This document shows, piece by piece, positions 1 through 64,000 of a stretch of 64,000 bases of DNA; the stretch's first letter is position 1; each line of letters begins with the position of its first letter. The notes beneath the pieces are model-generated. The model was not told the DNA's origin. It saw only the letters and a list, made by a program, of their open reading frames with translations, and ran no database searches. A program made the position numbers and the translations under genes. The DNA is taken from positions 991,651 to 1,055,650 of the forward strand of contig NZ_LMKQ01000001.1 in assembly GCF_001421565.1 (NCBI RefSeq), read 5' to 3'. The stretch is from Agromyces sp. Leaf222 (GTDB lineage Bacteria > Actinomycetota > Actinomycetes > Actinomycetales > Microbacteriaceae).

Positions 1-969
1 TGCGATCTGCACGCCGAGCTGAGCAAGGGCTCCAGCCGAGAGCATCGTCTTGAATTCGAGGTCGTAGATCGCCGCGATGCGGCCCATCATTCCGAGCTGG
101 ATCGGCGCGAGGGCGACCGCGTCGGCAACGGGGATGGGCGTCGCAGCCGCGGCGGCAGCCAGTCCGGCAGCGCCGCGGATGATCGGGCGAGCCATCTCCC
201 GCTTCCACGGGAGGTTGAGCCGCTGTGCGATGCGAAAGGCATCCTTCTCGTCTTCGGGCGAGAGGCTGAGGGTCTCCGCGACGAGTTCACCGAGGCCGTG
301 CCCCTTCCCCTTCCCGTGCTTGTCACGGGTTGAGGTGAGGATGACCCGCTCGTACGGGATGCTGAGCGGCCGCTCGCCTTCGTCGACGGGGTTCTCGAGC
401 CAAGCGACGAACCTCTTGAGATCCTGGGCGACATCACGCTTTCCCGTGATGGGGTTCTTCAGCCAGTCGACTTTCGTGAGTACGAGGATCACGGGAAGAC
501 CCTGGGCATCGAGTTCTCGGATCATGTCGATCTCGGGCTGCTGCAGGCGATCCGAGGATGAGTTGACGCAGTACCAGACGACCGAGACCTGCTCGTCGGC
601 GGATCGCTCCGAGATCGTCGTCAGGTGGTTGCGCAGCTGCTCGCTCGGTTGAAGCGGAGAACCGATCTCGAATCCTTCGACATCCCAAATGCCGAGCGAA
701 TCGTCGTGGTAGTACTTCACGCCTCGAGTCACCGGCAGGCCGGTGCCGACCTTGGCCCAGTCCCGGCCGAACACGGCGTTCACAAGCGAGGACTTGCCCA
801 CGCCGGAGCCACCGATGATCGCGAGATTGAACCGCCCGTATCGAGACTTCGCCTCAGTGGACGCCTCGATGAAGGGGCGCTCGTCGAACTCCTGCGAACG
901 ATCGGTGGGCGTCTCGGGTTCAGCCGCCATCGGGCTGCCGTCTTTCTGGGCGCGATTCTCGGTCGTCAC
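1..969 (-). CDS. Dynamin/Era-like GTPase with C-terminal DUF697-like domain (partial)
   Basis: A GTP-binding protein whose 3' end lies beyond the window. Read on the minus strand from a GTG at 969, it shows a P-loop GGSGVGKSS around residues 53-61 (Lys59), a Switch-II-type DVEG, and the G4 motif TKVD around residues 165-168. The last ~95 visible residues are Ala-rich and hydrophobic and contain a PIPVADAVALAPIQLG stretch, typical of the DUF697 (YcjF-like) region that follows the G domain in membrane-associated GTPases. Its start overlaps the stop of the upstream membrane-protein gene as GTGA, so the two are probably co-translated. An ATG 13 codons further in is an alternative start. The GTPase call is firm; the cellular role (envelope stress or membrane remodelling) is inference. 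Confidence 0.85.
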   Translation of the reverse strand, partial: MTTENRAQKDGSPMAAEPETPTDRSQEFDERPFIEASTEAKSRYGRFNLAIIGGSGVGKSSLVNAVFGRDWAKVGTGLPVTRGVKYYHDDSLGIWDVEGFEIGSPLQPSEQLRNHLTTISERSADEQVSVVWYCVNSSSDRLQQPEIDMIRELDAQGLPVILVLTKVDWLKNPITGKRDVAQDLKRFVAWLENPVDEGERPLSIPYERVILTSTRDKHGKGKGHGLGELVAETLSLSPEDEKDAFRIAQRLNLPWKREMARPIIRGAAGLAAAAAATPIPVADAVALAPIQLGMMGRIAAIYDLEFKTMLSAGALAQLGVQIA

Positions 970-1622
970 TTCGTGAACTCGAATTCGAGGGTGACGTCGG
1001 GGTCGATGCTCGTGATGATGCTCGTGTAGAAGGAGCGGGCCTGGTCTTCGAGCAGCGGCCGGATACCTTCGATGTGGGTATCCACACCTTCTTCGGTGAG
1101 GACCTCCTCGATGACCTCGAACTTGTCGATCTCGGGAGTGGTCCAGCTGAGGAGGCCGTTCTCCTCCTTGGCCAGCGAGACGTCGGGGTTCTCGTAGCCG
1201 AGGAACGTGAACGCCGGGATCGAGATGAGATACGCGTTGTCGCCGGTCTTGCTGATCCTCACGTCCTTGCCTTCAATGCCGAACTTGGCGTCGAACTCGT
1301 AACGGAGGAACAAGGCACGCTCGCTTCCCGGCAGTTCGAACAGCCCGAGGAGTTTGTACTTTTCGCCGCGTTCCGTCTTCACGTCAGCCATGCCAGCGGT
1401 CAAGAGGATGACCTGCTCCTCTGTGGTGATCGACCTGATCACCTGGGTGTCGCGCGATTCGGTCGCGCCCAAGAACCTCCCGGCTGTCAGCCCCGCGAAG
1501 GCCGCCCCCGCCACGAGCAGGAGCACGAAGAGGACGAGCAGTGCCTTCGCCCACCACGGCGTCTTCTTCACCGGTTGAGACGCGGGCAAGGTCGGTCGTG
1601 GCGGCGTGGCCGTGGTGGTCAT
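966..1622 (-). CDS. Membrane-anchored DUF4230-like protein
   Basis: A 218-residue protein with a short Pro/Thr-rich cytoplasmic N-terminus, one strong membrane segment at about residues 21-48 and a roughly 165-residue extracytoplasmic domain. The outer domain resembles DUF4230 proteins in length and topology, but I could not confirm the family by eye. The ATG at 1622 is chosen because GAGGAG sits about 8 bases upstream; the open frame continues further but without a ribosome site. The stop overlaps the GTG of the downstream GTPase, so the pair forms an operon and the two proteins may act together at the membrane. The biochemical function is unknown. Confidence 0.7.
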   Translation of the reverse strand: MTTTATPPRPTLPASQPVKKTPWWAKALLVLFVLLLVAGAAFAGLTAGRFLGATESRDTQVIRSITTEEQVILLTAGMADVKTERGEKYKLLGLFELPGSERALFLRYEFDAKFGIEGKDVRISKTGDNAYLISIPAFTFLGYENPDVSLAKEENGLLSWTTPEIDKFEVIEEVLTEEGVDTHIEGIRPLLEDQARSFYTSIITSIDPDVTLEFEFTK

Positions 1623-1982
1623 GCGGTGGAACTCCTCGGGTAGAGCGACGACGCCGTCGCAGGTTGGATCTCGATGCACATCCAACGCGTCGTCGGCAGG
1701 GTGTCTCGACTCGCGGCGGCTTGCATGAGCGGATGCCGCGGCAGGCGGCATCCGCGGCTTCGGTGCCGAACGGGTATTCGGATCCGGTGATCGTGATGGG
1801 CCTGCGCCGAACTCCCGGCTCCCACGAACGAGTACCAAGGTAGTGAGCGGTGGAGAGTCGGAATATCAAAAGCGTGCGATCTGCCCCGAACGGGGGGCCT
1901 CGCCAGAGACGCCGAAGGGCGCGGATCGCGCCGAGTCGTCAATAGAGTGAAGACGCAGCCCGGTGATCGAATGGGGAACGAC
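1623..1982. other. Divergent intergenic region, no gene seen
   Basis: About 360 bases between the membrane-protein gene (minus) and the serine hydrolase (plus). Reading frames cross it but none has both a ribosome site and protein-like composition. It must hold both divergent promoters; I could not assign -35/-10 boxes with confidence. A perfect 11-bp inverted repeat (GCGGATGCCGC, 5-base loop, GCGGCATCCGC) lies at 1729-1755. It could be a leader hairpin for the minus gene. Confidence 0.5.
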
Positions 1983-3266
1983 ATGCCGAGCACGATCCGC
2001 ACCGCCCTGCTCACCCTTGCCCTCAGCGGGCTCGTCGTCGGGGCGGCCGGCTGCGCGAGCCCGACGGCTGATGTGTCCGCGACCGAGACCGCGGCTGCCG
2101 AGGCATCCGATGGTCGTCTCGTCGTCGTTGAAGACGGTCTCGGCGCCGAGCTCGGCGAGCAGCTCGCGGCCGCCGCGAGCGAGGCCTTCGCCGGCGTCAG
2201 TTCGCCTGGCGCCGTCATCGGGGTGCGAACGCCAGAGGGCACGTGGGCCGCGACGGTCGGCTTCGAGGACTGGGAGAAGACCGTTCCGATGACCGCCGAC
2301 GTCAACCATCGCGTGGGCAGCGTCACCAAGACGTTCACCGTCACGGCGCTCATGCAGCTCGCCGAGCAGGGGGTGCTCTCGCTCGACGACCCGATCGAGA
2401 AGTACGTGCCCGGCCTGCCGAACGGCGACGCGACGCTCTTCGAGCTCGGCGCGATGCGCAGCGGGATTCCGTCGTACACGTACAACACGGAGTTCGAGCA
2501 GATGCTGTTCGACGAGCCGAACCACGTCTGGACGCCCGAGGAACTCGTCGACATCGTGCGCGGCGAGGATCCGATGTTCGCGCCAGGCACCATGACGTTC
2601 TATTCGAACACCAACACCGTGCTGCTCGGCATGGTCATCGAACAGGTCACCGGCAAGTCCATCGAAGACGTGCTGCAGGAGCAGATCTTCGAGCCGCTGG
2701 GCCTCGATGGCACGATCTTCCCGACGGATGCCTCGTTCCCCGAGCCGCATGCGCAGGGGTACACGTTGCAGGGGGTCGACGACGGGGTGCCGATCGAGAC
2801 CACCGACTGGAACCCGTCATGGGGGTGGACCGCCGGCTCCGTCATCTCCGACCTCGACGACCTGCTCACCTGGAGCGAGGCGTTGGCCACCGGCGACGGG
2901 CTCCTCGCCCCCGAGTGGCAGGAGCAGCGCATCGACTCGTTCGACTTCAGCCTGCCCGTGTACACCGGCGAAGGCACCACGGCACCGCAGACCCCGGCCC
3001 GCGCCTACGGCCTCGGCATGGGCCTGGCGCTCGGCTGGTACGGCCACGACGGCACGATGCCCGGCTTCAACACCGTGCTGCAGCACCACCTCGAGTCGGG
3101 CACCACGCTCATCGTCATGGCGAACAGCGACATCAAGTCGGGGGAGTGCCCCGAAGGGACGGCCACCGTTGACGGCGGTCGCACCACGGGCGCCTGCGCC
3201 GAGCCGGCCGTCTTCATCGGCAACGCGCTCGCGGATGTCGTGGGGCACCCGAACGTCGAGGGGTGA
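1983..3266 (+). CDS. Lipoprotein serine hydrolase (class C beta-lactamase/DD-peptidase fold)
   Basis: A 427-residue penicillin-binding-protein-like serine hydrolase, probably exported and lipid-anchored. The N-terminus has a signal peptide ending in a lipobox (GAAGC). The three active-site motifs of the family are visible: SVTK with the nucleophilic serine, YSN as the YxN motif, and HDGTMPG in the place of the KTG/HxG box. The HxG form suits DD-carboxypeptidase, esterase or peptidase members (Pfam Beta-lactamase) better than true AmpC. The ATG at 1983 is preceded by GGGGAA; GTG 1947 and ATG 1971 are longer alternatives. It is transcribed alone, with the next gene convergent. The substrate is unknown, perhaps cell-wall peptides or small esters. 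Confidence 0.85.
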   Translation: MPSTIRTALLTLALSGLVVGAAGCASPTADVSATETAAAEASDGRLVVVEDGLGAELGEQLAAAASEAFAGVSSPGAVIGVRTPEGTWAATVGFEDWEKTVPMTADVNHRVGSVTKTFTVTALMQLAEQGVLSLDDPIEKYVPGLPNGDATLFELGAMRSGIPSYTYNTEFEQMLFDEPNHVWTPEELVDIVRGEDPMFAPGTMTFYSNTNTVLLGMVIEQVTGKSIEDVLQEQIFEPLGLDGTIFPTDASFPEPHAQGYTLQGVDDGVPIETTDWNPSWGWTAGSVISDLDDLLTWSEALATGDGLLAPEWQEQRIDSFDFSLPVYTGEGTTAPQTPARAYGLGMGLALGWYGHDGTMPGFNTVLQHHLESGTTLIVMANSDIKSGECPEGTATVDGGRTTGACAEPAVFIGNALADVVGHPNVEG

Positions 3267-3311
3267 CGCGGGTCCATCTCGGGCGGCGAGTTCTCGCGAG
3301 GGGCTTCGACC

Positions 3312-3878
3312 TCAGACGGACGCCCGCGTGTGCACCTTCGCGCCCTGCGCGTTGAACAGGCAGAGCACCTCGAGCACGTCGGGGCCGGGGTTGCCGAAGC
3401 CGTGCGGAACGCGGGTGTCGAACTCGGCGGCCTCGCCCGCCTCGATGATGAGGTCGTCGTCGGCGAGGAGCAGCCGCATCCGCCCTGAGATCACGTAGAT
3501 CCAGTCCCAGCCGGGGTGCACGAACTGGGTGATCGGCTTCTCGGGCGCCGGCGGATGCACCTGCTTGAACGCCTCCCACGCACCCGCGCCGCCCGAGAGC
3601 GGAACCGTCACGACCCCGTGTCGCAGCCGCGGCCGCGGGTGGATGCGCGGATCGCCGAGCGGCGGCGCCCCGACGAGATCGTCGAGCGGCAGGCGGTAGA
3701 GCCGCGCGAGCGGCATGAGCAGGTCGAGCTGCGCGCGCCGAGAACCCGATTCGAGCCGCGACAGCGTGCTCGTCGAGATGCCGCTGGCCTCGCTGACGGC
3801 CCGAAGCGTCATGCCCCGCGACTCGCGGATCGCCCGCAGCCGATCGCCGATGCCGGCCAACTCGTCGCGCTGCTCCAT
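3312..3878 (-). CDS. XRE-family transcriptional regulator with C-terminal cupin domain
   Basis: A 188-residue regulator. Residues ~10-65 form a helix-turn-helix of the XRE/Cro type (MTLRAVSEASGISTSTLSRLE). The C-terminal half is a small cupin barrel with the usual Gly/Pro/His spacing (WDWIYVISGRMRLLL, then TRVPHGFGNPG). Such proteins repress or activate nearby metabolic genes in response to a small ligand held by the cupin. GAGGAG lies just before the ATG at 3878. The gene is divergent from a flavin oxidoreductase gene, and the short region between them carries inverted repeats that are likely its operator. Control of the oxidoreductase and of itself is inferred from this arrangement. Confidence 0.85.
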   Translation of the reverse strand: MEQRDELAGIGDRLRAIRESRGMTLRAVSEASGISTSTLSRLESGSRRAQLDLLMPLARLYRLPLDDLVGAPPLGDPRIHPRPRLRHGVVTVPLSGGAGAWEAFKQVHPPAPEKPITQFVHPGWDWIYVISGRMRLLLADDDLIIEAGEAAEFDTRVPHGFGNPGPDVLEVLCLFNAQGAKVHTRASV

Positions 3879-3903
3879 GGTGCTCCTCGTTGCCCGCGGC
3901 TCG

Positions 3904-3930
3904 TTGCTGATACGGCAACAAGCATTGCCG
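3904..3930. promoter_or_regulatory. Overlapping inverted repeats between xre-cupin and oxidoreductase genes
   Basis: CGGCAA (3913-3918) and TTGCCG (3925-3930) form a perfect 6-6-6 inverted repeat. A second one, GTTGC (3904-3908) with GCAAC (3915-3919), overlaps it. The site lies 26 bases before the regulator ATG and 22-48 bases before the possible oxidoreductase starts, the expected place for a divergent operator. That the XRE-cupin protein binds here is inference. Confidence 0.55.
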
Positions 3931-3960
3931 TTCGGGTGCCCCAGCGCAAGCATGGTGTGC

Positions 3961-4932
3961 ATGGTCGAACATGCACAGGAACGAGCGGATGCCGCGGCGC
4001 ACGCAGATGCCGACGGACTCACGGATGTCGTGATCGTCGGCGGTGGCCCGGCAGGTCTCAGCGCTGCGCTCTCACTCGGACGGGCGCGGCGACGCGTCAC
4101 GGTGATCGACTCGGGCGAGCCGCGGAACCGCACCGCCGCCCACATGCACGGAGTGCTCGGCCACGACGGACTGTCGCCGCTCGTGCTGCTCGAGCGCGGG
4201 CGCGCCGAGGCGGCCGGATACGGCGTGCGATTCCTCCACGGCGAGGTCGAGGCTGCCCGCGTCGACGGAGAGGTCATCGAGGTCGACACGGCGAACGGCA
4301 CCATCCGTACGCGTCGGCTCCTGGTCGCGACCGGCCTCGAAGACGTGCTGCCCGACATCCCCGGATTCCGCGACCAGTGGGGTCGAGGCGTCGTCGTCTG
4401 CCCCTACTGCGACGGCTGGGAGCACCGCAACGACGTCATCGGCGTCGTCGCGACCTCGCCGCGCAGCGTCGAGCAGGCGCAACTGCTGCGGCAGTGGTCG
4501 GATCGCGTCGTCTACTTCGAGAACGTCGTCGGCGCGGCATCCGGAGCCGACCTCGAGAGACTCGTGAGCCGCGGCATCCGAATCGAATCGGGCGAGGTCA
4601 CCGGCCTTCGCATCGAGGGTGAGCGGATGACGGGGGTCGAGGTCGACGGGCGCGTCATCGACGTGGGCGTGGTTTTCACCGGCCCGACGCTTCGTCCGCG
4701 CGATGCCCTGCTGCGCTCGCTCGGAGCGTCGAGCACCGTGAGCGACCTCGGCGACTGGGTCGACGTCGACGCCGACGGGCGCACCTCGGTGCCGGGCGTC
4801 TGGGCGGTCGGCAACGTCGTGAACCTGCGCGCCAACGTCTCGGTGTCGCTCGGCCTCGGGTCGCTCGTGGCCGGCGCCCTCAACGCCGACCTGGTCGCCG
4901 ACGATGTGGCGGCGACCCTTCTGGCGGCCTAG
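3961..4932 (+). CDS. NAD(P)/FAD-dependent oxidoreductase, thioredoxin reductase-like
   Basis: A flavoprotein of about 323 residues with two Rossmann segments. The FAD site VIVGGGPAGLSAALSLG lies near the N-terminus, a CPYCDGWEH motif gives a CxxC redox pair in the thioredoxin-reductase position, and a C-terminal WAVGNVVN resembles the conserved ATGD-type FAD segment. It probably transfers electrons from NAD(P)H to a disulfide or other small acceptor; its length matches low-molecular-weight thioredoxin reductase-like proteins. The start is uncertain: ATG 3961 or ATG 3952, neither with a good ribosome site. The stop overlaps the stop of the convergent neighbour by 4 bases. The nearby XRE-cupin gene likely controls it. 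Confidence 0.82.
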   Translation: MVEHAQERADAAAHADADGLTDVVIVGGGPAGLSAALSLGRARRRVTVIDSGEPRNRTAAHMHGVLGHDGLSPLVLLERGRAEAAGYGVRFLHGEVEAARVDGEVIEVDTANGTIRTRRLLVATGLEDVLPDIPGFRDQWGRGVVVCPYCDGWEHRNDVIGVVATSPRSVEQAQLLRQWSDRVVYFENVVGAASGADLERLVSRGIRIESGEVTGLRIEGERMTGVEVDGRVIDVGVVFTGPTLRPRDALLRSLGASSTVSDLGDWVDVDADGRTSVPGVWAVGNVVNLRANVSVSLGLGSLVAGALNADLVADDVAATLLAA

Positions 4933-5663
4933 TGGGCGTCGTCCATTCCGGTGTCGTGAACGGATGCCCCGTGGCACCCGGCCTGCTTCCAGTCGTAGTC
5001 CTCGCCGAGCGGTTGGTCGTCGGCACCCCACATGGCCAGCTGCCATTCGGGATTCCGGGAGTCGTTGAACGCATCCAGCGCACCGACCGCTTCCATCGTG
5101 TCGCCCGACTCCCACGTGTCCCAGATCGGGAGGAACGCAGCCTGGAATCCCTTGTCGGCCATGCATACCGCATCGAGGTGGGACTGCATCACGATCGTGT
5201 CGAAGTCGAGCGCCCACTCCTCGATGAATTCGGGGGAGGGTCGGGGGATCAGGGCGAGGTCGGTGGTCTCGTCGTACACGGTGTGCCCGAGGATGGTGGT
5301 GATGCCACCGGGAGCCGGTTCGACGGGGTCCTCCGTGGCGGCCTCGTCGACGACGGTCTCCTCGGCCGCGGCGGCCGCCGGTGCCTCAGCCGCAGTCTCA
5401 GTCGCAGTCTCTGCCGGCAGGATCGCCGAGGGGGCGAGTTCCGTGGGCGTGATCACGGGCGATGACGCCTCCGCGGCGGCGTTCAGCTCGTCGTACTCGG
5501 TGATCGAGGCGACCGCCGCCGCGGTCAACGCGGAACCCGTGCCGATGATGATGACCGCCCCGACGGCGCCGATCAGGAGCGCGACGCGGTGCCGCGGCAT
5601 CCGACGCTGCGTGCTCCGGTTCTCGCGCTCACGTTCTTCGTCGAGCAGGTGCTGCACGTTCAT
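4929..5663 (-). CDS. Hypothetical membrane-anchored Ala/Glu-rich protein
   Basis: A 244-residue protein of unknown function. It has a basic cytoplasmic N-terminus (residues 1-27), one transmembrane helix (~28-55), then a low-complexity Ala/Glu/Thr/Pro linker (~65-120), probably extended outside the cell. The C-terminal domain of about 110 residues has Trp and acidic residues and two cysteines. AAGGA precedes the ATG at 5663. It is the last gene of the PadR-led operon: its ATG overlaps the stop of the preceding membrane protein as ATGA. PadR operons often encode envelope proteins, but I recognise no family here. Confidence 0.65.
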   Translation of the reverse strand: MNVQHLLDEERERENRSTQRRMPRHRVALLIGAVGAVIIIGTGSALTAAAVASITEYDELNAAAEASSPVITPTELAPSAILPAETATETAAEAPAAAAAEETVVDEAATEDPVEPAPGGITTILGHTVYDETTDLALIPRPSPEFIEEWALDFDTIVMQSHLDAVCMADKGFQAAFLPIWDTWESGDTMEAVGALDAFNDSRNPEWQLAMWGADDQPLGEDYDWKQAGCHGASVHDTGMDDAH

Positions 5664-6379
5664 CGGGATTCCTTTCGGGTCGGCGTGGCCGAGATGAGGT
5701 GCACGGGCTTGGCCCACTGGGCGGCGCCCGCGAGGCAGGCGATCGCCACGCCGAAGCCGATGGCGTAGGCAGCAGGTTCGAGCCAGGTCACCCCGTTGAT
5801 CACGAGGAGCGCGGTCGCGCTGAGGTAGTACAGCGATTCGACGCTCTGCGCGAATATCAGCACGCCCGTGACGGCGAGCAGCGCTGCGCCCCAGTGTCGC
5901 GTGCTCCGGTGCCAGAGCAGCACGGTGGCGACGAGCGCTATCGAGCCGAGTGCGATGGTGATCGCTGCGGAGTTCGGAATGAAGCTGATATCGCCGATCA
6001 GTAGCGCGCGCGTCTGCCGGGCCGCGATGAACGCGCCGACGGCGACCTGCACGATGCCGATGAGCGCGACGGCGGCGAGCAGCAGCCCGTCGACGCGCGG
6101 TGCGCTCCACGTGGCACGCTCCTCACCGGTGAGCTGCGTGCGACGCCAGCCGAGATCGGCCGGGATGCCGCGGAGCATGCGCGCGCGCATCGACCTGGCG
6201 ACGGCCCGCTGGCTGATGCCGGCCTCGCTCGCCCACGCCGCCTGCTCGTGCAGGTCGGAAAGGATCTCATGCTGCCGATCGGCCGCGACGACCGGGTCCA
6301 AGCCGCCCGTGTACGTCAGCGACCAGTGCAGCGTCGCCCGAGCGGCGCGTTCCACCGCTCGGTCTCCCCGGCCGGTCAT
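5660..6379 (-). CDS. Polytopic membrane protein of PadR operon
   Basis: A 239-residue protein. The first ~95 residues are a soluble helical segment resembling the HAAS/permease-prefix region found beside PadR regulators (repeated E/D, ERAARATLHW, DLHEQAAWASEAGISQRAV). Four hydrophobic segments follow in the rest of the chain. The start at 6379 overlaps the padR stop (ATGA) and the stop overlaps the next ATG (ATGA), so the three genes are translationally coupled. Family assignment is tentative and the function is unknown; similar genes are often repressed by their PadR neighbour and respond to envelope or drug stress. Confidence 0.65.
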   Translation of the reverse strand: MTGRGDRAVERAARATLHWSLTYTGGLDPVVAADRQHEILSDLHEQAAWASEAGISQRAVARSMRARMLRGIPADLGWRRTQLTGEERATWSAPRVDGLLLAAVALIGIVQVAVGAFIAARQTRALLIGDISFIPNSAAITIALGSIALVATVLLWHRSTRHWGAALLAVTGVLIFAQSVESLYYLSATALLVINGVTWLEPAAYAIGFGVAIACLAGAAQWAKPVHLISATPTRKESR

Positions 6380-6723
6380 GCGAGCGCCTCTCCGGTCACG
6401 GTGCCGCGCTGCTCGGCACGGGCGGCCTGCCGGAAGGCGGCCTCGCCGACTCCGGTCACCCGGTACAGGCGGCGGCGAGGCCGACCCTCGGCCTCTGCCA
6501 GCTCGGGCGCCTCCCACTCGGATTCGAGCAGCCCCGCGGCATCCATTCGGTTCAGGGCGCGATAGAGCGTTCCGTGCGCGATCAACGCGGACCCCTGCGT
6601 CTCGGCGAGGGTGCGAGCGAGCGCGAAGCCGAAGAAGGAGCCCTCGCGCGGCTGGATCGTCAGACCCGCATCGAGGATCGCGAGCTCGATCGGGAGGAGC
6701 ACTCCCGCACGTCGTCTAGGCAT
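6376..6723 (-). CDS. PadR-family transcriptional regulator
   Basis: A 115-residue winged-helix regulator. It has the PadR N-terminal layout: ELAILDAGL at the start, GTLYRALNRMDAAGLLESEWE as the recognition helix and wing, and RRRLYRVTGVGEAAF near the end. The ATG at 6723 fits best because a -10-like TATAGT ends 8 bases upstream, which would give a leaderless or nearly leaderless message; GTG 6741 is an in-frame alternative that would lie inside this promoter. It heads an operon with two membrane proteins, each overlapping the next by 4 bases, and probably represses that operon and itself. Confidence 0.85.
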   Translation of the reverse strand: MPRRRAGVLLPIELAILDAGLTIQPREGSFFGFALARTLAETQGSALIAHGTLYRALNRMDAAGLLESEWEAPELAEAEGRPRRRLYRVTGVGEAAFRQAARAEQRGTVTGEALA

Positions 6724-6730
6724 GCGTGTG

Positions 6731-6760
6731 ACTATACGCACCTATGTGCCGATAACGCAA
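6731..6760 (-). promoter_or_regulatory. padR promoter with operator in the spacer
   Basis: Read on the minus strand: TTGCGT (6760-6755), an 18-base spacer, then TATAGT (6736-6731), close to sigma-70 consensus. An imperfect inverted repeat fills the spacer and the -10 (TATCGGCAC, ATAG, GTGCGTATA; core GCAC-N4-GTGC), 6733-6754. A repressor bound there would block RNA polymerase. Predicted transcription starts within a base or two of the ATG at 6723. Confidence 0.6.
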
Positions 6761-6780
6761 GGGTGAGCGCAGCCCGGTAC

Positions 6781-7644
6781 TCAGCGCAGGTGGGTGAGCT
6801 TCGCCGGGTTGCCGATGCCGTGGATGACCGAGATCCGGTTGTCATCGAACTCGAGGGCGAGCACCGAGATGATCCGGCCGCGGCGGCGCGCGATGATGCC
6901 GGGCTCGGCGTTCACCTCGGCGACCTCGAACTCCAGGCCCTGGCCGCCGACGTTCGCGAGCAGCTGTCGGGCGATCCGCTCCGCGCCGTGCACGACCTCG
7001 GTCGGGGCATCCGGGAAGATGCCGCCGGAGTCGAAGTGGCCGCGGGCATCTGCGGCGAGTGCCGTGACGAGTCCATCGAAGTCGCCCTCGGACGCGGCCG
7101 CTGCGAACTGCTCCGACAGGCGTCGGGCGGCCGCAGGCTCGACGGTGTACCGGGCCTCGCCCTGCGCCGTGATTCGCCTGCGTGCGCGCGACGCGGACTG
7201 CCTCGCACTCGCCGGGCTCACGCCGAGGATCTCCGCCACGCGGCCGAAGTCGAGGTCGAAGACGTCGTGCAGCAGGAACGCCGTGCGCTCGGCGGGCGAC
7301 AGTTGCTCGAGCACGACGAGCAGCGCCATCCGTACGGAGTCGTCGAGCGTGACGCGATCCTCGGGGAGGGTCCGCGCGTCGGTGACGATCGGCTCCGGGA
7401 GCCACGGTCCGACGTAGGCGCGGCGGGAGTGCTCGTGCGCACGCAGCCGATCGATCGAGAGCCGGGACGCAACCGTGATGAGCCACGCGCGCGGGTCGTC
7501 GAGTGGCTCGTCGCCGCGGGCGAGCAGCCGCACGTACGTCTCCTGCGTCACGTCCTCGGCGTCGGCGACGGAGCCGAGCACCCGGTACGCGACGTCGCGT
7601 ACGACGTACCGGTGGGCGGTCCAGAGCTCGGCGAAATCGGTCAT
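6781..7644 (-). CDS. ECF41-type RNA polymerase sigma factor with SnoaL-like C-terminal domain
   Basis: A 287-residue sigma factor. Region 2 occupies residues ~5-70 (YRVLGSVADAEDVTQETYVR), region 4 ~108-165 (LSPAERTAFLLHDVFDLDF), and a SnoaL-like domain ~175-285. The linker motif GPWLPEPI and the C-terminal GNPAKL match group ECF41, whose tail takes the place of a separate anti-sigma factor and tunes activity. ECF41 proteins normally transcribe their own gene and one neighbouring oxidoreductase. Here both its own upstream region and that of the divergent nitroreductase-like gene carry the ECF41-type promoter. No good ribosome site precedes ATG 7644, in line with a very short leader. Confidence 0.9.
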   Translation of the reverse strand: MTDFAELWTAHRYVVRDVAYRVLGSVADAEDVTQETYVRLLARGDEPLDDPRAWLITVASRLSIDRLRAHEHSRRAYVGPWLPEPIVTDARTLPEDRVTLDDSVRMALLVVLEQLSPAERTAFLLHDVFDLDFGRVAEILGVSPASARQSASRARRRITAQGEARYTVEPAAARRLSEQFAAAASEGDFDGLVTALAADARGHFDSGGIFPDAPTEVVHGAERIARQLLANVGGQGLEFEVAEVNAEPGIIARRRGRIISVLALEFDDNRISVIHGIGNPAKLTHLR

Positions 7645-7653
7645 GTCAAGAGA

Positions 7654-7680
7654 GACGATTCACCCAGGCCGAGTGTGACG
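7654..7680 (-). promoter_or_regulatory. ECF41-type promoter of the sigma factor gene
   Basis: On the minus strand: CGTCACA (7680-7674), 16 bases, then CGTC (7657-7654). This is one mismatch from the ECF41 consensus as I recall it, TGTCACA-N16-CGTC. The -10 ends 10 bases from the ATG at 7644, so the leader would be very short. It suggests autoregulation. Confidence 0.7.
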
Positions 7681-7703
7681 GCAAGTCCGGATGTCGTTCC
7701 GAT

Positions 7704-7730
7704 GGTCACAATCGCGATCGCTCAGTCGTC
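7704..7730 (+). promoter_or_regulatory. ECF41-type promoter of the nitroreductase-like gene
   Basis: GGTCACA (7704-7710), 16 bases, CGTC (7727-7730). It has the same spacing and nearly the same boxes as the divergent sigma-factor promoter. The ATG at 7739 starts 9 bases after the -10, so the message would be leaderless or nearly so. Confidence 0.7.
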
Positions 7731-7738
7731 CCCTTGGT

Positions 7739-8161
7739 ATGAACGAGAACACGACGACCTCAGCACGCAGCAGCGCGGATGCCGCCGGCGGGCCGCCCCG
7801 CCGGCTCGTGAACGCGACCGCGCCCGTCGCCCGAGCACTGGCGGGGCGCAGGTGGATGCCGGTCTGGGGCGTCATCCGTCATCGCGGGCGCAAGAGCGGC
7901 ACGGCCTACGAGACGCCGATCGCGGTGGTGCCCACGAAGGACGCCGCCATCGTGATGATCGGCCTGCCGTGGGGTGCGAAGACCAACTGGGCGCGCAACG
8001 TCATCGCGGCCGACGGCGCCTCGCTGCGCTGGAAGGGGCGCGACGTCGAGCTGGTGCAGCCGCGCATCGTCGATGCGGCCGCGGCGGAACAGCTCGCGAA
8101 GGGGCCGTTCCGGGCCGTGCTCAAGCGGTTCCCGGCGGCGATCGTGTTCGTCCGCGCCTGA
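7739..8161 (+). CDS. Deazaflavin (F420)-type nitroreductase family protein
   Basis: A 140-residue protein of the split-beta-barrel family that includes the mycobacterial nitroreductase Ddn (formerly DUF385). The hallmark segments are present: HRGRKSGTAYETPI followed by LPWGAKTNWARNVIAA. Members bind F420 or a related cofactor and reduce small organic compounds; whether this one uses F420 cannot be read from sequence. It starts at ATG 7739 directly behind an ECF41-type promoter, so it is probably the dedicated target of the divergent sigma factor. Known ECF41 targets are mostly carboxymuconolactone decarboxylases, oxidoreductases or epimerases, so this partner seems less usual. Confidence 0.85.
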   Translation: MNENTTTSARSSADAAGGPPRRLVNATAPVARALAGRRWMPVWGVIRHRGRKSGTAYETPIAVVPTKDAAIVMIGLPWGAKTNWARNVIAADGASLRWKGRDVELVQPRIVDAAAAEQLAKGPFRAVLKRFPAAIVFVRA

Positions 8162-8337
8162 TCGGCGCCCTGCGAGCGGCCTCGCCGCGATCAGCGATCG
8201 CGCGAACATCCGTGACGTACCCTCAGGGAAGGACGCCGGTTCGACGGACGGCGGTTCACCCGTGGTCTACACCTGCCATGACGGATGCCGGTGAGCGAGC
8301 TCGAGCCGACACCGGCAGCCGCACAACTGGAGCCCAC

Positions 8338-9498
8338 ATGAACACGCCGACACCCGCTCTCCTCAAACTCGGGGTGTTGGTCACCTCTCGCAAGACCGAC
8401 GAGCGGCGACTGCCGATCCATCCCTCCCATCTCGAGCGGATCGACGCCGACCTGCGCGCGAACATGATCCTCGAGCACGGCTACGGCGAGCGTTTCGGCT
8501 TTTCGGACGAACAGCTCGCTCCGCTGGTGGGCGCGATGGCCACCCGCGAGGCCATCATCGCCGAGGCCGACGTCATCGCCCTGCCGAAGCCGCTCGCATC
8601 TGACCTCGCCGAATTCCGCGATGGACAGGTGCTGTGGGGCTGGCCGCACTGCGTCCAGGACCGGGACATGACCCAATACGCCATCGACAAGGGCCTCACG
8701 CTCATCGCGTGGGAGGCCATGAACCATTGGAAGGCCGACGGCGGGTTCGGGCTGCACGTGTTCCACAAGAACAACGAGATCGCGGGGTACTGCTCCGTGC
8801 TGCACGCCCTGCAACTGTGCGGCTCAACGGGCGACTACGGCCGGCGGCTCAACGCGGTGGTGATCGGCTTCGGCGCGACGGCACGCGGCGCCGTCACCGT
8901 GTTGAACGCGCACGGCATCCACGACGTGCGCGTGCTGACCAACCGCGACACGGCTGCCGTCGGCTCCCCGATCCCGTCCGTCGACATCATCCAGTTCGAA
9001 CACGACCCGGAGGCGCCGTTCGCGAGCACCGTGAACACGGAGGACGGCCCGGTCGCACTCGCCCCGTTCCTCGCCGCGCACGACATCGTCGTCAACTGCA
9101 CCCTGCAGGATCCGAACGCACCGCTGACCTACCTGCGCACCGAGGACCTCGGGGCCTTCCGCCCCGGCAGTCTCATCGTCGACGTCTCGATCGACGAGGG
9201 CATGGGATTCGAGTGGGCGCGGCCCACCTCGTTCGCCGATCCGATGTTCACGGTCGGTGATTCGACCAACTACTACGCCGTCGACCACAGCCCTTCGTAC
9301 CTGTGGAACTCGGCCACGTGGGAGATCAGCGAAGCCCTCATGCCGTTCCTCCGCACCGTGATGGAGGGCCCTGGGGCCTGGGCCGAGTCGGACACCATCA
9401 GCCGTGCGATCGAGATCGAGGGCGGTCGCGTGCGCAACGAGGCGATCCTGCAGTTCCAGGCGCGCTCGACCGAGTACCCGTATCCGGCGCTCGTGTGA
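8338..9498 (+). CDS. N5-(carboxyethyl)ornithine synthase-like dehydrogenase
   Basis: A 386-residue NAD(P)-dependent enzyme related to alanine dehydrogenase and the PNT alpha subunit. The N-terminal catalytic domain begins LGVLVTSRKTDERRLPIHP, which resembles the substrate-binding start of that superfamily, and includes GWPHCVQDRDMTQYAID. The C-terminal Rossmann domain has VIGFGATARGAVTVL. Family members condense an amino acid with pyruvate by reductive amination (N5-carboxyethyl-ornithine synthase in Lactococcus) or oxidise alanine. The precise substrate here is not proven. GGAG precedes the ATG at 8338. It is a single-gene unit, convergent with the broken epimerase gene. Confidence 0.75.
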   Translation: MNTPTPALLKLGVLVTSRKTDERRLPIHPSHLERIDADLRANMILEHGYGERFGFSDEQLAPLVGAMATREAIIAEADVIALPKPLASDLAEFRDGQVLWGWPHCVQDRDMTQYAIDKGLTLIAWEAMNHWKADGGFGLHVFHKNNEIAGYCSVLHALQLCGSTGDYGRRLNAVVIGFGATARGAVTVLNAHGIHDVRVLTNRDTAAVGSPIPSVDIIQFEHDPEAPFASTVNTEDGPVALAPFLAAHDIVVNCTLQDPNAPLTYLRTEDLGAFRPGSLIVDVSIDEGMGFEWARPTSFADPMFTVGDSTNYYAVDHSPSYLWNSATWEISEALMPFLRTVMEGPGAWAESDTISRAIEIEGGRVRNEAILQFQARSTEYPYPALV

Positions 9499-9543
9499 GC
9501 GTCACCGGGTGATGGCGGCAACCACCGCGGTCGGGTGACAGGA

Positions 9544-10291
9544 TCAGCGGCTGACCCGCAGGTCCTTCCACCCGAACCCGCCCGGTTCGGGCAGGCTCTG
9601 GCGGATCTGCTCGGCCGTGAACATTCGCCGGGGCAGCAGGTCGTCGGGGACGGATGCCGCGGGCGGCGCGGCATCGGTCACGCCCTCGGCGAGCATGCGC
9701 ACTTGCGCCTTCGCGACGAGCGGCACCTTCATGGTCCACTCGGTCACTTGCGCGAGCGCGAACTGCGCCCACACCGGCCACGGCACCACGACCACGCGAC
9801 GACCGACGACGGATGCCACGCGCCGCACGGCCTTCGACAGCAGCAGTTGCTCGGCGCCGACGACCGCGACGGTCTCACGCGGCATCCGCCCGTCGACCGC
9901 GGCGACGAGGATGTCGGTGAGGTCGTCGATCGGGATGGGCCGGATCGCCTTCTCGCGGAAGCCGACGGTCGCGAACACCGGCAGGGTCTGCACGGTGTGG
10001 CTGAGGTGGTCGATGAGGTGGTCGCCGCGACCGTAGATCATGCCGGCCTTGAGGATCGTGTGGTCGAGGCCCGAGGCGCGGACCAGCTCCTCGGCCGCCC
10101 ACTTCGACTCGTGGTACGCGGACCCGCAGTCGGGGCGCGCCCGCAGAAAGCTCAGCATGATGACCTTGCGCACCCCGGCGCGCTTGGCCGCCTCGATCAC
10201 GTTCGCGGTGCCCTCGATGTGCACCCGCTGGTAGGTCTGCTCGCCGATCTCGCGGTTGATGCCCGCGCAATGCGCGATGACCTCGAACCCG
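9544..10291 (-). pseudogene. NAD-dependent epimerase/dehydratase, N-terminally truncated
   Basis: The open frame gives the C-terminal ~225 residues of an extended SDR (YHESKWAAEELV with the YxxxK pair, then KAGMIYGRGDH). Family-like sequence continues upstream in the same frame (GFEVIAHCAGINREIGEQ), equal to the end of the Rossmann fold, up to about 10290. There it stops at the end of the large NTPase gene of the adjoining islet. The first ~65 residues, including the GxxGxxG NAD-binding loop, are absent, and I did not find them on the other side of the islet (14629-14870). Without the loop the product should be inactive. The most likely cause is insertion of the islet with loss of the 5' end. 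Confidence 0.75.
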
Positions 10292-13200
10292 TCAGGAGTT
10301 CTCGATCTCCGTGCGGAGATACTTACCGCGGGCGATCATGTCTTTGATAACCTCGCGAAAACCGCCGACTGACCGATCCAGCGCGCTTTGAAGACGCCTG
10401 AAAGAGAGTTCCAGATCGTCAATGTCGAGATCGCTAGTTTTCGTGCTCCAGTGAAGCGGGCATATCGACATCGTTTCTTCACAGGCAATCAACAGAGCCC
10501 GGCCCTGAAGATAGGCAAGCTGCTCCGTCCTTGATGAGGTAGCTGCGAATATGCGTGCCCCTTCCATTGCGGTCAATGCGGCCACGACCCTCTGGATTTT
10601 CTTGTCTCCGAGGAGAACGTGCCATCGAAGCAGGATGGACGAGAACTTCAATAGGATCTTGGGGTTCGTGAACTCTTGCGCGATCAATTGCAGTCCGAAC
10701 GGTGCGCCCTGGTCGCGCAGCAGGTTCTCGCAGCGCTCGAAAATTTCTCGCTTCGTCCAGACCTCGTTCAGTGGCCCAGAAGTCGTGAAGAGCGGCCACA
10801 ATGCCTCTGCGGATGGCGGGAGTACGCCGCGATGCAGTTCCACACGTGCGCGCAGACCAATGAGTGCACTTTCGGCGTTTGCCTCCTCGAGCCCACCGAG
10901 TAGCTGGATCGCCTCACCGCAAAGTCCCTCGACATCCTGGTTCTCCTGGCGCGCTACCTTGTCTATCAGCGCTTGCGCGAGCGTTTGACGGGTCCTACGC
11001 GCCGTCGCACGATTCGCGATCGACGAGCCAAGCAAGGCACGCAGTTCAATGATCGCGTCGTCAGTCCGCCCTATGTACCGCATGTACGAGGCCCGTACGA
11101 GTTGGAGTTCGGCCAGGGGCCCCCGTTCACGGATCGCTTCGTCGAGCACAGCGAATACAGGTTCTTCGTTGGTCACGCCGTTCCTGAACTGGGCCAACGC
11201 TCGCTGATATTGACGTTCGATGCGGAACCGTTCAAGGTGTACCTCGGTTTGCCCGTTCCACCGCTTAGCGAGGTCGTGGAGGCGCGCACGTCGCTTCAAA
11301 TACTGTGCCTTGAACGCGTCGAGCTTGGCGTCGACGGGGAGCCTCTGCCAGTTCGGATCTTCCCTGATCACGGCATTTATGAGGCTTCCCTCTCTCGCCC
11401 AAGACCGCCGGAGAATCCATACCTCGTTCTCGAACTCACGTGCTGAGCTCATTCGTCGTGCCCGAGACCATTTCCGGTACTCGCGGATCGTTCCGTCGGC
11501 CGAAGTCAGCTGTTCACGGGACATCCAAGTGGGATCAAGCGCGGCGTCGTATGCCGAGGGAGCGATACGGTCGACCGCTCGCATGTACAGTCCCCACAAA
11601 GTCGCATTCGGCGCGTCCAAAGTCGCCTCCCGCAGCATCGCTATCGCGTTCAGCCGGAGTGTGTGTGCGCGCTGCCGCTCGCTTTGCTCGGTACTCATCC
11701 TTAGACAGTCGGAAAGAGCGAGAAGGCCACGAATGACCGCCGAGAGTGGTCGGGCATCACCGAAACGGGACAGGGCGCGTGCGTCGTCATGAATGTCCGC
11801 CGCAATGGTTAGCGCCTTCTCGAGCAACTCCGCTCGCTCCGACAGGGGAAGCTCAACGCTCGCGGAGCGAACCACAGCAAGTACGCGAGCCACTATCGCT
11901 GCTCGAGTTTCGACAGTAGAAACCCGGGACGCGTCTTCAAGCAGTCGTTGGAGCTGTTCGGTGATTCGGATGGCAGGCATTCCCCGTGCAGCACCGAAGT
12001 CGAGGAGCGTCGCGCGGGCGGTGAGCGCGTCCCGCGCGGTGATCGTCTGATCGTCAAGGTCGCGGTCGAGACGACTGATGACCTCGTCGATGGCCACGAC
12101 ACCAGCGCGTGCGCGGAGAACATCTAGGCTCATGCGCGTGCGCGTCCAGGCTTGGACGGACATATTCGATTCAGCCGGTTTGCTGCGTTCAAGCGCTGAA
12201 TGCAGTTCGGTCATACGGGCCATCGCATCGTCGTGCCTTGAAACGAAGAGCAGGCCGCGAGCCGAGTCGTGCAGCAACTCAAGGTGTGACGCCGCCGCAA
12301 TCGAGTGTGCGTCACTCTCAATGTTGTCGAGGAATAGTTCCCGAGCCAAGACGGCCTCGATTTGGAAATTGACTCTGTTCTCTACCTCCGCGAATGCTTG
12401 CTTAACGAGTGCGGCACCGATCTGGTCGTCAATGCGGTAGTCCGCGCCGCCGTCGAGGAATGCCGCTCGGACTTCGCTTAGAAAACTGTCCGCGTCCGGG
12501 GATGTTCGTGCCAAGAGCAGCAAATCTGCGGTCGTGAGCGGCTCCGCTGCCATGCGGAGTGCCGTCGTGTTAGTTTGGTCAGTTAGCACAGGGCCCATCG
12601 GATCGCCGACAGTCATTCGCGCTATGCGGTCACGAATGCGACGGTGGACCTTGCGGACGGACTCCGTATCCAAGCCCGCCAAGTTGGAGCAGAGCAGGAG
12701 TTCAAGGATTTGCCTCGGGGCTGCGTCCAGAAGTAGGTCCAGAACTTCTTCAATCAACTCGTGGTCAATATGGCCGAGAATCGCCGCGTCGGCAAGCAGA
12801 CGGAACCCCGCAAGTCTGACTTCCGGACGAATCTCGCCGGACGCGTCGTTCCACCCCAGCGCATGCGCGAGCGGAGCTTGGTCGTGAGGATCGGCATTGG
12901 TGCCCTGCGAGATCGACTGAACTAACCAACGGGGCCAGAGCCGCTCCCCGTCGGGTACATGCGCCGTGATTCGGTCAATGCCGGTAAGAAATTGGCGCAC
13001 CGCTATGTTGGTCAGCTCTTCGGCAATCTTGAATGCATCGCCATCGAGGTCAATACGTCCGCCGGCTGAGACGATTACGCCCGGCAGCCGGTGGGGCTCA
13101 TCAATTAGTTCGATTGCATCCTGTGCAACCGCGACGCCGAGACCTGTCTCCGCTGCTAGGAGGTTTGCGGCATCCGACTTACCCAATGAGCCGATCGAGA

Positions 13201-14323
13201 TCGGTGGTCTAGTTCGGAGGCCGAGAGGAAGCTCGGGCGCGGGGGCCCAGGCCACCACGACAACAGCCGCCCATCCCAGTACCCCGGCCTGTAGAACTTC
13301 CAACAACGATTTTTGTCCGCTGGCCGTTTGGAAGAGACCCTCCCCCGCGTCGAGCGCTAGGCCGACTGGTGCAGCCCCGAGCTTGCGCCGAATACCCAAT
13401 TGCACATAGGCAGCGGCTTGATCGTCTATCTCTAACGCCCGCCGATCGTCCGTATCTGTGAGAACTTCGAGGTGCTCTGCTAGCGCTCGCAGTACTGGGC
13501 TGCGCCCGAGGATGAATCCAGTGAGATTGACGTAGGCGTACCTGCTGTAAATGTTGCCCTTGAGATCGACCGACTCTGAGGACATCCACGCTGCGATGAG
13601 GGCAGTCTTTCCCGAGGACGGCGGGCCGGCCAGAACGCGAACGGATCCGAGTGAGGTCCTGCTTTGAAGGTCAGCAACCTCCGTGACACGGCCATGCAGC
13701 GTTCCGAACGGGGGCGGCGGCGGTGGGGTGATGTGCTCAATCGGATTACCACCAACGGCGGCGCGCCATTGGCCAGCAACTGTTGCAGTCTCTTCGTTGC
13801 TCTGCAACCCGTTCAGGAAAGCTGCAATGGTTGCTGACGGCACAAGGTAGCCGCCCAACGCATTGTCTTTGTCACGCGTCTTGTGAACCTGGCCAATGAC
13901 TCGCCCGCTCGCCAATGAGACCACCGGAGCCCCACTGAAACCTGGAATTATCTGGCCGCTTCCAACCTTGAGTTGGTAGTCGAAGCTGGTGCCGCGGGTA
14001 CCTTCGATAGTAACCATCGCGCTATCGAATGAGTCCGCTGTGGCAGCTCGTACTAGGCACCGCTCGTCGAACGCCCACTCCTCCGCAAGGAGCATCCAGT
14101 TCGAGCGTCGGACTGGCATCCGCAGTAAGACAACGTCGGTGTCGTCAACTTGGATCACTGAGTCTGCCGGAATACGAGCGCCATCGATCGTGACAATCGG
14201 ACGACCGTCGACGATATGTCTACTCGTAGCAACAAGGTCGGGGCCAACAAACCACCCAGTGCCAAGCTTCAAGCCGCGAACAGGAACAACGCATCGATCA
14301 ATTAATTCGATGAGTCGATCCAC
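10292..14323 (-). CDS. Trypsin-like protease / STAND-type NTPase / helical-repeat protein
   Basis: A 1343-residue protein with a modular layout. Residues ~1-175 form a trypsin/HtrA-like serine protease with a plausible triad: His36 in TSRHIV, Asp63 in DDTDVVLLRM, Ser130 in PGFSGAPV. A Pro-rich linker (~200-205) leads to a P-loop NTPase with Walker A GPPSSGKT (233-240) and a likely Walker B ending at Asp325 (VGLALD). The remaining ~900 residues are helical; parts near the end look TPR-like (LVRASYMRYIGRTDDAIIEL). No signal peptide or membrane helix is seen, so it should act in the cytoplasm. The GTG start at 14323 overlaps the stop of the trypco1 gene. Such proteins are known from bacterial conflict systems, where the NTPase-repeat part senses a trigger and the protease is the effector. 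Its exact trigger and substrate are unknown. Confidence 0.82.
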   Translation of the reverse strand: MDRLIELIDRCVVPVRGLKLGTGWFVGPDLVATSRHIVDGRPIVTIDGARIPADSVIQVDDTDVVLLRMPVRRSNWMLLAEEWAFDERCLVRAATADSFDSAMVTIEGTRGTSFDYQLKVGSGQIIPGFSGAPVVSLASGRVIGQVHKTRDKDNALGGYLVPSATIAAFLNGLQSNEETATVAGQWRAAVGGNPIEHITPPPPPPFGTLHGRVTEVADLQSRTSLGSVRVLAGPPSSGKTALIAAWMSSESVDLKGNIYSRYAYVNLTGFILGRSPVLRALAEHLEVLTDTDDRRALEIDDQAAAYVQLGIRRKLGAAPVGLALDAGEGLFQTASGQKSLLEVLQAGVLGWAAVVVVAWAPAPELPLGLRTRPPISIGSLGKSDAANLLAAETGLGVAVAQDAIELIDEPHRLPGVIVSAGGRIDLDGDAFKIAEELTNIAVRQFLTGIDRITAHVPDGERLWPRWLVQSISQGTNADPHDQAPLAHALGWNDASGEIRPEVRLAGFRLLADAAILGHIDHELIEEVLDLLLDAAPRQILELLLCSNLAGLDTESVRKVHRRIRDRIARMTVGDPMGPVLTDQTNTTALRMAAEPLTTADLLLLARTSPDADSFLSEVRAAFLDGGADYRIDDQIGAALVKQAFAEVENRVNFQIEAVLARELFLDNIESDAHSIAAASHLELLHDSARGLLFVSRHDDAMARMTELHSALERSKPAESNMSVQAWTRTRMSLDVLRARAGVVAIDEVISRLDRDLDDQTITARDALTARATLLDFGAARGMPAIRITEQLQRLLEDASRVSTVETRAAIVARVLAVVRSASVELPLSERAELLEKALTIAADIHDDARALSRFGDARPLSAVIRGLLALSDCLRMSTEQSERQRAHTLRLNAIAMLREATLDAPNATLWGLYMRAVDRIAPSAYDAALDPTWMSREQLTSADGTIREYRKWSRARRMSSAREFENEVWILRRSWAREGSLINAVIREDPNWQRLPVDAKLDAFKAQYLKRRARLHDLAKRWNGQTEVHLERFRIERQYQRALAQFRNGVTNEEPVFAVLDEAIRERGPLAELQLVRASYMRYIGRTDDAIIELRALLGSSIANRATARRTRQTLAQALIDKVARQENQDVEGLCGEAIQLLGGLEEANAESALIGLRARVELHRGVLPPSAEALWPLFTTSGPLNEVWTKREIFERCENLLRDQGAPFGLQLIAQEFTNPKILLKFSSILLRWHVLLGDKKIQRVVAALTAMEGARIFAATSSRTEQLAYLQGRALLIACEETMSICPLHWSTKTSDLDIDDLELSFRRLQSALDRSVGGFREVIKDMIARGKYLRTEIENS

Positions 14324-14628
14324 TACTCGGCCTTCGAAGCCCACTCGACGCTGACTTGCACGCCAAAATCTGCAGTCGGACCGCCGATCAGGCTCACAAA
14401 CGCGCCAGATTCCCACCCAACTCCAACGGTGAAAGTAACGGTCGTCTTGTCCGGTACAACGTCCTCAAGTTCTTCTCGCAACTTTTCCGCGAACGGCTTG
14501 ACCCCGGCTAGTAGTTGGCCAATTTTGATGCGTGCCTCTTCAAATCCCACCTCCTGCTCGGGGTCGGTGGTGCTTACTGGCATAAGCACGTGAGTGCCGT
14601 CGTCGAGGTCGATGCGAACGATATCCAT
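14323..14628 (-). CDS. Trypsin-co-occurring domain 1 (trypco1)-like protein
   Basis: A 101-residue protein with the shape of the trypco1 family: an N-terminal strand with DDGTHVLMPV, a helix of about 30 residues (IGQLLAGVKPFAEKLREEL), then three beta-strands ending in GVQVSVEW. It has no enzyme motif. The family was named because its genes sit beside trypsin-like protease genes in NTP-dependent conflict systems, which is exactly the arrangement here. GGAGGAG lies just before the ATG at 14628 and the stop overlaps the GTG of the protease-NTPase gene, so the two are co-translated. It may be an adaptor or inhibitor of the protease; that is inference. Confidence 0.78.
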   Translation of the reverse strand: MDIVRIDLDDGTHVLMPVSTTDPEQEVGFEEARIKIGQLLAGVKPFAEKLREELEDVVPDKTTVTFTVGVGWESGAFVSLIGGPTADFGVQVSVEWASKAE

Positions 14629-14834
14629 ACTTGCTCCTCCAGTGCGTCTGCGATTCGCCTTGCGCGGCGACAGCGATGTGGCTTTCTCGACAGCAACGCG
14701 TGCATGCGTTGGCTCCGGTCGGTGGCTGCGACACTATCGATGGAATGCGCTAGCAGTCGATGACACGCCGCATCCTGGATTCGCATGAAGTGAGGACGCA
14801 ACGCGCCGGGAATACACCAGCCCCCGCCGCGTTG

Positions 14835-14859
14835 AACTTGAGCGTACGCCACTCAAGTT
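14835..14859. promoter_or_regulatory. HAIR element (HspR operator)
   Basis: AACTTGAG (14835-14842) and CTCAAGTT (14852-14859) form a perfect 8-bp inverted repeat around 9 bases. The core CTTGAGC-N7-ACTCAAG differs at one base from the HspR-associated inverted repeat CTTGAGT-N7-ACTCAAG. It lies 13 bases before the Clp ATPase start, so HspR probably represses this gene until heat or protein damage. Confidence 0.85.
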
Positions 14860-14871
14860 CCAGGAGGATTG

Positions 14872-17517
14872 GTGCCCGAAGACTTCAACCCCGAAGCCGG
14901 TGCGAGCTCGTTCGACGAGTTTCTGAGCCGGTATCTCGCGGGTGAGCAGGCTCGCCAGGCTCGGTCGATCGACCTCAGCCGGTTCCTGACCGCCCGCACG
15001 CAAGGCATCCTGCAGAAGGCAGGACGCTTCGCGCTCGAGCGCGGCCAGACCGAGCTCGACGCCCTGCACATCCTGCGCGTGATCGTCGAGGACGACAGCG
15101 TGAAGCAGGCCGTCGCCCGCATCGGCGTCGCCCCCGAGCGGCTCATCACCGCGACCGAGGCGCGCCTGCCCGCGGCATCCGATGTCGCCGATATCAACGC
15201 GGCCACGATCACCCCGAGCGCTTCCCGCGCGCTGTTCCACAGCTACCAGGTGGCGCGCTCGGCCGGCTCGACCTACATCGACCCCGAGCACCTCTTCTTC
15301 GCGCTCGTGCTGGGGCAGGACGCCCCCGCCGGCCAGGTGCTGGCGCGCGCCGGCGTCACCGCCGAGGCGCTCACGCAGGGCATGCGCGAGACCGTCGAGG
15401 CCGGGTTCGACGGTGACGACGCCGAGCAGTACGGTGCGAACGGCGCCGGCTCCGAGGCATCCGCGACCCCGATGCTCGACAAGTTCGGCACCGACCTCAC
15501 CGCCCTCGCCGAGAACGGCGAGCTCGACCCCGTGATCGGACGCGTGGACGAGATCGAGCAGACCATCGAGATCCTCAGCCGCCGCACGAAGAACAACCCC
15601 GTGCTGATCGGCGAGGCCGGCGTCGGCAAGACGGCGATCGTCGAGGGCCTGGCGCGCGCGATCGTCGAGGAGTCGGTGCCCGAGGCCCTGCTCGAGAAGC
15701 GCGTCATCTCGCTCGACCTGCCCGGCATGCTCGCCGGCACCCGCTACCGCGGCGACTTCGAGGAGCGCCTCACCAAGACCATGGAGGAGATCGCCGCGCA
15801 CAAGGGCGAGCTCATCATCTTCATCGATGAGATCCACACGGTCGTCGGTGCGGGCGGCTCCGGCGACGGCGGCACCGACGCCGGCAACATCCTGAAGCCC
15901 CGCCTCGCGCGCGGCGACCTGCACCTCGTGGGCGCGACCACGCTCAAGGAGTACCGCACCATCGAGAAGGACCCCGCCCTCGAGCGCCGGTTCCAGCCGG
16001 TTCGCGTCGGCGAGCCCTCGATCGAGGACGCGGTGCTCATATTGCGGGGCCTGCGCTCGGCATACGAGGAGCACCACGGCGTCGAGTACACGGATGCCGC
16101 GCTGCGGGCCTCCGTCGAGCTCTCGGCCAGGTACCTCACCGACCGCGTGCTGCCCGACAAGGCCATCGACCTCATCGACCAGGCCGGGGCGCGCCTGCGC
16201 CTCAAGCTCGGCATGAAGACGGATGTCTCCGCGCTCATCGCGCGGCTCGCCGACCTCGAGGCCGACAAGAACGCCGCCGTGAGCGCCGAGCACTACGAGG
16301 AGGCCTCGCGCATCCGCGACGAGATCTCGAAGGTGCAGGAGCGACTCGATCGGGCGACGTCCGCCGGTCGAGTAGCGACGCAGGAGCGTATCGAGACCAG
16401 CGCCAGCGAGGGTTTCGATACGCGTGCTCCTTCGTCGCTCGCTACTCAACCGGCGACGACCATCGACGAGCCCGAGATCGCCGCGGTGATCTCGCGGGCC
16501 ACCGGCATTCCGGTGAACCGCCTCACCGAGACCGAGCGCGAGCGCCTCGGCGACCTCGAGGGCGAGCTGCACGCGCGCGTCATCGGCCAGGACGACGCGG
16601 TCACCGCGGTCGCGAAGGCCGTGCGCCGCAGCCGCACCGGCATGGGCGACGCGCGTCGACCGGTCGGGTCGTTCCTGTTCCTCGGCCCGACGGGCGTCGG
16701 CAAGACGGAGCTGGCGCGTGCGCTGGCAGACCGCCTGTTCGACGATGAGGGTGCGATCATCCGCTTCGACATGAGCGAGTTCGGCGAGCGGCACACGGTG
16801 TCGCGCCTCGTCGGCGCCCCTCCCGGATACGTCGGCTACGACGAGGCCGGGCAGCTCACCGAGCGCGTGCGGCGCAACCCGTACTCGATCGTGCTCTTCG
16901 ACGAGATCGAGAAGGCGCACCCCGACGTGTTCAACCTGCTGCTGCAGGTGCTCGACGACGGACGCCTGACCGACGGCCAGGGCCGCACGGTCGACTTCCG
17001 CAACACGGTGATCGTGATGACCTCGAACCTCGGTTCGGAGTTCCTCGCGTCGCGCTCGGGTGCGCTCGGGTTCGTCGCGTCGACGGATGGCTCGGGCTTC
17101 AGCTCCGCCGCTGACGTGCGCAACCGCGTCATGGGCAAGGTGCGCGAGGCCATGCGCCCCGAGTTCCTGAACCGCATCGACGAGATCGTGCTGTTCCAGA
17201 AGCTCGGCGCTGACGAGCTGTCGCAGATCGTGCGCCTCATGCTCGGTGCCACCTCCGCTCGCCTCGCGGCCCGCGAGGTCGAGTTCGAGGTGACGGATGC
17301 CGCGGTCGCACTGCTTGCAGAACGCGGCTACGAGCCCGAGTACGGCGCCCGACCCCTGCGTCGCGTGATCCAGCGCGAGGTCGACGACCGCATCGCGGAC
17401 CTCTTCGTCTCGGGCGCGCTCGGCGACGGCGAGGGCGTGCGGGTGGATGCCGCAGACGGCGAGTTCGTGATCGTGCCTGTGCCCCGGGCGACGGTGACGG
17501 TGCCGCTGGCGGCCTAG
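14872..17517 (+). CDS. clpC: ATP-dependent Clp protease ATP-binding subunit (ClpC-like)
   Basis: An 881-residue AAA+ unfoldase. It has an N-terminal Clp repeat region (~25-170), a first AAA domain with Walker A GEAGVGKT (Lys253), a UVR-like coiled coil (~453-493, [16 protein letters not shown]), a second AAA domain with [10 protein letters not shown] (Lys611), and a C-terminal D2-small domain ending near [11 protein letters not shown]. The UVR segment in place of the long ClpB middle coil argues for ClpC rather than ClpB, although HAIR control is better known for clpB. GTG 14872 follows AGGAGG by about 5 bases; TTG 14869 is too close. Oddly, residues ~498-528 are encoded by a dispersed palindromic repeat inserted in frame between the UVR segment and AAA2. 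Confidence 0.88.
16363..16454. repeat. Palindromic repeat inserted in frame within clpC
   Basis: The left arm (16363-16398, beginning GCCGGTCGAGTAGCG and ending TATCGAGACC) pairs with the right arm (16411-16454, beginning GGTTTCGATACG and ending GCTACTCAACCGGC). The arms are imperfect but share the same outer and inner blocks as the copy at 17527-17592. The element keeps the reading frame open and encodes about 31 residues rich in Ala, Ser and Thr at an interdomain linker. It looks like a small non-autonomous repeat (REP/MITE-like). Confidence 0.75.
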
Positions 17518-17526
17518 CCGCCCCGT

Positions 17527-17592
17527 CGGTCGAGTAGCGCAGCGTATCGAGGCCATCCCCCCGGGTCTCGATACGCTTCGCTACTCGACCGG
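17527..17592. repeat. Second copy of the palindromic repeat, likely terminator
   Basis: CGGTCGAGTAGCGCAGCGTATCGAGGC (17527-17553, given here as arm limits) pairs with the reverse-complementary arm at 17563-17592, with a C-rich loop. It begins 10 bases after the clpC stop and lies between convergent genes. It probably acts as a bidirectional transcription terminator. It belongs to the same family as the element inside clpC. Confidence 0.75.
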
Positions 17593-17692
17593 CGGAGTGT
17601 CCGCACGGGCGGGATTCCTGCGTTTCCGCGACGGGCGGCGCCCGGGCCTGGCCAGGATGAGCCCAGCGGGCGGGCCCGCGTTCAGCTCGCCG

Positions 17693-18088
17693 TCACGAGA
17701 GGATGTCGGCGTGGCGGTGCACGATCTTCCAGCCGTCGGCCTCGTGACGGTACACCTGGGTCGACCGCAGGGTGAAGCTGCGCGGCACCCCATCGACCGA
17801 GGTCTCGATGCGCTCGTAGCCGGTGGTGTACGCGAAGTCGTCGGTCACGTCGTACGAGAGCAGGTCGAACTCGTACGCGAGGCACGACGAGAACGTCGAG
17901 GCGAGCACCTCGAACTCCTCGACCAGCTGCGTGCGCCCGACCGCGGTACGCCACGCCCCGAGTGCGCTGACCGGCTCCTGCGTCGACCAGATGGCCCGGC
18001 GCGGACCGTCGTCGCCGTCGAGCATTGCGCGTTCGGCGGCCACGACATCGATGTTCACCCAGGCCAGGAACTCATAGGGATCAGTCAT
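17693..18088 (-). CDS. SnoaL/NTF2-like protein (paralogue A)
   Basis: A 131-residue cone-shaped NTF2-fold protein (DUF4440/SnoaL type), with no clear catalytic residues readable. It ends with STQVYRHEADGWKIVHRHAD, which is the typical last strand pair of the fold. A paralogue of identical length lies at 31852-32247; many segments match (DGDDGPRR, IW, TLR, TQVYRHEADGW). Both genes share an unusual two-block upstream sequence next to the ATG, which suggests common control. ATG 18088 is chosen by homology with the paralogue; no ribosome site is seen, consistent with a leaderless message. Its role is unknown. Confidence 0.82.
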   Translation of the reverse strand: MTDPYEFLAWVNIDVVAAERAMLDGDDGPRRAIWSTQEPVSALGAWRTAVGRTQLVEEFEVLASTFSSCLAYEFDLLSYDVTDDFAYTTGYERIETSVDGVPRSFTLRSTQVYRHEADGWKIVHRHADILS

Positions 18089-18090
18089 GG

Positions 18091-18126
18091 TCTCAGGATG
18101 GCGGGACTCGCGGTCGGGCACAATCA
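18091..18126 (-). promoter_or_regulatory. Two-block promoter of SnoaL-like paralogue A
   Basis: On the minus strand TGATTGTGCCC (18126-18116), 16 bases, then ATCCTGAGA (18099-18091), 2 bases before the ATG. The same two blocks with the same 16-base gap precede the paralogue at 32247, while the gap sequence differs. The pattern looks like -35/-10 boxes for an alternative sigma factor with a leaderless start. Confidence 0.6.
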
Positions 18127-18282
18127 TCCGCGCGGGGCGGCGTGGCCTTCTCGAAGGATCCACCGTCCGCCGGCATCCGCCGCTCGGCGTACCGCCGCGG
18201 CACCGCATCGAGACCCGGCGCCGCGACGACGTTCCGGGTCACCACTGAGGCGGGCGCGCTGCTGACGGCGAAGGCTGGCCCG

Positions 18283-19170
18283 ATGAGCGGAACTCGTTCC
18301 GACGCCCGCGACGACCCCGGCGAGAGCGCCGAGGCCGCCACCGACCGGCCGACGTTCGACCTGCGAGCGCGGGTCGTCGAGACGGTCGTGCTCGTGGCAT
18401 CCGTCATCGTGCTTCGCCTGTTGGGCCTGCTGCTGATGGTGGCGTCGTCGTACGGGCTCGGCTCGTTCGACGCGTTCATGCCACTCGTCGCCATGGTGTT
18501 CGACCCGAACGTGCTCGTGTGGATCGCGCTCGCCGCGGCCGTGCAGTTCGGGTTGCGGGCGATGGGCCGCCCGGGGCGATGGGCGCTGGTCGTGCTCGCC
18601 GCGCCCGTCGCGGTCGTGGTCGTGAACGCCGTGCGGGGGATTCCGAGTCTCGGGACCGCCGGCCTCGGCGCGCTGTTCGGCAACCCCGTCGCCTGGATTG
18701 ACGCCGGGATCCTCACCCTCGTGGTGGCGCTCGGCATCGCGTTCACCGCGGCCGCCCTCGGCGGGGAACGGCGCACGTCTTCGCGGATCGCGGGTGTGCT
18801 GCTCGCCCTCGGCGGACTGCTCACGCTGCTGCTCGTCTGGCAGTGGATCGCGGCCAACCTCGCCATCTGGGGCAGCCGACCGACGCCGACGCCCGATCAG
18901 GAGAACCTCTACGTCGTCACGGCCGCGGTCACGCTCGGCGCGTTGGTCGGCGCCATCGTGTTCGCCGCGGTCAGTCGTCGCCGAGGGCTCATCATCGCCT
19001 CGTGCATCGTCGGATGTCTCGGCCTGATCATCACCTTCACCGTGCCGGTGCCGACCGACCGGTTCGCCCCCGAGCCGCCGCCCGCTCCGACCGAGCCGTC
19101 CGCGCCCAGTGACCCCGGCGGCGGCAACTCCTGCATGAGCCCGGGCGACCCGAACTGCGTGGGCGGCTGA
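18283..19170 (+). CDS. Hypothetical polytopic membrane protein
   Basis: A 295-residue protein with a charged N-terminus (residues 1-28) and about six hydrophobic segments spread over residues 30-260, then a Pro-rich extracytoplasmic tail with two cysteines (NSCMSPGDPNCVGG). I recognise no family; the tail with a Cys pair may be disulfide-bonded outside the cell. The ATG at 18283 is chosen because the preceding frame is Arg-rich and unlike a membrane protein; GAAGG lies about 10 bases upstream. It appears to be a single gene, followed 59 bases later by the MBL hydrolase. Confidence 0.65.
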   Translation: MSGTRSDARDDPGESAEAATDRPTFDLRARVVETVVLVASVIVLRLLGLLLMVASSYGLGSFDAFMPLVAMVFDPNVLVWIALAAAVQFGLRAMGRPGRWALVVLAAPVAVVVVNAVRGIPSLGTAGLGALFGNPVAWIDAGILTLVVALGIAFTAAALGGERRTSSRIAGVLLALGGLLTLLLVWQWIAANLAIWGSRPTPTPDQENLYVVTAAVTLGALVGAIVFAAVSRRRGLIIASCIVGCLGLIITFTVPVPTDRFAPEPPPAPTEPSAPSDPGGGNSCMSPGDPNCVGG

Positions 19171-19229
19171 CGACCAGCCTCGGCCGCCGGAAACTCGGCC
19201 GGGCGTACTGTGGGCCCGGGGGAGGACGC

Positions 19230-20021
19230 ATGGTCGGCACGGCTGGCGGCAGCGGGGTTCGCGACGGCGTGCGCGTTCACCGCATGACCGAGCGCATCCA
19301 CTTCGCGCACACCGAGCACGTGAACTGGGTGATCTACGCGGGCGCCGACGGCGTCACGCTCGTCGACTCCGGTTATGCGGGCCAGCGGGTGCTGCTCGAG
19401 GCATCCCTCGACGCGATCGGCGTCGGGCCGGCGGATGTCGCGGCGGTGCTCATCACCCATGGCCACGCCGATCACCTCGGCGGGGCCGCGTGGCTCGCAG
19501 AGGAGTTCGGCACGCCCGTGCACGCCCACCCGCTCGAGCTCGCGAACGTGCGCCGCGACATCTTGGAGCAGGCGAGCACCGCGCGGGTGCTGCGCAACGC
19601 GTGGCGGCCGGGCGTCGCGGCGTGGGCGAGCGCGATCGTGCCGCTCCTCGACGGCCGCGCCGGCCTCGGAGTGCCGAGCGTGACGGCGCCGCCGATGCGC
19701 GGCGAGCTCGTCGACGTGCCGGGGCATCCGCGCATGCGACTCATCGACGGGCACACCAGCGGGCACGCGGTGTTCGAGTTCGACGACGAGGGCGTGCTCG
19801 CCGTCGGCGACGCGCTCGTCACCCGGCACCGCACCTCGCCGCTGCAGGGGCCGCAACTGCTGGCGTCGATGTTCCATCGCGACGCCGAGCGGGCGAGGGC
19901 GACCGTCGGTGCCATCGGCTGGTCGACCGCCAGGGTCGTGCTGCCCGGACACGGCGAGGCGTGGATCGGGCCGGCGAGCGCGGCCGCCGAAGCGGCGCTC
20001 GACGCGGGCGCAGCGTTCTGA
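19230..20021 (+). CDS. MBL-fold metallo-hydrolase
   Basis: A 263-residue metallo-beta-lactamase-fold hydrolase. The metal motif THGHADHLGG (HxHxDH) is intact, followed by GHTSGHAVF carrying the third zinc-site His, GVLAVGDALV with the bridging Asp, and VVLPGHGEAW with the last His. All ligands for a two-metal centre are therefore present. GGGGGAGGA directly precedes ATG 19230; an internal ATG (MTERIHFAH) could also serve. The sequence is closer to glyoxalase II/lactonase-type hydrolases than to true beta-lactamases. The substrate is unknown. It is convergent with the secreted glycosidase gene, with a strong hairpin between. Confidence 0.85.
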   Translation: MVGTAGGSGVRDGVRVHRMTERIHFAHTEHVNWVIYAGADGVTLVDSGYAGQRVLLEASLDAIGVGPADVAAVLITHGHADHLGGAAWLAEEFGTPVHAHPLELANVRRDILEQASTARVLRNAWRPGVAAWASAIVPLLDGRAGLGVPSVTAPPMRGELVDVPGHPRMRLIDGHTSGHAVFEFDDEGVLAVGDALVTRHRTSPLQGPQLLASMFHRDAERARATVGAIGWSTARVVLPGHGEAWIGPASAAAEAALDAGAAF

Positions 20022-20113
20022 GCGGCTGAGGCGCTCAAGGACTCGAGCATCACGCGAGTGGTCATCACGAGCCTGTAGTCCTGCACGAGGGCGCAGGCTC
20101 GCACGAGCGAACG

Positions 20114-20149
20114 CGAACGCCCGGCTTCCTTGTGGAGGCCGGGCGTTCG
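20114..20149. terminator. Bidirectional terminator hairpin
   Basis: A perfect 12-bp stem (CGAACGCCCGGC with GCCGGGCGTTCG) around a 12-base loop. It lies between the stops of two convergent genes (20021 plus, 20170 minus). No U-tract follows, as is common in high-GC actinobacteria. Confidence 0.7.
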
Positions 20150-20169
20150 GTGGCGTTCGAAGCGGGTCG

Positions 20170-23166
20170 CTACGAACAGGTCGTGCCCGGGTAGTCGATC
20201 TCGAGGTCGCGCGTCACCTGCTCGCCGTCGATCTCCGCCGTCAGATGCACGCCGACGACTCCGGAGCCAACCGTCGCGAGTCGGGTGGTGATCGCTCGTG
20301 ACGAGGCCTTGTCCATAGGGATCGTGCCGAAGGTCGCCGTGCCGAAGTCGCTCGTGAGTTGCGCCTCCACCTGCACCTCGTCGTCATTGCGAACCGTGAC
20401 GGCCAGCACGGCCTTGCGCGCGACGCACCGCCACGCCGTCGAGACCGAGACGTCGATCGTCGCTGCGGCCGCGACGGTGGTCGGCTCGCCGAGCGTTCGC
20501 GGGGCGATGACGATGCGGTCGACGTTCGGCGCCCAACCCGTGGTGTTGCCGAAGCGCAGCGGCCGGTCGCCGGTCGCGAGCGTCACCGGGATCGTGCGCT
20601 GCCAGAAGCTGTTCCACGAGTACGTGTACCGGAAGTACGCGTCGCCGACGTGCTCGCCTCCCTCGCTCACGTCGAGGCGACGATCCACCACCTGCGGGTT
20701 GTACGCGTGATCGCCGGATGTCTCGGCGTTCGCATAGTGCACGGTCAGGTCGTACGCGCCGGCCGTGTCGAAGCCTGCGGCACGGTCGATCACGATCGCA
20801 CCGGTGCCGGTGCCGGTGCCGTTGCCGACGTTGCCCGCGAAGGCGCGGCCCGAGGCGTTCGTGCCGGTGGTGTCGGCGAGCGTCGCGGCCGCTGCGCCGC
20901 CGACCAGCTGGGCGCTCTCGGCCTCGATCGAGACGGCTGCCGCGTCGGCCTCCCGCGCCCGCACCGTCGTGAGGTTCGAGACCGCGGCACCCAACGGTGA
21001 GCGCAGCTCGAGCTCGTTGATGCCCTCGACCAGGTGCACCCGGGTCGTCGAGCGCCACGAGCCGACCCCGTCGGCGGCGATCGCCGGCGTGGACTGCCCG
21101 TTGACGTCGATCGTCAGCTCAGCGGCATCCGTCGTCGCCCAGTCGACCACGAGGTCGTAGTACCCCGTCTCGAAGGCGCTCGCGTAGACATCGGCTCGCC
21201 CTTCACCGACGAGGCTCGCCGCACCGGGGTGGGCGCCGCTCCATTCGAGCGCGGCATCGCCCGCCAGGCGGAAGCCCGACGCCGGATACGAGGTGGGCTC
21301 GCCCTCGCCGACCGAGGTGAGCGACACCTTGTCGAGCGTGATGTCGGAGTTCGGCAGCCGTGTGGTGCCGTCGGCGCTCGCGCGGATCGACAGCGTGTGC
21401 GTTCCGGCCGTCAGGTCGACCAGCAGCTCGGCGCTGCCGCGGTACTGCCAGCGGCTCGTCGCGTTCAGAGCGAGGTCGGCGGTGTATTGGATCGTGCCGG
21501 ATGCCGCGCCGTCGACGAAGAGGGCATGGCGACCGGGCACGCCCGGCGCACCGCCGATGACCTGCAGCCGGTAGGTGCCGTCGTGCGGCACCTCCACGGT
21601 CCAGTCGGCCTTCGAGGTCGCACGGTTGAACGAGCCGACGTCGCGGCCGCCCGACGCGAGGAACTTCCAGCCGCCGCCGGCCTTCGGGTCCTGCGCGTAG
21701 GCCTGCGCGGCGGTGAGCTGCATCGCCTCGGCCTCGATCGACGCGGTCCACGGCTGCGCGGCCTGGGCCGCGGCGACATCCCGATGCTGCGACGGCGTGA
21801 TGACGAGCTGGTAACCGGCATAGCGGTCGTAGGTCGGCACGACGAGGTCGAGCGTGCCGCCGTCGAGCGCTGCGCCGTCGATCGCGGTGATGACCCGCGG
21901 GGTGTCGGCCAGGCCCTCGGCGCCGGTGAGCGCGGCCTCGCGCACCTCGATGTCGACGGCGTCGCCGAACACCGCAGGGTCGAGCCCGCTGAGGTCCAGC
22001 GACACGTCGCGGTCGGTGCCGCCCCAGAGCACGGTCGCCCGACGGTTCTCGTCGTCGACGGCGGCGATGCCCTGCAGGGTGTCGACCCCGTTCGGCGTCG
22101 GCGGCGTGACCTGCGCGGTCTCGCTGCCGTTCAGGTCGCCGTACCACTTGAACATCCACCAGCCCGCGTTCGCGCCGTTCGGCCTGGCACTGTTGTCGGA
22201 GAAGTTGCCGGCGTAGTTCCAGTAGGCCGTCTGCGCGTCGACCTTGGTGTCCTCGAACATCGTGAACCACTGGATGAGCTGCCCCGGAACGCCCATGTCG
22301 CGCAGCATGCCGTACTCGGTGATGTTCACGTGGATCGGGTCGATGCCGAGCGACTCCTCGAGCGCGCGGTAGTCGGCGAAGTTCTGCCGGTAGTGCGCGA
22401 GGTTGTCGATGCCGAGCTCGTGCCAGATGAACACGTCGGGCAGCGAGCCGTTCGCCTTGGCGAATTCGAGGATGTCGCGGCTGCGCTCGGGCTGCCAGCG
22501 GGTGTCGCCCGGGCCGCCGATGCGCGCGTGGCCGAGGCCGTGGCGCGCCCACACCTCTTGCACCTTGTCGTAGGTCGCCTGCCAGTCGTCGAGGAACTGC
22601 GCCTTCTGCGTCGACCAGTTCGGATACCAGTTGCCGCCGTCGGGCTCGTTGAAGGTGATGAAGACGTAGTCGTCGGGCCTGGCCGAGTCGGTCGCCACGG
22701 CCTCGGCGACGAACTCGACGACCTCGAGGTAGTCCCAGACGCCGTTCGGCGTGTTCGTGTACGTGCCGTCGGCCTGGTTGTACGTGCGGGCGTCGCCGGG
22801 GCGGCGGCCGCCGTTGTACGACCAGTCGGGGTAGTAGTCCTGCACGTAGATGTACATGTCCTCGCCGTGCTTGGTGAAGAAGCCGTCTTCGACCTTGATC
22901 GCGTCGCCCGACGGATGCTGCGTTCCGTACGGCGCCTTCTGCGAGGTGTTCGTGATCGCGGCGCCGTTGATGAGCGCCTGCGTCGGCGCGCCCTCGTCGC
23001 CGAAGCCGTAGAGCGTGCCGGTCGCGCCGCCGCGGAAGTCGCCGGTGCGAGCGGAGAAGTCCACGGCCAGCACGTCGGCGTCGTCTGCGAGTGCGGGCTG
23101 GGCGACCACCCCCGTCACCGCGAGTGCTGCGACCGCTCCGGCGGCCGCCATCGTCCTCAATCTCAT
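20170..23166 (-). CDS. Secreted clan GH-A-like glycosidase with carbohydrate-binding modules
   Basis: A 998-residue exported enzyme. A signal peptide covers residues 1-27 (cleavage after ALA). The catalytic domain spans about 35-540 and has the two glutamates expected of a TIM-barrel clan GH-A retaining enzyme: Glu174 in TFNEPDGGNWYPNW and Glu284 in ITEYGML. The rest is a series of beta-sandwich modules resembling CBM35/CBM6 (SIEAEAMQLTA near 545 and SIEAESAQL near 770) and a final Ig-like domain with two Cys. The family looks closest to GH39-like proteins; I cannot fix the substrate. It is divergent from the alpha-galactosidase and importer genes and shares LacI-type sites with them, so it probably releases galactoside-containing oligosaccharides outside the cell. 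Confidence 0.8.
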   Translation of the reverse strand: MRLRTMAAAGAVAALAVTGVVAQPALADDADVLAVDFSARTGDFRGGATGTLYGFGDEGAPTQALINGAAITNTSQKAPYGTQHPSGDAIKVEDGFFTKHGEDMYIYVQDYYPDWSYNGGRRPGDARTYNQADGTYTNTPNGVWDYLEVVEFVAEAVATDSARPDDYVFITFNEPDGGNWYPNWSTQKAQFLDDWQATYDKVQEVWARHGLGHARIGGPGDTRWQPERSRDILEFAKANGSLPDVFIWHELGIDNLAHYRQNFADYRALEESLGIDPIHVNITEYGMLRDMGVPGQLIQWFTMFEDTKVDAQTAYWNYAGNFSDNSARPNGANAGWWMFKWYGDLNGSETAQVTPPTPNGVDTLQGIAAVDDENRRATVLWGGTDRDVSLDLSGLDPAVFGDAVDIEVREAALTGAEGLADTPRVITAIDGAALDGGTLDLVVPTYDRYAGYQLVITPSQHRDVAAAQAAQPWTASIEAEAMQLTAAQAYAQDPKAGGGWKFLASGGRDVGSFNRATSKADWTVEVPHDGTYRLQVIGGAPGVPGRHALFVDGAASGTIQYTADLALNATSRWQYRGSAELLVDLTAGTHTLSIRASADGTTRLPNSDITLDKVSLTSVGEGEPTSYPASGFRLAGDAALEWSGAHPGAASLVGEGRADVYASAFETGYYDLVVDWATTDAAELTIDVNGQSTPAIAADGVGSWRSTTRVHLVEGINELELRSPLGAAVSNLTTVRAREADAAAVSIEAESAQLVGGAAAATLADTTGTNASGRAFAGNVGNGTGTGTGAIVIDRAAGFDTAGAYDLTVHYANAETSGDHAYNPQVVDRRLDVSEGGEHVGDAYFRYTYSWNSFWQRTIPVTLATGDRPLRFGNTTGWAPNVDRIVIAPRTLGEPTTVAAAATIDVSVSTAWRCVARKAVLAVTVRNDDEVQVEAQLTSDFGTATFGTIPMDKASSRAITTRLATVGSGVVGVHLTAEIDGEQVTRDLEIDYPGTTCS

Positions 23167-23245
23167 CGTCGTCGATTCCCCTCTTCGTCGAGTGTCGAGT
23201 GCGGATCGGTGCCGGCTCACGCCACGGCCCACCGCACGGGGCCCG

Positions 23246-23274
23246 ACGCTACCGACTTCTGATAGCGATTTCAA
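23246..23274 (-). promoter_or_regulatory. Promoter of the secreted glycosidase gene
   Basis: On the minus strand TTGAAA (23274-23269), 17 bases, TAGCGT (23251-23246). The -35 overlaps operator O1. Spacing and -35 match the sigma-70 pattern; the -10 is weaker. Confidence 0.5.
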
Positions 23275-23330
23275 GCAAAACTTGATAGCGGTTTCAGGAT
23301 CGTCTATGGTCATCCCTGAAACCGTTATCA
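23260..23330. promoter_or_regulatory. Three LacI-type operators (O1-O3) in divergent region
   Basis: O1 TGATAGCGATTTCA (23260-23273), O2 TGATAGCGGTTTCA (23284-23297) and O3 TGAAACCGTTATCA (23317-23330). O3 is close to the reverse complement of O2. All have the central CG and TGA/TCA ends of LacI-family sites. Centre distances are 24 and 33 bases. O1 covers the minus -35, O2 the plus -35 and O3 the plus start region, so one repressor can shut both directions. The LacI protein encoded at 28849 is the obvious ligand. Confidence 0.75.
23282..23310 (+). promoter_or_regulatory. Promoter of the alpha-galactosidase/ABC operon
   Basis: TTGATA (23282-23287), 17 bases, TATGGT (23305-23310). The -35 lies within O2 and O3 begins 7 bases after the -10, so repression by steric hindrance is likely. 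Confidence 0.6.
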
Positions 23331-23376
23331 AGGTGGCCGACGATCGGCCGCATCATCCCCGAAGACGAGGAGCGTC

Positions 23377-25533
23377 GTGACCGAACAGCTGAGCTGGGGG
23401 AGCCTCGCTCTCGCGTTCCGCCTCGAGTGGAGCGCCGATGCTCCGGTGCGCATCACCGAGATCACGAGCGACGGTCGCCCCCACCCGGTCTACGCCGTGC
23501 CGCTGGTCGAGATCCTCACCGTCGGGCAGGGCCGGCTCCCGGCATCCGATCGGCTCGCGCACACCGAGCTCGGCTCGCAGCTGCGCCACGTCGGCCACGA
23601 GGCGACCGCCGACCGACTCACGAACCGACTCACGATCCGCCAGGCCGGGCCCGGCGTCGAGGCCGTCTCGGTGTTCGAGCAGTTCGCGGCCGCGCCCGAC
23701 GCGGTGCGTGCGACGGTGACGGTGACGGCCGTCGGCGCCGAGCCGGTCGTGCTGCGCTCGGTCGCCTCGTGGTCGGCCGGGTTCACGGCCCGCGACGGCT
23801 CCAGCCTCGAGAAGCTCGACGGCTGGCACCGCATCTCGGGCACGAGCGACTGGCTCGGCGAGGGCCGCTGGACCCGCGAGGCGCTTCGGGGCCCCGACTT
23901 CCCGCTGCTCGCCGAGGGCCTCACCGGGCACAACCCGCGCGGCGCGTGGGCGGTCACCTCCGACGGCACGTGGTCGACGGGCCGCGACCTGCCGGTGGGC
24001 GGTGCCGAATCGCGCGACGAGCGCCTCGCACTGCTCTGGCAGATCGAGCACAACGGCGCCTGGCGGTGGGAGATCGGCGAGGACACCGATGGCGGCTACT
24101 TCAGCCTCTCGGGCCCGACCGACACCGACTCCTCGTGGACCAAGGTGCTCGCACCCGGCGACACCTTCACCACCGTGCCGGTCGCGATCGCCGTCGGCGC
24201 CGACTTCGAGCAGGCGGTCGCCGCGCTCACCGACTACCGCCGCGCCGCGCGCCGCAGCCACCCCGACAACACCGCCATGCCGGTCGTGTTCAACGACTAC
24301 ATGAACACGCTCGACGGCGATCCGACCACCGAGAAGCTGCTGCCGCTGGTGGCCGCGGCCGCCGAGGTCGGCGCCGAGATCTTCTGCATCGACGCCGGAT
24401 GGTACGACGACAGCGGGCACTGGTGGGACACCGTCGGCGAGTGGCTGCCGTCGACCACGAGGTTCCCCGGCGGGCTCGGCGAGGTCATCGACGCGATCCG
24501 CGATGCGGGCATGACACCCGGCCTCTGGCTCGAGCCCGAGGTCATCGGCGTGCGCAGCCCGATCGCCGACGAACTTCCCCGAGAGGCGTTCCTGCTCCGA
24601 CACGGTCAGCGCATCGTGGAGCACCACCGCTACCACCTCGACCTGCGGCATCCGGCGGCCATCGCCCACCTCGACGGCGTCGTCGATCGCCTCGTGCGGG
24701 ACTTCGGCGTCGGCTTCTTCAAGTTCGACTACAACATCAACCCGGGCGCCGGCACCGACCACGACGCCGACAGCGTCGGCGACGGGCTGCTCGAGCACAA
24801 CCGGGCGCACCTCGCCTGGCTCGACCGCATGCTCGACCGGCATCCCGAACTCGTCATCGAGAGCTGCTCGTCGGGTGCCATGCGCATGGACTTCGCCATG
24901 CTGTCGCGCCTCGCGATGCAGTCGACCTCCGACCAGCAGGACTTCACGAAGTTCCCGCCGATCGCCGCGGCCGCGCCCATGTCGCTGCTGCCGGAGCAGG
25001 CGGCGAGCTGGGCGTACCCGCAACCCGGCATGTCCGACGAGGAGGTCGCGTTCTGCCTCGTCACGGGCCTGCTCGGACGCTTCTACGTGTCGGGCTACCT
25101 CAACCGCATGGACGACCGCGGGCGCGGACTCGTCGCCGAGGCGGTCGCCGCGGCGAAGGCGCTGCGCCCCGAGCTGCTCGCCGGCCACCCGTACTGGCCC
25201 TCCGGCATGCCGGGGTGGAACGACGCCTGGGTGAGCCTCGGGCTCCGCGGCGCCGGCGCCGACCTCGTCTCGATCTGGCGCCGTGACGGCTCGACGTCGA
25301 CCGACCTGTCGTTCCCGCACCTCGCGGGCGAAGACGTGACCGTCGAGGCCGTCTTCCCGACCGACCTCCCCGCCTGGCAGACCGCATGGGATGCCGCGAC
25401 GGGAACCCTGACCGTGCGCGCGAACGACGGGGAACTCGCCGCGCGCACCCTTCGCCTCACCACCGACACCCCGAGTCGGGCACAGAGGACTGCATCACAG
25501 CCGGTCACCGGACCCACCGGGCGCATCGGATAA
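23377..25533 (+). CDS. Alpha-galactosidase, GH36 family
   Basis: A 718-residue intracellular enzyme (no signal peptide) of glycoside hydrolase family 36/clan GH-D. The N-terminal beta-supersandwich covers ~1-300 and the TIM barrel ~300-640. The catalytic nucleophile is Asp451 in FFKFDYNIN, and the acid/base is Asp505 in ESCSSGAMRMDF; both match the family signature. It hydrolyses terminal alpha-1,6-galactose from melibiose/raffinose-type sugars. GTG 23377 has GAGGAG upstream. It is the first gene of an operon that continues with a sugar ABC importer and a LacI regulator, and imported oligosaccharides would be its substrates. Confidence 0.9.
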   Translation: MTEQLSWGSLALAFRLEWSADAPVRITEITSDGRPHPVYAVPLVEILTVGQGRLPASDRLAHTELGSQLRHVGHEATADRLTNRLTIRQAGPGVEAVSVFEQFAAAPDAVRATVTVTAVGAEPVVLRSVASWSAGFTARDGSSLEKLDGWHRISGTSDWLGEGRWTREALRGPDFPLLAEGLTGHNPRGAWAVTSDGTWSTGRDLPVGGAESRDERLALLWQIEHNGAWRWEIGEDTDGGYFSLSGPTDTDSSWTKVLAPGDTFTTVPVAIAVGADFEQAVAALTDYRRAARRSHPDNTAMPVVFNDYMNTLDGDPTTEKLLPLVAAAAEVGAEIFCIDAGWYDDSGHWWDTVGEWLPSTTRFPGGLGEVIDAIRDAGMTPGLWLEPEVIGVRSPIADELPREAFLLRHGQRIVEHHRYHLDLRHPAAIAHLDGVVDRLVRDFGVGFFKFDYNINPGAGTDHDADSVGDGLLEHNRAHLAWLDRMLDRHPELVIESCSSGAMRMDFAMLSRLAMQSTSDQQDFTKFPPIAAAAPMSLLPEQAASWAYPQPGMSDEEVAFCLVTGLLGRFYVSGYLNRMDDRGRGLVAEAVAAAKALRPELLAGHPYWPSGMPGWNDAWVSLGLRGAGADLVSIWRRDGSTSTDLSFPHLAGEDVTVEAVFPTDLPAWQTAWDAATGTLTVRANDGELAARTLRLTTDTPSRAQRTASQPVTGPTGRIG

Positions 25534-25555
25534 TCACACAGTAAGGAGCGATTCA

Positions 25556-26872
25556 ATGAAGAACAGGTTCCGCGGCGCGGCCGTCATCGCCGCCGTCGCA
25601 GCACTCACCCTCGCCGGTTGTTCCGACCCCGGCGCCGGAGGCGGCGACGCCGCCCCCGCCGACTGGCCGGCGCAGGACGCCGACCTCTCGGGCACGACCC
25701 TCACGATCTGGGCCGCCCAGAACTCGAACACCGTTCCCGAGAGCGTGGTCGAGGGCTTCGAGGAGCTCACGGGCGCCGAGGTCGACGTCGTCACGATCCC
25801 CGACCCGTACGAGCAGAGCGTGCAGACGAAGGTCGCGACCGGCGACACGCCCGACCTCGCGTTCTGGCAGCCGACCGCGTCGATGCTGACCGCGCTGAAC
25901 GCGTCGACCAACCTGCAGCCGCTCGACGACGCGCCCTGGCTCGACTCGTACAAGCCCGAGCTGCGCGACATCACCGGCATCCTCGACGACACCCGCTACG
26001 CCGCCCTCATCACGACCCCCGCGGTCGAGGGCGTGTACTACAACAAGGAGGTGTTCGCGGCGAACGGCATCACTGACGTCCCCGCGAACTGGGACGAGTT
26101 CGTGCAGGCCGGCCGCGACCTCAAGGCGAAGGGCGTCACCCCGTTCTTCGACTTCGGCGGCGGTACGCCGTGGGCGACCCAGTGGTGGGTGCAGGTGCAG
26201 CTCGCCGATGCCGCGAAGGACGGCCTGTGGGAGCGCGTGAACGCGAACGAGGAGACGTTCACCGACCCGACCATCCAGGGAGCGATCGACACCTACGACG
26301 ACCTCATCGCCGAGGGCCTCTTCAACGAGAACCTCAAGACGGCGACCTTCGAAGACCAGGGTCCCGCGCTGCTCTCCGGCGACGCGGCCATGGCCGTGCA
26401 GGTGAACTCGTTCTTCGGCCAGCTGCAGTCGCTCGCCGACACCGCGGAGCTCGACGAGAAGATCGGCTTCTTCCCGATCTCCCCGAGCGGCAACGTGGGC
26501 ACGTTCATCCCCGACCAGTCCAACGCCCTCGTCGCCTTCAAGACCGGTGACGCGAAGCGCGAGGCCGGCGCCCGCCAGCTGCTCTCGTACTGGCTCGGCG
26601 ACGGCTACGCCGACTTCGTCGAGGCACAGTCCACGGTGTCGCTGCAGACGGATGTCGACTCCTCGGCCGAGGTGCCGCAGGCGCTCCTGGCCGTCAGCGA
26701 CTCGCTCGCCGACTCGGTCGGCTCGATGCAGGCGCTCGCGATCGCGAACCCCGACCTGTACCTCAACCTGGGCGACCTGATCCAGGGCACGATGACCACC
26801 GCAGAGGTCGGCGAGGCGACGCAGAAGCAGTTCGCCGAGCTCGCCAAGGCGATCGGCGCATCGGGCTTCTGA
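25556..26872 (+). CDS. ABC transporter sugar-binding lipoprotein
   Basis: A 438-residue extracellular solute-binding protein of family 1. It has a signal peptide with lipobox TLAGC near residue 21, then a two-lobed binding fold (LTIWAAQNSNTVPESVVEGFEELTG is the usual first strand/helix; EGVYYNKEVFAANGI and QWWVQVQ are further family segments). It would capture a galacto-oligosaccharide at the outer membrane face and hand it to the two permeases that follow. TAAGGAG precedes ATG 25556. No ATPase gene is present in the cluster, so a shared MsmK-like ATPase elsewhere is probably used. Confidence 0.9.
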   Translation: MKNRFRGAAVIAAVAALTLAGCSDPGAGGGDAAPADWPAQDADLSGTTLTIWAAQNSNTVPESVVEGFEELTGAEVDVVTIPDPYEQSVQTKVATGDTPDLAFWQPTASMLTALNASTNLQPLDDAPWLDSYKPELRDITGILDDTRYAALITTPAVEGVYYNKEVFAANGITDVPANWDEFVQAGRDLKAKGVTPFFDFGGGTPWATQWWVQVQLADAAKDGLWERVNANEETFTDPTIQGAIDTYDDLIAEGLFNENLKTATFEDQGPALLSGDAAMAVQVNSFFGQLQSLADTAELDEKIGFFPISPSGNVGTFIPDQSNALVAFKTGDAKREAGARQLLSYWLGDGYADFVEAQSTVSLQTDVDSSAEVPQALLAVSDSLADSVGSMQALAIANPDLYLNLGDLIQGTMTTAEVGEATQKQFAELAKAIGASGF

Positions 26873-26945
26873 TCCGCAGCGAGGGGTGCCGATGCCGGCA
26901 TCGGCACCCCACCGCTCCGTTCACCTCCCTCGAAAGGCAACACCC

Positions 26946-27884
26946 ATGACCACCACTCTTGGGCTCTCGAAGGGCGCAGCGCGCGCCCGCGGCATCCGGG
27001 AGTTCGCGGCGAGCCCGCGCGCCAAGCAGGACCACCCGCTCTGGTTCCTCATTCCCGCCCTGGTCGTGCTGGTGGTGTTCTTCTTCATCCCGACCGTCTT
27101 CAACTTCGTCTACGCCTTCACCGACTGGTCGAGCTTCAAGTCGGAGATCGGGTTCGTCGGCTGGGACAACTTCGTCTCGCTGTTCTCGAGCGGGCAGCTG
27201 CTCGGCGCACTCTGGGTGACCCTCGTCTACGCGGTGCTCGTCGCGGTCTTCCAGAACGTCTTCGGCCTCGCGCTCGCGCTGCTGCTCGAACGCGACACCC
27301 CGCTGAACCGCGGCCTCCGCGTCGCGTTCTTCATTCCCGTGATCATGTCGGCGCTCGCCGTCGGCTACATCTTCCAGGCCATGCTGAAGCCCGACGGCGC
27401 GGTCAACTCGATCATCGGCACCGTGATCGGCCAGCCGGTCGACATCGCGTGGCTCGGCAGCACGACGTGGACGATCGTCGTGGTCGCCCTCGTGCACGCC
27501 TGGAAGTGGATGGGCCTCTCGATGCTCATCTACCTCGCCGGCCTGAAGACCATCGACGGCGACATCCTCGAGGCCGCGCGGCTCGACGGCGCGAGCTGGT
27601 GGACGACGTTCCGGAGCATCCGGTTCCCGCTGCTCGCTCCCGCCGTCACGTTCAACGTCGCGACGGCCCTGCTCGGCTCGATGAACGGCTTCGACATCGT
27701 GCAGGCGACCACCGCCGGCGGGCCGGGCGGCACGACCGAACTGCTCAACATCTTCATCTTCAGGACGTTCGGACAGGGCCTGTTCGCGCAGGCGACCACG
27801 ATGAGCCTCGTGCTGTTCCTGCTGGTCGCGATCCTCGCGTTCCCCGTCATCCGCACCCTTCGCAAGCGAGAGGACGTCCTCTGA
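26946..27884 (+). CDS. ABC transporter permease (MalF/UgpA type)
   Basis: A 312-residue inner-membrane permease with six predicted helices. The cytoplasmic EAA loop EAARLDGASWWTTFRSI contacts the ATPase. This first permease has the longer first periplasmic region typical of the MalF side of carbohydrate uptake class 1 transporters. ATG 26946 is chosen with GAAAGG upstream; an in-frame GTG at 26886 would add 20 unlikely residues. The stop overlaps the next ATG (ATGA). Confidence 0.9.
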   Translation: MTTTLGLSKGAARARGIREFAASPRAKQDHPLWFLIPALVVLVVFFFIPTVFNFVYAFTDWSSFKSEIGFVGWDNFVSLFSSGQLLGALWVTLVYAVLVAVFQNVFGLALALLLERDTPLNRGLRVAFFIPVIMSALAVGYIFQAMLKPDGAVNSIIGTVIGQPVDIAWLGSTTWTIVVVALVHAWKWMGLSMLIYLAGLKTIDGDILEAARLDGASWWTTFRSIRFPLLAPAVTFNVATALLGSMNGFDIVQATTAGGPGGTTELLNIFIFRTFGQGLFAQATTMSLVLFLLVAILAFPVIRTLRKREDVL

Positions 27885-28819
27885 TGACCCTCACCACCGA
27901 TTCGACCCGCGCGATCGTCACCCGAGGCGGCGGGCGCTCCGGCGCCCGTGCAGGCTCAGGCCGCACGGCCGACGCCGACCGGCCGGCGGGTCGCACCCGT
28001 CATCATCTCGCCCGCGTGGTGCAACCGATCGCCGCGGTGCTCACGGCCGTGCTGCTGCTCGGCATCCCGTTCTGGCTCGTCATCGTCACGGCGTCGAAGG
28101 ACCAGGCCGAGGCGCTGAACCCGAACCTCAGCCTGCCCACCGAGTGGCGCCTCTTCGAGAACTTCGCGACGGTCTTCACCGACGGCAAGATGCTGCCCGC
28201 CTTCTTCGGCAGCCTGCTCGTCATGGTGCCGTCGGTGCTCGGCGTGCTCGTGCTCGGCGCGATGGCGGCCTGGGTGCTCGCCCGACGCTCGAGCCGTGCG
28301 CTCGCGATCGTCTACGCGCTCGCGATCAGCGGCATCGTGCTGCCGCCGGCCGTCGTCACGATCGTGCTGCTGCTGCGCCAGCTCGGACTCGCCGGCACCC
28401 CCATCGGCATGATCTGCGTGTACATGGGCATGTACCTGTCGACCGTGATCTTCTTCGTCACCGGCTTCGTGCGCACCATCCCGCCCGAGCTCGAGGAGGC
28501 GGCGCGCGTCGACGGGGCGTCGCCCGTGCGCGTGTTCATCACGATCATCCTGCCCCTGCTGATGCCGGTGCTCGCGACGGCGACGATCCTGATCTGCCTC
28601 TACATCTGGAACGACGTCTTCTACGCCCTGTTCGTGGTCGGGGGCAGGCTCGACACGCTGCCGCTCAACCTCTATCAGGTCGCCAGCTCGGGGCTCTATC
28701 TTCAGAACTGGCACCTGATCTTCGCCTACATCATCCTGATGAGCCTGCCGCTGCTGATCACGTTCATGGTCGCGCAGCGCAAGATCATCTCCGGCATCAC
28801 GAGCGGTGCCGTGAAGTGA
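27884..28819 (+). CDS. ABC transporter permease (MalG/UgpE type)
   Basis: A 311-residue partner permease. After a charged, Gly/Arg-rich N-terminal tail (~1-40) come six membrane helices. The EAA motif is EEAARVDGASPVRVFITII. It overlaps the preceding permease by one base, so the two subunits are co-translated in equal amounts. The unusually long basic N-terminal tail is the only odd point. Confidence 0.9.
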   Translation: MTLTTDSTRAIVTRGGGRSGARAGSGRTADADRPAGRTRHHLARVVQPIAAVLTAVLLLGIPFWLVIVTASKDQAEALNPNLSLPTEWRLFENFATVFTDGKMLPAFFGSLLVMVPSVLGVLVLGAMAAWVLARRSSRALAIVYALAISGIVLPPAVVTIVLLLRQLGLAGTPIGMICVYMGMYLSTVIFFVTGFVRTIPPELEEAARVDGASPVRVFITIILPLLMPVLATATILICLYIWNDVFYALFVVGGRLDTLPLNLYQVASSGLYLQNWHLIFAYIILMSLPLLITFMVAQRKIISGITSGAVK

Positions 28820-28848
28820 AGTCGGGCCAACGAGTGAACAGGACACGC

Positions 28849-29937
28849 ATGAGCGCCAAGAACGCCACGATCGCGGATGTCGCGGCGCGCGCTGGTGTGT
28901 CCGTTCCCACGGTCTCGCGGGTGCTCACGGGGGCCGCGCGCGTCAGCCCGGCCAAGGTCGAGCGCGTCGAGGCGGCCATCGCCGAACTCAACTTCCGGCC
29001 GAGCGCCGCCGCCCGCACGCTCGCCTCGCGACGCTCGCAGGTCATCGCGGTCATCGCCGGAGACACGTCGAGGTACGGCTACGCCGAGACGATCCGCGGC
29101 GTCGAGGTCGCGGCCAGGGCATCCGGGTACACGGTCATGATCACCGTCGTCGAGACCGCAGAAGACGAAGAGGTCGACCGGGCGATCTCGGCCACGATGA
29201 CGCAGTCCATCGCGGGCGTCGTGGTGCTGAAGTTCGACCCGCCCGGCGTTGCGGCGCTGAAGCGCCTGCCGTCGGACATCCCGGTCGTCGCCCTCTCTGG
29301 GGTGCGCGACGTCGGCGTGCCCCAGGCGGTGCTCGACGAGGCCCGTGCGGCCGAGGAGCTCACGGCGTACCTGCTCGGCCTCGGGCACCGCACCGTGCAC
29401 CACGTGCGCGTGCCCCCGTCGCGGCGTGAGGACGGCCGAACCACCGGATGGCGTCGCGCGCTCCGCAAGGCGGGCGCCCCGATCCCCGAGACGCACGATG
29501 CCGGCTGGGAGCCGCGCACGGGCATGGAGATCGGCCGGCGCCTCGCTGAAGATCCGACGGTGACCGCCGTGTTCTGCGGCAACGACGAGATCGCGATGGG
29601 CGTGATGCGCGGCCTCGCCGACGCCGGACTCAAGGTGCCCGACGACGTCTCGGTCGCGGGCTTCGACGACCACCCGCTGGCCGAGATGTGGTCGCCGCCG
29701 CTCACCACCGCAGAGCAGGACTTCGCAGGGCTCGGCCGCCGGGGGTTCCAGCTGCTGCTGCACGTCATCGACGACTCGAGCGATCGGCTCTACTCCTCGG
29801 AGCGGCCGCGGCTCATCCTCCGCGAGAGCACGGCCCGTCCGAACGTCGATCGCCTCCGCGCCGGGCCGACGTCGGCCGCTGAGGCCGATGCGGAAGGCGC
29901 GGCAGACACGGCAGATCGCGAGGCGCGAGGGGCCTGA
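28849..29937 (+). CDS. LacI-family transcriptional regulator
   Basis: A 362-residue repressor. Residues ~6-55 contain the LacI helix-turn-helix and hinge (TIADVAARAGVSVPTVSRVL, then RPSAAARTLASRRS). The C-terminal periplasmic-binding-like domain ends with the family segments AVFCGNDEIAMGVMRGL and DDVSVAGFDDHPLAEM. An Ala/Glu-rich tail of ~25 residues is extra. AGGA lies 6 bases before ATG 28849; GTG 28834 is an alternative. Being last in the sugar operon, it probably represses the operon and the divergent glycosidase through O1-O3, with relief by a galactoside. Confidence 0.9.
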   Translation: MSAKNATIADVAARAGVSVPTVSRVLTGAARVSPAKVERVEAAIAELNFRPSAAARTLASRRSQVIAVIAGDTSRYGYAETIRGVEVAARASGYTVMITVVETAEDEEVDRAISATMTQSIAGVVVLKFDPPGVAALKRLPSDIPVVALSGVRDVGVPQAVLDEARAAEELTAYLLGLGHRTVHHVRVPPSRREDGRTTGWRRALRKAGAPIPETHDAGWEPRTGMEIGRRLAEDPTVTAVFCGNDEIAMGVMRGLADAGLKVPDDVSVAGFDDHPLAEMWSPPLTTAEQDFAGLGRRGFQLLLHVIDDSSDRLYSSERPRLILRESTARPNVDRLRAGPTSAAEADAEGAADTADREARGA

Positions 29938-30374
29938 GTGGCATCGTCTCCCGGTTCAGGGTGAAGATCAGTGCTGATCCGGATGTCGCGCGTCATGATC
30001 CGGGGCATTCTGCATCTCTATGGGTGAGAGGCGAATGCCACCGCCCGTGACTGAGAGAGGATCCGCGCGATGACGGCCCACCTGGAATACGTGACCGGAT
30101 CACTCGGCGAGCGCACCGCGCTGCCGTGCGTGTGCGGGCGGGTCGCGGATCACCAGCGTCTGGGGTCTGCCGGGCTCGCCGCGGCATCCGCAGACCTGCC
30201 GCTCGGTTCGGGTCACGCGACGGGGCACCGCCGCCGTGCGGTCTCGTTGCGCCCGCTGACGGCTCGCGCCGGGCGCGGACGGCACGCCGCCTGACGCGAG
30301 CGCGGCTCTGCACGGTGACCGGAGGGCCGGCGAACCGGCGACCCGCCGGAGAGCGCGGGTCGGCGGCGCGGCGC
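29938..30374. other. Intergenic region without a convincing gene
   Basis: About 440 bases between convergent genes. A possible 74-codon frame (30070-30294, plus) has AGAGGA before its ATG, but its sequence is Arg/Ala/Gly-rich and not clearly protein-like, so I do not call it. An inverted repeat CGACCCGC / GCGGGTCG at 30339-30362 just past the minus-strand hydrolase stop may be its terminator. Confidence 0.5.
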
Positions 30375-31208
30375 TCAGTCCGCGAGCCCCCGCCAGAAGT
30401 CGCTGATCGCCGTGGCGAGCGCCTCAGGCTGCTCGAGGGGAACCAGCGTGCGCGCCCCCTCGATCGTCAGCACCTGTGCGTGCGGCGTGAGGGACGCGGC
30501 CCGCTCGGCGTCGGCGGGGCTCCAGTCGCCGCGGTCGCCGGAGGCGACGAAGAGGCTCGGCACGCGGATGTCGGGGAGCCGGTCGGTCACGTCGATTCGG
30601 TCGAGGATGAACGAGCGCAGCGCGAGGCTCATGCTCTTGCGTGACGGGCGCTGCAGGCTGTCGAGCACGACTCGACGCAGGTGAGGCGTGGCGGCCGATC
30701 GTTCCGTGAGCATCGCCTCGACGATGGCGGCGCGCACGGGGCCGACGGGGCCGGCCAGTTCCAGCAGCGGTTTGAGGAGCTGGATCTTGCGTCGGAGGTC
30801 GGGCGCGATCGCCTCGGTCGGGGAACTGATCGCGATCAGGCTGCGCAGGCGAGCGGGATCGGTCGCGAGGTCCAGTCCGACGTGCCCGCCGAAGGCGTTG
30901 CCCACCCAGTCGACCGGACCCCGGGTGTCGAGTGCGTCGAGTGCGTCGCGCGCGGCATCCGCTGCCTCGGCGATCGTGCTGCGGCGCCCGAGCGGCTCGC
31001 TGGAGCCCAGCCCCGGCGGGTCGATCAAAACGAAGCGGCGGCGTTCGTCATCGGCGTCCGCGAGCAGCGGCACGAGGTCGTCCCACGTGTGGCTGTCGAC
31101 GAACATCGACGACCAGAGGATCGTCGTGCGCCCCGACCCGATGATGCGTGCATGCAGTGCGCCGAGCCGAGTCGGGATGCGCTCGGCGTGTTCTGTCATC
31201 GTGTTCAT
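30375..31208 (-). CDS. Alpha/beta-hydrolase-fold protein lacking catalytic residues
   Basis: A 277-residue alpha/beta-hydrolase-fold protein. Fold markers are clear (VLIDPPGLGSSEP, DWVGNAFGGHVGLDLA, PSLFVASGDRGDWSP). However, the nucleophile elbow reads GNAFG with Ala105 where Ser is expected, and the strand that normally carries the catalytic His reads GARTLVPLEQPE with Thr254 in its place. Only the acid position (Asp in SGDRGDW) seems kept. It is therefore probably not an ordinary hydrolase; it may bind a ligand or use other chemistry. Similar Ala-elbow proteins exist in actinobacteria to my recollection. It is divergent from a TetR gene with a palindrome between them. The start could be ATG 31208 or 31199. 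Confidence 0.78.
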   Translation of the reverse strand: MNTMTEHAERIPTRLGALHARIIGSGRTTILWSSMFVDSHTWDDLVPLLADADDERRRFVLIDPPGLGSSEPLGRRSTIAEAADAARDALDALDTRGPVDWVGNAFGGHVGLDLATDPARLRSLIAISSPTEAIAPDLRRKIQLLKPLLELAGPVGPVRAAIVEAMLTERSAATPHLRRVVLDSLQRPSRKSMSLALRSFILDRIDVTDRLPDIRVPSLFVASGDRGDWSPADAERAASLTPHAQVLTIEGARTLVPLEQPEALATAISDFWRGLAD

Positions 31209-31214
31209 TTTTTG

Positions 31215-31233
31215 ATGTTAGCTTAACTAACAT
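31215..31233. promoter_or_regulatory. TetR operator palindrome
   Basis: ATGTTAG-CTTAA-CTAACAT, a perfect 7-bp inverted repeat with a 5-base centre, overlapping the ATG of the TetR gene (31232) and lying 7 bases upstream of the divergent hydrolase-fold gene. AT-rich against the background. Its place suggests that the TetR protein represses both genes. Confidence 0.7.
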
Positions 31234-31822
31234 GAATAGTCGACCCTACCGGATGACCGCACGCGCCGAGGCTGCCGAGCTCACCGGGCAGCGGGTCATC
31301 GACGCGATGCTCGCCCGGCTCGTGACGACGCCCTACGAGCAGATCCGGCTCGAAGACGTGGCCGACGACGCCGGCGTGACCGGCCAGACGGTGATCCGTC
31401 GCTTCGGCAGCAAGTCCGCGCTCATGAACGCCACCGTCGAGCGTGAGCTGGGCAGGATCGCCGCGGCCCGCGAGGCGGCGAGGGGATCCTCGCCCGACGA
31501 GACCGTTCGAGCCCTGGTCGAGCACTACGAGCGCTACGGCGCGCTCATCCTCAAGACCTATTCCGAGGCGCCGCAAGTGCCGGGGCTGCCCGAACTCGCC
31601 GCCCGCGGGCGGGCCTACCACGTCGACTGGTGCCGTCGGGCGTTCGCCCTGCCGACGTCGCTCGGCCTCGCCGACCGCACCCGTCGGCTGGCGCAGATCA
31701 TCGCGATCTGCGATGCCACGACCTGGCGCATCCTGCGCTTCGACGGCGGCCTCGACGTGAACGACACGGAGCGCGCGCTTCTCGAGCTGCTGGCGCCGCT
31801 GCTGGCCGAGGGAGGCGCCTGA
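31232..31822 (+). CDS. TetR/AcrR-family transcriptional regulator
   Basis: A 196-residue regulator. The N-terminal helix-turn-helix lies at ~17-65 (IRLEDVADDAGVTGQTVIRRFGSKSALM), with IRRFGSK in place of the usual FYxHFxxK. The C-terminal helical ligand domain is not recognisable. The ATG at 31232 lies within a perfect palindrome, which points to autorepression. It is divergent from the hydrolase-fold gene, and regulation of that gene is inferred. Confidence 0.88.
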   Translation: MNSRPYRMTARAEAAELTGQRVIDAMLARLVTTPYEQIRLEDVADDAGVTGQTVIRRFGSKSALMNATVERELGRIAAAREAARGSSPDETVRALVEHYERYGALILKTYSEAPQVPGLPELAARGRAYHVDWCRRAFALPTSLGLADRTRRLAQIIAICDATTWRILRFDGGLDVNDTERALLELLAPLLAEGGA

Positions 31823-31851
31823 GCGCTCAACGAGCGGCCGGGCGCCAGCAC

Positions 31852-32247
31852 CTAGCCGACCGTGTCGGCGTGCCGGTGCACCACGCGCCAGCCGTCGGCC
31901 TCGTGGCGGTACACCTGCGTCGCGCGCAACGTGAAGGTGCGGGGCTCGCCGTTGATCGACGCCGAGACGCGCTCGTAGCCGACCGTGTACGCCATGTCGC
32001 CGATCAGGTCGAAGGCGATCAGGTCGAACGCGTAGTCGGTGCAGTTCGAAAAGGTCGCCGCGAGCGTCTCGAACGCCTCGACCAGTTCAGCGCGATTCGT
32101 GGCGTTGCGCCAGGCGCCCAGCACGCTGATCGGCTCCTCGGCCGACCAGATGGTGCGACGTGGGCCGTCGTCGCCGTCGAACATGGCCCGCTCGGCCCGC
32201 ACGAACTCGCTCTGCACCCAGACCAGGAACTCTTCACGGTCGTTCAT
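31852..32247 (-). CDS. SnoaL/NTF2-like protein (paralogue B)
   Basis: A 131-residue NTF2-fold protein, same length and plainly homologous to the gene at 17693-18088 (shared EFL.WV, ERAM.DGDDGPRR.IW, LGAWR, TYATGYER-like and TQVYRHEADGW segments). ATG 32247 is set by alignment to the paralogue. As for A, no ribosome site is seen and a two-block promoter-like sequence abuts the start. The copies are ~14 kb apart in different gene contexts, so this is an old duplication or a spread regulon member rather than a tandem pair. Function unknown. Confidence 0.82.
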   Translation of the reverse strand: MNDREEFLVWVQSEFVRAERAMFDGDDGPRRTIWSAEEPISVLGAWRNATNRAELVEAFETLAATFSNCTDYAFDLIAFDLIGDMAYTVGYERVSASINGEPRTFTLRATQVYRHEADGWRVVHRHADTVG

Positions 32248-32250
32248 GGA

Positions 32251-32286
32251 TCTCAGGATCCTCCGGTCGGCGGCCGGGCACAATCA
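32251..32286 (-). promoter_or_regulatory. Two-block promoter of SnoaL-like paralogue B
   Basis: On the minus strand TGATTGTGCCC (32286-32276), 16 bases, ATCCTGAGA (32259-32251), 3 bases before the ATG. Both blocks and the gap length are identical to paralogue A. Confidence 0.6.
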
Positions 32287-32326
32287 CCGGGCCGTCGCGC
32301 CGTCGCGCATGCCGTTCGCCGCCCGG

Positions 32327-32992
32327 TCAGGGGCGGCGGCGCGCGAGCAGGGTCGAGTCGTGCACGTGCATCGTCTCGCCGTCGCGAGCCATCGTCCTCG
32401 GACGCTGCTCGACCACGACCGCCTCGAAGTCGTCGGGCAGGCCTGGCAGCAGGTCTGCGGCGAGGAACATCGCCGAGCGGTGGCTCTCGCTCAGGTGGCG
32501 GTGGAGCTCCGACGGAGCGTGGCCGACGACGAGCAGGTGTCCGCCGGGGGCGACGGCCTCGGCGAGCCGGCGTGTCACGTCGACCATGCCCGCGTCCGGC
32601 GGGTGCAGGAAGTGCGTGGTGACGAGATCGTACGATCGTCCGTCAGCGGTGAACGTTCGCGCGTCGACCTGCCACCAGGAGGTCTGATCGGCGACCCCGG
32701 CCTCCTCCGCGTGGCGGGCGGCTCGGGCGAGGCCGTTGGCCGAGAAGTCGGCGCCGGTGACGGTCCAGCCCTCACGAGCCAGCCAGATCACATCGCCGCC
32801 CTCGCCGCAGCCGACATCGAGCGCCGTGCCCGGCTCGAGCTTCGAAGCCTCGGCGACGAGCTGCGCGTTCGGGTTTCCGCTCCAGACGGTCTGATCGCCG
32901 GAATACCGTTCCTCCCAGCCCGGCGCCTCGAACATCGAACCCGCGTCGTCGTGCCGGTGCGCCGATGCGCGCTGGTGTGCCGATGCCGTCAT
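32327..32992 (-). CDS. Class I SAM-dependent methyltransferase
   Basis: A 221-residue methyltransferase with motif I ALDVGCGEGGDVIWLA, motif II-like TGADFSANGL, and YDLVTTHFLHPP at motif IV. The substrate is not predictable; the sequence resembles TehB/thiopurine-type small-molecule methyltransferases. The start is ATG 32992; the His/Ala-rich first ~18 residues make ATG at residue 20 an alternative. About 120 bases upstream lies a run of 8-base tandem repeats that may affect its promoter. Confidence 0.85.
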   Translation of the reverse strand: MTASAHQRASAHRHDDAGSMFEAPGWEERYSGDQTVWSGNPNAQLVAEASKLEPGTALDVGCGEGGDVIWLAREGWTVTGADFSANGLARAARHAEEAGVADQTSWWQVDARTFTADGRSYDLVTTHFLHPPDAGMVDVTRRLAEAVAPGGHLLVVGHAPSELHRHLSESHRSAMFLAADLLPGLPDDFEAVVVEQRPRTMARDGETMHVHDSTLLARRRP

Positions 32993-33109
32993 GCCTCGAG
33001 GCTACGGGTCTGGCGCGACGACGGCACCTTCGCTTGCCGGTTCGGCAACACGATCGCGACCTGTGCCGCGCTCGCTCCGGCCGCGGGAGACATCCGCTTC
33101 GAAACGAGG

Positions 33110-33153
33110 TTGCAAAGTTGCAAAGTTGCAAAGTTGCAAAGTTGCAAAGTTGC
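33110..33153. repeat. Octanucleotide tandem repeat (TTGCAAAG x5.5)
   Basis: Five full and one partial copy of TTGCAAAG, perfect and AT-rich in a ~70% GC setting. Each unit contains the palindrome TTGCAA. It lies between the methyltransferase start (minus) and the end of the DUF427 gene, about 120 bases upstream of the former. It is a good candidate for slipped-strand length variation, or an array of protein-binding sites. Confidence 0.9.
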
Positions 33154-33218
33154 GGGGAAATCGTGACGGAACCATCCGGCACCAGGCCGAAGCAACCGCC
33201 GCCGTACTGAAGCGGCGC

Positions 33219-33713
33219 CTACCAGCCCGACGTGCCGGGCGAGCCCTTGAACGGGCCGACGATGTTCGACGTGATCCAGCCGCCGTAGAAGCCGCCGGGT
33301 TGCGGCTCGACGACCTCGCCGTCGACCGTGCACGCGTCGACCAGGCCGGCGTAGACCGCGATGCGGCCGGTGAGCACCAGGTAGCCCGGCGACGGCGAGG
33401 GGTACTCCCAGCCCGCCCGCTCGGCGGTGCGGGCTCCCGAGAGCAGGTCGTAGTAGCGCGCGGAGCCCTTGAACTCGCAGAACGATGAGCCGGTCGCCGG
33501 CACGACGGTGCCCGGCGCGAACTCCTCGATCGGCAGGTAGTACACGGGCGGATGACTCGTCTCGAGCACGCGCAGCACGTCGCGAGTGCTCACGATCGTC
33601 GTCCCTCCGAGCGTGACGGTGACCCGTGCGTCGATGGGCTCGACGCGTGGCGGGCGCGGGTAGTCCCAGACGGACTCCTGGCCCGGCGCGGTCGGCAGCG
33701 GCGTCGGATGCAT
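33219..33713 (-). CDS. DUF427 domain-containing protein
   Basis: A 164-residue protein of the DUF427 family. Family marks: PPRVEPIDARVTV near the start, PPVYYLPIEEF, SSFCEFKGSARYYD (the conserved C.wKG), and AGWEYPSPSPGY, IAVYAGLVDA near the end. The fold is a small beta-barrel; its biochemical role is not established. The ATG at 33713 overlaps the stop of the upstream DUF2188 gene (TGATG), so they are co-translated. Confidence 0.85.
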   Translation of the reverse strand: MHPTPLPTAPGQESVWDYPRPPRVEPIDARVTVTLGGTTIVSTRDVLRVLETSHPPVYYLPIEEFAPGTVVPATGSSFCEFKGSARYYDLLSGARTAERAGWEYPSPSPGYLVLTGRIAVYAGLVDACTVDGEVVEPQPGGFYGGWITSNIVGPFKGSPGTSGW

Positions 33714-33931
33714 CAGGCCTGCGCTCCCGTCGGCGGGTCCTCGTCGGTGATCACGCCCGACGGGTCGCTGTCGACGACGGTATGCGCCGTGCCGTGCTCC
33801 TCGGCATAGAGGCGGCCGGCTTCGATCGCCTCGTCGCGCTCGGCGAAGCTCTGCGAATCCTCCGGACGCCCCTCGACGCGGTTCTCCCACTGCCCGCGAT
33901 TCGAATGCGTCTCGACGTCACCCTCGGCCAT
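33713..33931 (-). CDS. DUF2188 domain-containing small protein
   Basis: A 72-residue acidic protein with the DUF2188 pattern: NRGQWENRVEG, then SFAERDEAIEAGRLYAEEHG, then HTVVDSDPSGVI. Such proteins are common, short and of unknown role. ATG 33931 follows GAGGAGG. Its stop overlaps the DUF427 start, forming a two-gene operon. Confidence 0.82.
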   Translation of the reverse strand: MAEGDVETHSNRGQWENRVEGRPEDSQSFAERDEAIEAGRLYAEEHGTAHTVVDSDPSGVITDEDPPTGAQA

Positions 33932-34146
33932 GTGCCGCCTCCTCGTGTCCGGTCGCGCGCCAGGCGGTCGCGCTGCGCGCAACGGTACGCCGATGCGGGA
34001 CCTGCGTCAGCGGGTTGACGTCATGTTCATCTTCCGGTTGCCATCCGAGACCTGCGACAGTCCGTTCGCGGAGCACCCCGTTCCGCGCAAGCACTGGCGG
34101 CCGGCGGCCGACGGGCATTGAATGGGGTGGTGAGCCGCGTACAGGG

Positions 34147-35715
34147 ATGACCGCAGGCGTCCGAACGGGCGACGGACTCGAGGTCCGCGTCACCGGGGGC
34201 GTCGTCCGCGGCATCCGCGAGGGCTCGATGCTCGCCTGGCGCGGCATGCCGTACGCGGCCCCGCCGACCGGCGCACGGCGGTTCCGGGCGCCCGGACCCG
34301 TGCGGGCGTGGATCGGAATCCGCGCGGCCTCCGCATTCGGGGCGATGGCCCCGCAGCATCGCGGCGTGCGGCTCGGGCGGCCCATGGCGGCGCTCGCGGA
34401 GGTCGATGAGGACTGCCTGACCGTGAACGTCGTCGCCCCCGAGCGCGAGGCAGGCGCACCGCCCCTGCCCGTCATGCTGTTCGTGCACGGCGGCGGCTAC
34501 AGCGCGGGCTCGTCGCGCGACTTCTCGGGCCAGGGCGAGGGCTTCGTGCGCAGCGGACGCGTCGTGTACGTGAGCTTCAACTACCGGCTCGGTGCCCTCG
34601 GCTACCTCGACTTTCGGCGGTACAGCACCGAGCGCCGTCCGTTCGAGGCCAACCTCGGACTGCGCGATCAGGTCGCGCTCCTCCGCTGGGTGCGCGCGAA
34701 CATCGCCGCGTTCGGCGGAGACCCCTCGCGCGTCACGATCTTCGGCGAATCGGCCGGCGGCAACGCCATCACGACCCTCATGACGATGCCGTCGGCGCGC
34801 GGGCTCTTCGCCGGCGCCATCGCGCAGAGCCCGCCTCCCGACGCCGTCTACCCGCGCGAACTCACCGCGCGGTGGGCGTCGGAGTACCTCGCACTCCTGT
34901 ACGGGCTGCTCCGCGAGACGGCTCCCGATCGCGGCGCGGCATCCGACCCTCCCGAACGAGTGCTGGCGGATGCCGCGACCGACGACCTCGTCGCGGCATC
35001 CATCGCCCTGCAGGTGCGGACGCCCGACATCTACCCCGGCGCATTCTGCTTCGCTCCCGTCGTCGACGGCGACATCGTGCCCGAGCGGCCGTTCGTCGCC
35101 TTCCGCGAGGGTCGCGCGCACCGGGTGCCGCTCATCATCGGCACCAACGACCGGGAGGGATCGATCTTCCGTGGTCGCGTCGACATCCTGCCCCGCACGC
35201 CCGACCGCATCGACGACCTCTTCGCGCGCGCTCCCGGGCACGCGCGCCAGCCGATGCGCGACGCGTACCCCGACCTGCCGGCGCGGCGCGCGGCGGCGGA
35301 CTTCGGCGGCGACTACGGCTTCTGGTACCCGAGCACCCGCATCGCCGATGCCGGCTCGCGGCACGCGCCCGTCTGGTCGTACCGGTTCGACTTCGCCCCG
35401 CGGCTCCTGAAGCTCGTCGGGCTCGACGCGACTCACGGCGTCGAGATGTTCGCCCTGTTCGACCGCACCGACGTGCCGCTCGCCCGCGTCTTCACGTCGC
35501 TCGGCGGGTACGAGGAGTACGCCGCGGCCGGGGAGCGGATGCGGCGCCTCTGGCTGCATTTCGTCGAGCACGGCGACCCGGGAGCGGCATGGCCCCGCTA
35601 CGAGGAGGGCACGCGATCGACACTCGTGATCGACGCGTCGGACCGCATCGAGCAGGATCCGCGCACCGAGCGCCGCCGGGCGTGGGACGCGTTCTCGCCG
35701 GCGCTCGCCGGGTGA
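34147..35715 (+). CDS. Type-B carboxylesterase/lipase family protein
   Basis: A 522-residue esterase. The oxyanion hole is HGGGYSAGSS; the nucleophile elbow is GESAGG with Ser202; the N-terminal DEDCLTVNV segment and the catalytic His in DATHGVEMF are also visible. The catalytic acid probably lies in GTNDREG. No signal peptide, so it acts in the cytoplasm. Substrates in this family are carboxylic esters such as p-nitrobenzyl or carbamate compounds. The ATG at 34147 has a poor ribosome site (ACAGGG too close), and the true start may differ by a few codons. A second member lies at 52504-53922. Confidence 0.88.
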   Translation: MTAGVRTGDGLEVRVTGGVVRGIREGSMLAWRGMPYAAPPTGARRFRAPGPVRAWIGIRAASAFGAMAPQHRGVRLGRPMAALAEVDEDCLTVNVVAPEREAGAPPLPVMLFVHGGGYSAGSSRDFSGQGEGFVRSGRVVYVSFNYRLGALGYLDFRRYSTERRPFEANLGLRDQVALLRWVRANIAAFGGDPSRVTIFGESAGGNAITTLMTMPSARGLFAGAIAQSPPPDAVYPRELTARWASEYLALLYGLLRETAPDRGAASDPPERVLADAATDDLVAASIALQVRTPDIYPGAFCFAPVVDGDIVPERPFVAFREGRAHRVPLIIGTNDREGSIFRGRVDILPRTPDRIDDLFARAPGHARQPMRDAYPDLPARRAAADFGGDYGFWYPSTRIADAGSRHAPVWSYRFDFAPRLLKLVGLDATHGVEMFALFDRTDVPLARVFTSLGGYEEYAAAGERMRRLWLHFVEHGDPGAAWPRYEEGTRSTLVIDASDRIEQDPRTERRRAWDAFSPALAG

Positions 35716-35767
35716 TCGAGCAGGAATCGAGAAGCCGGATGCCGCGTGCGAGCGTAGTTTCTGAGCC

Positions 35768-36397
35768 ATGAACACCATCGACCAGACCATCACGACCATC
35801 GACTCGATCATCATTGAGGCCGCCGATCCCGATGCGGCCGCCCGGTTCTACGCCGACGCGTTCGAGCTCGGCCCGCAGGTGCGCACCGTCGCATCGGAGG
35901 CCCCGACGAGCGGATTCCGCGGCTTCACCCTCTCGCTCGTCGTGTCGCAGCCGGGGAACGTGCAGGCCCTCTTCTCCGCGGCCATCGCCGCCGGCGCGAC
36001 GCAGCTGAAGCCCATGGAAAAGTCGCTCTGGGGCTTCGGCGGCGTCGTGCAGGCGCCCGACGGCGCCATCTGGAACCTCGCCACGTCGAACAAGAAGGAC
36101 ACCGGGCCCGCGACCAAGGAGTTCGAGAACCTCGTGCTGCTGCTCGGCGCCGACGACGTGTCGGCGAGCAAGAAGTTCTACACCGCGCGCGGACTCGAGG
36201 TCGGCAAGAGCTTCGGCAGCTACGTCGACTTCTCGACCGGGCAGAGCCCCGTCGGCCTCGGCCTCTACAAGCGCCGCGCGCTCGCGAAGCAGGCGGGCGT
36301 CGACGCCGAGGGCACCGGTTCGCACCGCATCCGCATCTCCTCTGACGGCGGCGCGTTCACCGACCCCGACGGGTTCGTGTGGGAGTCAGCGGCGTAG
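35768..36397 (+). CDS. Two-domain VOC (glyoxalase-fold) protein
   Basis: A 209-residue protein made of two vicinal-oxygen-chelate half units: residues ~10-110 (ADPDAAARFYADAFELG, then APDGAIWNLAT) and ~118-205 (DDVSASKKFYTARGLEVG, then TDPDGFVWE). Metal-binding His/Glu residues typical of glyoxalase I are mostly missing, so it may bind rather than transform its ligand. It is followed 9 bases later by fosX, probably on the same transcript. Confidence 0.8.
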   Translation: MNTIDQTITTIDSIIIEAADPDAAARFYADAFELGPQVRTVASEAPTSGFRGFTLSLVVSQPGNVQALFSAAIAAGATQLKPMEKSLWGFGGVVQAPDGAIWNLATSNKKDTGPATKEFENLVLLLGADDVSASKKFYTARGLEVGKSFGSYVDFSTGQSPVGLGLYKRRALAKQAGVDAEGTGSHRIRISSDGGAFTDPDGFVWESAA

Positions 36398-36406
36398 CCT
36401 GTCGCG

Positions 36407-36826
36407 GTGACCAGCAGCGGACTCAGCCATGTGACCTTCATCGTGCGCGACCTCGACCGCATGGAACGCATCCTCACCACGGTGCTCGGTGCGGTGCGCG
36501 TCTACGACAGCGGGAGCGACACGTTCTCACTGTCGCAGGAGCGGTTCTTCCTCGTCGGCGACGGACCGACGGCGACCTGGGTCGCGATCATGGTCGGCGA
36601 TGGCGGACTGCCGCGCAGCTACAACCACGTCGCGTTCCAGGTCGAAGCGGGCGACCTGCCTCGGCTTCGAGCGACCGTCGCCGGGCTCGGCCTCGACATC
36701 CGGCCGCCGAGGTCACGGGTCGACGGCGAAGGCGACTCGATCTACTTCCACGACGACGACGGTCACCTCTTCGAGCTGCACTCGGGTTCATTGCGCGAGC
36801 GGCTGAGGGCCTATGCCGCGGAGTGA
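36407..36826 (+). CDS. fosX: Fosfomycin epoxide hydrolase FosX
   Basis: A 139-residue VOC-fold enzyme that closely follows FosX as known from Listeria and Mesorhizobium. It reads GLSHVTFIVRDL at the start, then VYDSGSDTFSLSQERFFLVG, SYNHVAFQV, RVDGEGDSIYF and HLFELHSGSLRERL. The metal ligands are His8, His74 and Glu123. Glu45 corresponds to the general base that FosX uses to add water to fosfomycin; FosA and FosB lack it and use thiols. The GTG start at 36407 is 9 bases after the preceding VOC gene. Actual resistance is not proven, but all key residues are in place. Confidence 0.9.
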   Translation: MTSSGLSHVTFIVRDLDRMERILTTVLGAVRVYDSGSDTFSLSQERFFLVGDGPTATWVAIMVGDGGLPRSYNHVAFQVEAGDLPRLRATVAGLGLDIRPPRSRVDGEGDSIYFHDDDGHLFELHSGSLRERLRAYAAE

Positions 36827-36926
36827 CGGCCCCCTGGTGGCATGCGCGTGAGTTGCGCACGAGGGAACGCGGCCGGCTGACGGCCGGCCGCGGCATCCGC
36901 TCGCTTCAGGGTCGAGGGCTTCGCAG

Positions 36927-37160
36927 TCAGGGGAGCTTCGACACGACCTGCGGCGTCGGGAACCCGAGTTCGGTCCACTCGGCGTACGTGATCGCGCGCA
37001 GCGACGGCACGTAGGTCGAGCGTGGTGACGGCCGGGTAGCCGAGCGCCTTCCATCGATCGGCCGAGACGTAGCTCGTGCCTCCGCCGTTGGCGGCCGCGT
37101 CGACCTGGAAGACGCACGCCTCCCACGGTGCCTTGTAGAAGCAGCGGCCTCCGCCGGGCG
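36927..37160 (-). pseudogene. Remnant of a hypothetical protein with repeated W..LGYP/FP motifs
   Basis: On the minus strand two adjoining frames give protein-like text: GTSYVSADRWKALGYPAVTT in one, then YVPSLRAITYAEWTELGFPTP ending at 36927 in another. Together they look like the C-terminus of a secreted protein with repeated [ST]..[EQ]W..[LA]G[YF]P units, joined by a frameshift and lacking a start. A neighbouring stretch (CFYKAPWEACVFQVDAA) may belong to it. I do not know the parent family. Confidence 0.45.
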
Positions 37161-37182
37161 GCGACGGGGAGGAGCGCCCACG

Positions 37183-37220
37183 GCGAAGGCCCGGTGCCCA
37201 TGAGGCTGCCGGGCCTTCGC
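37183..37220. terminator. Terminator hairpin of the EEP-family gene
   Basis: A perfect 12-bp stem (GCGAAGGCCCGG with CCGGGCCTTCGC) and a 14-base loop, 17 bases beyond the stop of the minus-strand gene ending at 37237. Confidence 0.75.
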
Positions 37221-37236
37221 GGGTGAAAGCGGAGGG

Positions 37237-38595
37237 TCAGCTGATCCAACCAGTCCAGCCGGGTACGCGCAGGTCGACCCACGTGAGCCGGTGGTCGCTG
37301 CTCGGGAACGGGTAGACGCCGGTGAGCCGCGACAGCGGGTCGGACTGCACGGGCCAGAACACCCCGGCATCCTTCACCTGCAGCAGCACGCGCGACGGCA
37401 GCACGTAGTCGGCGCGCAGGTTGCCGGGCGCGGTGTCGGCGAAGTCGGCGGTGTCGTAGCGCGGGTCGCCGGCGTGCGTCGCGTTCGCGCCTCCCTGCAG
37501 GGCGGATGCCTCGATGGCGCCGTCAGAGGTCGGCAGCGGGTCGGTGATGCGGCGGTTCTCGAGCAGCTGGTCGATCGCCTGATCGACCGAATCGCCGTCG
37601 AGCGGGTCGGCGTTCTGGTCGCCGAGGATCACGAACGGCTGCGTGATCGCGAGACCGCCGCGGCGCCCCTGGTCGTCGACGATGTACCGCCCCTTGCCGG
37701 GCGAGACGTAGTCGGACCAGAAGCGGATCTCGTCGTGGTTGCGCTTGCCGTTGCGGTCTTCGGGGCCGTCGAACGTCGGGGGAGTCGGATGCGACGCCAG
37801 CACGTGCACGGTCGAGCGGCCGACCTTGACGGGAACGTCCCAGTGCGACTTGCTCGACAGCCGCACGACCTCGAGCTCCTCGGGGGTGTACCAGTCGTTC
37901 GCGGCCGGCGTGGCCGGGTCGTCGGGCAGGAGCGCACCCGGCATGTCCTTCCAGAGGAAGTCCTGGAACGTGCGCACCTTCGACTCGACGATCGGGAACT
38001 TCGAGAGCACGACCATGCCGTACTGCCCCTCGAACAGGCCGAAGCCGAAGGCGTCGTCGCCGCCGCCCACGGTGCCGTCGTTGTTCAGGTCGAAGCCGCT
38101 CGGGATGCCGGTGTTCGACGGTGCGACGAAGGCGTACGGGTACTCGACGGGGTCGGCGCCGCCCTGCGACACCTGCAGGTAGTTCTCGCGGAAGAGGTCG
38201 GCGGCGCGACCGTCGGGCACGTAGTCGAACTCGTTGAGCAGCACGATGTCGGGGTTCGCGCGCTGGATCACCTCGGCGACCGTCTGCGCCTGCACGTCGT
38301 CGCCGGTCGAGAGGTCGGCCTCGAGTTCGCCCGCCGTCGCGCGGTTGAGCGAGAGGTTGTAGGTGGCGACCCGCAGTTCGGTCGAGCCGCGCCGCAGCAG
38401 GTCGGCGAGCTTCGAGTGTCGGTCGCCCGACGGGCCGCCCGACGGATCGCCGCTCGAGTCGGCCTGCGCCGGGTTCTGGGCCGGCGCGGTCGCCGGCGTC
38501 GGGGCCGCGGCCGCGGGCATCGCGCCGAGCGTGAGGGCGGCGACCGTGCCGAGGGTCGCGGCGGCGAGGGGGAGGGTGTGACGACGTCTGATCAT
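37237..38595 (-). CDS. Secreted endonuclease/exonuclease/phosphatase (EEP) family protein
   Basis: A 452-residue exported protein. A signal peptide (residues 1 to ~31, ending AAAA) and a low-complexity Pro/Gly/Ser linker precede an EEP domain (RVATYNLSLNR with the metal-site Asn, LLNEFDYVPDG with the metal-site Glu, ASHPTPP, LGDQNADP, PSSDHRLTWVDL at the end). These are the catalytic residues of the DNase I/phosphodiesterase fold. An embedded DLNNDGTVGGGDDAFGFG segment resembles a dockerin or EF-hand calcium loop. ATG 38595 is favoured since AAGGAG lies 7 bases upstream. It is divergent from an alkaline phosphatase gene; a shared role in phosphate release is likely. Confidence 0.87.
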   Translation of the reverse strand: MIRRRHTLPLAAATLGTVAALTLGAMPAAAAPTPATAPAQNPAQADSSGDPSGGPSGDRHSKLADLLRRGSTELRVATYNLSLNRATAGELEADLSTGDDVQAQTVAEVIQRANPDIVLLNEFDYVPDGRAADLFRENYLQVSQGGADPVEYPYAFVAPSNTGIPSGFDLNNDGTVGGGDDAFGFGLFEGQYGMVVLSKFPIVESKVRTFQDFLWKDMPGALLPDDPATPAANDWYTPEELEVVRLSSKSHWDVPVKVGRSTVHVLASHPTPPTFDGPEDRNGKRNHDEIRFWSDYVSPGKGRYIVDDQGRRGGLAITQPFVILGDQNADPLDGDSVDQAIDQLLENRRITDPLPTSDGAIEASALQGGANATHAGDPRYDTADFADTAPGNLRADYVLPSRVLLQVKDAGVFWPVQSDPLSRLTGVYPFPSSDHRLTWVDLRVPGWTGWIS

Positions 38596-38790
38596 GCGCA
38601 TGCTCCTTCATCGGAGGTGTTCGAGGCGGGATGACACCACCAAGCTACGACCGTTGACCCCCATCCGGGGGTGTTCATCCGAGATTCGTGCGGAGTTCAT
38701 GCGGCCGTACGCGGTCACTGGTGCGCTGGGTTCGGCCGCCAGGTCACCCGATCGCCGGCCGCTCACTCACACGTTTCGAGAGGAATCCCC

Positions 38791-40305
38791 ATGCAGTTCC
38801 GTCTCACCCGGCGGCGCGCAGCGCTGTCCGCGGCCGCCGTGCTCGGCGCCGGCGCGATCGTCGCGGCATCCGCCTTCACGGCGACCGCCGCGTCGCAGCC
38901 CTCGCCCGACCAGACCGGCGGCGCGGTGCGCCACAACACCACCGGATTCGGCGATGCCGTCAACCTCGCCAAGTCGTTGCTGCCGACCCCGGCGCGCAAC
39001 GTCATCCTCCTCATCGGCGACGGCATGGGCGACAGCGAGATCACGATCGCCCGCAACTACCTCGTCGGCGCCGGCGGCCAGCTCGCCGGCATCGACGCCC
39101 TGCCCGTCACCGGGCAGTACACGACGTACTCGCTCTACAAGGACGGCGATCCGCTCGCGGGCAAGCCCGACTACACGCCCGACTCCGCGGCGACCGGCAC
39201 CGGCTGGGCGACCGGCACGAAGACGTACGACAACGCGGTCTCGGTCGACATCCACGGCGAGGCGCAGAGCACCCTGCTCGAGCTCGCCAAGGGCAACGGG
39301 CTGCGCACCGGCGACGTCACGACCTCCGAGATCCAGGATGCGACGCCGGCCGTGCAGGTCGCGCACGTCGCCGCCCGCAGCTGCTACGGGCCCGACAGTG
39401 CGTCGTGCGGCGCCGACGCGCTCGTGAACGGCGGAGCCGGCTCGATCTCCGAGCAGCTGCTCGACACCCGCCCCGACGTGACCCTCGGCGGCGGCTCGGC
39501 GACGTTCGCCCAGACGGCGAAGGCCGGCGAGTGGTCGGGGCTCACGCTCCTCGACCAGGCGAAGGACCGCGGCTACAACGTCGTCACCGACGGCGCGGGC
39601 CTCAGCGGCATCACGAAGGCGAGCCAGGACGCACCGGTGCTCGGGCTCTTCGCGCCCGGAAACCTGCCGACCCGGTTCGCGCCCACCGTCGCGACCGTGG
39701 GCGGGTCGGGTGCCGCGACCGGCGAGGTGTGCCAGCCCAACCCGGCCTACCTCGGGGCATCCGGCGTCACCCTGAAGGCGATGACCGAGAAGTCGATCCA
39801 GCTGCTGAATGACAAGAAGGCCAAGAAGGGTTTCTTCCTGCAGGTCGAGGGCGCGTCGATCGACAAGCGCGACCACGCCGCCGACGCGTGCGGCCAGATC
39901 GGCGAGACGCAGGACTTCGACGAGGCCGTGCAGGCGGCTCTCGCCTTCGCGAAGAAGGACAAGAACACGCTCGTCATCGTCACCGCCGACCACGCGCACT
40001 CGTCGCAGATCGTCGACGGCGCGACCCCCGGCCTCGGCACGACGCTGACGACGGCCGACGGAACGCCGCTGCGCATCTCGTACGGCACCTCGGCCGAGGG
40101 CGGTTCGCAGCAGCACACCGGCTCGCAGCTGCGCGTCGCCGCGTTCGGCCCGAGCGCGATCGGCGTGCTCGGCCTGACCGACCAGACCGACACCTTCTTC
40201 ACGATCGCGAACGCGCTCAAGCTGAAGACCGATGTCAAGGTGAGCTGGCCGCTGCCGAAGGGCGACCAGGCCGGCAAGCCGTGGGACGAGCGCCGCGGGC
40301 GCTGA
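38791..40305 (+). CDS. phoA: Secreted alkaline phosphatase (PhoA type)
   Basis: A 504-residue alkaline phosphatase. A Tat-like signal ([18 protein letters not shown], to about residue 35) is followed by the metal-site [14 protein letters not shown], the phosphorylated Ser132 in [31 protein letters not shown], and TADHAHSSQ. All three metal centres appear intact. It would hydrolyse phosphomonoesters outside the membrane in phosphate shortage. GAGAGGAA precedes ATG 38791. The long perfect hairpin at 40328-40389 ends the unit. I saw no clear PHO box. Confidence 0.9.
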
Positions 40306-40327
40306 CCCCTCCACCTGATCCACCACC

Positions 40328-40389
40328 GGAATCCCGCTGTCGCAGGAGCATCCCCATCGTTCGGGGCTCCACCGCGACAGCGGGATTCC
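40328..40389. terminator. Terminator of the alkaline phosphatase gene
   Basis: A perfect 16-bp stem (GGAATCCCGCTGTCGC with GCGACAGCGGGATTCC), closing a 30-base loop that itself can form a short GGAGC/GCTCC hairpin. 22 bases after the phoA stop. Confidence 0.8.
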
Positions 40390-40625
40390 CGCGTCCGGCG
40401 CCCCCGCCGCCGACCCGTGGAGCGCCAGGTCCCCCCAGGTGCACCTGGCGTTCGCACGGGTCGGCGGACCCCGTGCGTCAAATCGACGAGCGGGTTCCGA
40501 AAGAGAGACGTCGCGGCGACGAGAATGTGACATCGCGATCCGGTACTCTCGCGTTCGGCGGCCCGAATACCGGGGTCTGGTGCCCGAGGCCTCCGCCGAC
40601 CGGATGGCGAACGAGTGGAGGAACC
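40390..40625. other. Leader/promoter region of ECF sigma gene
   Basis: Part of the ~320 bases between phoA and the sigma factor gene. It holds a second hairpin, CGCCAGGT / ACCTGGCG, at 40423-40450. No gene is seen; frames crossing it are Arg-rich. The sigma factor promoter should lie here but I could not assign it. Confidence 0.45.
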
Positions 40626-41186
40626 ATGCACGCCGAGGCGACGTCGGACGACGCGGTCCGCGTGCTGCACACGATGTTCACCGAGCAGCCGCAGCGCCTG
40701 CGCCGGCGTGCCGTGAGCCTCGGGCTCCGTCGCGAGGATGCCGAGGACGCCGCGCAGGCGGCGGCCGTCGCGGCGCTCGAGCACATCGACGCCGTTCGCT
40801 GCGCCGAGGAGCCCGTGATCTGCGCCTGGGTCGACACGATCGCCCGCCGTGTCGTCGCCGACGCGTACCGGCGGGGGCAGCGCGAACGTGCGTTCCTCTC
40901 ATCGGGCGAGGTCCTCGCCGAGGCATCCGCCACCGGCATCGTGAGCGGCGGTCTCGCGGCGAGCGCGGAGACCGAGTGGGAGCGTCAGGAGCTCGTGACG
41001 GCGACGGCGCGCGCCGTGCAGGGGCTTCCCGAGGCGCTGCGCGAGGTCGTCGAGCTCCGGTACGGCCACGGCCATGCGACCAAGCGCATCGCCGAGGAGC
41101 TCGGGCTCTCCGACGCAGCCGTTCGGCAGCGGCTCAGCCGGGCGCGTGCCTCGCTCGCCGTCGGCATGGGCGACGCTCCGCGCTGA
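40626..41186 (+). CDS. ECF-type RNA polymerase sigma factor
   Basis: A 186-residue sigma-70 family protein. Region 2 lies at ~20-90 (RREDAEDAAQAAAVAALEHI, then WVDTIARRVVADAYRR) and region 4 at ~128-180 (LPEALREVVELRYGHGHATKRIAEELGLSDAAVRQRLSRARA). No anti-sigma gene is adjacent and no extra C-terminal domain is present, so how it is held in check is unknown. GGAGG precedes ATG 40626. It is followed by the convergent hxlR-type gene. Confidence 0.88.
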   Translation: MHAEATSDDAVRVLHTMFTEQPQRLRRRAVSLGLRREDAEDAAQAAAVAALEHIDAVRCAEEPVICAWVDTIARRVVADAYRRGQRERAFLSSGEVLAEASATGIVSGGLAASAETEWERQELVTATARAVQGLPEALREVVELRYGHGHATKRIAEELGLSDAAVRQRLSRARASLAVGMGDAPR

Positions 41187-41215
41187 GGTCGTGCGCGCTC
41201 GTCGTGCGCTCGCCG

Positions 41216-41674
41216 CTACGTGAGCGCGCCGGGTCCGCGAACGGGCACGATGTCGGCGGGAGAATGCTCGACTCCGGCGGCGTCGACGAACGTGAGGCGC
41301 ACGGGCTCGCCGGTGGTGCGCGAGGTGTAGACCGTCGACGGGCCGAAGCCCGTTGGGCGGAACTCGTCGCCCCAGTCGACCATGGCTGCGAGCACGGGGG
41401 TCAGCGCGCGACCGGCGTCGGTGAGCACGTACTCGTCGCGCTCGCGCTCGCCGTCGTCGCGGTAGGGGCGGCGCTCGAGGATGCCGGCCTCGACGAGGCG
41501 GGCGAGCCGGTCAGCGAGGATGTCGGGGGCGATGCCCAGGCGGGCGCGGAACTCGGCGAACCGGGTGCGCCCCCAGATGGCCTCTCGCACGATGAGCAGC
41601 GACCACTTCTGGCCGAGCACGTCGAGGGTGCGCGCGATCGAGCAGCGCTGCAGCGAGGGGGCGGGGGTCGTCAT
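41216..41674 (-). CDS. HxlR-family transcriptional regulator
   Basis: A 152-residue winged-helix regulator. It carries the HxlR signature: C11 in QRCSIARTLDVLGQKWSLLIVREA, RFAEFRARLGIAPDILADRLARLVEAGILERRPY, and YVLTDAGRAL. Cys11 in this family can sense thiol-reactive aldehydes or quinones. The ATG at 41674 lacks a ribosome site, but a TAGAAT -10-like box ends 7 bases upstream (41686-41681, minus), so the message may be leaderless. It is divergent from an MFS transporter with a palindrome between, and probably controls it. Confidence 0.87.
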   Translation of the reverse strand: MTTPAPSLQRCSIARTLDVLGQKWSLLIVREAIWGRTRFAEFRARLGIAPDILADRLARLVEAGILERRPYRDDGERERDEYVLTDAGRALTPVLAAMVDWGDEFRPTGFGPSTVYTSRTTGEPVRLTFVDAAGVEHSPADIVPVRGPGALT

Positions 41675-41683
41675 GCCTTGATT

Positions 41684-41699
41684 CTAGCAAGCTGGCTAG
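41684..41699. promoter_or_regulatory. HxlR operator candidate
   Basis: CTAGC-AAGCTG-GCTAG, a perfect 5-bp inverted repeat overlapping the putative -10 (TAGAAT) of the hxlR-type gene. On the plus strand TTGATT (41678-41683) just before it could be the -35 of the MFS gene. One protein bound here would block both. Confidence 0.5.
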
Positions 41700-41753
41700 G
41701 AGATTCGTACTCAGGATGCTAACTTGGGCCTTCCAACTCAGAAGGAGTCCCGA

Positions 41754-42965
41754 ATGACCCTGGGCAGACGAGGCAGCTTCTTCACCGCCGCAGCCGTCGC
41801 GGGCCTCGCCCTCTGGGCGAGCGGCGCCCCGACGGTGGTCTATCCGCTCTACGCCGCCGAGTGGAACGTGCCGCCGACGGTGACCACCGCCATCTTCGCG
41901 ATCTACCCGCTCGTGCTGGTGCCCGTGCTCATCGTCTTCGGCAACCTCTCCGACGTGATCGGCCGGCGGGCGGTGATCCTCATGGGGCTCGGCGCCCTCG
42001 GCCTCGGCTCGATCGCGTTCGGCATCGCACCCGACCTCACCTGGGTCTTCATCGGCCGTGCGCTCATGGGCGTCGGCGTCGGCCTGGCGCTCAGCCCCGC
42101 CACGGCCGCGATGGTCGAGTTCGGCGGCGCCGACGGAGCGAGCCGCGCCGGCTCGGCCACGACCGCCGCGACCGCGACCGGCCTCGCGCTCTCGACGATC
42201 CTCGGCGGGCTGTTCGTGCAGTACGCGCCGGCTCCCATGCACCTGAGCTTCTGGGTGCTCACGGGCGTCACGGTCGGCGTCGCCGCCTTCACGGCCGCGC
42301 TGCCCCGGCACACCCGCGACGAGGCATCCGGCCCATGGCGACCCCGACTGCCCCGGATGCCGCGGACCGAGCGCCGCCCGTTCGTCGCCGGAACCCTCGG
42401 CATCACGGCCGCCTACGCCATGGGCGCGATCTTCCTCGCCCTCGGCGCGCAGATCGCCCGCGAACTCGTGCGCAGCGACAACGCGTTCGTCGACGGCGCG
42501 ATCATCGCCCTGTCGGCAATCGTCATCGGCGTGGTCGCGATCGTCTTCAGGCGGATGCCGCCGCGCACCGCCGTGAGCATCGGGCCCCCGCTCGCCGTGG
42601 CCGGCCTCGGCCTGCTCATCGTCGCGGGGGCCGCGCACTCGCTGCCCGCGTTCATCGCCGCCTCGATCGTCGCCGGAGCCGGCTACAGCCTCATGTTCGC
42701 CGGCGGCCTCGGACTCATCACCACGACCGCGCCCACGCACGAGCGGGCCGCCGTGATCTCGGCCGCGTACGTCGTCGCCTACCTCGTGCAGGCCCTCGCG
42801 GCGCTGGGCCTCGGCGCGCTTGCCACGGCCTCCGGACTGCAGCTCGCCCTCGAGATCGGGGCGCCCGTCATTCTGCTGCTCGGCGTCGCCGCACTCGTCG
42901 TCGCCAACCTCGGCCGCCGCGCCCCGGTCGCCGTGACACCGGGGCTCGGCGGTGCCGCGTCCTGA
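41754..42965 (+). CDS. MFS transporter
   Basis: A 403-residue major facilitator with 12 predicted helices. The loop between helices 2 and 3 has GNLSDVIGRRAVILMG, the MFS motif A (G.LaDr.GRr). Most residues suggest a drug or metabolite exporter of the DHA1-like type; the substrate is unknown. AAGGAG precedes ATG 41754. The divergent HxlR-type regulator suggests induction by a reactive compound that the pump removes. Confidence 0.87.
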   Translation: MTLGRRGSFFTAAAVAGLALWASGAPTVVYPLYAAEWNVPPTVTTAIFAIYPLVLVPVLIVFGNLSDVIGRRAVILMGLGALGLGSIAFGIAPDLTWVFIGRALMGVGVGLALSPATAAMVEFGGADGASRAGSATTAATATGLALSTILGGLFVQYAPAPMHLSFWVLTGVTVGVAAFTAALPRHTRDEASGPWRPRLPRMPRTERRPFVAGTLGITAAYAMGAIFLALGAQIARELVRSDNAFVDGAIIALSAIVIGVVAIVFRRMPPRTAVSIGPPLAVAGLGLLIVAGAAHSLPAFIAASIVAGAGYSLMFAGGLGLITTTAPTHERAAVISAAYVVAYLVQALAALGLGALATASGLQLALEIGAPVILLLGVAALVVANLGRRAPVAVTPGLGGAAS

Positions 42966-43058
42966 TCGCGACTCAGGGCTGACCTCGGGCGATCTCCGGG
43001 GCCGCCCTGACCCGGTCGGGCTCGCGCGGGTCCATGGTCGGGGCAGGCGGTATGGAAG

Positions 43059-45644
43059 ATGCGACGCGATCCGCGGTCAGGTTGGTCCCGAATGCCGAGG
43101 GCGGCAGGCGCGGCATTCGGCGCGTTCATCGTGCTGGCCGCCCTGAGCGGGTGCTCCGCCGCAGCCGGGGATGGCGGCCTGGGCGACTGGACCTCGTCCA
43201 TCGGCGCCCGCTGGGAGCGCTTCGTCGACGGCAACCTCGCGCCGCTGACCGACGCCGGCATCGCGATCGCCGGCTGGTGGGTCGGCCTCGCCGTTGCGGC
43301 ACGCATCGTGACGTTGCTGCCCGGCGTGCGTGATCTGCGGCTGACGCGTGCCGCCGGCCGCCGGTTCCGCACGTACGGTTGGGCGCTCGTGCTCGCGACA
43401 CCGATCGCGACCGTGTTCGTCACGGTCTTCGCCCGCGATGCGCTGCTCATGTGGGGGCTCGTCGGCGGCGTGCTCGCGACCGTGGCCGTGTGCGTGCTCG
43501 CTCCCGGACTCGCGACGCGGTCGCGGATCGACGCCCACGTGATCGCGCCCGGCGGGTCGGCGAACGAGGCCTGGTCGATCGATGCGCTCCTGCAGGTGCG
43601 CGACCTGAACGCCGACGATCCCGGACGCGTCGAACGGCAGAACTCGCCGGACTTCGGCGAGTTCATCACGGTCGCCGACCGGAGCGGCAACGGCCTCGCC
43701 TCGGTGGTCGCGTGGCTTGTGCAGGTGCTCTTCAACTCCTCGCCCTGGATGCTGCAGGTCGCGATGGTCGACGCGGATTCCGCGATCGCCACGATCCGCC
43801 GGAACGGCGCGTCCGTGGGCGAGGTGCAGCTCCAGCTGGGCTGGCGTGGCGTTCGGAACGCCGACGAGGCCGACCAGCATCGCAAGCTGCTCGCGCTGGC
43901 GGCCGCGTTCACGGCGATGACGATGGCCGAGCGGTATCCCGACGTGCGCGGCTTCTACGGCGCGAGGAACTGGCGCTCGCTGGGATACCTGGGCATCGCG
44001 CAGATGGCCGCCGATGCCGCCGAGCGCGACTACTACCTGAACCGCGCCCTCGAACTCGAACCGCGCAGCCTGCTCGTCGAGTACCGGCGGGTGCTGCTCG
44101 ATTCCGACGGGGCCCAAGGGCGCCGCGACCTCGAGGCGCTCATGGATCACCTCGAACCCGTGGTGAACCAGGTCGCCAGCGTCTGTGGCGCGGAACTCGT
44201 GTTCGACGCGGAGCCACGGGACTGGCACGACTACGTCGAGCGGTCGCGGAAGCGGAAGCAGGAGGAGCAGCGGGAGGAGCAGGCGCGGCTGGAGCGCAAG
44301 GGCCCGAATGCCGAGTTCGACCGGAAGGCACGCCGACGCGAACGGACGCGCACTCGGCGGCAGGAGCCGCGCATCATGCTGCTCCGCACGCTCATGCTCT
44401 ACTCGACGCACGCGCGCAACTGGGCGGCGCAGGTGGAGCTGCACGGCGTCGACGACGACGTCGCGACTCGTCGAGCGAAGATCCGGCGCTCCCTCGAGCG
44501 GCTCGTCGAGCTGCTCGCGCTCGAGACGGCGGAACGCACCGAACTCACGCGGCTCCAGGCGACGGGCCGCGCCATCCGAAGCACGCTCCGGCCGAATTCG
44601 GCTGCCGCCCGCCGCACCTGGGAGAACGAGGAGCTCGAGCGGCGCGACCAGTTCGGGATCCTCCTGCGCATGCGCGCACGGGCGGCGCTGGCCTTCGTGA
44701 TCTTCTCCGACGGGTCCGCGGTGACCGAGCTCGTCTCGGCCGCGGACCCCATCGACCCGAACGACGCCGCAAAGGTGACGGATGCCGCGAGCCGCCGTCT
44801 GTCGAGGCCTCCGCGACATGCGGCCTGGGCCGAGCGGCGGCGCGAGCAGGGGCGCCTCGCGGCCCTGTCGGAGTCCGAGCGGCAGGCCGAGGTCCGCGAT
44901 CGGGCGGCCGCCTTGGTGCGGCCGTGGCTCGACGAGACGAAGGCGTCGTGCGAGATCGAGATCCGGTACTCGTACGCGTGCTACCTCGCGCGCCGCTCCC
45001 GCACTGCGGAGAACCGCAAGGTGCGCGAGAACGTGGTCAGCGACGCCGTGCGGCGGGTGAGTGCGGCGCAGTCGGTCGACTACTACCGCGGGCTGGCGTC
45101 ATGGGACCCGGAGCTGAAGCTGCTCGGCGACGAGCAGCGCATGCGCGATCTCGTGCTGCGGCCGATCCGCTCGCCGTGGGAGATCTCGCGGTTCTCGGGC
45201 GTGCGCGGCGCGCTGGCCGGGCAGGGGATCCTCGAGCCCGATGGGCTGGCCGCGGCATCCGGACTGGACACGCTGCTCGAGTCGACCGCGATGCGCGGCG
45301 ACGAGTTCGGCATGCTGCTCGACGCGTCGATGTTGCTTCGCGTGATCGAGACGACGGATGCCGGTGGGCTCGATCCCGAGCAGCGACTGCGGGCGGCGCG
45401 ATACCTCATCGACGTGGCCGCGTACTCGGTGCGCTGCCTGCTCGTGCGGTTCGAACAGGATTCCGAGGCCGTCACGGCCGAGATCGCCGAGGCGGTGTTC
45501 TGGGTGCCGACGCCCGTGGAGTGCACGAACGTGGAGGAGTTCCTCAAGGAGATGGTCGGGCGGCTCGCGGCAGAGCGCGCCGCGGCCGAGGGCGCTGCCG
45601 GTGCGGATGCGGATGCCCGCGTTGCGCGCAGAATGGGTGCATGA
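43059..45644 (+). CDS. Large unrecognised membrane lipoprotein-like protein
   Basis: An 861-residue protein I do not recognise. The N-terminus is basic, then a hydrophobic signal with lipobox LAALSGC (Cys ~32). Three hydrophobic segments (~67-86, ~107-127, ~129-150) suggest that it returns to the membrane. The long remainder is helical and soluble, with a highly charged stretch (RSRKRKQEEQREEQARLERK, ~395-430) likely a coiled coil, and TPR-like parts (YYLNRALELEPRSLLVEY). Length and order match no family known to me. Starts possible at 43059 or ATG 43092 (MPRAAGAAFG). Its last 4 bases overlap the start of a VOC gene (ATGA). The function is unknown. Confidence 0.7.
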   Translation: MRRDPRSGWSRMPRAAGAAFGAFIVLAALSGCSAAAGDGGLGDWTSSIGARWERFVDGNLAPLTDAGIAIAGWWVGLAVAARIVTLLPGVRDLRLTRAAGRRFRTYGWALVLATPIATVFVTVFARDALLMWGLVGGVLATVAVCVLAPGLATRSRIDAHVIAPGGSANEAWSIDALLQVRDLNADDPGRVERQNSPDFGEFITVADRSGNGLASVVAWLVQVLFNSSPWMLQVAMVDADSAIATIRRNGASVGEVQLQLGWRGVRNADEADQHRKLLALAAAFTAMTMAERYPDVRGFYGARNWRSLGYLGIAQMAADAAERDYYLNRALELEPRSLLVEYRRVLLDSDGAQGRRDLEALMDHLEPVVNQVASVCGAELVFDAEPRDWHDYVERSRKRKQEEQREEQARLERKGPNAEFDRKARRRERTRTRRQEPRIMLLRTLMLYSTHARNWAAQVELHGVDDDVATRRAKIRRSLERLVELLALETAERTELTRLQATGRAIRSTLRPNSAAARRTWENEELERRDQFGILLRMRARAALAFVIFSDGSAVTELVSAADPIDPNDAAKVTDAASRRLSRPPRHAAWAERRREQGRLAALSESERQAEVRDRAAALVRPWLDETKASCEIEIRYSYACYLARRSRTAENRKVRENVVSDAVRRVSAAQSVDYYRGLASWDPELKLLGDEQRMRDLVLRPIRSPWEISRFSGVRGALAGQGILEPDGLAAASGLDTLLESTAMRGDEFGMLLDASMLLRVIETTDAGGLDPEQRLRAARYLIDVAAYSVRCLLVRFEQDSEAVTAEIAEAVFWVPTPVECTNVEEFLKEMVGRLAAERAAAEGAAGADADARVARRMGA

Positions 45645-46093
45645 CCACCGAACCAGAGCACGAGCACGAGCACGAGAACGCCGGCGCCCGCCGGGCCAAG
45701 GGCGTCAGACAGCTGCGGCTCGTCGTCGAGGCCGAGGACTTCGAGCAGGCGCTCGCCTTCTACCGCGACGTGCTCGGCATGCCCGAGCAGGAGGCCTACG
45801 ACGGCGACGAGGGCGCGCGGGTCGTGATCCTCGACGCGGGGCGGGCGACCCTCGAGCTCTCGAATCCGGCGCAGGTGCGGTTCATCGATCGCGTCGAGGC
45901 CGAGGGGCAGCGCAGCGACCGGCTGCGCGTCGCCCTCGAGGTCGACGACAGCGCGGCGACGACGGCCGAGCTCGTCGAGGCCGGGGCCGAGCTCATCGCC
46001 GAGCCGCGCGAGACGCCGTGGCGCTCGGTCAACTCACGGCTGCGGGGCCCGGCCGGGCTGCAGCTGACGCTCTTCGAGGAGCTCGACGACTGA
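45641..46093 (+). CDS. VOC-family glyoxalase-like protein
   Basis: A 150-residue single-chain VOC protein. It begins with a His/Glu-rich tail (EPEHEHEHENAG) that could bind metal, then VRQLRLVVEAEDFEQALAFYRDVLGM and ends NSRLRGPAGLQLTLFEEL. The usual first His ligand is replaced by Arg/Leu, so catalysis is doubtful. The ATG at 45641 overlaps the stop of the upstream large gene, so they are translationally coupled, although no functional link is obvious. Confidence 0.82.
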   Translation: MTTEPEHEHEHENAGARRAKGVRQLRLVVEAEDFEQALAFYRDVLGMPEQEAYDGDEGARVVILDAGRATLELSNPAQVRFIDRVEAEGQRSDRLRVALEVDDSAATTAELVEAGAELIAEPRETPWRSVNSRLRGPAGLQLTLFEELDD

Positions 46094-46123
46094 TCTGCGT
46101 GGGCGAGCAGCCGGCGATCCGCG

Positions 46124-46768
46124 CTACCGCCGCGTCTCGGTCGCCCAGATCGCGAGCTCGACGCGATTGCGGGCGCCGATCTTGGCCATGATGCTCGCGA
46201 TGTGCGTCTTCACCGTGCTGAGCGAGATGTGCAGCTCGCGCCCGATCTCGGTGTTGCCGAGGCCGCGGGCGACCGCCGCGGCGACCTCTCGCTCGCGGTC
46301 GGTCAGCGGCGTCGACGGCGCCGGCCTCGGCTCGGGGGCGGTGCCGGCGAACGCCTCGATGAGCCGCACCGTCACGTTGGGATCGATGAGCGCGTCGCCT
46401 CTGGCAGCCGCATGCACGGCCTCGCGCAGCAGCGTGGCTCCGGCGTTCTTCAGCAGGAATCCGCGTGCGCCCGCTCGCAGCGCCGCGTAGACGTACTCGT
46501 CGAGGTCGAACGTGGTGATCACGACCACGGGCATCGGGTCGGCGACGCCCGGCCCCGCGAGCTCGCGCGTGGCCGCGATGCCGTCGGCCACCGGCATCCG
46601 GATGTCGAAGAGGCACACGTCGGGGCGCAGGGCGCGCGCCATGCGCACGGCCTCGCCGCCGTCGACCGCCTCGCCGACGACCTCGATGTCGGGCTGCGCG
46701 TCGAGGATCATGCGCAGGCCGGTGCGCACCAGCTCCTGGTCGTCGGCGATGAGCACGCGCACGGTCAT
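46124..46768 (-). CDS. LuxR/NarL-type response regulator
   Basis: A 214-residue response regulator. The receiver domain occupies ~1-120: DD near residue 9-10 (LIADDQELVR), phospho-acceptor Asp in CLFDIRMPVADG, Thr in VVITTFDLD and Lys in GFLLKNAGA. The LuxR helix-turn-helix is at ~150-210 (LTDREREVAAAVARGLGNTEIGRELHISLSTVKTHIASIMAKI). Its ATG overlaps the stop of the histidine kinase gene (ATGA). Targets likely include the adjoining DUF2306 gene, by analogy with other such operons; that is inference. Confidence 0.92.
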   Translation of the reverse strand: MTVRVLIADDQELVRTGLRMILDAQPDIEVVGEAVDGGEAVRMARALRPDVCLFDIRMPVADGIAATRELAGPGVADPMPVVVITTFDLDEYVYAALRAGARGFLLKNAGATLLREAVHAAARGDALIDPNVTVRLIEAFAGTAPEPRPAPSTPLTDREREVAAAVARGLGNTEIGRELHISLSTVKTHIASIMAKIGARNRVELAIWATETRR

Positions 46769-47949
46769 GCCGTTCCTCCCGTCCAGGCGGCGCGCGGCAG
46801 CGCGGCAGCGACCCGCCATCCTCCGCCGTCGGCCGCGTCGACGGCCCCGGCCTCGCACGTGCCGCCGAGCAGCGTCGCGCGTTCGATCATGCCCGTGATG
46901 CCGTACCCCGGGCGAGCGGATGCCGCGGGCCGGCCGTCGTCGAGCACCTCGAGCTGCACGCCGTCGCCGTCGACCCGCACGCGAACCCCGACGCGGGTCG
47001 CGTCGCGCGCGTGTCGGCGGGCGTTCGTCACGGCCTCCTGCGCGATGCGGAACACGGCCGCGCCGACCGCCGGCGGCAGCCCGTCGAGGTCGCCGTCGAC
47101 GGCCACCTCGACCTCGAGCTCGGACGGAGTGTGGGCGGATGTCGCGAGCCGCCGCAGGTCCCCGGCTCCCGGCGCCGGGCTCAGGTCCGCCCCGACGGCG
47201 CCCGGCCCGCGGTCGCCGGGCCCGCCGTCCTGCCGCAGCACGCGCACCATCGCGCGCATCTCGTCGAGGGTGCGAGACGCCTCGACCTCGATGGTGCGCA
47301 GCACGCCGGCCGCGGCATCCGGTTGCGTGGTGGCCACGGCGAGCCCCGCCTGCGCCTGGATCGCGATCGCCGACACGTGGTGGGCGACCGTGTCGTGCAG
47401 GTCGCGCGCGAGCTGCTCGCGTTCGAGCAGGCGCATGCGCTCGAGCTCGCGGGACCTCGCGCCGGCACGCCACCGGAATGCCAGGGCGAGCGACCACGTC
47501 GACACGACGACCGCGATGCTGCCGATCACGTCGGCCACGGTCGGCTCGCCGGTGACGAGCGTCAGCACCGAGCCGGCGAGCACGACCGCGCCGCCACCGA
47601 GCATTGCGCGCCCCGACCCCCAGCGCATGACGGCGTAGACGAGCAGCAGGAAGTACGCGGTCGTGAAGAACTGCGGGTCGCCGCCGGTCGCGATTCCGAG
47701 CAGCGTGCCCGCACCCGAGGCGACGGCGAGCATCGTGAAGGGTCGGGTGCGGCGCCAGAGCAGGGTCGGCACGAGCAGCACGAGGGCGGCCGCCCACGCC
47801 CACCGCCACGGCAGCTCGGCACGCAGCGACGCCTCGACGACGATGAGGGGAACGAGCAGGCCCACAAGCGCCCAGTCGCGCCACACCCGCCGTGGCGGGG
47901 GCGGAACCGCGGCCGGCGCGTTCCACAGCGACCGCACGGGGCTCGTCAT
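46765..47949 (-). CDS. Two-component sensor histidine kinase (HisKA_3 type)
   Basis: A 394-residue kinase. Five or so membrane helices occupy ~25-165 with little periplasmic sequence, so it may sense the membrane itself. The HisKA_3 box RDLHDTVAHHVSAIAIQAQAG holds the phosphorylated His, and the HATPase domain has AVFRIAQEAVTNARRHA (N-box) and GYGITGMIERATLLGG (G-box). This is the class that pairs with NarL-type regulators, as here. ATG 47949 has GAGGGC close by. It lies 4 bases after the DUF2306 gene and overlaps the response regulator gene. Confidence 0.92.
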   Translation of the reverse strand: MTSPVRSLWNAPAAVPPPPRRVWRDWALVGLLVPLIVVEASLRAELPWRWAWAAALVLLVPTLLWRRTRPFTMLAVASGAGTLLGIATGGDPQFFTTAYFLLLVYAVMRWGSGRAMLGGGAVVLAGSVLTLVTGEPTVADVIGSIAVVVSTWSLALAFRWRAGARSRELERMRLLEREQLARDLHDTVAHHVSAIAIQAQAGLAVATTQPDAAAGVLRTIEVEASRTLDEMRAMVRVLRQDGGPGDRGPGAVGADLSPAPGAGDLRRLATSAHTPSELEVEVAVDGDLDGLPPAVGAAVFRIAQEAVTNARRHARDATRVGVRVRVDGDGVQLEVLDDGRPAASARPGYGITGMIERATLLGGTCEAGAVDAADGGGWRVAAALPRAAWTGGTA

Positions 47950-47953
47950 GCCC

Positions 47954-48688
47954 TCATGATAGGTGCGCGGCATCCGGCGCCGAGGGCTCCACGATGCGCC
48001 CGCCCGATGCGGCACGCGGGCCGAACATGCCCCGCCGCACCCGTGCGCGGATGACGACCTCGGCCACCACGAGGTTGATCGCCCACCCGAGCGCCATGAG
48101 CACGGTGTACGCGACCTCGCCGGGCTCGCCCACCACGAGTGCCCACGGCAGGATCGTGAGCACCTGCGTGCCGGCGCCGAGCCCGATCGCGTACGCGCGC
48201 GTCATCCACGCGCTGTGCGTCGCGACGTCGCCGCGCCTGATGGCGAGCACCGCCACGATGATCGCCGCCGCCATCGCCGGCGCGAGCACCACGCGGATCA
48301 CCATGAGCGCGACCCCGCTGTTCGCCGGCAGGTCGTACGCCACCGCCATCCAGAGCCCGGATGCCGCGGACACGAGCCCTGCGGGCGCCACCACCCGCCC
48401 GGCCAGCCGATGCCAGCGACGCCGCCGCAGCGACGGAGCGAACTGCAGGGCGCCGAGCAACAGGAACACCGTGGACCCGATGATGTGCGCGATCACGGGA
48501 ACGGGGGAGTCGAAGAAGCGGGCGTTCTCGGCGGTGACCTCGGCGCCCGAGCCGAGCTGCGCGAGCCGACTCGAGCCCGCCGCCATCGGCACGAGCGTGA
48601 GGGCGATGAGTCCCGCCGGTGCGAGCCACTCGGGGCGGTGGTGGCGGCGGTGGCGGCGTGCCGTCCCGGCGTTCGAAGTCTGGGTCAT
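47954..48688 (-). CDS. DUF2306-family membrane protein
   Basis: A 244-residue polytopic protein with about seven hydrophobic segments. The segments IIGSTVFLLLGALQFAP, HRLAGRVVAPAGLVSAASGLW, and THSAWMTRAYAI match the DUF2306 pattern with conserved His residues (HxxxG and H..WM.R), perhaps heme or metal ligands. It is the first gene of an operon with the kinase and response regulator. Its role is unknown; it may be the signal source or the target. Confidence 0.82.
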   Translation of the reverse strand: MTQTSNAGTARRHRRHHRPEWLAPAGLIALTLVPMAAGSSRLAQLGSGAEVTAENARFFDSPVPVIAHIIGSTVFLLLGALQFAPSLRRRRWHRLAGRVVAPAGLVSAASGLWMAVAYDLPANSGVALMVIRVVLAPAMAAAIIVAVLAIRRGDVATHSAWMTRAYAIGLGAGTQVLTILPWALVVGEPGEVAYTVLMALGWAINLVVAEVVIRARVRRGMFGPRAASGGRIVEPSAPDAAHLS

Positions 48689-48984
48689 GCGTCGATGCTC
48701 GTCGTCGGCGTGTGCAGACGCATCGGCCCGCCGGCCGGACCTGCATCGGCCGATCGGCCGATCGGCCGAGACCGTGGGACCGGCACCGGGAGGACCCGAA
48801 GGCTAGCAGGCCGACCTGTCGCGCAGGGCCACCGCGGGTTCACGTCGGGGCCACCGCGGGGCAAGGGGCGAGACATCCGGCCCGGATTCGATGGAGTACG
48901 GCATTCGGGCGGCAGACGGTGCACCTGCGGGCGACCGGAGGGGCATCGCGCATGCGCGCCCTCCGGAGCGACGAAGGAATGACG

Positions 48985-51651
48985 ATGACGAAGACGAAGA
49001 CGACGGCGACGCGATGGGGGAGGCGAGCCGCGGCATCCGCGCTCATGCTCGCCCTCGTCGGCGGAGCGATCGCGGCGCCGGCCGCCGCGTTCGCCGCCGA
49101 TGAGACCGCACCCGACGTGCCCACGGCACCGGTCGTGACGGGCGAGACGACCTGGCGCTACCTCGACGACGGCAGCGACCCCGTGAAGGGCGATGCGAAC
49201 CTGCGGGCCTGGACCACCGGCGCGTTCGACGACTCGGCCTGGAAGTCCGCGGCGGGCAGCTTCGGCGCCAAGGGCGGCAAGCTCGCCGCCGTCGGCCCGC
49301 GCATGCCGAAGACCCTGCTGAACCAGTACCTCGACGGCGTGAAGGCGCCCGACGTGCCGACGTTCTTCTTCCGCACGAGCTTCACGCTCGAGGCCGGCGT
49401 CGCCGACCGGGTCGACCAGGTGCTCGGCGACGTCGTCTACGACGACGGCGCCATCGTGTGGATCAACGGCCAGAAGGTCGCCGGCCTCAGCGACGAGCGG
49501 GTCACCGGCACCACGAACCAGGAGTACGCCGGCGCCGGCATGTCCGACCCGCTCGCCGCGAGCTTCGCGGCCGACGGCGACGTGCTCGTCGACGGTGTCA
49601 ACACGGTCGCCGTCGCGCTCTACCAGGACCGCGAGACCAGCAGCGACATCTACCTCGACGTGACCTCGCTGCGGCTGACCGAGGCCGCCGGACCCGTCGA
49701 GCCGGTGAGCGCGCCGCCGTCGCGCGTCATCCTCACGCCGACCGCCACCCCCGAGACGTCGCAGTCGTTCTCGTGGCTCGCGGGCGACGCGACGCAGACC
49801 ACGGGACACGTCGAGATCCGCCCGACGGCCGGCGGCGACATCCGCTCGATCGACGCGTATGCGGCCGGCTCCGTGAACGGCAACCCGCTGCAGCACTTCT
49901 CCGCCACGGTCGACGGCCTCGCCGCCGGCACCGCGTACACCTACCGCGTCGGCACCGACACGGGCTGGAGCCCGTGGACCGAGTTCACGACCGCCGACCC
50001 GAAGGACGACGAGTTCCAGTTCGTCTACTACGGCGACGCGCAGATCGGCCTCGACACCACCTGGCCGAAGGTCGTGGCCATGGCCGAGGCATCCGCCCCC
50101 GACTCGATCGGATCGGTGCACGCCGGCGACCTCATCGACAGCGCCAGCAACGAGACCCAGTGGGTCAACTGGTTCAAGGGAATGCAGACCTCGGCCGCGA
50201 CGACCAACGTCATGGCCGCCCCCGGCAACCACGAGTACTCGGGCGACAAGCTCCTGAAGTCGTGGAAGGCGAACTTCGAGTACCCGCACAACAACCCGAC
50301 GACCGAGACCGTCGGCGCCCTCGCCGACCTCGCCGACGGTGACACCGACGTCGCGAAGCAGTACGCCGCATACTTCGCGCACTGGACCCAGTTCGCCACC
50401 GAGACGGTGTACTTCACCGACTACCAGGGCGTGCGCTTCATCACGCTGAACGCGACCCGGGACGCGACGTTCCTGACGCCCGACAACCTCCCGGCCTGCG
50501 CCGGCGCCGACTGCCCGTCGACGAAGCTCTCGTCGCTCTGGCCCGAGTTCCAGGCGGCATGGCTCGACCACGTGCTCGAGCAGAGCCCGTCGAAGTGGAA
50601 CGTCGTGACCTTCCACCAGCCGGTCTACTCGGCCTCCGAAGGCCGCAACGAGCCCGAGCTGCGCAAGTACTGGGTGCCCGTGTTCCAGAAGCACGACATC
50701 GACCTCGTCATGATGGGCCACGACCACACCTACGCCCGTGGTTACAACAACGACGACGTCACTGAGACGGCCGGCATCACCGACGGCCCCGTCTACATCG
50801 TCTCCAACTCGGGCGCGAAGCACTACGAGCTCGAGACCGACGCGAAGAACGTCTGGACCAACAACAACGCCACCCAGGTGCTGCGCGGCGCCGGCGTCAC
50901 GACCTACCAGGTCATCGACGTCTCGAACGACCAGCTGCACTACCGGTCGTACCTCGCGGAGAAGACGGCGGATGCCACCACCGACCTCCCGGTCGGCGCG
51001 GTGTACGACGAGTTCACCGTGACGAAGACGGATGCCGGCGAGAAGTGGGTCACCGAGGCGGGCGTCGAGCCGCCCGTCGAGGAGCCCGACACCACCCGCC
51101 CCGAGGTCTCGCTCGTCTCGCCGACCGTCGTCGGACCGTTCCGGGAGCTTTCGGTGCAGGTCGACGCGACCGACGACCGCGGCCTGCAGCGCATCGTCGC
51201 GAACATCTACCAGGACGGCAAGCTCGTCAAGAGCACGCAGTCCAAGGTCGAGGGCGGCGCGAAGGTCGGCTCGCACACGGCGAAGGTGGCGCTGGCCTCC
51301 GGCGACTACACCGTCAAGTACAACGCGCAGGACCTCGCCGGCAACATCTCCAAGACGAGCACCTTCGCGTTCACGATCGACGCCGTCAAGCCGACGGTCA
51401 CCGTGAAGGACGGCGCCTCGTACACCGTCGCGAAGGGTGCGGGGTACTCGCTCGTCAGCTTCAAGCTGTACGACGCGGGCAAGATCGACCGCGTCGAGCT
51501 CAACGGCAAGGTCAAGGACCTCTCGAACAACGCCTGGTCCGACGTGAACTACGTCAAGCCCGGCGTGTTCGGTGCGGTCGCAGGGCTGAACACCCTCGTC
51601 GTCTACGACGTCGCCGGCAACGCGACGACGCAGACGTTCACGCTCGGCTGA
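48985..51651 (+). CDS. Secreted metallophosphoesterase with purple-acid-phosphatase-like layout
   Basis: An 888-residue exported enzyme. After a signal peptide (to ~residue 33, AFAAD) comes a galactose-binding-like domain (~45-215), then a fibronectin-like domain (~225-330, TAYTYRVGTDTGWSPWTEF), and the calcineurin-like catalytic domain (~335-640). All metal-site motifs are present: YYGDAQIG, HAGDLIDS, APGNHEYSG, FHQPVYS and GHDHTYARG. The C-terminus has two Ig-like domains (~690-888). It should hydrolyse phosphoesters outside the cell. ATG 48985 has AAGGA at the right distance; ATG 48979 lies too close to it. Together with phoA and the EEP protein, it suggests a phosphate-scavenging neighbourhood. 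Confidence 0.9.
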   Translation: MTKTKTTATRWGRRAAASALMLALVGGAIAAPAAAFAADETAPDVPTAPVVTGETTWRYLDDGSDPVKGDANLRAWTTGAFDDSAWKSAAGSFGAKGGKLAAVGPRMPKTLLNQYLDGVKAPDVPTFFFRTSFTLEAGVADRVDQVLGDVVYDDGAIVWINGQKVAGLSDERVTGTTNQEYAGAGMSDPLAASFAADGDVLVDGVNTVAVALYQDRETSSDIYLDVTSLRLTEAAGPVEPVSAPPSRVILTPTATPETSQSFSWLAGDATQTTGHVEIRPTAGGDIRSIDAYAAGSVNGNPLQHFSATVDGLAAGTAYTYRVGTDTGWSPWTEFTTADPKDDEFQFVYYGDAQIGLDTTWPKVVAMAEASAPDSIGSVHAGDLIDSASNETQWVNWFKGMQTSAATTNVMAAPGNHEYSGDKLLKSWKANFEYPHNNPTTETVGALADLADGDTDVAKQYAAYFAHWTQFATETVYFTDYQGVRFITLNATRDATFLTPDNLPACAGADCPSTKLSSLWPEFQAAWLDHVLEQSPSKWNVVTFHQPVYSASEGRNEPELRKYWVPVFQKHDIDLVMMGHDHTYARGYNNDDVTETAGITDGPVYIVSNSGAKHYELETDAKNVWTNNNATQVLRGAGVTTYQVIDVSNDQLHYRSYLAEKTADATTDLPVGAVYDEFTVTKTDAGEKWVTEAGVEPPVEEPDTTRPEVSLVSPTVVGPFRELSVQVDATDDRGLQRIVANIYQDGKLVKSTQSKVEGGAKVGSHTAKVALASGDYTVKYNAQDLAGNISKTSTFAFTIDAVKPTVTVKDGASYTVAKGAGYSLVSFKLYDAGKIDRVELNGKVKDLSNNAWSDVNYVKPGVFGAVAGLNTLVVYDVAGNATTQTFTLG

Positions 51652-51685
51652 GTTCGGGCGGGCGTCTGAACGGCCCATGAGAATC

Positions 51686-51723
51686 GCGGATGCCGCGGCA
51701 GCACGTGCTGCCGCGGCATCCGC
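51686..51723. terminator. Bidirectional terminator palindrome
   Basis: A perfect 38-base palindrome, GCGGATGCCGCGGCAGCA followed by its complement, centred on CACGTG. It lies between two convergent stops (51651 plus, 51743 minus). It is built from the genome's common GGATGCCGC word and its complement. Confidence 0.75.
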
Positions 51724-51742
51724 CGTGTTCCGAGCGGGCGGG

Positions 51743-52108
51743 TCAGACCAGGGCGAGCAGGAGGCCCTGAATCAGGCTCACCACGGCGCCGAGCACCACG
51801 ACCGCGCCGAGCGCCGTACCTGCGCCGGCGAGAGCCTTGGGCGCGTTCTTCTGCAGGAGCGCGAGGACGCCGATGACGAGCGCAGCCGCACCGAGCACGA
51901 ACGCGATCGCGGTAGCGATCAACTGCACGGGCTGCAGCCCCGCGTAGCCCACCGAACTCAGCAGCAGGACGAAGACGAACTGCATGAGGAACTGGAGCAG
52001 GTTCGCCGCGGTCCCGGCGACGAACGACACCATGGCGAGCGGAGACGGGCGCGCGGGGGTCGGTGCGCCGACGGATGCGGACGAGGGGATGGATTCGGGG
52101 CTGGTCAC
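51743..52108 (-). CDS. Small hypothetical membrane protein
   Basis: A 121-residue protein with a Pro/Ser-rich cytoplasmic N-terminus (~1-23) and three or four hydrophobic helices. It resembles DUF4190-type small membrane proteins in layout but I cannot confirm the family. GTG 52108 is the start with a weak GGGG upstream. It is separated by 21 bases from the DUF1801 gene upstream and may belong to that operon. Confidence 0.6.
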   Translation of the reverse strand: MTSPESIPSSASVGAPTPARPSPLAMVSFVAGTAANLLQFLMQFVFVLLLSSVGYAGLQPVQLIATAIAFVLGAAALVIGVLALLQKNAPKALAGAGTALGAVVVLGAVVSLIQGLLLALV

Positions 52109-52129
52109 CCCGAGATTCTGGCAGATGGC

Positions 52130-52507
52130 TCAGGCGGTCGGACCGTCGGCGCCGTGCAGGCCCACCACGAGCCGCGTGATGTCGCGCACGAGATCCAGCG
52201 GCAGGGGTTTGGAGTAGGGCAGGTTGACGGTGTCCTTCGCCGCCCGCCACGGCGCGATGCGCTCCTCGAGCTCGCCGTCGGTGTGCGGCACGGGGTAGAG
52301 GCCGATGTGGTGCTTCCAGCCCGCGAAATGCAGCCAGTAGCGGCCCCGGATCGAGACGCCCGGAATGTCGTAGCGGAGCTTCTCCTCGGCGTCGGGCAGC
52401 ACGTCGTGGATCGCCGCACGCACCGCGGCGAGGCGCTCGGCGGGCTCGCCCTCGAACGTGGCGAGGTACTCGTCGACCGTGGTGGGCTTGGCGGGCTTGT
52501 CGTTCAT
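52130..52507 (-). CDS. DUF1801/YdhG-like protein
   Basis: A 125-residue protein of the DUF1801 family: TVDEYLATFEGEPAERLAAVRAAIHDVLPDAEEKLRYDIPGVSI at the start and HHIGLYPVPH in the middle (the conserved H.glyp). Its fold is that of YdhG-like proteins, and its role is unknown, though iron-chaperone-like roles have been suggested for relatives. The ATG at 52507 overlaps the stop of the carboxylesterase gene (ATGA). Confidence 0.87.
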   Translation of the reverse strand: MNDKPAKPTTVDEYLATFEGEPAERLAAVRAAIHDVLPDAEEKLRYDIPGVSIRGRYWLHFAGWKHHIGLYPVPHTDGELEERIAPWRAAKDTVNLPYSKPLPLDLVRDITRLVVGLHGADGPTA

Positions 52508-53922
52508 GCGATGTCCTCCACTCGGAGTCCGCCGCGCCAGCCGGCGCCGACGGGAATGCGCTGCTCGGCGATGCGCCCGGTGCGGGCGAACTCGACCCAG
52601 GCCGAGCGCAGCGCGGCGCCCGCCTCGACGAGCGTGCCGGCCCCGTCGGGGTCGAGCAGGGCCGCACGCGACCAGGCGGCCTCGTTCGGGAACAGCAGCG
52701 GCAGCTCGATCGCGTGCGCGGCGCCGAGCGGGCTGCCATCGGGCCGACCGTCGAAGACGCCGACCTGCACCGAGGCGCCGGCCTGCGCGAGCAGCTTCGC
52801 GAACCGGCGGCCGTCTCGGGAGTAGACGGACCTGGTCGTGGCGTTCACGACCACACGGCGGGCGAGCGCGCCGATCAGTGGCACGCGGAACAGCCGCTCG
52901 AGCCTCGGCACGGTGCCGAGGTAGAACATCGTCTCCTCGGTGGTCCACGTGACGAGCACCTCGAGACCCGGTGCCCGGCGGATCCACGCCGCGGGGATGT
53001 CGGCCTCGACGGGCAGGGGCGCGCGGCCGTACTCGGTGCCGAAGGCCATGCTCGAGCGGAGCCCGAACCCCGAACCCGCCTGCTTCGCGACGAGTTGCAG
53101 CGCACCGAGCTCGTCGGTCGTGGCATCCGCCGGGATCTCGCCGATGGCCGCGCGCATCTTCGCCTGCATCTCGTCGCGGTCGGTGCGGATGCCGAAGGGC
53201 GCGCTCTGCAGCACGACCCGCGTGATCAGCCCGTCGGTGCCGTCGGCGGCGAGCACGTGCGCGAGCGCGTCGGCGCCCGACGACTGCCCGAACACCGTGA
53301 CCTGCTCGGGGTCGCCGCCGAAGCCGGCGATATGCTCGCGCACCCAGCGGAGCGCGGTGATGACGTCGAGCAGCCCGAGGTTCGCGGGCCGGTGCGTGCC
53401 GCCGACTGCTCCGCCTGGGGCCCTGCCGGTCGCGGTGTCGGGGGTGCCGTCGCCGATGAACCCGAGCAGTCCGAGCCGGAATGTGGGCGCCACGACGAGC
53501 ACGCCGTGCTCGCGCGCGAGCGCCGACGGGTCGAATCCGGGCAGGTCGCCCGCGTTCGAGACGTGGGCGCCGCCGTGGATCCACACCATGACCGGCACCG
53601 GGCCGTCGAGGTCGGCGGGGCGCGTGATCGTGACGCGAAGGCAGTCCTCGTCGAAGGTGGCGCCCTCGAGCGGTTCGCCGAGCACGGCCGCGCTCGGGCT
53701 CGGCGGCTGCGGGCACGCGATCGTCGTGAACTGCAGGTCGGCGGATGACGCGGGGTCGGGGTCGACGGCCTCGGCGGGCGCGAACCGGGCGGCCCGCGCG
53801 TAGCGGATGTTGCGGATGCGCTGCACGCCGTCGTCCTCGACGGCCAGGAACGCGCCCCACGGCGTCTCGACGTTGGCGAGGTCGGGGAGCCGGTCCTGTG
53901 CTCGCGCGGAGAGGTCGGTCAT
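52504..53922 (-). CDS. Type-B carboxylesterase/lipase family protein
   Basis: A 472-residue esterase, second of its kind in the window. The oxyanion segment is IHGGAHVSNAG, the nucleophile elbow GQSSGAD with Ser214, FDEDCLRVTITRP near residue 95, and His in GAAHAIELPLLF. The elbow has Gln-Ser instead of the usual Glu-Ser, and the distance from oxyanion hole to Ser is typical. It is cytoplasmic. The stop overlaps the DUF1801 start. The substrate is unknown. Confidence 0.87.
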   Translation of the reverse strand: MTDLSARAQDRLPDLANVETPWGAFLAVEDDGVQRIRNIRYARAARFAPAEAVDPDPASSADLQFTTIACPQPPSPSAAVLGEPLEGATFDEDCLRVTITRPADLDGPVPVMVWIHGGAHVSNAGDLPGFDPSALAREHGVLVVAPTFRLGLLGFIGDGTPDTATGRAPGGAVGGTHRPANLGLLDVITALRWVREHIAGFGGDPEQVTVFGQSSGADALAHVLAADGTDGLITRVVLQSAPFGIRTDRDEMQAKMRAAIGEIPADATTDELGALQLVAKQAGSGFGLRSSMAFGTEYGRAPLPVEADIPAAWIRRAPGLEVLVTWTTEETMFYLGTVPRLERLFRVPLIGALARRVVVNATTRSVYSRDGRRFAKLLAQAGASVQVGVFDGRPDGSPLGAAHAIELPLLFPNEAAWSRAALLDPDGAGTLVEAGAALRSAWVEFARTGRIAEQRIPVGAGWRGGLRVEDIA

Positions 53923-54075
53923 CGCACGATTCTGCCGCAGGAGGGGGCTCCGCGGCCATCATCACGTGCGACCGGAATCGTGCGCGGCGGCCATCCGCCG
54001 GGTTCGATCCTGGTCAGACGGCGTCGCGGCGATCGGCGGAAGGGGCCGGTCCGCCGCGGGCACCGATGCGGTGGA

Positions 54076-54801
54076 TCAGGCGACGTCGGCCGCGTCGGCC
54101 GGGTCGGGAGCGCTCGCGAGGTCGCTCGCGACATCCGCGTACTCGGTGTCGACGAGGATCGGCAGGTGATCGCTCGAGCCGCGCGGCAGGGTCTCGACCT
54201 TGCGGATCGTGAAGCCCGCCGAGGTCGCGAGGTCGAAGTGGCCGCGGAAGAACTTGTAGCGCGTGTAGGTGCGGCTGTCGCTGAGCGTCAGGTCGTAGCC
54301 CGCCTCGCGCACCTTCTCGGCGAGGTTGTCCTTGAAGATCGGGTAGTTGTAGTCGCCGACCATGAGGGTCGGCAGGTTCGGGCCGAGCAGTTGCAGCTCG
54401 CCGAGCGCGGCCTTGATCTGGTGGCGGCGGAGCGAGTTCAGCGCCGTGAGTGGAGCGGCGTGGAACGACGCCACGATCGCCTCGCGCTCGTGCACGCGGT
54501 CGAACACGAGGGCGCCCAGCAGTCGCTCATGAGCGGGCCGCAGCACGCGGTCGTGCATCGACTTCTTCAGGGCGACCGTGCGGAGCTTCCGAACCTCGAT
54601 GCGGTCGGGCCGGTAGTAGACGGCGAGGCCGAGGCGGCTGCCGACGGTCGAGTGCGCGAGGCGAAGCCGACCGACGTGCTCGGCGAGGTCGAGCGTGTCG
54701 CATTCCTGCAGGCACACGACGTCGGGCGAGTAGCGCTCATCGAGCGCCGCGAGTTCGGAGATCGCGCGATGCTTGCGGAGGTTGTAGCTGATCACCAGCA
54801 T
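54076..54801 (-). CDS. Endonuclease/exonuclease/phosphatase family protein
   Basis: A 241-residue cytoplasmic EEP-fold enzyme. Catalytic segments are in order: ISYNLRKHR (Asn), VCLQECDTLD (Glu, metal), SFHAAPLT, LMVGDYNYPIF (Asp and Asn) and GSSDHLPILVD (Asp-His). It lacks a signal peptide, unlike the EEP protein at 37237. Substrates could be DNA, RNA or phospholipid headgroups. It is divergent from the Nudix gene, 124 bases away. Confidence 0.87.
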   Translation of the reverse strand: MLVISYNLRKHRAISELAALDERYSPDVVCLQECDTLDLAEHVGRLRLAHSTVGSRLGLAVYYRPDRIEVRKLRTVALKKSMHDRVLRPAHERLLGALVFDRVHEREAIVASFHAAPLTALNSLRRHQIKAALGELQLLGPNLPTLMVGDYNYPIFKDNLAEKVREAGYDLTLSDSRTYTRYKFFRGHFDLATSAGFTIRKVETLPRGSSDHLPILVDTEYADVASDLASAPDPADAADVA

Positions 54802-54925
54802 CCGATCAGAATATGACCTCGTCGTGTTTTCGGCTGGGGGTTGCGTGGCATTTCACGACGTGTTCACAGGTGCACCGGAGTGGCAGGATGGCAGGCATGC
54901 TGCGTCGCGATGTCGGGAGCCCGTC

Positions 54926-55633
54926 ATGAGCGAGGTCGTCGACGCCCGCGCCGAACTCCTCGCCCTCTGTGAACGGGGCATCACGTGGCACACCGACGTG
55001 CCCCGGTGGGCGACGGATGCCGCAGACCGGCGCCCGGCCGCCGTGCTCGTGCTCTTCGGGGTGCTCGACGACCTGCCGGCGAGGGCCGGCGCCACGGCGC
55101 ACGACACCGCATCCGCGCCGGTCGCCCGCGACCTCGACGTGCTGCTGCTGCGCCGGGCGTCGACGCTCGGCAGCCACCCGGGCCAGATCGCGTTCCCCGG
55201 CGGGCGCATCGAGGAGTCCGACGACGGGCCCGTCGCCGGAGCGCTCCGCGAGGCCGCCGAGGAGACCGGCGTCGATCCGGCCGACGTCGAGCCGCTCGGC
55301 ACGCTCGCCCCGCTTCCGGTGCCGGTGAGCAATCACCTCGTGACGCCGGTGCCCGGCTGGTGGATGAGGCCGTCGGAGGTCGCGGCCGTCGATCACGACG
55401 AGTCGGTCGAGGTGTTCCGGGTGCCGGTGGCCGACCTGCTCGACCCGGCCAATCGCGGCAGCACCGAGATCACCTTCGGCGGCAAGGTCTACCGCGGGCC
55501 CGCGTTCACCGTGGGCGGTCGCGTCGTGTGGGGCTTCACCGCGCTCGTGCTCGCCCGCATGTTCGACGAGCTCGGGTGGACCGAGCCGTGGAACGAGGAT
55601 CGCATCGTGGAGCGCGACGACCTGTCGCAGTGA
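54926..55633 (+). CDS. Nudix hydrolase, CoA pyrophosphatase type
   Basis: A 235-residue Nudix enzyme. The Nudix box GGRIEESDDGPVAGALREAA continues EETGV with all conserved Gly, Glu and Arg. The sequence before it (LLLRRASTLGSHPGQIAFPGG) is the mark of the NudL/UPF0035 group, which splits coenzyme A to phosphopantetheine and ADP. ATG 54926 has GGGAG upstream; the longer frame from 54824 has no ribosome site. It is followed by a remnant SDR gene that probably was once part of the same unit. Confidence 0.87.
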   Translation: MSEVVDARAELLALCERGITWHTDVPRWATDAADRRPAAVLVLFGVLDDLPARAGATAHDTASAPVARDLDVLLLRRASTLGSHPGQIAFPGGRIEESDDGPVAGALREAAEETGVDPADVEPLGTLAPLPVPVSNHLVTPVPGWWMRPSEVAAVDHDESVEVFRVPVADLLDPANRGSTEITFGGKVYRGPAFTVGGRVVWGFTALVLARMFDELGWTEPWNEDRIVERDDLSQ

Positions 55634-55647
55634 ATGGGGGGAGCGGC

Positions 55648-55795
55648 ATGAGGATCGCCGTCGCCGGTCTCGCTGCCCGGCAAGCAGTTCGCCGCCATGC
55701 GCCGCGGCGAGACGCTGCCCGGCCCCAACGCCGTGCTCGCGACGCAGACGTTCGACGCCTGGCTCGGCGAGCACGCGACCCGCGCTACGGCGTGA
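55648..55795 (+). pseudogene. SDR/NAD(P)H-binding protein with internal deletion
   Basis: The start has a strong ribosome site (GGGGGGAG) and ATG 55648, reading MRIAVAG, a typical first strand of an SDR. Within 20 bases a different frame continues with SLPGKQFAAMRRGETLPGP and TFDAWLGEH and stops at 55795, like the C-terminus of NmrA-type SDR proteins. About 200 central residues appear to be missing and the two ends are out of frame. It follows the Nudix gene by 14 bases. The parent family is inferred from memory of such termini. Confidence 0.5.
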
Positions 55796-56105
55796 TCTCG
55801 TCGAGGTAGGCGTGGGCCTCGACCGTGATCGAGGCCCATCGATCCACGCCGTCGGCGTATGGCACGACGGCCCACTCGCGCATCGGCCGGCCGCGCATGA
55901 CCATGTTGTCGAGCCGCAGCTCCTCGATGCGCTCCTCCGGCAGCTTCACGACGAGGCGCCCGTCGGTCGCGACGAACGCGAAGAGCTTGCCCCGCACCGA
56001 GTAGCCCTCCGAGCCGAACATGCGGCCGACCGCGACATCCGATCGCTCCCTGAGCTCGGTGGTGACCTGTTCGAGCCGCTCGAGCCCCCGCGCGCGATCG
56101 TCCAT
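55785..56105 (-). CDS. TfoX/Sxy N-terminal domain protein
   Basis: A 106-residue protein made of only the TfoX N-terminal domain (VAVGRMFGSEGYSVRGKLFAFVATDGRLVVKLPEERIEEL). Proteins with this single domain are widespread in actinobacteria and have no shown competence role. The start is ATG 56105. Its end overlaps the remnant SDR by 11 bases. Confidence 0.87.
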   Translation of the reverse strand: MDDRARGLERLEQVTTELRERSDVAVGRMFGSEGYSVRGKLFAFVATDGRLVVKLPEERIEELRLDNMVMRGRPMREWAVVPYADGVDRWASITVEAHAYLDEITP

Positions 56106-56153
56106 GGGGCGAGGGTACGCCGTCGCCCGGCCGGCCGGTACGCCGTCGGCGGG

Positions 56154-56585
56154 TCAGCCGTTCGCGCCCGGGTCGAGCCGCACCATCCACCGGGCGGGCT
56201 CGGCGATCGGCTCGAAGCCGAACTTCGCGTAGAGGCCGTGCGCGTCGGCGGTCGCGAGCATCATGCGGCGCAGGCCCAGCGGCTCGAGGTCGGCGACCAC
56301 GCCCTCGATGAGCCCGACGCCCACGCCGTTGCCCCGCGCCGACGGATCGACGTACACGTCGCACAGCCAGGCGAACGTCGCACCGTCGGTGACGACGCGT
56401 GCGTACGCGACCTGTGCGCCGGATGCCTCGTCGAAGACGCCGTAGTTGCGGGATCCGTCGATGGCGGCCTCCTGGCGCTCGCGCGGGCGGCCGAGCGCCC
56501 AGTATGCGTCGGTCGAGAGCCAGCGGTGCACTCGCTCGCGGTCGAGGTCGTCGGGGTCGGCGGAGAAGCGGAATCCGGGCTGCAT
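56154..56585 (-). CDS. GNAT-family N-acetyltransferase
   Basis: A 143-residue GNAT enzyme. The acetyl-CoA-binding loop is VDPSARGNGVGVGLIEGVV (R-x-x-G-x-G type), followed by MMLATADAHGLYAKFGFEP, which contains the Tyr general acid often found before GF. It acylates an unknown amine. ATG 56585 follows GGTGGG; ATG 56603 would add six residues. Confidence 0.88.
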   Translation of the reverse strand: MQPGFRFSADPDDLDRERVHRWLSTDAYWALGRPRERQEAAIDGSRNYGVFDEASGAQVAYARVVTDGATFAWLCDVYVDPSARGNGVGVGLIEGVVADLEPLGLRRMMLATADAHGLYAKFGFEPIAEPARWMVRLDPGANG

Positions 56586-56638
56586 CCCACCATCATCGGG
56601 CATCCGCGGTTCCCGTCGGAGCCGCCCACGCGCCGACG

Positions 56639-57247
56639 CTACTTCGACATGTCGAAGCCCGTGACCGCCTCACCGGCCTGCGAGTACACGAGCAGCACGG
56701 CCCCATTCGGGAACGGCCTGGGCGGCTCTACCGGCGTGAACGCCGCCGGAACGCCGAAGTCGCCGTCGAAGAGCCGCTTGCCCGAGCCGAGCGCGACGGG
56801 ATACAGGTAGAGGTTCAGGCGGTCGACGAGACCCGCCGCGATGAGCGACCGCGCGAGGTCGCCGCTGCCCACGACGTGGATGTCCTCGAAGCGGTCCTTG
56901 AGCGCCCGCACCTCCTCGACGTCCGAGAGGGCCGTCGTGCCCTCCCACCCCGGATCCGAGAGCGTGCGCGAGACGACGAACTTCGGCATCCCGTTGAACT
57001 TCACGGCGATCGGCTCGTCACCCCGGTGGGGCCAGAACGCGGCGAAGATGTCGTAGGTGCGGCGGCCGAGCAGCAGGGCGTCCATGCGGTCGATGCCCTC
57101 GCCGATCGCGGCGCCGTTCTCGTCGTCGAGGTAGTGCCCCTGCCAACCGCCGAACGCGAAGCCGCCCGACTCGTCCTCATCAGGGCCCCCGGGACCCTGG
57201 TAGACCCCGTCGAGCGTGATGAACAGGTCGACCGAGATGGTTCCCAT
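56639..57247 (-). CDS. Dihydrofolate reductase-family protein (RibD C-terminal-like)
   Basis: A 202-residue protein with the DHFR/RibD_C fold: ISVDLFITLDGVYQGPGGPDEDESGGF, MDALLLGRRTYDIFAAFWP, IHVVGSGDLARSLIAAGLVD and LNLYLYPVALGSGKRLFDG. It is a reductase-like protein common in actinobacteria, with unknown substrate and not the housekeeping DHFR. GAGGGAG precedes ATG 57247. The final residues (FDMSK) follow the standard end. Confidence 0.88.
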   Translation of the reverse strand: MGTISVDLFITLDGVYQGPGGPDEDESGGFAFGGWQGHYLDDENGAAIGEGIDRMDALLLGRRTYDIFAAFWPHRGDEPIAVKFNGMPKFVVSRTLSDPGWEGTTALSDVEEVRALKDRFEDIHVVGSGDLARSLIAAGLVDRLNLYLYPVALGSGKRLFDGDFGVPAAFTPVEPPRPFPNGAVLLVYSQAGEAVTGFDMSK

Positions 57248-57423
57248 GATGCTCCCTCGCAGTTCCGTGGTCGCCGGTCGCCCGGCTCGCGCGTCGCCCC
57301 GGCGGGCGTCGGCGCGACCCATCATAGGAAACGCATCGTCGCTCCACAGGGGGTTGCGGGATGCCCGGGACACACTCGCTGCATGCCCCAGCACGACAGC
57401 CGGGCCCGCGAGAGGAGCACGAC

Positions 57424-58302
57424 ATGACGACCGACCCCCGCTGGATCGACGAGCACGGCGACGAGATCGACGAGGACCACCGCGGGCTCGTCTACGACAT
57501 CCGCACGCTCGTCGACCGCAGGCGCGCCCTCGGCATCTTCGGCGGCGTCGGCCTCACCGCGCTGCTCGCGGCGTGCTCGGCCGATCCGCCCGAGCAGACG
57601 GCGAGCGCCGCGCCGAGGGCGTCGGCCTCGGCATCCGCGACCCCCTCGCCGTCGGCGTCGGCCGCGGCATCCGGACCGCTCGACGAGGTGCCCGACGAGA
57701 CGGGCGGCCCCTACCCGGCCGACGGCTCGAACGGTGTCAACGTGCTCGACGACTCGGGCATCGTGCGCCGCGACATCCGCTCGTCGTTCGGATCGTCGTC
57801 GACGGTCGCCCAGGGCGTCCCGCTCACGATCGCGCTCACGGTGCGGGATGCCGCGACCGGCAGCGCGCTCGTCGGCGCCGGCGTGTACCTCTGGCACTGC
57901 GACCGCGACGGCGGCTACTCGCTGTACTCGAACGGGCTCGAGGGCGAGAACTACCTGCGCGGCGTGCAGCAGACCGACGCGAACGGCACGGTGACCTTCA
58001 CCTCGATCTACCCGGCCTGCTACACGGGCCGCTGGCCGCACATCCACTTCGAGGTCTACTCGGACGTCGCGACCGCCGTCGCGAGCGGCCCCATCGTGAA
58101 GACCTCGCAGATCGCGCTGCCCGAGGAGGCGAACGCCCTCGTCTACGCGACCGCCGGCTACGAGCAGAGCGTGCGCAACATGGCGCAGACGAGCCTCGCG
58201 AGCGACAACGTGTTCAGCGACGACGGCGGCATCCACCAGATCGCGAACATGTCGGGCTCGGTCGCCGCCGGGTATGCGGCGGCGCTCACGATCGGGGTGT
58301 GA
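57424..58302 (+). CDS. Exported intradiol ring-cleavage dioxygenase
   Basis: A 292-residue protein. The N-terminal part carries a twin-Arg (DRRRALGIFGGVGLTALLAAC) giving a likely Tat signal with lipobox Cys ~52, then an Ala/Ser-rich linker. The catalytic domain has the intradiol motifs: ETGGPYPADGSN, VYLWHCDRDGGYSLYS and YPACYTGRWPHIHFEVY, with two Tyr and two His as non-heme iron ligands. It would cleave catechol-like rings outside the cytoplasm. About 50 residues precede the signal, which is unusual but seen in this secreted dioxygenase group. ATG 57424 has GAGAGGAG upstream. Confidence 0.87.
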   Translation: MTTDPRWIDEHGDEIDEDHRGLVYDIRTLVDRRRALGIFGGVGLTALLAACSADPPEQTASAAPRASASASATPSPSASAAASGPLDEVPDETGGPYPADGSNGVNVLDDSGIVRRDIRSSFGSSSTVAQGVPLTIALTVRDAATGSALVGAGVYLWHCDRDGGYSLYSNGLEGENYLRGVQQTDANGTVTFTSIYPACYTGRWPHIHFEVYSDVATAVASGPIVKTSQIALPEEANALVYATAGYEQSVRNMAQTSLASDNVFSDDGGIHQIANMSGSVAAGYAAALTIGV

Positions 58303-58374
58303 GCGGGTTCGGAGCGGTGCGGATGTCGCGGGCCGGCGCCTGCGGTGCGGATGCCGGTGGCAGGTGCCTCGGCG

Positions 58375-58842
58375 TCAGCGGGCTCTGAACCGCCGAACGG
58401 CCTCGGTCGCCACCTCGTGGTCGATGACATCGGGTTCGCCCGAGACCGTGATCGTGCCGACGAGCTCGCCCTTGACGCGGATCGGCAGCGAGCCGCCGTG
58501 CGCCCGCAGGGCGTCGTGGTCGACGTCGTCGCGCTCGCCGAACGGCGTGCCGGCCTCGTCGTGGCGTCGCCGCACGAGCAGCGACGGCTCGCCGAACCGC
58601 TCGACCACGGCGGCCTTGCCCGCCAGCCACTCGTCGTTGTCGGGCCCGGTCTCGCGCAGCTTCGCCTGGAACACGAGGTCGCCCCGCAGCACCACGCGCA
58701 CCGCCAGGTTGAGCCGCCGCTGGCGGATCACCTCGATGGCGGTGACCCCGAGGTCGACCGCATCGTCGTTGACGAAGGCGTCGACGTCGAGTTGCGGTTG
58801 CGCCTCGAGATCGGCGACGGTGAAGACGGGAAGTTCGGACAT
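58375..58842 (-). CDS. HbpS/GlcG-like heme-degrading domain protein (UPF0303)
   Basis: A 155-residue protein of the UPF0303 group with the GlcG/HbpS fold: AVDLGVTAIEVIRQRRLNLAVRVVLRG, EWLAGKAAVVERFG, HGGSLPIRV and GTITVSGEPDVIDHEVATEAV. Relatives bind heme or cobalamin-like molecules. The start is ATG 58842 (MSELPVFTV). It is transcribed away from the DNA ligase gene and convergent with the dioxygenase gene. Confidence 0.85.
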   Translation of the reverse strand: MSELPVFTVADLEAQPQLDVDAFVNDDAVDLGVTAIEVIRQRRLNLAVRVVLRGDLVFQAKLRETGPDNDEWLAGKAAVVERFGEPSLLVRRRHDEAGTPFGERDDVDHDALRAHGGSLPIRVKGELVGTITVSGEPDVIDHEVATEAVRRFRAR

Positions 58843-58973
58843 GAAGTCTCCTCACGGGCGGGCTGGGCCAAGAGTAGTGGCGGCGACGCCGTTCGGGCGA
58901 GCGGATGTCGGCGAGCGTCGGGTGAGACGGCGACGGCGGTTGCGACGTCGGCGGTGGGTGCGAGACTGGCCAC

Positions 58974-60503
58974 GTGCTGCTCGCAGAGCTCGTCACCACT
59001 GCCCAGGCCGTCACCGCCACGCGATCGCGGCTGGCGAAGATCGAGGCGCTCGCCGACCTCCTCGCGAGGCTCGAGCCCGACGAGGTCGTGCCCGCGATCG
59101 GCCTGCTCGTCGGCAAGCCCCGCCAGGGGCGGCTCGGCGTCGGGTGGAGGGGCGTCGCATCCGCCACGTCGTCGACGACGCCCGCGGCCGAGGCGACGCT
59201 CACCGTCGACGGGCTCGACGCTGCGTTCGAGCGGCTGGCCGCGGCATCCGGCACAGGGTCGAGCCTCGACCGCACCCGCGAGCTGCACGACCTGCTCGCG
59301 GCGGCGACGGCCGACGAGCAGGAGTTCATCGCCAGGGCGCTGCTCGGCGAGATGCGAACCGGCGCGCTCGCGGGCGTGCTCGCCGACGCGGTCGCGAAGG
59401 CCGCCGACCGCCCGCCGGCGAGCGTGCGGCGAGCGGCGATGCTGCAGGGCGACCTCGGCGCCACGGCCCTGCTCGCGCTCACCGGCACGGCCGACGAGCT
59501 CGAGGCGGTCGGCCTCGTGGTCGGGCGCCCGGTGCAGCCCATGCTCGCGGCGACCGCGTCGAGCGCCGCCGCCGCCCTCGAGACCACGGGCGAGGCCTCC
59601 GTCGAGTACAAGCTCGACGGCGCGCGCATCCAGGTGCACCGACGCGGCGACGACGTGCGCGTGTACACCCGCAACCTCGCCGACGTGACCCACCGGCTGC
59701 CAGAGGTCGTCGACGTGGTGCGCTCGCTGCCCGTGCGCGACGTGATCCTCGACGGCGAGACGCTCGCGCTCGACGAAGATGGCGGGCCGCGCCCGTTCCA
59801 AGAGACGATGTCGCGCTTCGGTGCCGATGCCGCGCGCGAGACGCTGCTGCATCCGTGGTTCTTCGACGTGCTGCACGTCGACGGGCGCGACCTGCTCGAC
59901 GAGCCGTTGTCGACGCGCATCGCCGAGCTCGAGCGCATCGCGTCGTCGCACCGCATCCCCGGCGAGATCACCGCCGACCCCGAGGTCGCCGAACGCGTCT
60001 CCCGCGAGGCGCTCGCCGCGGGCCAGGAGGGCGTCGTCGTCAAGGCGATCGACGCGCCCTACGCTGCCGGCCGCCGCGGCGCGAGCTGGATCAAGGTCAA
60101 GCCCGTGCACACGTACGACCTCGTGGTGCTCGCCTGCGAATGGGGCTCCGGCCGGCGCACGGGCCTGCTGTCGAACCTGCATCTCGGGGCGCTCGACGCG
60201 GTCGGCGAGTTCGGCGAGCCCGGGTCGTTCGTCATGGTCGGCAAGACGTTCAAGGGCCTCACCGACGAACTGCTGCGCTGGCAGACCGAGCGGTTCCCCG
60301 AGATCGAGACCCGCCGCACCGCGAACACGGTCTTCGTCGAGCCGATCACCGTCGTCGAGATCGCGATCGACGGCGTGCAGCGCTCCAGTCGCTACCCGGG
60401 CGGCATCGCGCTGCGCTTCGCCCGCGTCAAGCGCTATCGCGACGACAAGCCGCCTGCCGAGGCCGACACGATCCAGACCCTGCGCGGCCTGCTGCCCGCC
60501 TGA
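58974..60503 (+). CDS. lig: ATP-dependent DNA ligase
   Basis: A 509-residue ligase. The N-terminal DNA-binding domain covers ~1-190, the adenylation domain is around Lys213 in EYKLDGARIQ (motif I KxDG), with ILDGETLAL (motif III), QEGVVVKAIDAPY (IV) and SWIKVKPVHTYDLVV (V), and the OB domain ends near RFARVKRYRDDKPP (VI). This is the single-strand-break-repair type (LigB-like) found in addition to the NAD-dependent ligase of bacteria. GTG 58974 is the start; the ribosome site is weak. A long two-tier hairpin follows the stop. Confidence 0.92.
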   Translation: MLLAELVTTAQAVTATRSRLAKIEALADLLARLEPDEVVPAIGLLVGKPRQGRLGVGWRGVASATSSTTPAAEATLTVDGLDAAFERLAAASGTGSSLDRTRELHDLLAAATADEQEFIARALLGEMRTGALAGVLADAVAKAADRPPASVRRAAMLQGDLGATALLALTGTADELEAVGLVVGRPVQPMLAATASSAAAALETTGEASVEYKLDGARIQVHRRGDDVRVYTRNLADVTHRLPEVVDVVRSLPVRDVILDGETLALDEDGGPRPFQETMSRFGADAARETLLHPWFFDVLHVDGRDLLDEPLSTRIAELERIASSHRIPGEITADPEVAERVSREALAAGQEGVVVKAIDAPYAAGRRGASWIKVKPVHTYDLVVLACEWGSGRRTGLLSNLHLGALDAVGEFGEPGSFVMVGKTFKGLTDELLRWQTERFPEIETRRTANTVFVEPITVVEIAIDGVQRSSRYPGGIALRFARVKRYRDDKPPAEADTIQTLRGLLPA

Positions 60504-60527
60504 CGGTCGCTGAGTCCCGACTCTTCG

Positions 60528-60596
60528 TTCCCACGACGGCTCGCGGCTTCACGGGAGTTCCGCACGCGGGCGTGAAGCCGCAAGACGTCGTGGGAA
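60528..60596. terminator. Two-tier terminator after DNA ligase
   Basis: An outer 11-bp stem (60528-60538 TTCCCACGACG with 60586-60596) and an inner 11-bp stem (60543-60553 GCGGCTTCACG with 60571-60581), separated by a 4+4 internal loop. All pairs are perfect. It starts 25 bases after the ligase stop. Confidence 0.75.
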
Positions 60597-60699
60597 TGCG
60601 GGGTGCGCACACGGCGTGGCGGCGCCCGCGCTCCGGGCGTAGCCTGCGCCTATCGGACGGCGGCGGGGGCCGCACCCGACCTGACATCTGGGGGAGACC

Positions 60700-61140
60700 A
60701 TGGCAAGCCTCGTCGTGCACTTCGAGATCCACGCGTCGGAGCCGCAGCGGCTCATCGACTTCTACTCCGAACTGCTGGGCTGGAGCTTCACGCAGTTCGG
60801 CGACATCCCGTACTGGTCGATCTCGACCGGCGAGGGCGCGATCGGCAACGTGACCGGCGAGCCGGGGTTCGGCATCAACGGCGGCCTCACGCAGCGGCTC
60901 GGCCCGAAACCCGAGGTCGGCGCACCGGTGACCGGGGCGAACTTCGTCGTCGGCGTCGAGGAGATCGACGCGACCTTCGCGAAGGGCCTCGCGCTCGGGG
61001 CGATCGAGGCCCTGCCGCTCGACGACATGCAGGGCGTCGGCCGGGTCGGCTACCTGCTCGACCCCGACAACAACGTGTTCGGGCTCATCTCGCCGATCCT
61101 CTCCGACGGCACGAGCACGATGGGCCCCGTCGCCGACTGA
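60700..61140 (+). CDS. VOC-family protein
   Basis: A 146-residue glyoxalase-fold protein: VVHFEIHASEPQRLIDFYSELLGW at the start and GRVGYLLDPDNNVFGLIS at the end. It belongs to the group beginning with VxHFEI that lacks some metal ligands; His8-Glu10 and the C-terminal Asp/Asn may substitute. The function is unknown. GGGGGAG precedes ATG 60700. A strong hairpin follows. Confidence 0.87.
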   Translation: MASLVVHFEIHASEPQRLIDFYSELLGWSFTQFGDIPYWSISTGEGAIGNVTGEPGFGINGGLTQRLGPKPEVGAPVTGANFVVGVEEIDATFAKGLALGAIEALPLDDMQGVGRVGYLLDPDNNVFGLISPILSDGTSTMGPVAD

Positions 61141-61187
61141 GGGCTCCGGCCCGGCTCACGCCCCGCGGACGCCACCGAAGCGTTCGG

Positions 61188-61246
61188 CGAGAGGACGACT
61201 TCGGGCGGTTCCGCGGCGTCGGGCACCGCCCGAAGCCGTCCTCTCG
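61188..61246. terminator. Terminator after VOC gene
   Basis: A 22-bp stem with a single mismatch (CGAGAGGACGACTTCGGGCG on the left arm; the right arm ends CCGTCCTCTCG) around a 15-base loop, 48 bases after the VOC stop. Confidence 0.7.
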
Positions 61247-61364
61247 GCAACGCCCGGGGTGTTGGGCGCCCGCGCCGTGGCGGAGGGTCACGGTCGCGCA
61301 ACGACCCCGCGGCGCACGCCCGTGCGCAGGATCCGCTCAGCCGCGCGCTCATATGCTGGAGGCC

Positions 61365-61976
61365 ATGCTCGCGCTCATTCGCCACGGCCAGACCGACTGG
61401 AACTTCGCCGGACGGCTGCAGGGACGAACCGACATCCCCCTCAACGCCGTGGGCCGCGCGCAGGCTCGTGCCGCGGCATCCGCCTACGCCGGTGGCTACT
61501 GGGAGGCCGTCGTGAGCTCGCCGCTGGGGCGTGCGCGCGAGACCGCGGAGATCCTGGCCGACGCCATCGACCTGCCGTTCACGGGCACGTACGACGAGCT
61601 GATCGAGCAGGAGTTCGGCGAGGCCGAGGGCGTTGCCGTCTCCGAGCTGTCGACGCGCTGGCCCGACCGGGCGTTCCCGGGCAAGGAGGCCGACCACGAG
61701 GTCGCCGCGCGCGGCGTGCGGGGGCTGCACCGCATCGCCCTCGACCACGACGGCCGGCACGTGCTCGCCATCGCGCACGGCACGTTCATCCGCCAGACGC
61801 TCTCGAGCATCTCGGGCCACGACGCCCGCCACTACCCGCGCTTCGACAACCTGTCGTCGTCGGTGCTGCAGTTCGCGAACGCCGAATGGCATGTGCGCAC
61901 CGTCGCCGACGTGCCGTACCTCGAGGCCGCACTGGCGATCGAGCGCCGTGCGGCAGAGGCCCAGCAGGCCGCGTAG
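61365..61976 (+). CDS. Histidine phosphatase family protein (phosphoglycerate mutase-like)
   Basis: A 203-residue histidine phosphatase. LIRHGQTDWNFAGRLQGRTDIPLN holds the phospho-accepting His and phosphate pocket, VVSSPLGRARETAEI the second Arg, LIEQEFGEAEG the acid, and LAIAHGTFIRQ the second His. Specific substrates cannot be inferred. GGAGG lies before ATG 61365; ATG 61353 adds four residues. The C-terminal Ala/Glu/Gln-rich tail is not conserved in the family. Confidence 0.9.
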   Translation: MLALIRHGQTDWNFAGRLQGRTDIPLNAVGRAQARAAASAYAGGYWEAVVSSPLGRARETAEILADAIDLPFTGTYDELIEQEFGEAEGVAVSELSTRWPDRAFPGKEADHEVAARGVRGLHRIALDHDGRHVLAIAHGTFIRQTLSSISGHDARHYPRFDNLSSSVLQFANAEWHVRTVADVPYLEAALAIERRAAEAQQAA

Positions 61977-62061
61977 CGCCCACGCGTCGCGCGTGTTTCG
62001 GTTCGGAGTCGGAACGCGCGCCGACGGGCTCATGGCCGTCGCGCAGACGTAGACTCCGAAA

Positions 62062-62631
62062 ATGGAGCCACCGGTCAGCACGACTCTGGTCGTGGTCGGC
62101 GACGAGGCGTCGCAGGCCATCCGTTCACTCGAGCGCTTTCCGAACGTGCAGGCCGCGAGCCTCACGGATGCCTCGGATGAAGACGTCGTGCGCTGGTCGG
62201 CCGCATCCAGTGCACCCTACGTCGTGCACGACCACGATCCGCTCGGACACGTGGCCGCGGCCTGGGTGGAGTTCTTCGACGACCTCTCCACCTTCGGGGT
62301 GCTCGAACTCGAGATCGAGCGCGCACTCGATGCCGCCGGGCGGCGCGAGATGAACGTGCCCGACTACTACGTCGTGCTGCATCCCGAGGGGCTGCCGGTC
62401 ACGTGGAAGCACTGGTGGCTCGGCGTGCTCGCCGCCGAATCGCCGACCCGTGTCATCCCGTGGCCGTCTGCGGATGCCTCGCTCGCGGCACTGCTCCGGC
62501 GGCTGCCGACCGGTCGGGCCTGGCCCGAGGTGCAGGCCTGGCTGCCGCGGGTGCCGATGTCGGTGCCCGACCTGGTGGGGCTGCGTGCGCCCGAGGCCCG
62601 CGTCGACGGCGAGTCGGGTGCGCCCTCCTGA
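62062..62631 (+). CDS. Hypothetical protein
   Basis: A 189-residue soluble protein I do not recognise. It is acidic and Trp-rich toward the middle (LPVTWKHWWLGVLAAESPTRVIPWP), with no signal or membrane helix. The start is ATG 62062; the region before it has no strong ribosome site. The residues LGVL..ESP.RVIPW could be a fold signature shared by actinobacterial hypothetical proteins. A hairpin follows at 62656-62689. Nothing in its surroundings suggests a role. Confidence 0.7.
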   Translation: MEPPVSTTLVVVGDEASQAIRSLERFPNVQAASLTDASDEDVVRWSAASSAPYVVHDHDPLGHVAAAWVEFFDDLSTFGVLELEIERALDAAGRREMNVPDYYVVLHPEGLPVTWKHWWLGVLAAESPTRVIPWPSADASLAALLRRLPTGRAWPEVQAWLPRVPMSVPDLVGLRAPEARVDGESGAPS

Positions 62632-62655
62632 TTCGCGCATGAGCGTCGGGCGAGC

Positions 62656-62689
62656 CGACGCCCGCCCCGGGTGACCGGTGCGGGCGTCG
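62656..62689. terminator. Bidirectional terminator hairpin
   Basis: A perfect 10-bp stem, CGACGCCCGC with GCGGGCGTCG, around a 14-base loop. It lies between the convergent stops at 62631 (plus) and 62725 (minus). Confidence 0.65.
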
Positions 62690-62724
62690 TGTCGTGCGTC
62701 GCGCGTGGATTCAGCGGCATCCGC

Positions 62725-63576
62725 TCACGCGTCGGCGGGGGTCTCTGCGGTCTGGGCGACCGCGTGCTCGAGCGCCCAGGTGAGGGCGTACTCGGCGACC
62801 TCTTCCCAGCCGTCCTGCGAGACGATGCGGTGCGTGCGGCCTGCGAACTCCTGGTACTCGACGACCGAGGGGCTGCCGGTGGCGTGGTACTTCTTCACGA
62901 TGGCCTTGCCGATGGCCGGCGGCACGACGTGGTCGATCTCGCCGGTGATGACGAGCAGCGGGGCGCGGTCGGCCTTGGCGTAGTCGACGTGGCTGACGCC
63001 GCCCTTCTCGTTGAAGGCGCCCGCGACGCCCTCGAAGAACACCCGGTTGTACGAGTTCACCGCGAACTCCTCCCAGATGGCGTCGGATTCGGCCCGCGAG
63101 AGGTCGTTGCCGAAGGTGAAGTGGAAGTGGCCCTTCGAGATGGGCTTCGCGCCGTTCTTGTCGAACGGGTTGGCGAGGATCGGGAACCCGGTGCGCAGCG
63201 TCGACGGCGGCAGCGTCGTGATGCCGGCCGGCTGCCCGGGGGTGACGCCGACGTAGGCGACGCCGAGGTCGCGGTCGCGGTCGGCGAGCATCTGGGTGAG
63301 CAGGCCGCCGAAGGAGTGGCCCATGATGATCGGCTTCTGCGGGAGTGCGCGGATGATGCGCTCGTAGTGGTCGGCGATCTGCTTCAGGCCGATGTTCTTG
63401 AGGGCTTCGGGGTTCGAGCGGATGTCGGCGACCTCGCGGTCGTCGATGCCGGGCCATCCCGGGCGGATCACCTGGTGGCCACGGGCTTCGAAGTACTCGG
63501 CCCAGGTGTTCCAGCTCTTGGGGGTCATCCAGAGGCCGTGGACGAGGACGATGGGGGTCTTGTCGGTGCTGGTCAT
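62725..63576 (-). CDS. Alpha/beta hydrolase
   Basis: A 283-residue hydrolase with an intact triad: nucleophile elbow MGHSFGG, acid in ITGEIDHVVPP and His in AGRTHRIV. PIVLVHGLWMTPKSW gives the oxyanion loop. It resembles esterase/haloperoxidase-type members, substrate unknown. ATG 63576 is the start. It is divergent from a TetR gene, with AAGTAGA/TCTACTT repeats in between that probably control it. Confidence 0.9.
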   Translation of the reverse strand: MTSTDKTPIVLVHGLWMTPKSWNTWAEYFEARGHQVIRPGWPGIDDREVADIRSNPEALKNIGLKQIADHYERIIRALPQKPIIMGHSFGGLLTQMLADRDRDLGVAYVGVTPGQPAGITTLPPSTLRTGFPILANPFDKNGAKPISKGHFHFTFGNDLSRAESDAIWEEFAVNSYNRVFFEGVAGAFNEKGGVSHVDYAKADRAPLLVITGEIDHVVPPAIGKAIVKKYHATGSPSVVEYQEFAGRTHRIVSQDGWEEVAEYALTWALEHAVAQTAETPADA

Positions 63577-63612
63577 GATGCCTTCTCCTGTGGGTCGAAC
63601 TGACTGCGGTGT

Positions 63613-63634
63613 AAGTAGAACGACTGGTCTACTT
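63613..63634. promoter_or_regulatory. TetR operator candidate
   Basis: AAGTAGA-N8-TCTACTT, a perfect 7-bp inverted repeat about 40 bases upstream of the hydrolase start and 78 bases before the TetR start. A further half-like GTAGAC occurs at 63651. Position and symmetry fit an operator for the adjacent TetR protein. Confidence 0.6.
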
Positions 63635-63711
63635 CCTGATGGATCTCAAGGTAGACCCGATTCACAGCTGCTGTCAAGCAAAAAGAGAAAGATCGTTCTA
63701 TCATTTACTTC

Positions 63712-64000
63712 ATGGCAACACGAACCACATCTGCAGGCGCTTCCGTCGCACGCGAGAAGCTCGTCGCCGCGGCATCCGACCTCTTCTACCGCGAGGGCAT
63801 CCACGCCGTGGGGGTCGACCGCATCATCGGCGAGGCCGGCGTCACGCGCGCCACGTTCTACCGCCACTTCCCGGGCAAGGAGGACCTCGTCGAGGCCTAC
63901 CTCGACGTCGAGGACGCCAACATCCGCGGTGCGTTCGAGCGGGCCGGCGAGGTGACCGACGACCCCGAGCAGCTGCTCGAGTTGGTGATCGAGGGCCTGG
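63712..64000 (+). CDS. TetR/AcrR-family regulator (partial)
   Basis: The first 96 codons of a TetR-family regulator; the window ends inside the gene. The helix-turn-helix is at ~14-62 (LFYREGIHAVGVDRIIGEAGVTRATFYRHFPGKEDLVEAYL). The ATG at 63712 follows an AT-rich promoter-like stretch (TATCAT at 63699-63704) with only a very short leader. It is divergent from the alpha/beta hydrolase gene and probably represses it. Confidence 0.88.
   Translation, partial: MATRTTSAGASVAREKLVAAASDLFYREGIHAVGVDRIIGEAGVTRATFYRHFPGKEDLVEAYLDVEDANIRGAFERAGEVTDDPEQLLELVIEGL

Follow-up and report, generated by a model that had tools for sequence, protein, structure and literature searches.

Gene Content of the Islet

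The window, a stretch of 64,000 nucleotides from Agromyces sp. Leaf222, contains a low-GC islet that holds two genes and nothing else recognisable (Table 1). The first gene encodes a Trypco1 protein, and its base 14323 is shared with the second gene, whose product combines an N-terminal trypsin-type domain, a P-loop NTPase region and a long helical C-terminal part. These coordinates confirm an earlier sequence-only reading of this DNA, in which a trypco1-like protein of 101 residues was described as overlapping a protein of 1343 residues by one base. The small protein matches the Trypco1 profiles of Pfam (PF19493, E 2.1e-10, 41.5 bits, cut-off 24.6) and NCBIfam (NF041216, E 1.8e-8, 35 bits, cut-off 23), and its membership in the family is indicated both by the curated cut-off that is passed and by the overlapping Trypsin_2 gene. 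The sequence GGAGGAG can be read five bases upstream of its start. For the large protein, a longer ORF from position 14416 offers an alternative start; the GTG start is favoured because a distant relative, P0005 (see below), begins only five residues further out. The ORF list of the islet contains no further effector gene, and neither of the two proteins is matched by a PADLOC model with E up to 1.

Table 1. Features in and around the islet (positions in the window)
Feature	Position	Strand	Basis
Epimerase/NAD-binding gene remnant without its first ~47 codons	9544-10293	-	PF13460, E 1.5e-9; relatives
Gene for trypsin-P-loop NTPase-helical protein	10292-14323	-	1343 aa, GTG start
Low-GC cargo segment (islet)	10294-14806		GC profile, left junction, right edge
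Helical C-terminal region, ~residues 481-1343, possible alpha-solenoid	10295-12883	-	AF2, Foldseek hint, conservation in P0004/P0005
P-loop NTPase region, ~residues 200-480, Walker A 233-240, Asp325	12884-13726	-	Motifs; AAA_16 below cut-off
Trypsin_2 domain, residues 21-144, His36/Asp63/Ser130	13892-14263	-	PF13365, MarP alignment
Trypco1 protein gene, first of the pair	14323-14628	-	101 aa; PF19493, NF041216
Clp promoter region	14809-14857	+	GGAAT 14809-14813; GTT 14831-14833; inverted repeat 14837-14857
Conserved Clp-family AAA+ gene adjoining the insertion site	14869-17517	+	Below ClpA and ClpB equivalog cut-offs

The pair is of foreign origin, as had been proposed. GC content is 0.586-0.608 in the five 1-kb windows covering 10001-15000 and 0.696 and 0.711 in the flanking windows (about 60% vs about 70%), and codon use is not uniform either, third-position GC being 0.65 vs 0.94 in the epimerase remnant. 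Among 60 genomes of the genus, protein searches at E 0.001 found either gene only in the genome under study (absent in 59 others); a profile search detected a different Trypco1 in one relative, elsewhere in its genome. At the left edge, the epimerase gene, which has about 47 more N-terminal codons in relatives, is broken exactly where the segment had been said to end: the breakpoint 10293/10294 falls within the stop codon of the large protein (10292-10294). The right edge is the start of sequence common to relatives. Recurrent insertion at the epimerase breakpoint was considered, several relatives seeming to stop at that very base, and rejected, since the shared end only marks the limit of the homology of the window itself and most of the relatives' copies continue.

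Domains of the Large Protein

The N-terminal domain matches Trypsin_2 above the Pfam cut-off (PF13365, E 6.2e-10, 40.4 bits, cut-off 27.6), so that, as the sequence-only reading had suggested should be checked by HMM, both proteins carry a domain above its Pfam threshold. The complete triad claimed in that reading holds as well: H36, D63 and S130 were found at their positions by a script, and they line up with P0005 and with a structure entry that is the nearest solved relative of the domain (E 7e-4). We take this entry to be MarP, a membrane-associated serine protease. With a profile over the cut-off and a His/Asp/Ser triad, the domain belongs to the trypsin-type serine peptidases, while the MarP equivalog of NCBIfam scores 21.3 on the large protein, far under its cut-off of 250. 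The residue six ahead of the catalytic serine is Gln in the window protein, and Asp in one of eight, so that cutting after Lys or Arg appears doubtful.

The Walker A motif GPPSSGKT at 233-240, K239 and the likely Walker B residue D325 were likewise confirmed by script. The Walker A is kept in both sequences of the family that cover this part, P0005 being the second, and Asp325 is invariant in three, namely the window protein, P0004 and P0005. In all three, D325 ends a hydrophobic strand and an acidic residue follows three positions further on; a Ser-Arg or Ser-Lys lies about 30 residues past D325 in two of the three, and a Pro (P414) is invariant. Together these features presumably represent the STAND pattern. 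Thus the Walker A and the hhhhD Walker B that characterise STAND proteins are both present, whereas no curated STAND, NACHT or AAA profile reaches its cut-off: the only profile matches are AAA_16 for the window NTPase (E 0.016, 16.2 bits, cut-off 32.6) and AAA_22 for P0005 (E 0.013, 16.3 bits, cut-off 27), and NACHT was found in neither. Among solved structures, the NTPase matched designed 'Pizza' repeat proteins at E values as low as 2.8e-7, none of the stretches passing by itself, and we take these matches as summed repeats and discard them; otherwise ORC1 came at E 0.45 and the rest were worse, the corresponding piece of P0005 gave no match, and a two-sequence full-length profile reached E 0.096 at best. 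The earlier assignment as a STAND-type NTPase therefore stands as far as motifs and layout are concerned and lacks a curated profile at cut-off as well as an hhalign match to two other trypsin fusions (L098 and L096, below), and the region is best called STAND-like on its motifs and layout.

The remaining C-terminal part of about 860 residues has no match in Pfam, including its repeat families. An AF2 model made from two sequences consists of helices end to end, in agreement with the long helical part predicted earlier, at a low mean pLDDT of 51.2; a model of residues 1-560 is poorer (mean pLDDT 41.4). Foldseek returned 61 matches to the first model at E up to 0.001, many of which we take to be helical-repeat proteins. 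TM-scores are 0.08-0.32 in the best 50 of the 61, too low for naming a family, and these matches serve as a hint that the modelled arm is possibly an alpha-solenoid.

Relatives of the Large Protein

Only two relatives besides the window protein itself came out of searches of 5.8 billion proteins; each search scored about 8000 candidates picked by shared words, so that remote relatives may escape. P0005 (1369 aa, from a JGI metagenome) has Trypsin_2 (E 3.5e-11), the triad, the Walker A and the entire C-terminus at 30-33% identity. P0004 (1087 aa, from an uncultured Pseudokineococcus) is 41-44% identical and aligns from just past the Walker A to the end; it differs from the window protein in that its deposited sequence begins just past that motif. 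The three form one family over their length, at 30-44% identity, with a trypsin domain in P0005 as in the window. Because the active sites are kept in P0005 at 30-33% identity, the comparison argues for a working enzyme in the window. The C-terminal ends of the three proteins coincide, which rules out that the large protein was cut off by the left junction: the junction left the gene intact. No relatives were found in GTDB contigs, viral contigs or plasmids. In 394 genomes of the class, with at most two candidates per genome scored, there are only short matches within residues 20-246, in 16 genomes besides the own one (best 1.4e-6).

Trypco1 and Trypsin Fusions in the Order

Trypco1 was named for its neighbourhood to trypsin-type peptidases (Kaur et al., 2020, PMC7159879), and this naming, together with an annotation as an adapter domain in a 2024 paper, makes up the literature on it that was found; the literature searched, largely without subscription papers, holds no functional test of Trypco1 and no description of the present pair. 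Of the 396 genomes of the order covered by a profile search, 17 have Trypco1, among them the genome under study. Besides the window, this gives 20 loci in 16 genomes, several of them cut by contig ends. At 8 of the 20, Trypco1 has a trypsin-domain ORF next to it in the same orientation; no such ORF was found at the other 12 (several cut by contig ends). The earlier reading knew of no characterised member with this two-gene layout; with a trypsin gene next to Trypco1 in 8 of the order's 20 further loci, the layout is not unique. Six of these eight loci are seeds of the profile, and the two others are detected at E 2e-27 (L095) and E 1e-5 (L097).

The fused parts vary. When seven of the neighbour genes were searched with Pfam, Trypsin_2 exceeded its cut-off in L082, L089, L094, L096 and L098. 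The proteins carry in addition EAD2 and VMAP-C (L082), NACHT and pentapeptide repeats (L089), CHAT and TPR with AAA_16 below cut-off (L096), AAA_16 below cut-off (L098) or TPR below cut-off (L094). The neighbour in L085 matches WD40 models, and it is counted with the pairs that have an N-terminal trypsin domain though the best 25 of its 70 Pfam families are WD40-type. These six loci resemble the window pair in gene order and in the N-terminal trypsin domain. Trypco1 followed by trypsin fused to a varied remainder is thus a recurrent plan. The window protein is unlike L098 (BLASTP E 0.14, no hhalign match) and L096 (no hhalign match), the only two compared, and is a divergent example of this plan with an arm of its own. 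There are also loci of another kind: in L087, Trypco1 stands beside a CHAT gene recognised by Pfam, with no trypsin ORF, and L086 looks like L087 by eye, again with no trypsin ORF found.

The Clp-Side Site in the Genus

The islet abuts the promoter of a Clp-family gene that is present in 41 of 41 genomes of the genus searched. An inverted repeat, CTTGAGC-N7-ACTCAAG, lies in front of the gene with one mismatch (0.04 expected by chance). The GGAAT/GTT promoter is presumably SigH-type, and the repeat we take to be HAIR, a heat-shock-type operator. All 40 sequences converge by eye at GGAATA, probably the Clp promoter's -35 element; a site-specific junction on this side was rejected, as constraint on the promoter may be all that makes the edge sharp.

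DNA upstream of the Clp gene was taken from 39 of the 40 other genomes, leaving out G013, whose contig ends 1.7 kb away from the gene. A low-GC insert of 1.5 kb or more adjoins the gene in 33 of the 39 (one of the six without it is cut by a contig end). In a separate count, 33 loci had the length of at least 14 kb needed for a control; in 28 of them the first 1.5 kb is below 65% GC, vs 5 of 99 control windows placed 8-12.5 kb away. Elsewhere in the family, 2 of 20 loci from other genera follow the GC rule, the 20 being drawn from 37 matching genomes.

The genes in the inserts mostly differ between genomes, and their content points to defence. Cargo ORFs of at least 150 aa were called by a simple script, the insert lengths of L032 and L044 being trimmed by hand. 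At 1e-5, PADLOC assigns 366 families to 109 cargo ORFs vs 95 to 109 length-matched flank ORFs; these counts are of families, not proteins, and related models match one protein repeatedly. Some of the flank ORFs themselves sit in further islands, and the flank matches include a type I restriction system. Taking the largest cargo ORF from the first 20 of the 33 insert-bearing loci, a set with no matched control of its own, 9 of 20 match PADLOC at 1e-5, eight of them at 1e-15 or better: Ppl, which recurs in two (1.8e-125, 2.8e-120), HerA (8.6e-150), a type II methylase (7.8e-59), OLD (2e-26), PtuA (2.2e-25), a Ppl-like C-terminus (2.2e-19) and DpdB (4.2e-18), with mad8 as the weakest (1.1e-7). 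The other 11 have no PADLOC match. NCBIfam, applied to seven of these, gave a TrlF ATPase (1.5e-72), an RNA 2'-phosphotransferase (1.9e-33) and an Sll1717 ATPase (1.4e-6), all below cut-off, and nothing for the remaining four. Among the best 25 of 63 Pfam families in the 109 cargo ORFs are AAA_21 (six times), GmrSD_N (four), DndB and DUF4062 (two each), ThsB_TIR, nSTAND_NTPase5 and others, and no chaperone family.

Because inserts at the same site in relatives are enriched in defence models, the defence setting proposed for the pair is supported, and the pair looks like one cargo of a genus-level defence hotspot. The literature searched, largely without subscription papers, holds no report of a defence hotspot beside a Clp gene. 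With several large cargo proteins that match no defence model, the site is worth mining.

Possible Function of the Pair

It is rather likely that the pair is an NLR-like defence system with a protease as its output, and that its layout follows Avs1a/Avs1b, Trypco1 standing where these have the pro-nuclease. That the pair acts in defence at all is probable, and if it does, its output is very probably proteolytic. We infer that the helical C-terminal arm would sense an invader-derived cue, upon which the P-loop NTPase would change its nucleotide state and oligomerise, and this clustering would turn on the N-terminal serine protease. Because the islet has no other effector gene such as a nuclease, the damage would have one of two sources: Trypco1 itself, once the protease has cut or released it, or the protease, cleaving host or phage proteins directly and using Trypco1 as a cofactor. 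The one-base overlap may keep the two proteins in step.

As for the role of Trypco1 in such a system, a regulator is placed ahead of a substrate. There is a considerable chance, though below even, that Trypco1 is a regulator only, an adaptor or an inhibitor held on the protease, and that the damage to the cell or the phage is done by the protease itself, which would cut other proteins. The names Trypco1 and Trypco2 indeed refer to a position next to trypsin-type peptidases (Kaur et al., 2020, PMC7159879), and the 2024 paper terms both adapter domains. The loci L087 and L086 point the same way, since with no trypsin ORF found there Trypco1 is not the substrate of a fused trypsin. Nor does Trypco1 behave as an amphipathic-strand, pore-like protein, a possibility that was rejected: 47 of 500 shuffles reach the strand amphipathicity of the window copy, which is not significant, and 11-76 of 500 do so in six other copies. 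Against a purely regulatory role, the islet offers no second effector gene, and the upstream gene encodes the substrate in Avs1 and in protease-type Hachiman (PMC12799240). Accepting these precedents, Trypco1 may be the protease substrate, a released pro-effector in place of the gated nuclease of those systems, which we consider a minority possibility. If this were true, the pairs of Trypco1 and trypsin fusions would form an immune class of their own, in which one executioner peptide serves a variety of sensors, from NACHT-pentapeptide, WD40 and CHAT-TPR to the orphan helical arm of the window protein.

Outside defence, the pair could be an acquired stress or protein-quality-control module whose adjacency to the Clp gene reflects a shared function. 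The nearest solved relative of the trypsin domain (E 7e-4), which we take to be the membrane-associated serine protease MarP, would fit such a role, as would the putative heat-shock-type operator of the neighbouring Clp gene. However, the MarP equivalog stays far below its cut-off (21.3 vs 250), the Clp gene is in all 41 genomes searched while the pair is in 1 of 60, the inserts of relatives at the same site are enriched in defence models, and their cargo shows no chaperone among the best 25 of 63 Pfam families; a quality-control module is thus unlikely. Slightly less likely still is a selfish element, or one used in conflict between bacteria, such as an addiction module. Its sporadic occurrence, low GC, two overlapping genes and small first protein are what such an element would show, but a protease-NTPase of 1343 aa with a long arm is unlike the usual toxin-antitoxin pairs, and the other cargo of the site is often defence-type (9 of the 20 largest ORFs). 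Decayed or inert passenger DNA is hardly credible: the left edge of the islet does truncate a neighbour gene, but the open frame runs for 1343 codons, keeps the triad, the Walker A and the whole C-terminus, and ends where P0004 and P0005 end.

Comparison with Known Systems

The defence reading has several precedents. Conflict systems that combine trypsin with STAND NTPases have been predicted (Kaur et al., 2020, 2021). In the MoxR-vWA-VMAP ternary systems (PMC7159879), Trypco1 adjoins a trypsin-type peptidase as it does here; as described in the sections consulted, those systems carry VMAP, MoxR and vWA parts. In the window, VMAP and vWA are absent from the pair and from the Pfam matches listed for the two flanking genes, and the Clp gene has a weak, below-cut-off match to a MoxR-type AAA family among the best 25 of 49 Pfam families; the combination of VMAP-C with MoxR and vWA genes is found neither in the pair nor among the matches listed for its two neighbours.

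The CARD-NLR system LypABC (PMC13236601) likewise joins a trypsin-type peptidase with an NLR-like ATPase bearing TPR-like repeats, and it needs its peptidase serines for lysis. According to the sections consulted, its CARD-peptidase and its NLR are two different proteins, whereas peptidase and NTPase are fused in the window. For a CARD-like domain in the pair there is no Pfam match, the structure models being poor (pLDDT 51.2 and 41.4).

The closest layout is that of AVAST type 1. Tuck et al. (2025, PMC12799240) compared systems in which the gene for a trypsin-type protease, itself fused to a defence enzyme, is directly preceded by a nuclease gene. The Avs1b protease cuts and activates the pro-nuclease Avs1a, the proteases of Hachiman and AVAST cut and activate the nuclease, and the Hachiman protease becomes toxic when it is forced to dimerise. 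The window pair shares the arrangement of one gene directly upstream of another with an N-terminal trypsin-type protease fused to a (putative) defence enzyme; unlike AVAST type 1 as described in the sections consulted, it has the 101-aa Trypco1, and not an MBL-fold pro-nuclease, in the upstream position, and it has no PADLOC match. The pair is a minimal two-gene version of the plan, which permits a direct test of the role of Trypco1 and of a protease fused to an NLR-like switch as an immune output without a nuclease.

Insertion site upstream of the Clp-family gene

Immediately 5′ of the conserved Clp-family AAA+ gene that adjoins the islet (upstream of 14869), low-GC inserts are found in 33 of the 39 genus relatives compared (loci L029–L048 and L105–L123), and the gene content of these inserts is for the most part unlike between relatives. 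The region directly upstream of this gene is likely a defence-gene hotspot at the genus level. Four large cargo proteins of 737–971 aa from these inserts, which match no PADLOC or NCBIfam model at 1e-5, are candidates for unknown defence genes. By eye, the promoter elements of the Clp-family gene are alike across 40 sequences; they resemble SigH-type and HspR-type heat-shock control.

Features at the insertion site and in relatives
Feature	Locus	Position	Detail
Clp promoter elements	window	14809-14857	GGAAT-N17-GTT; inverted repeat CTTGAGC-N7-ACTCAAG
Segment matching window 8179-9525	L030	9791-11138	oriented coordinates
Segment matching window 8179-9525	L042	8547-9579	oriented coordinates
Large unmatched cargo ORF	L035	1142-4057	
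Large unmatched cargo ORF	L037	2485-4986	
Large unmatched cargo ORF	L039	4369-6582	
Large unmatched cargo ORF	L044	10577-12811	

Probable recombination to the left of the islet

The segment left of the islet shares 96.6–96.9% identity with segments in two relatives, where it is flanked by epimerase pieces; in the window it lies next to the epimerase gene. This altered placement of a near-identical segment is a sign of repeated recombination here. For the epimerase gene adjoining the site (9544-10293), several relatives among loci L030–L042 carry intact, duplicated, frameshifted or partial copies, with two or more per genome in some.

Possible Trypco1 partners at other loci

In two other Trypco1 loci, L085 and L089, the segment separating trypsin from NTPase resembles, by eye, a calcineurin-type phosphoesterase; this family is absent from the L089 Pfam matches at E 0.1, and for L085 25 of 70 Pfam families are listed. 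At L087, Trypco1 immediately precedes a CHAT-domain gene, and the L086 arrangement appears the same by eye. Since no trypsin ORF was found near Trypco1 at either locus, Trypco1 may pair with a caspase-like protease as well.
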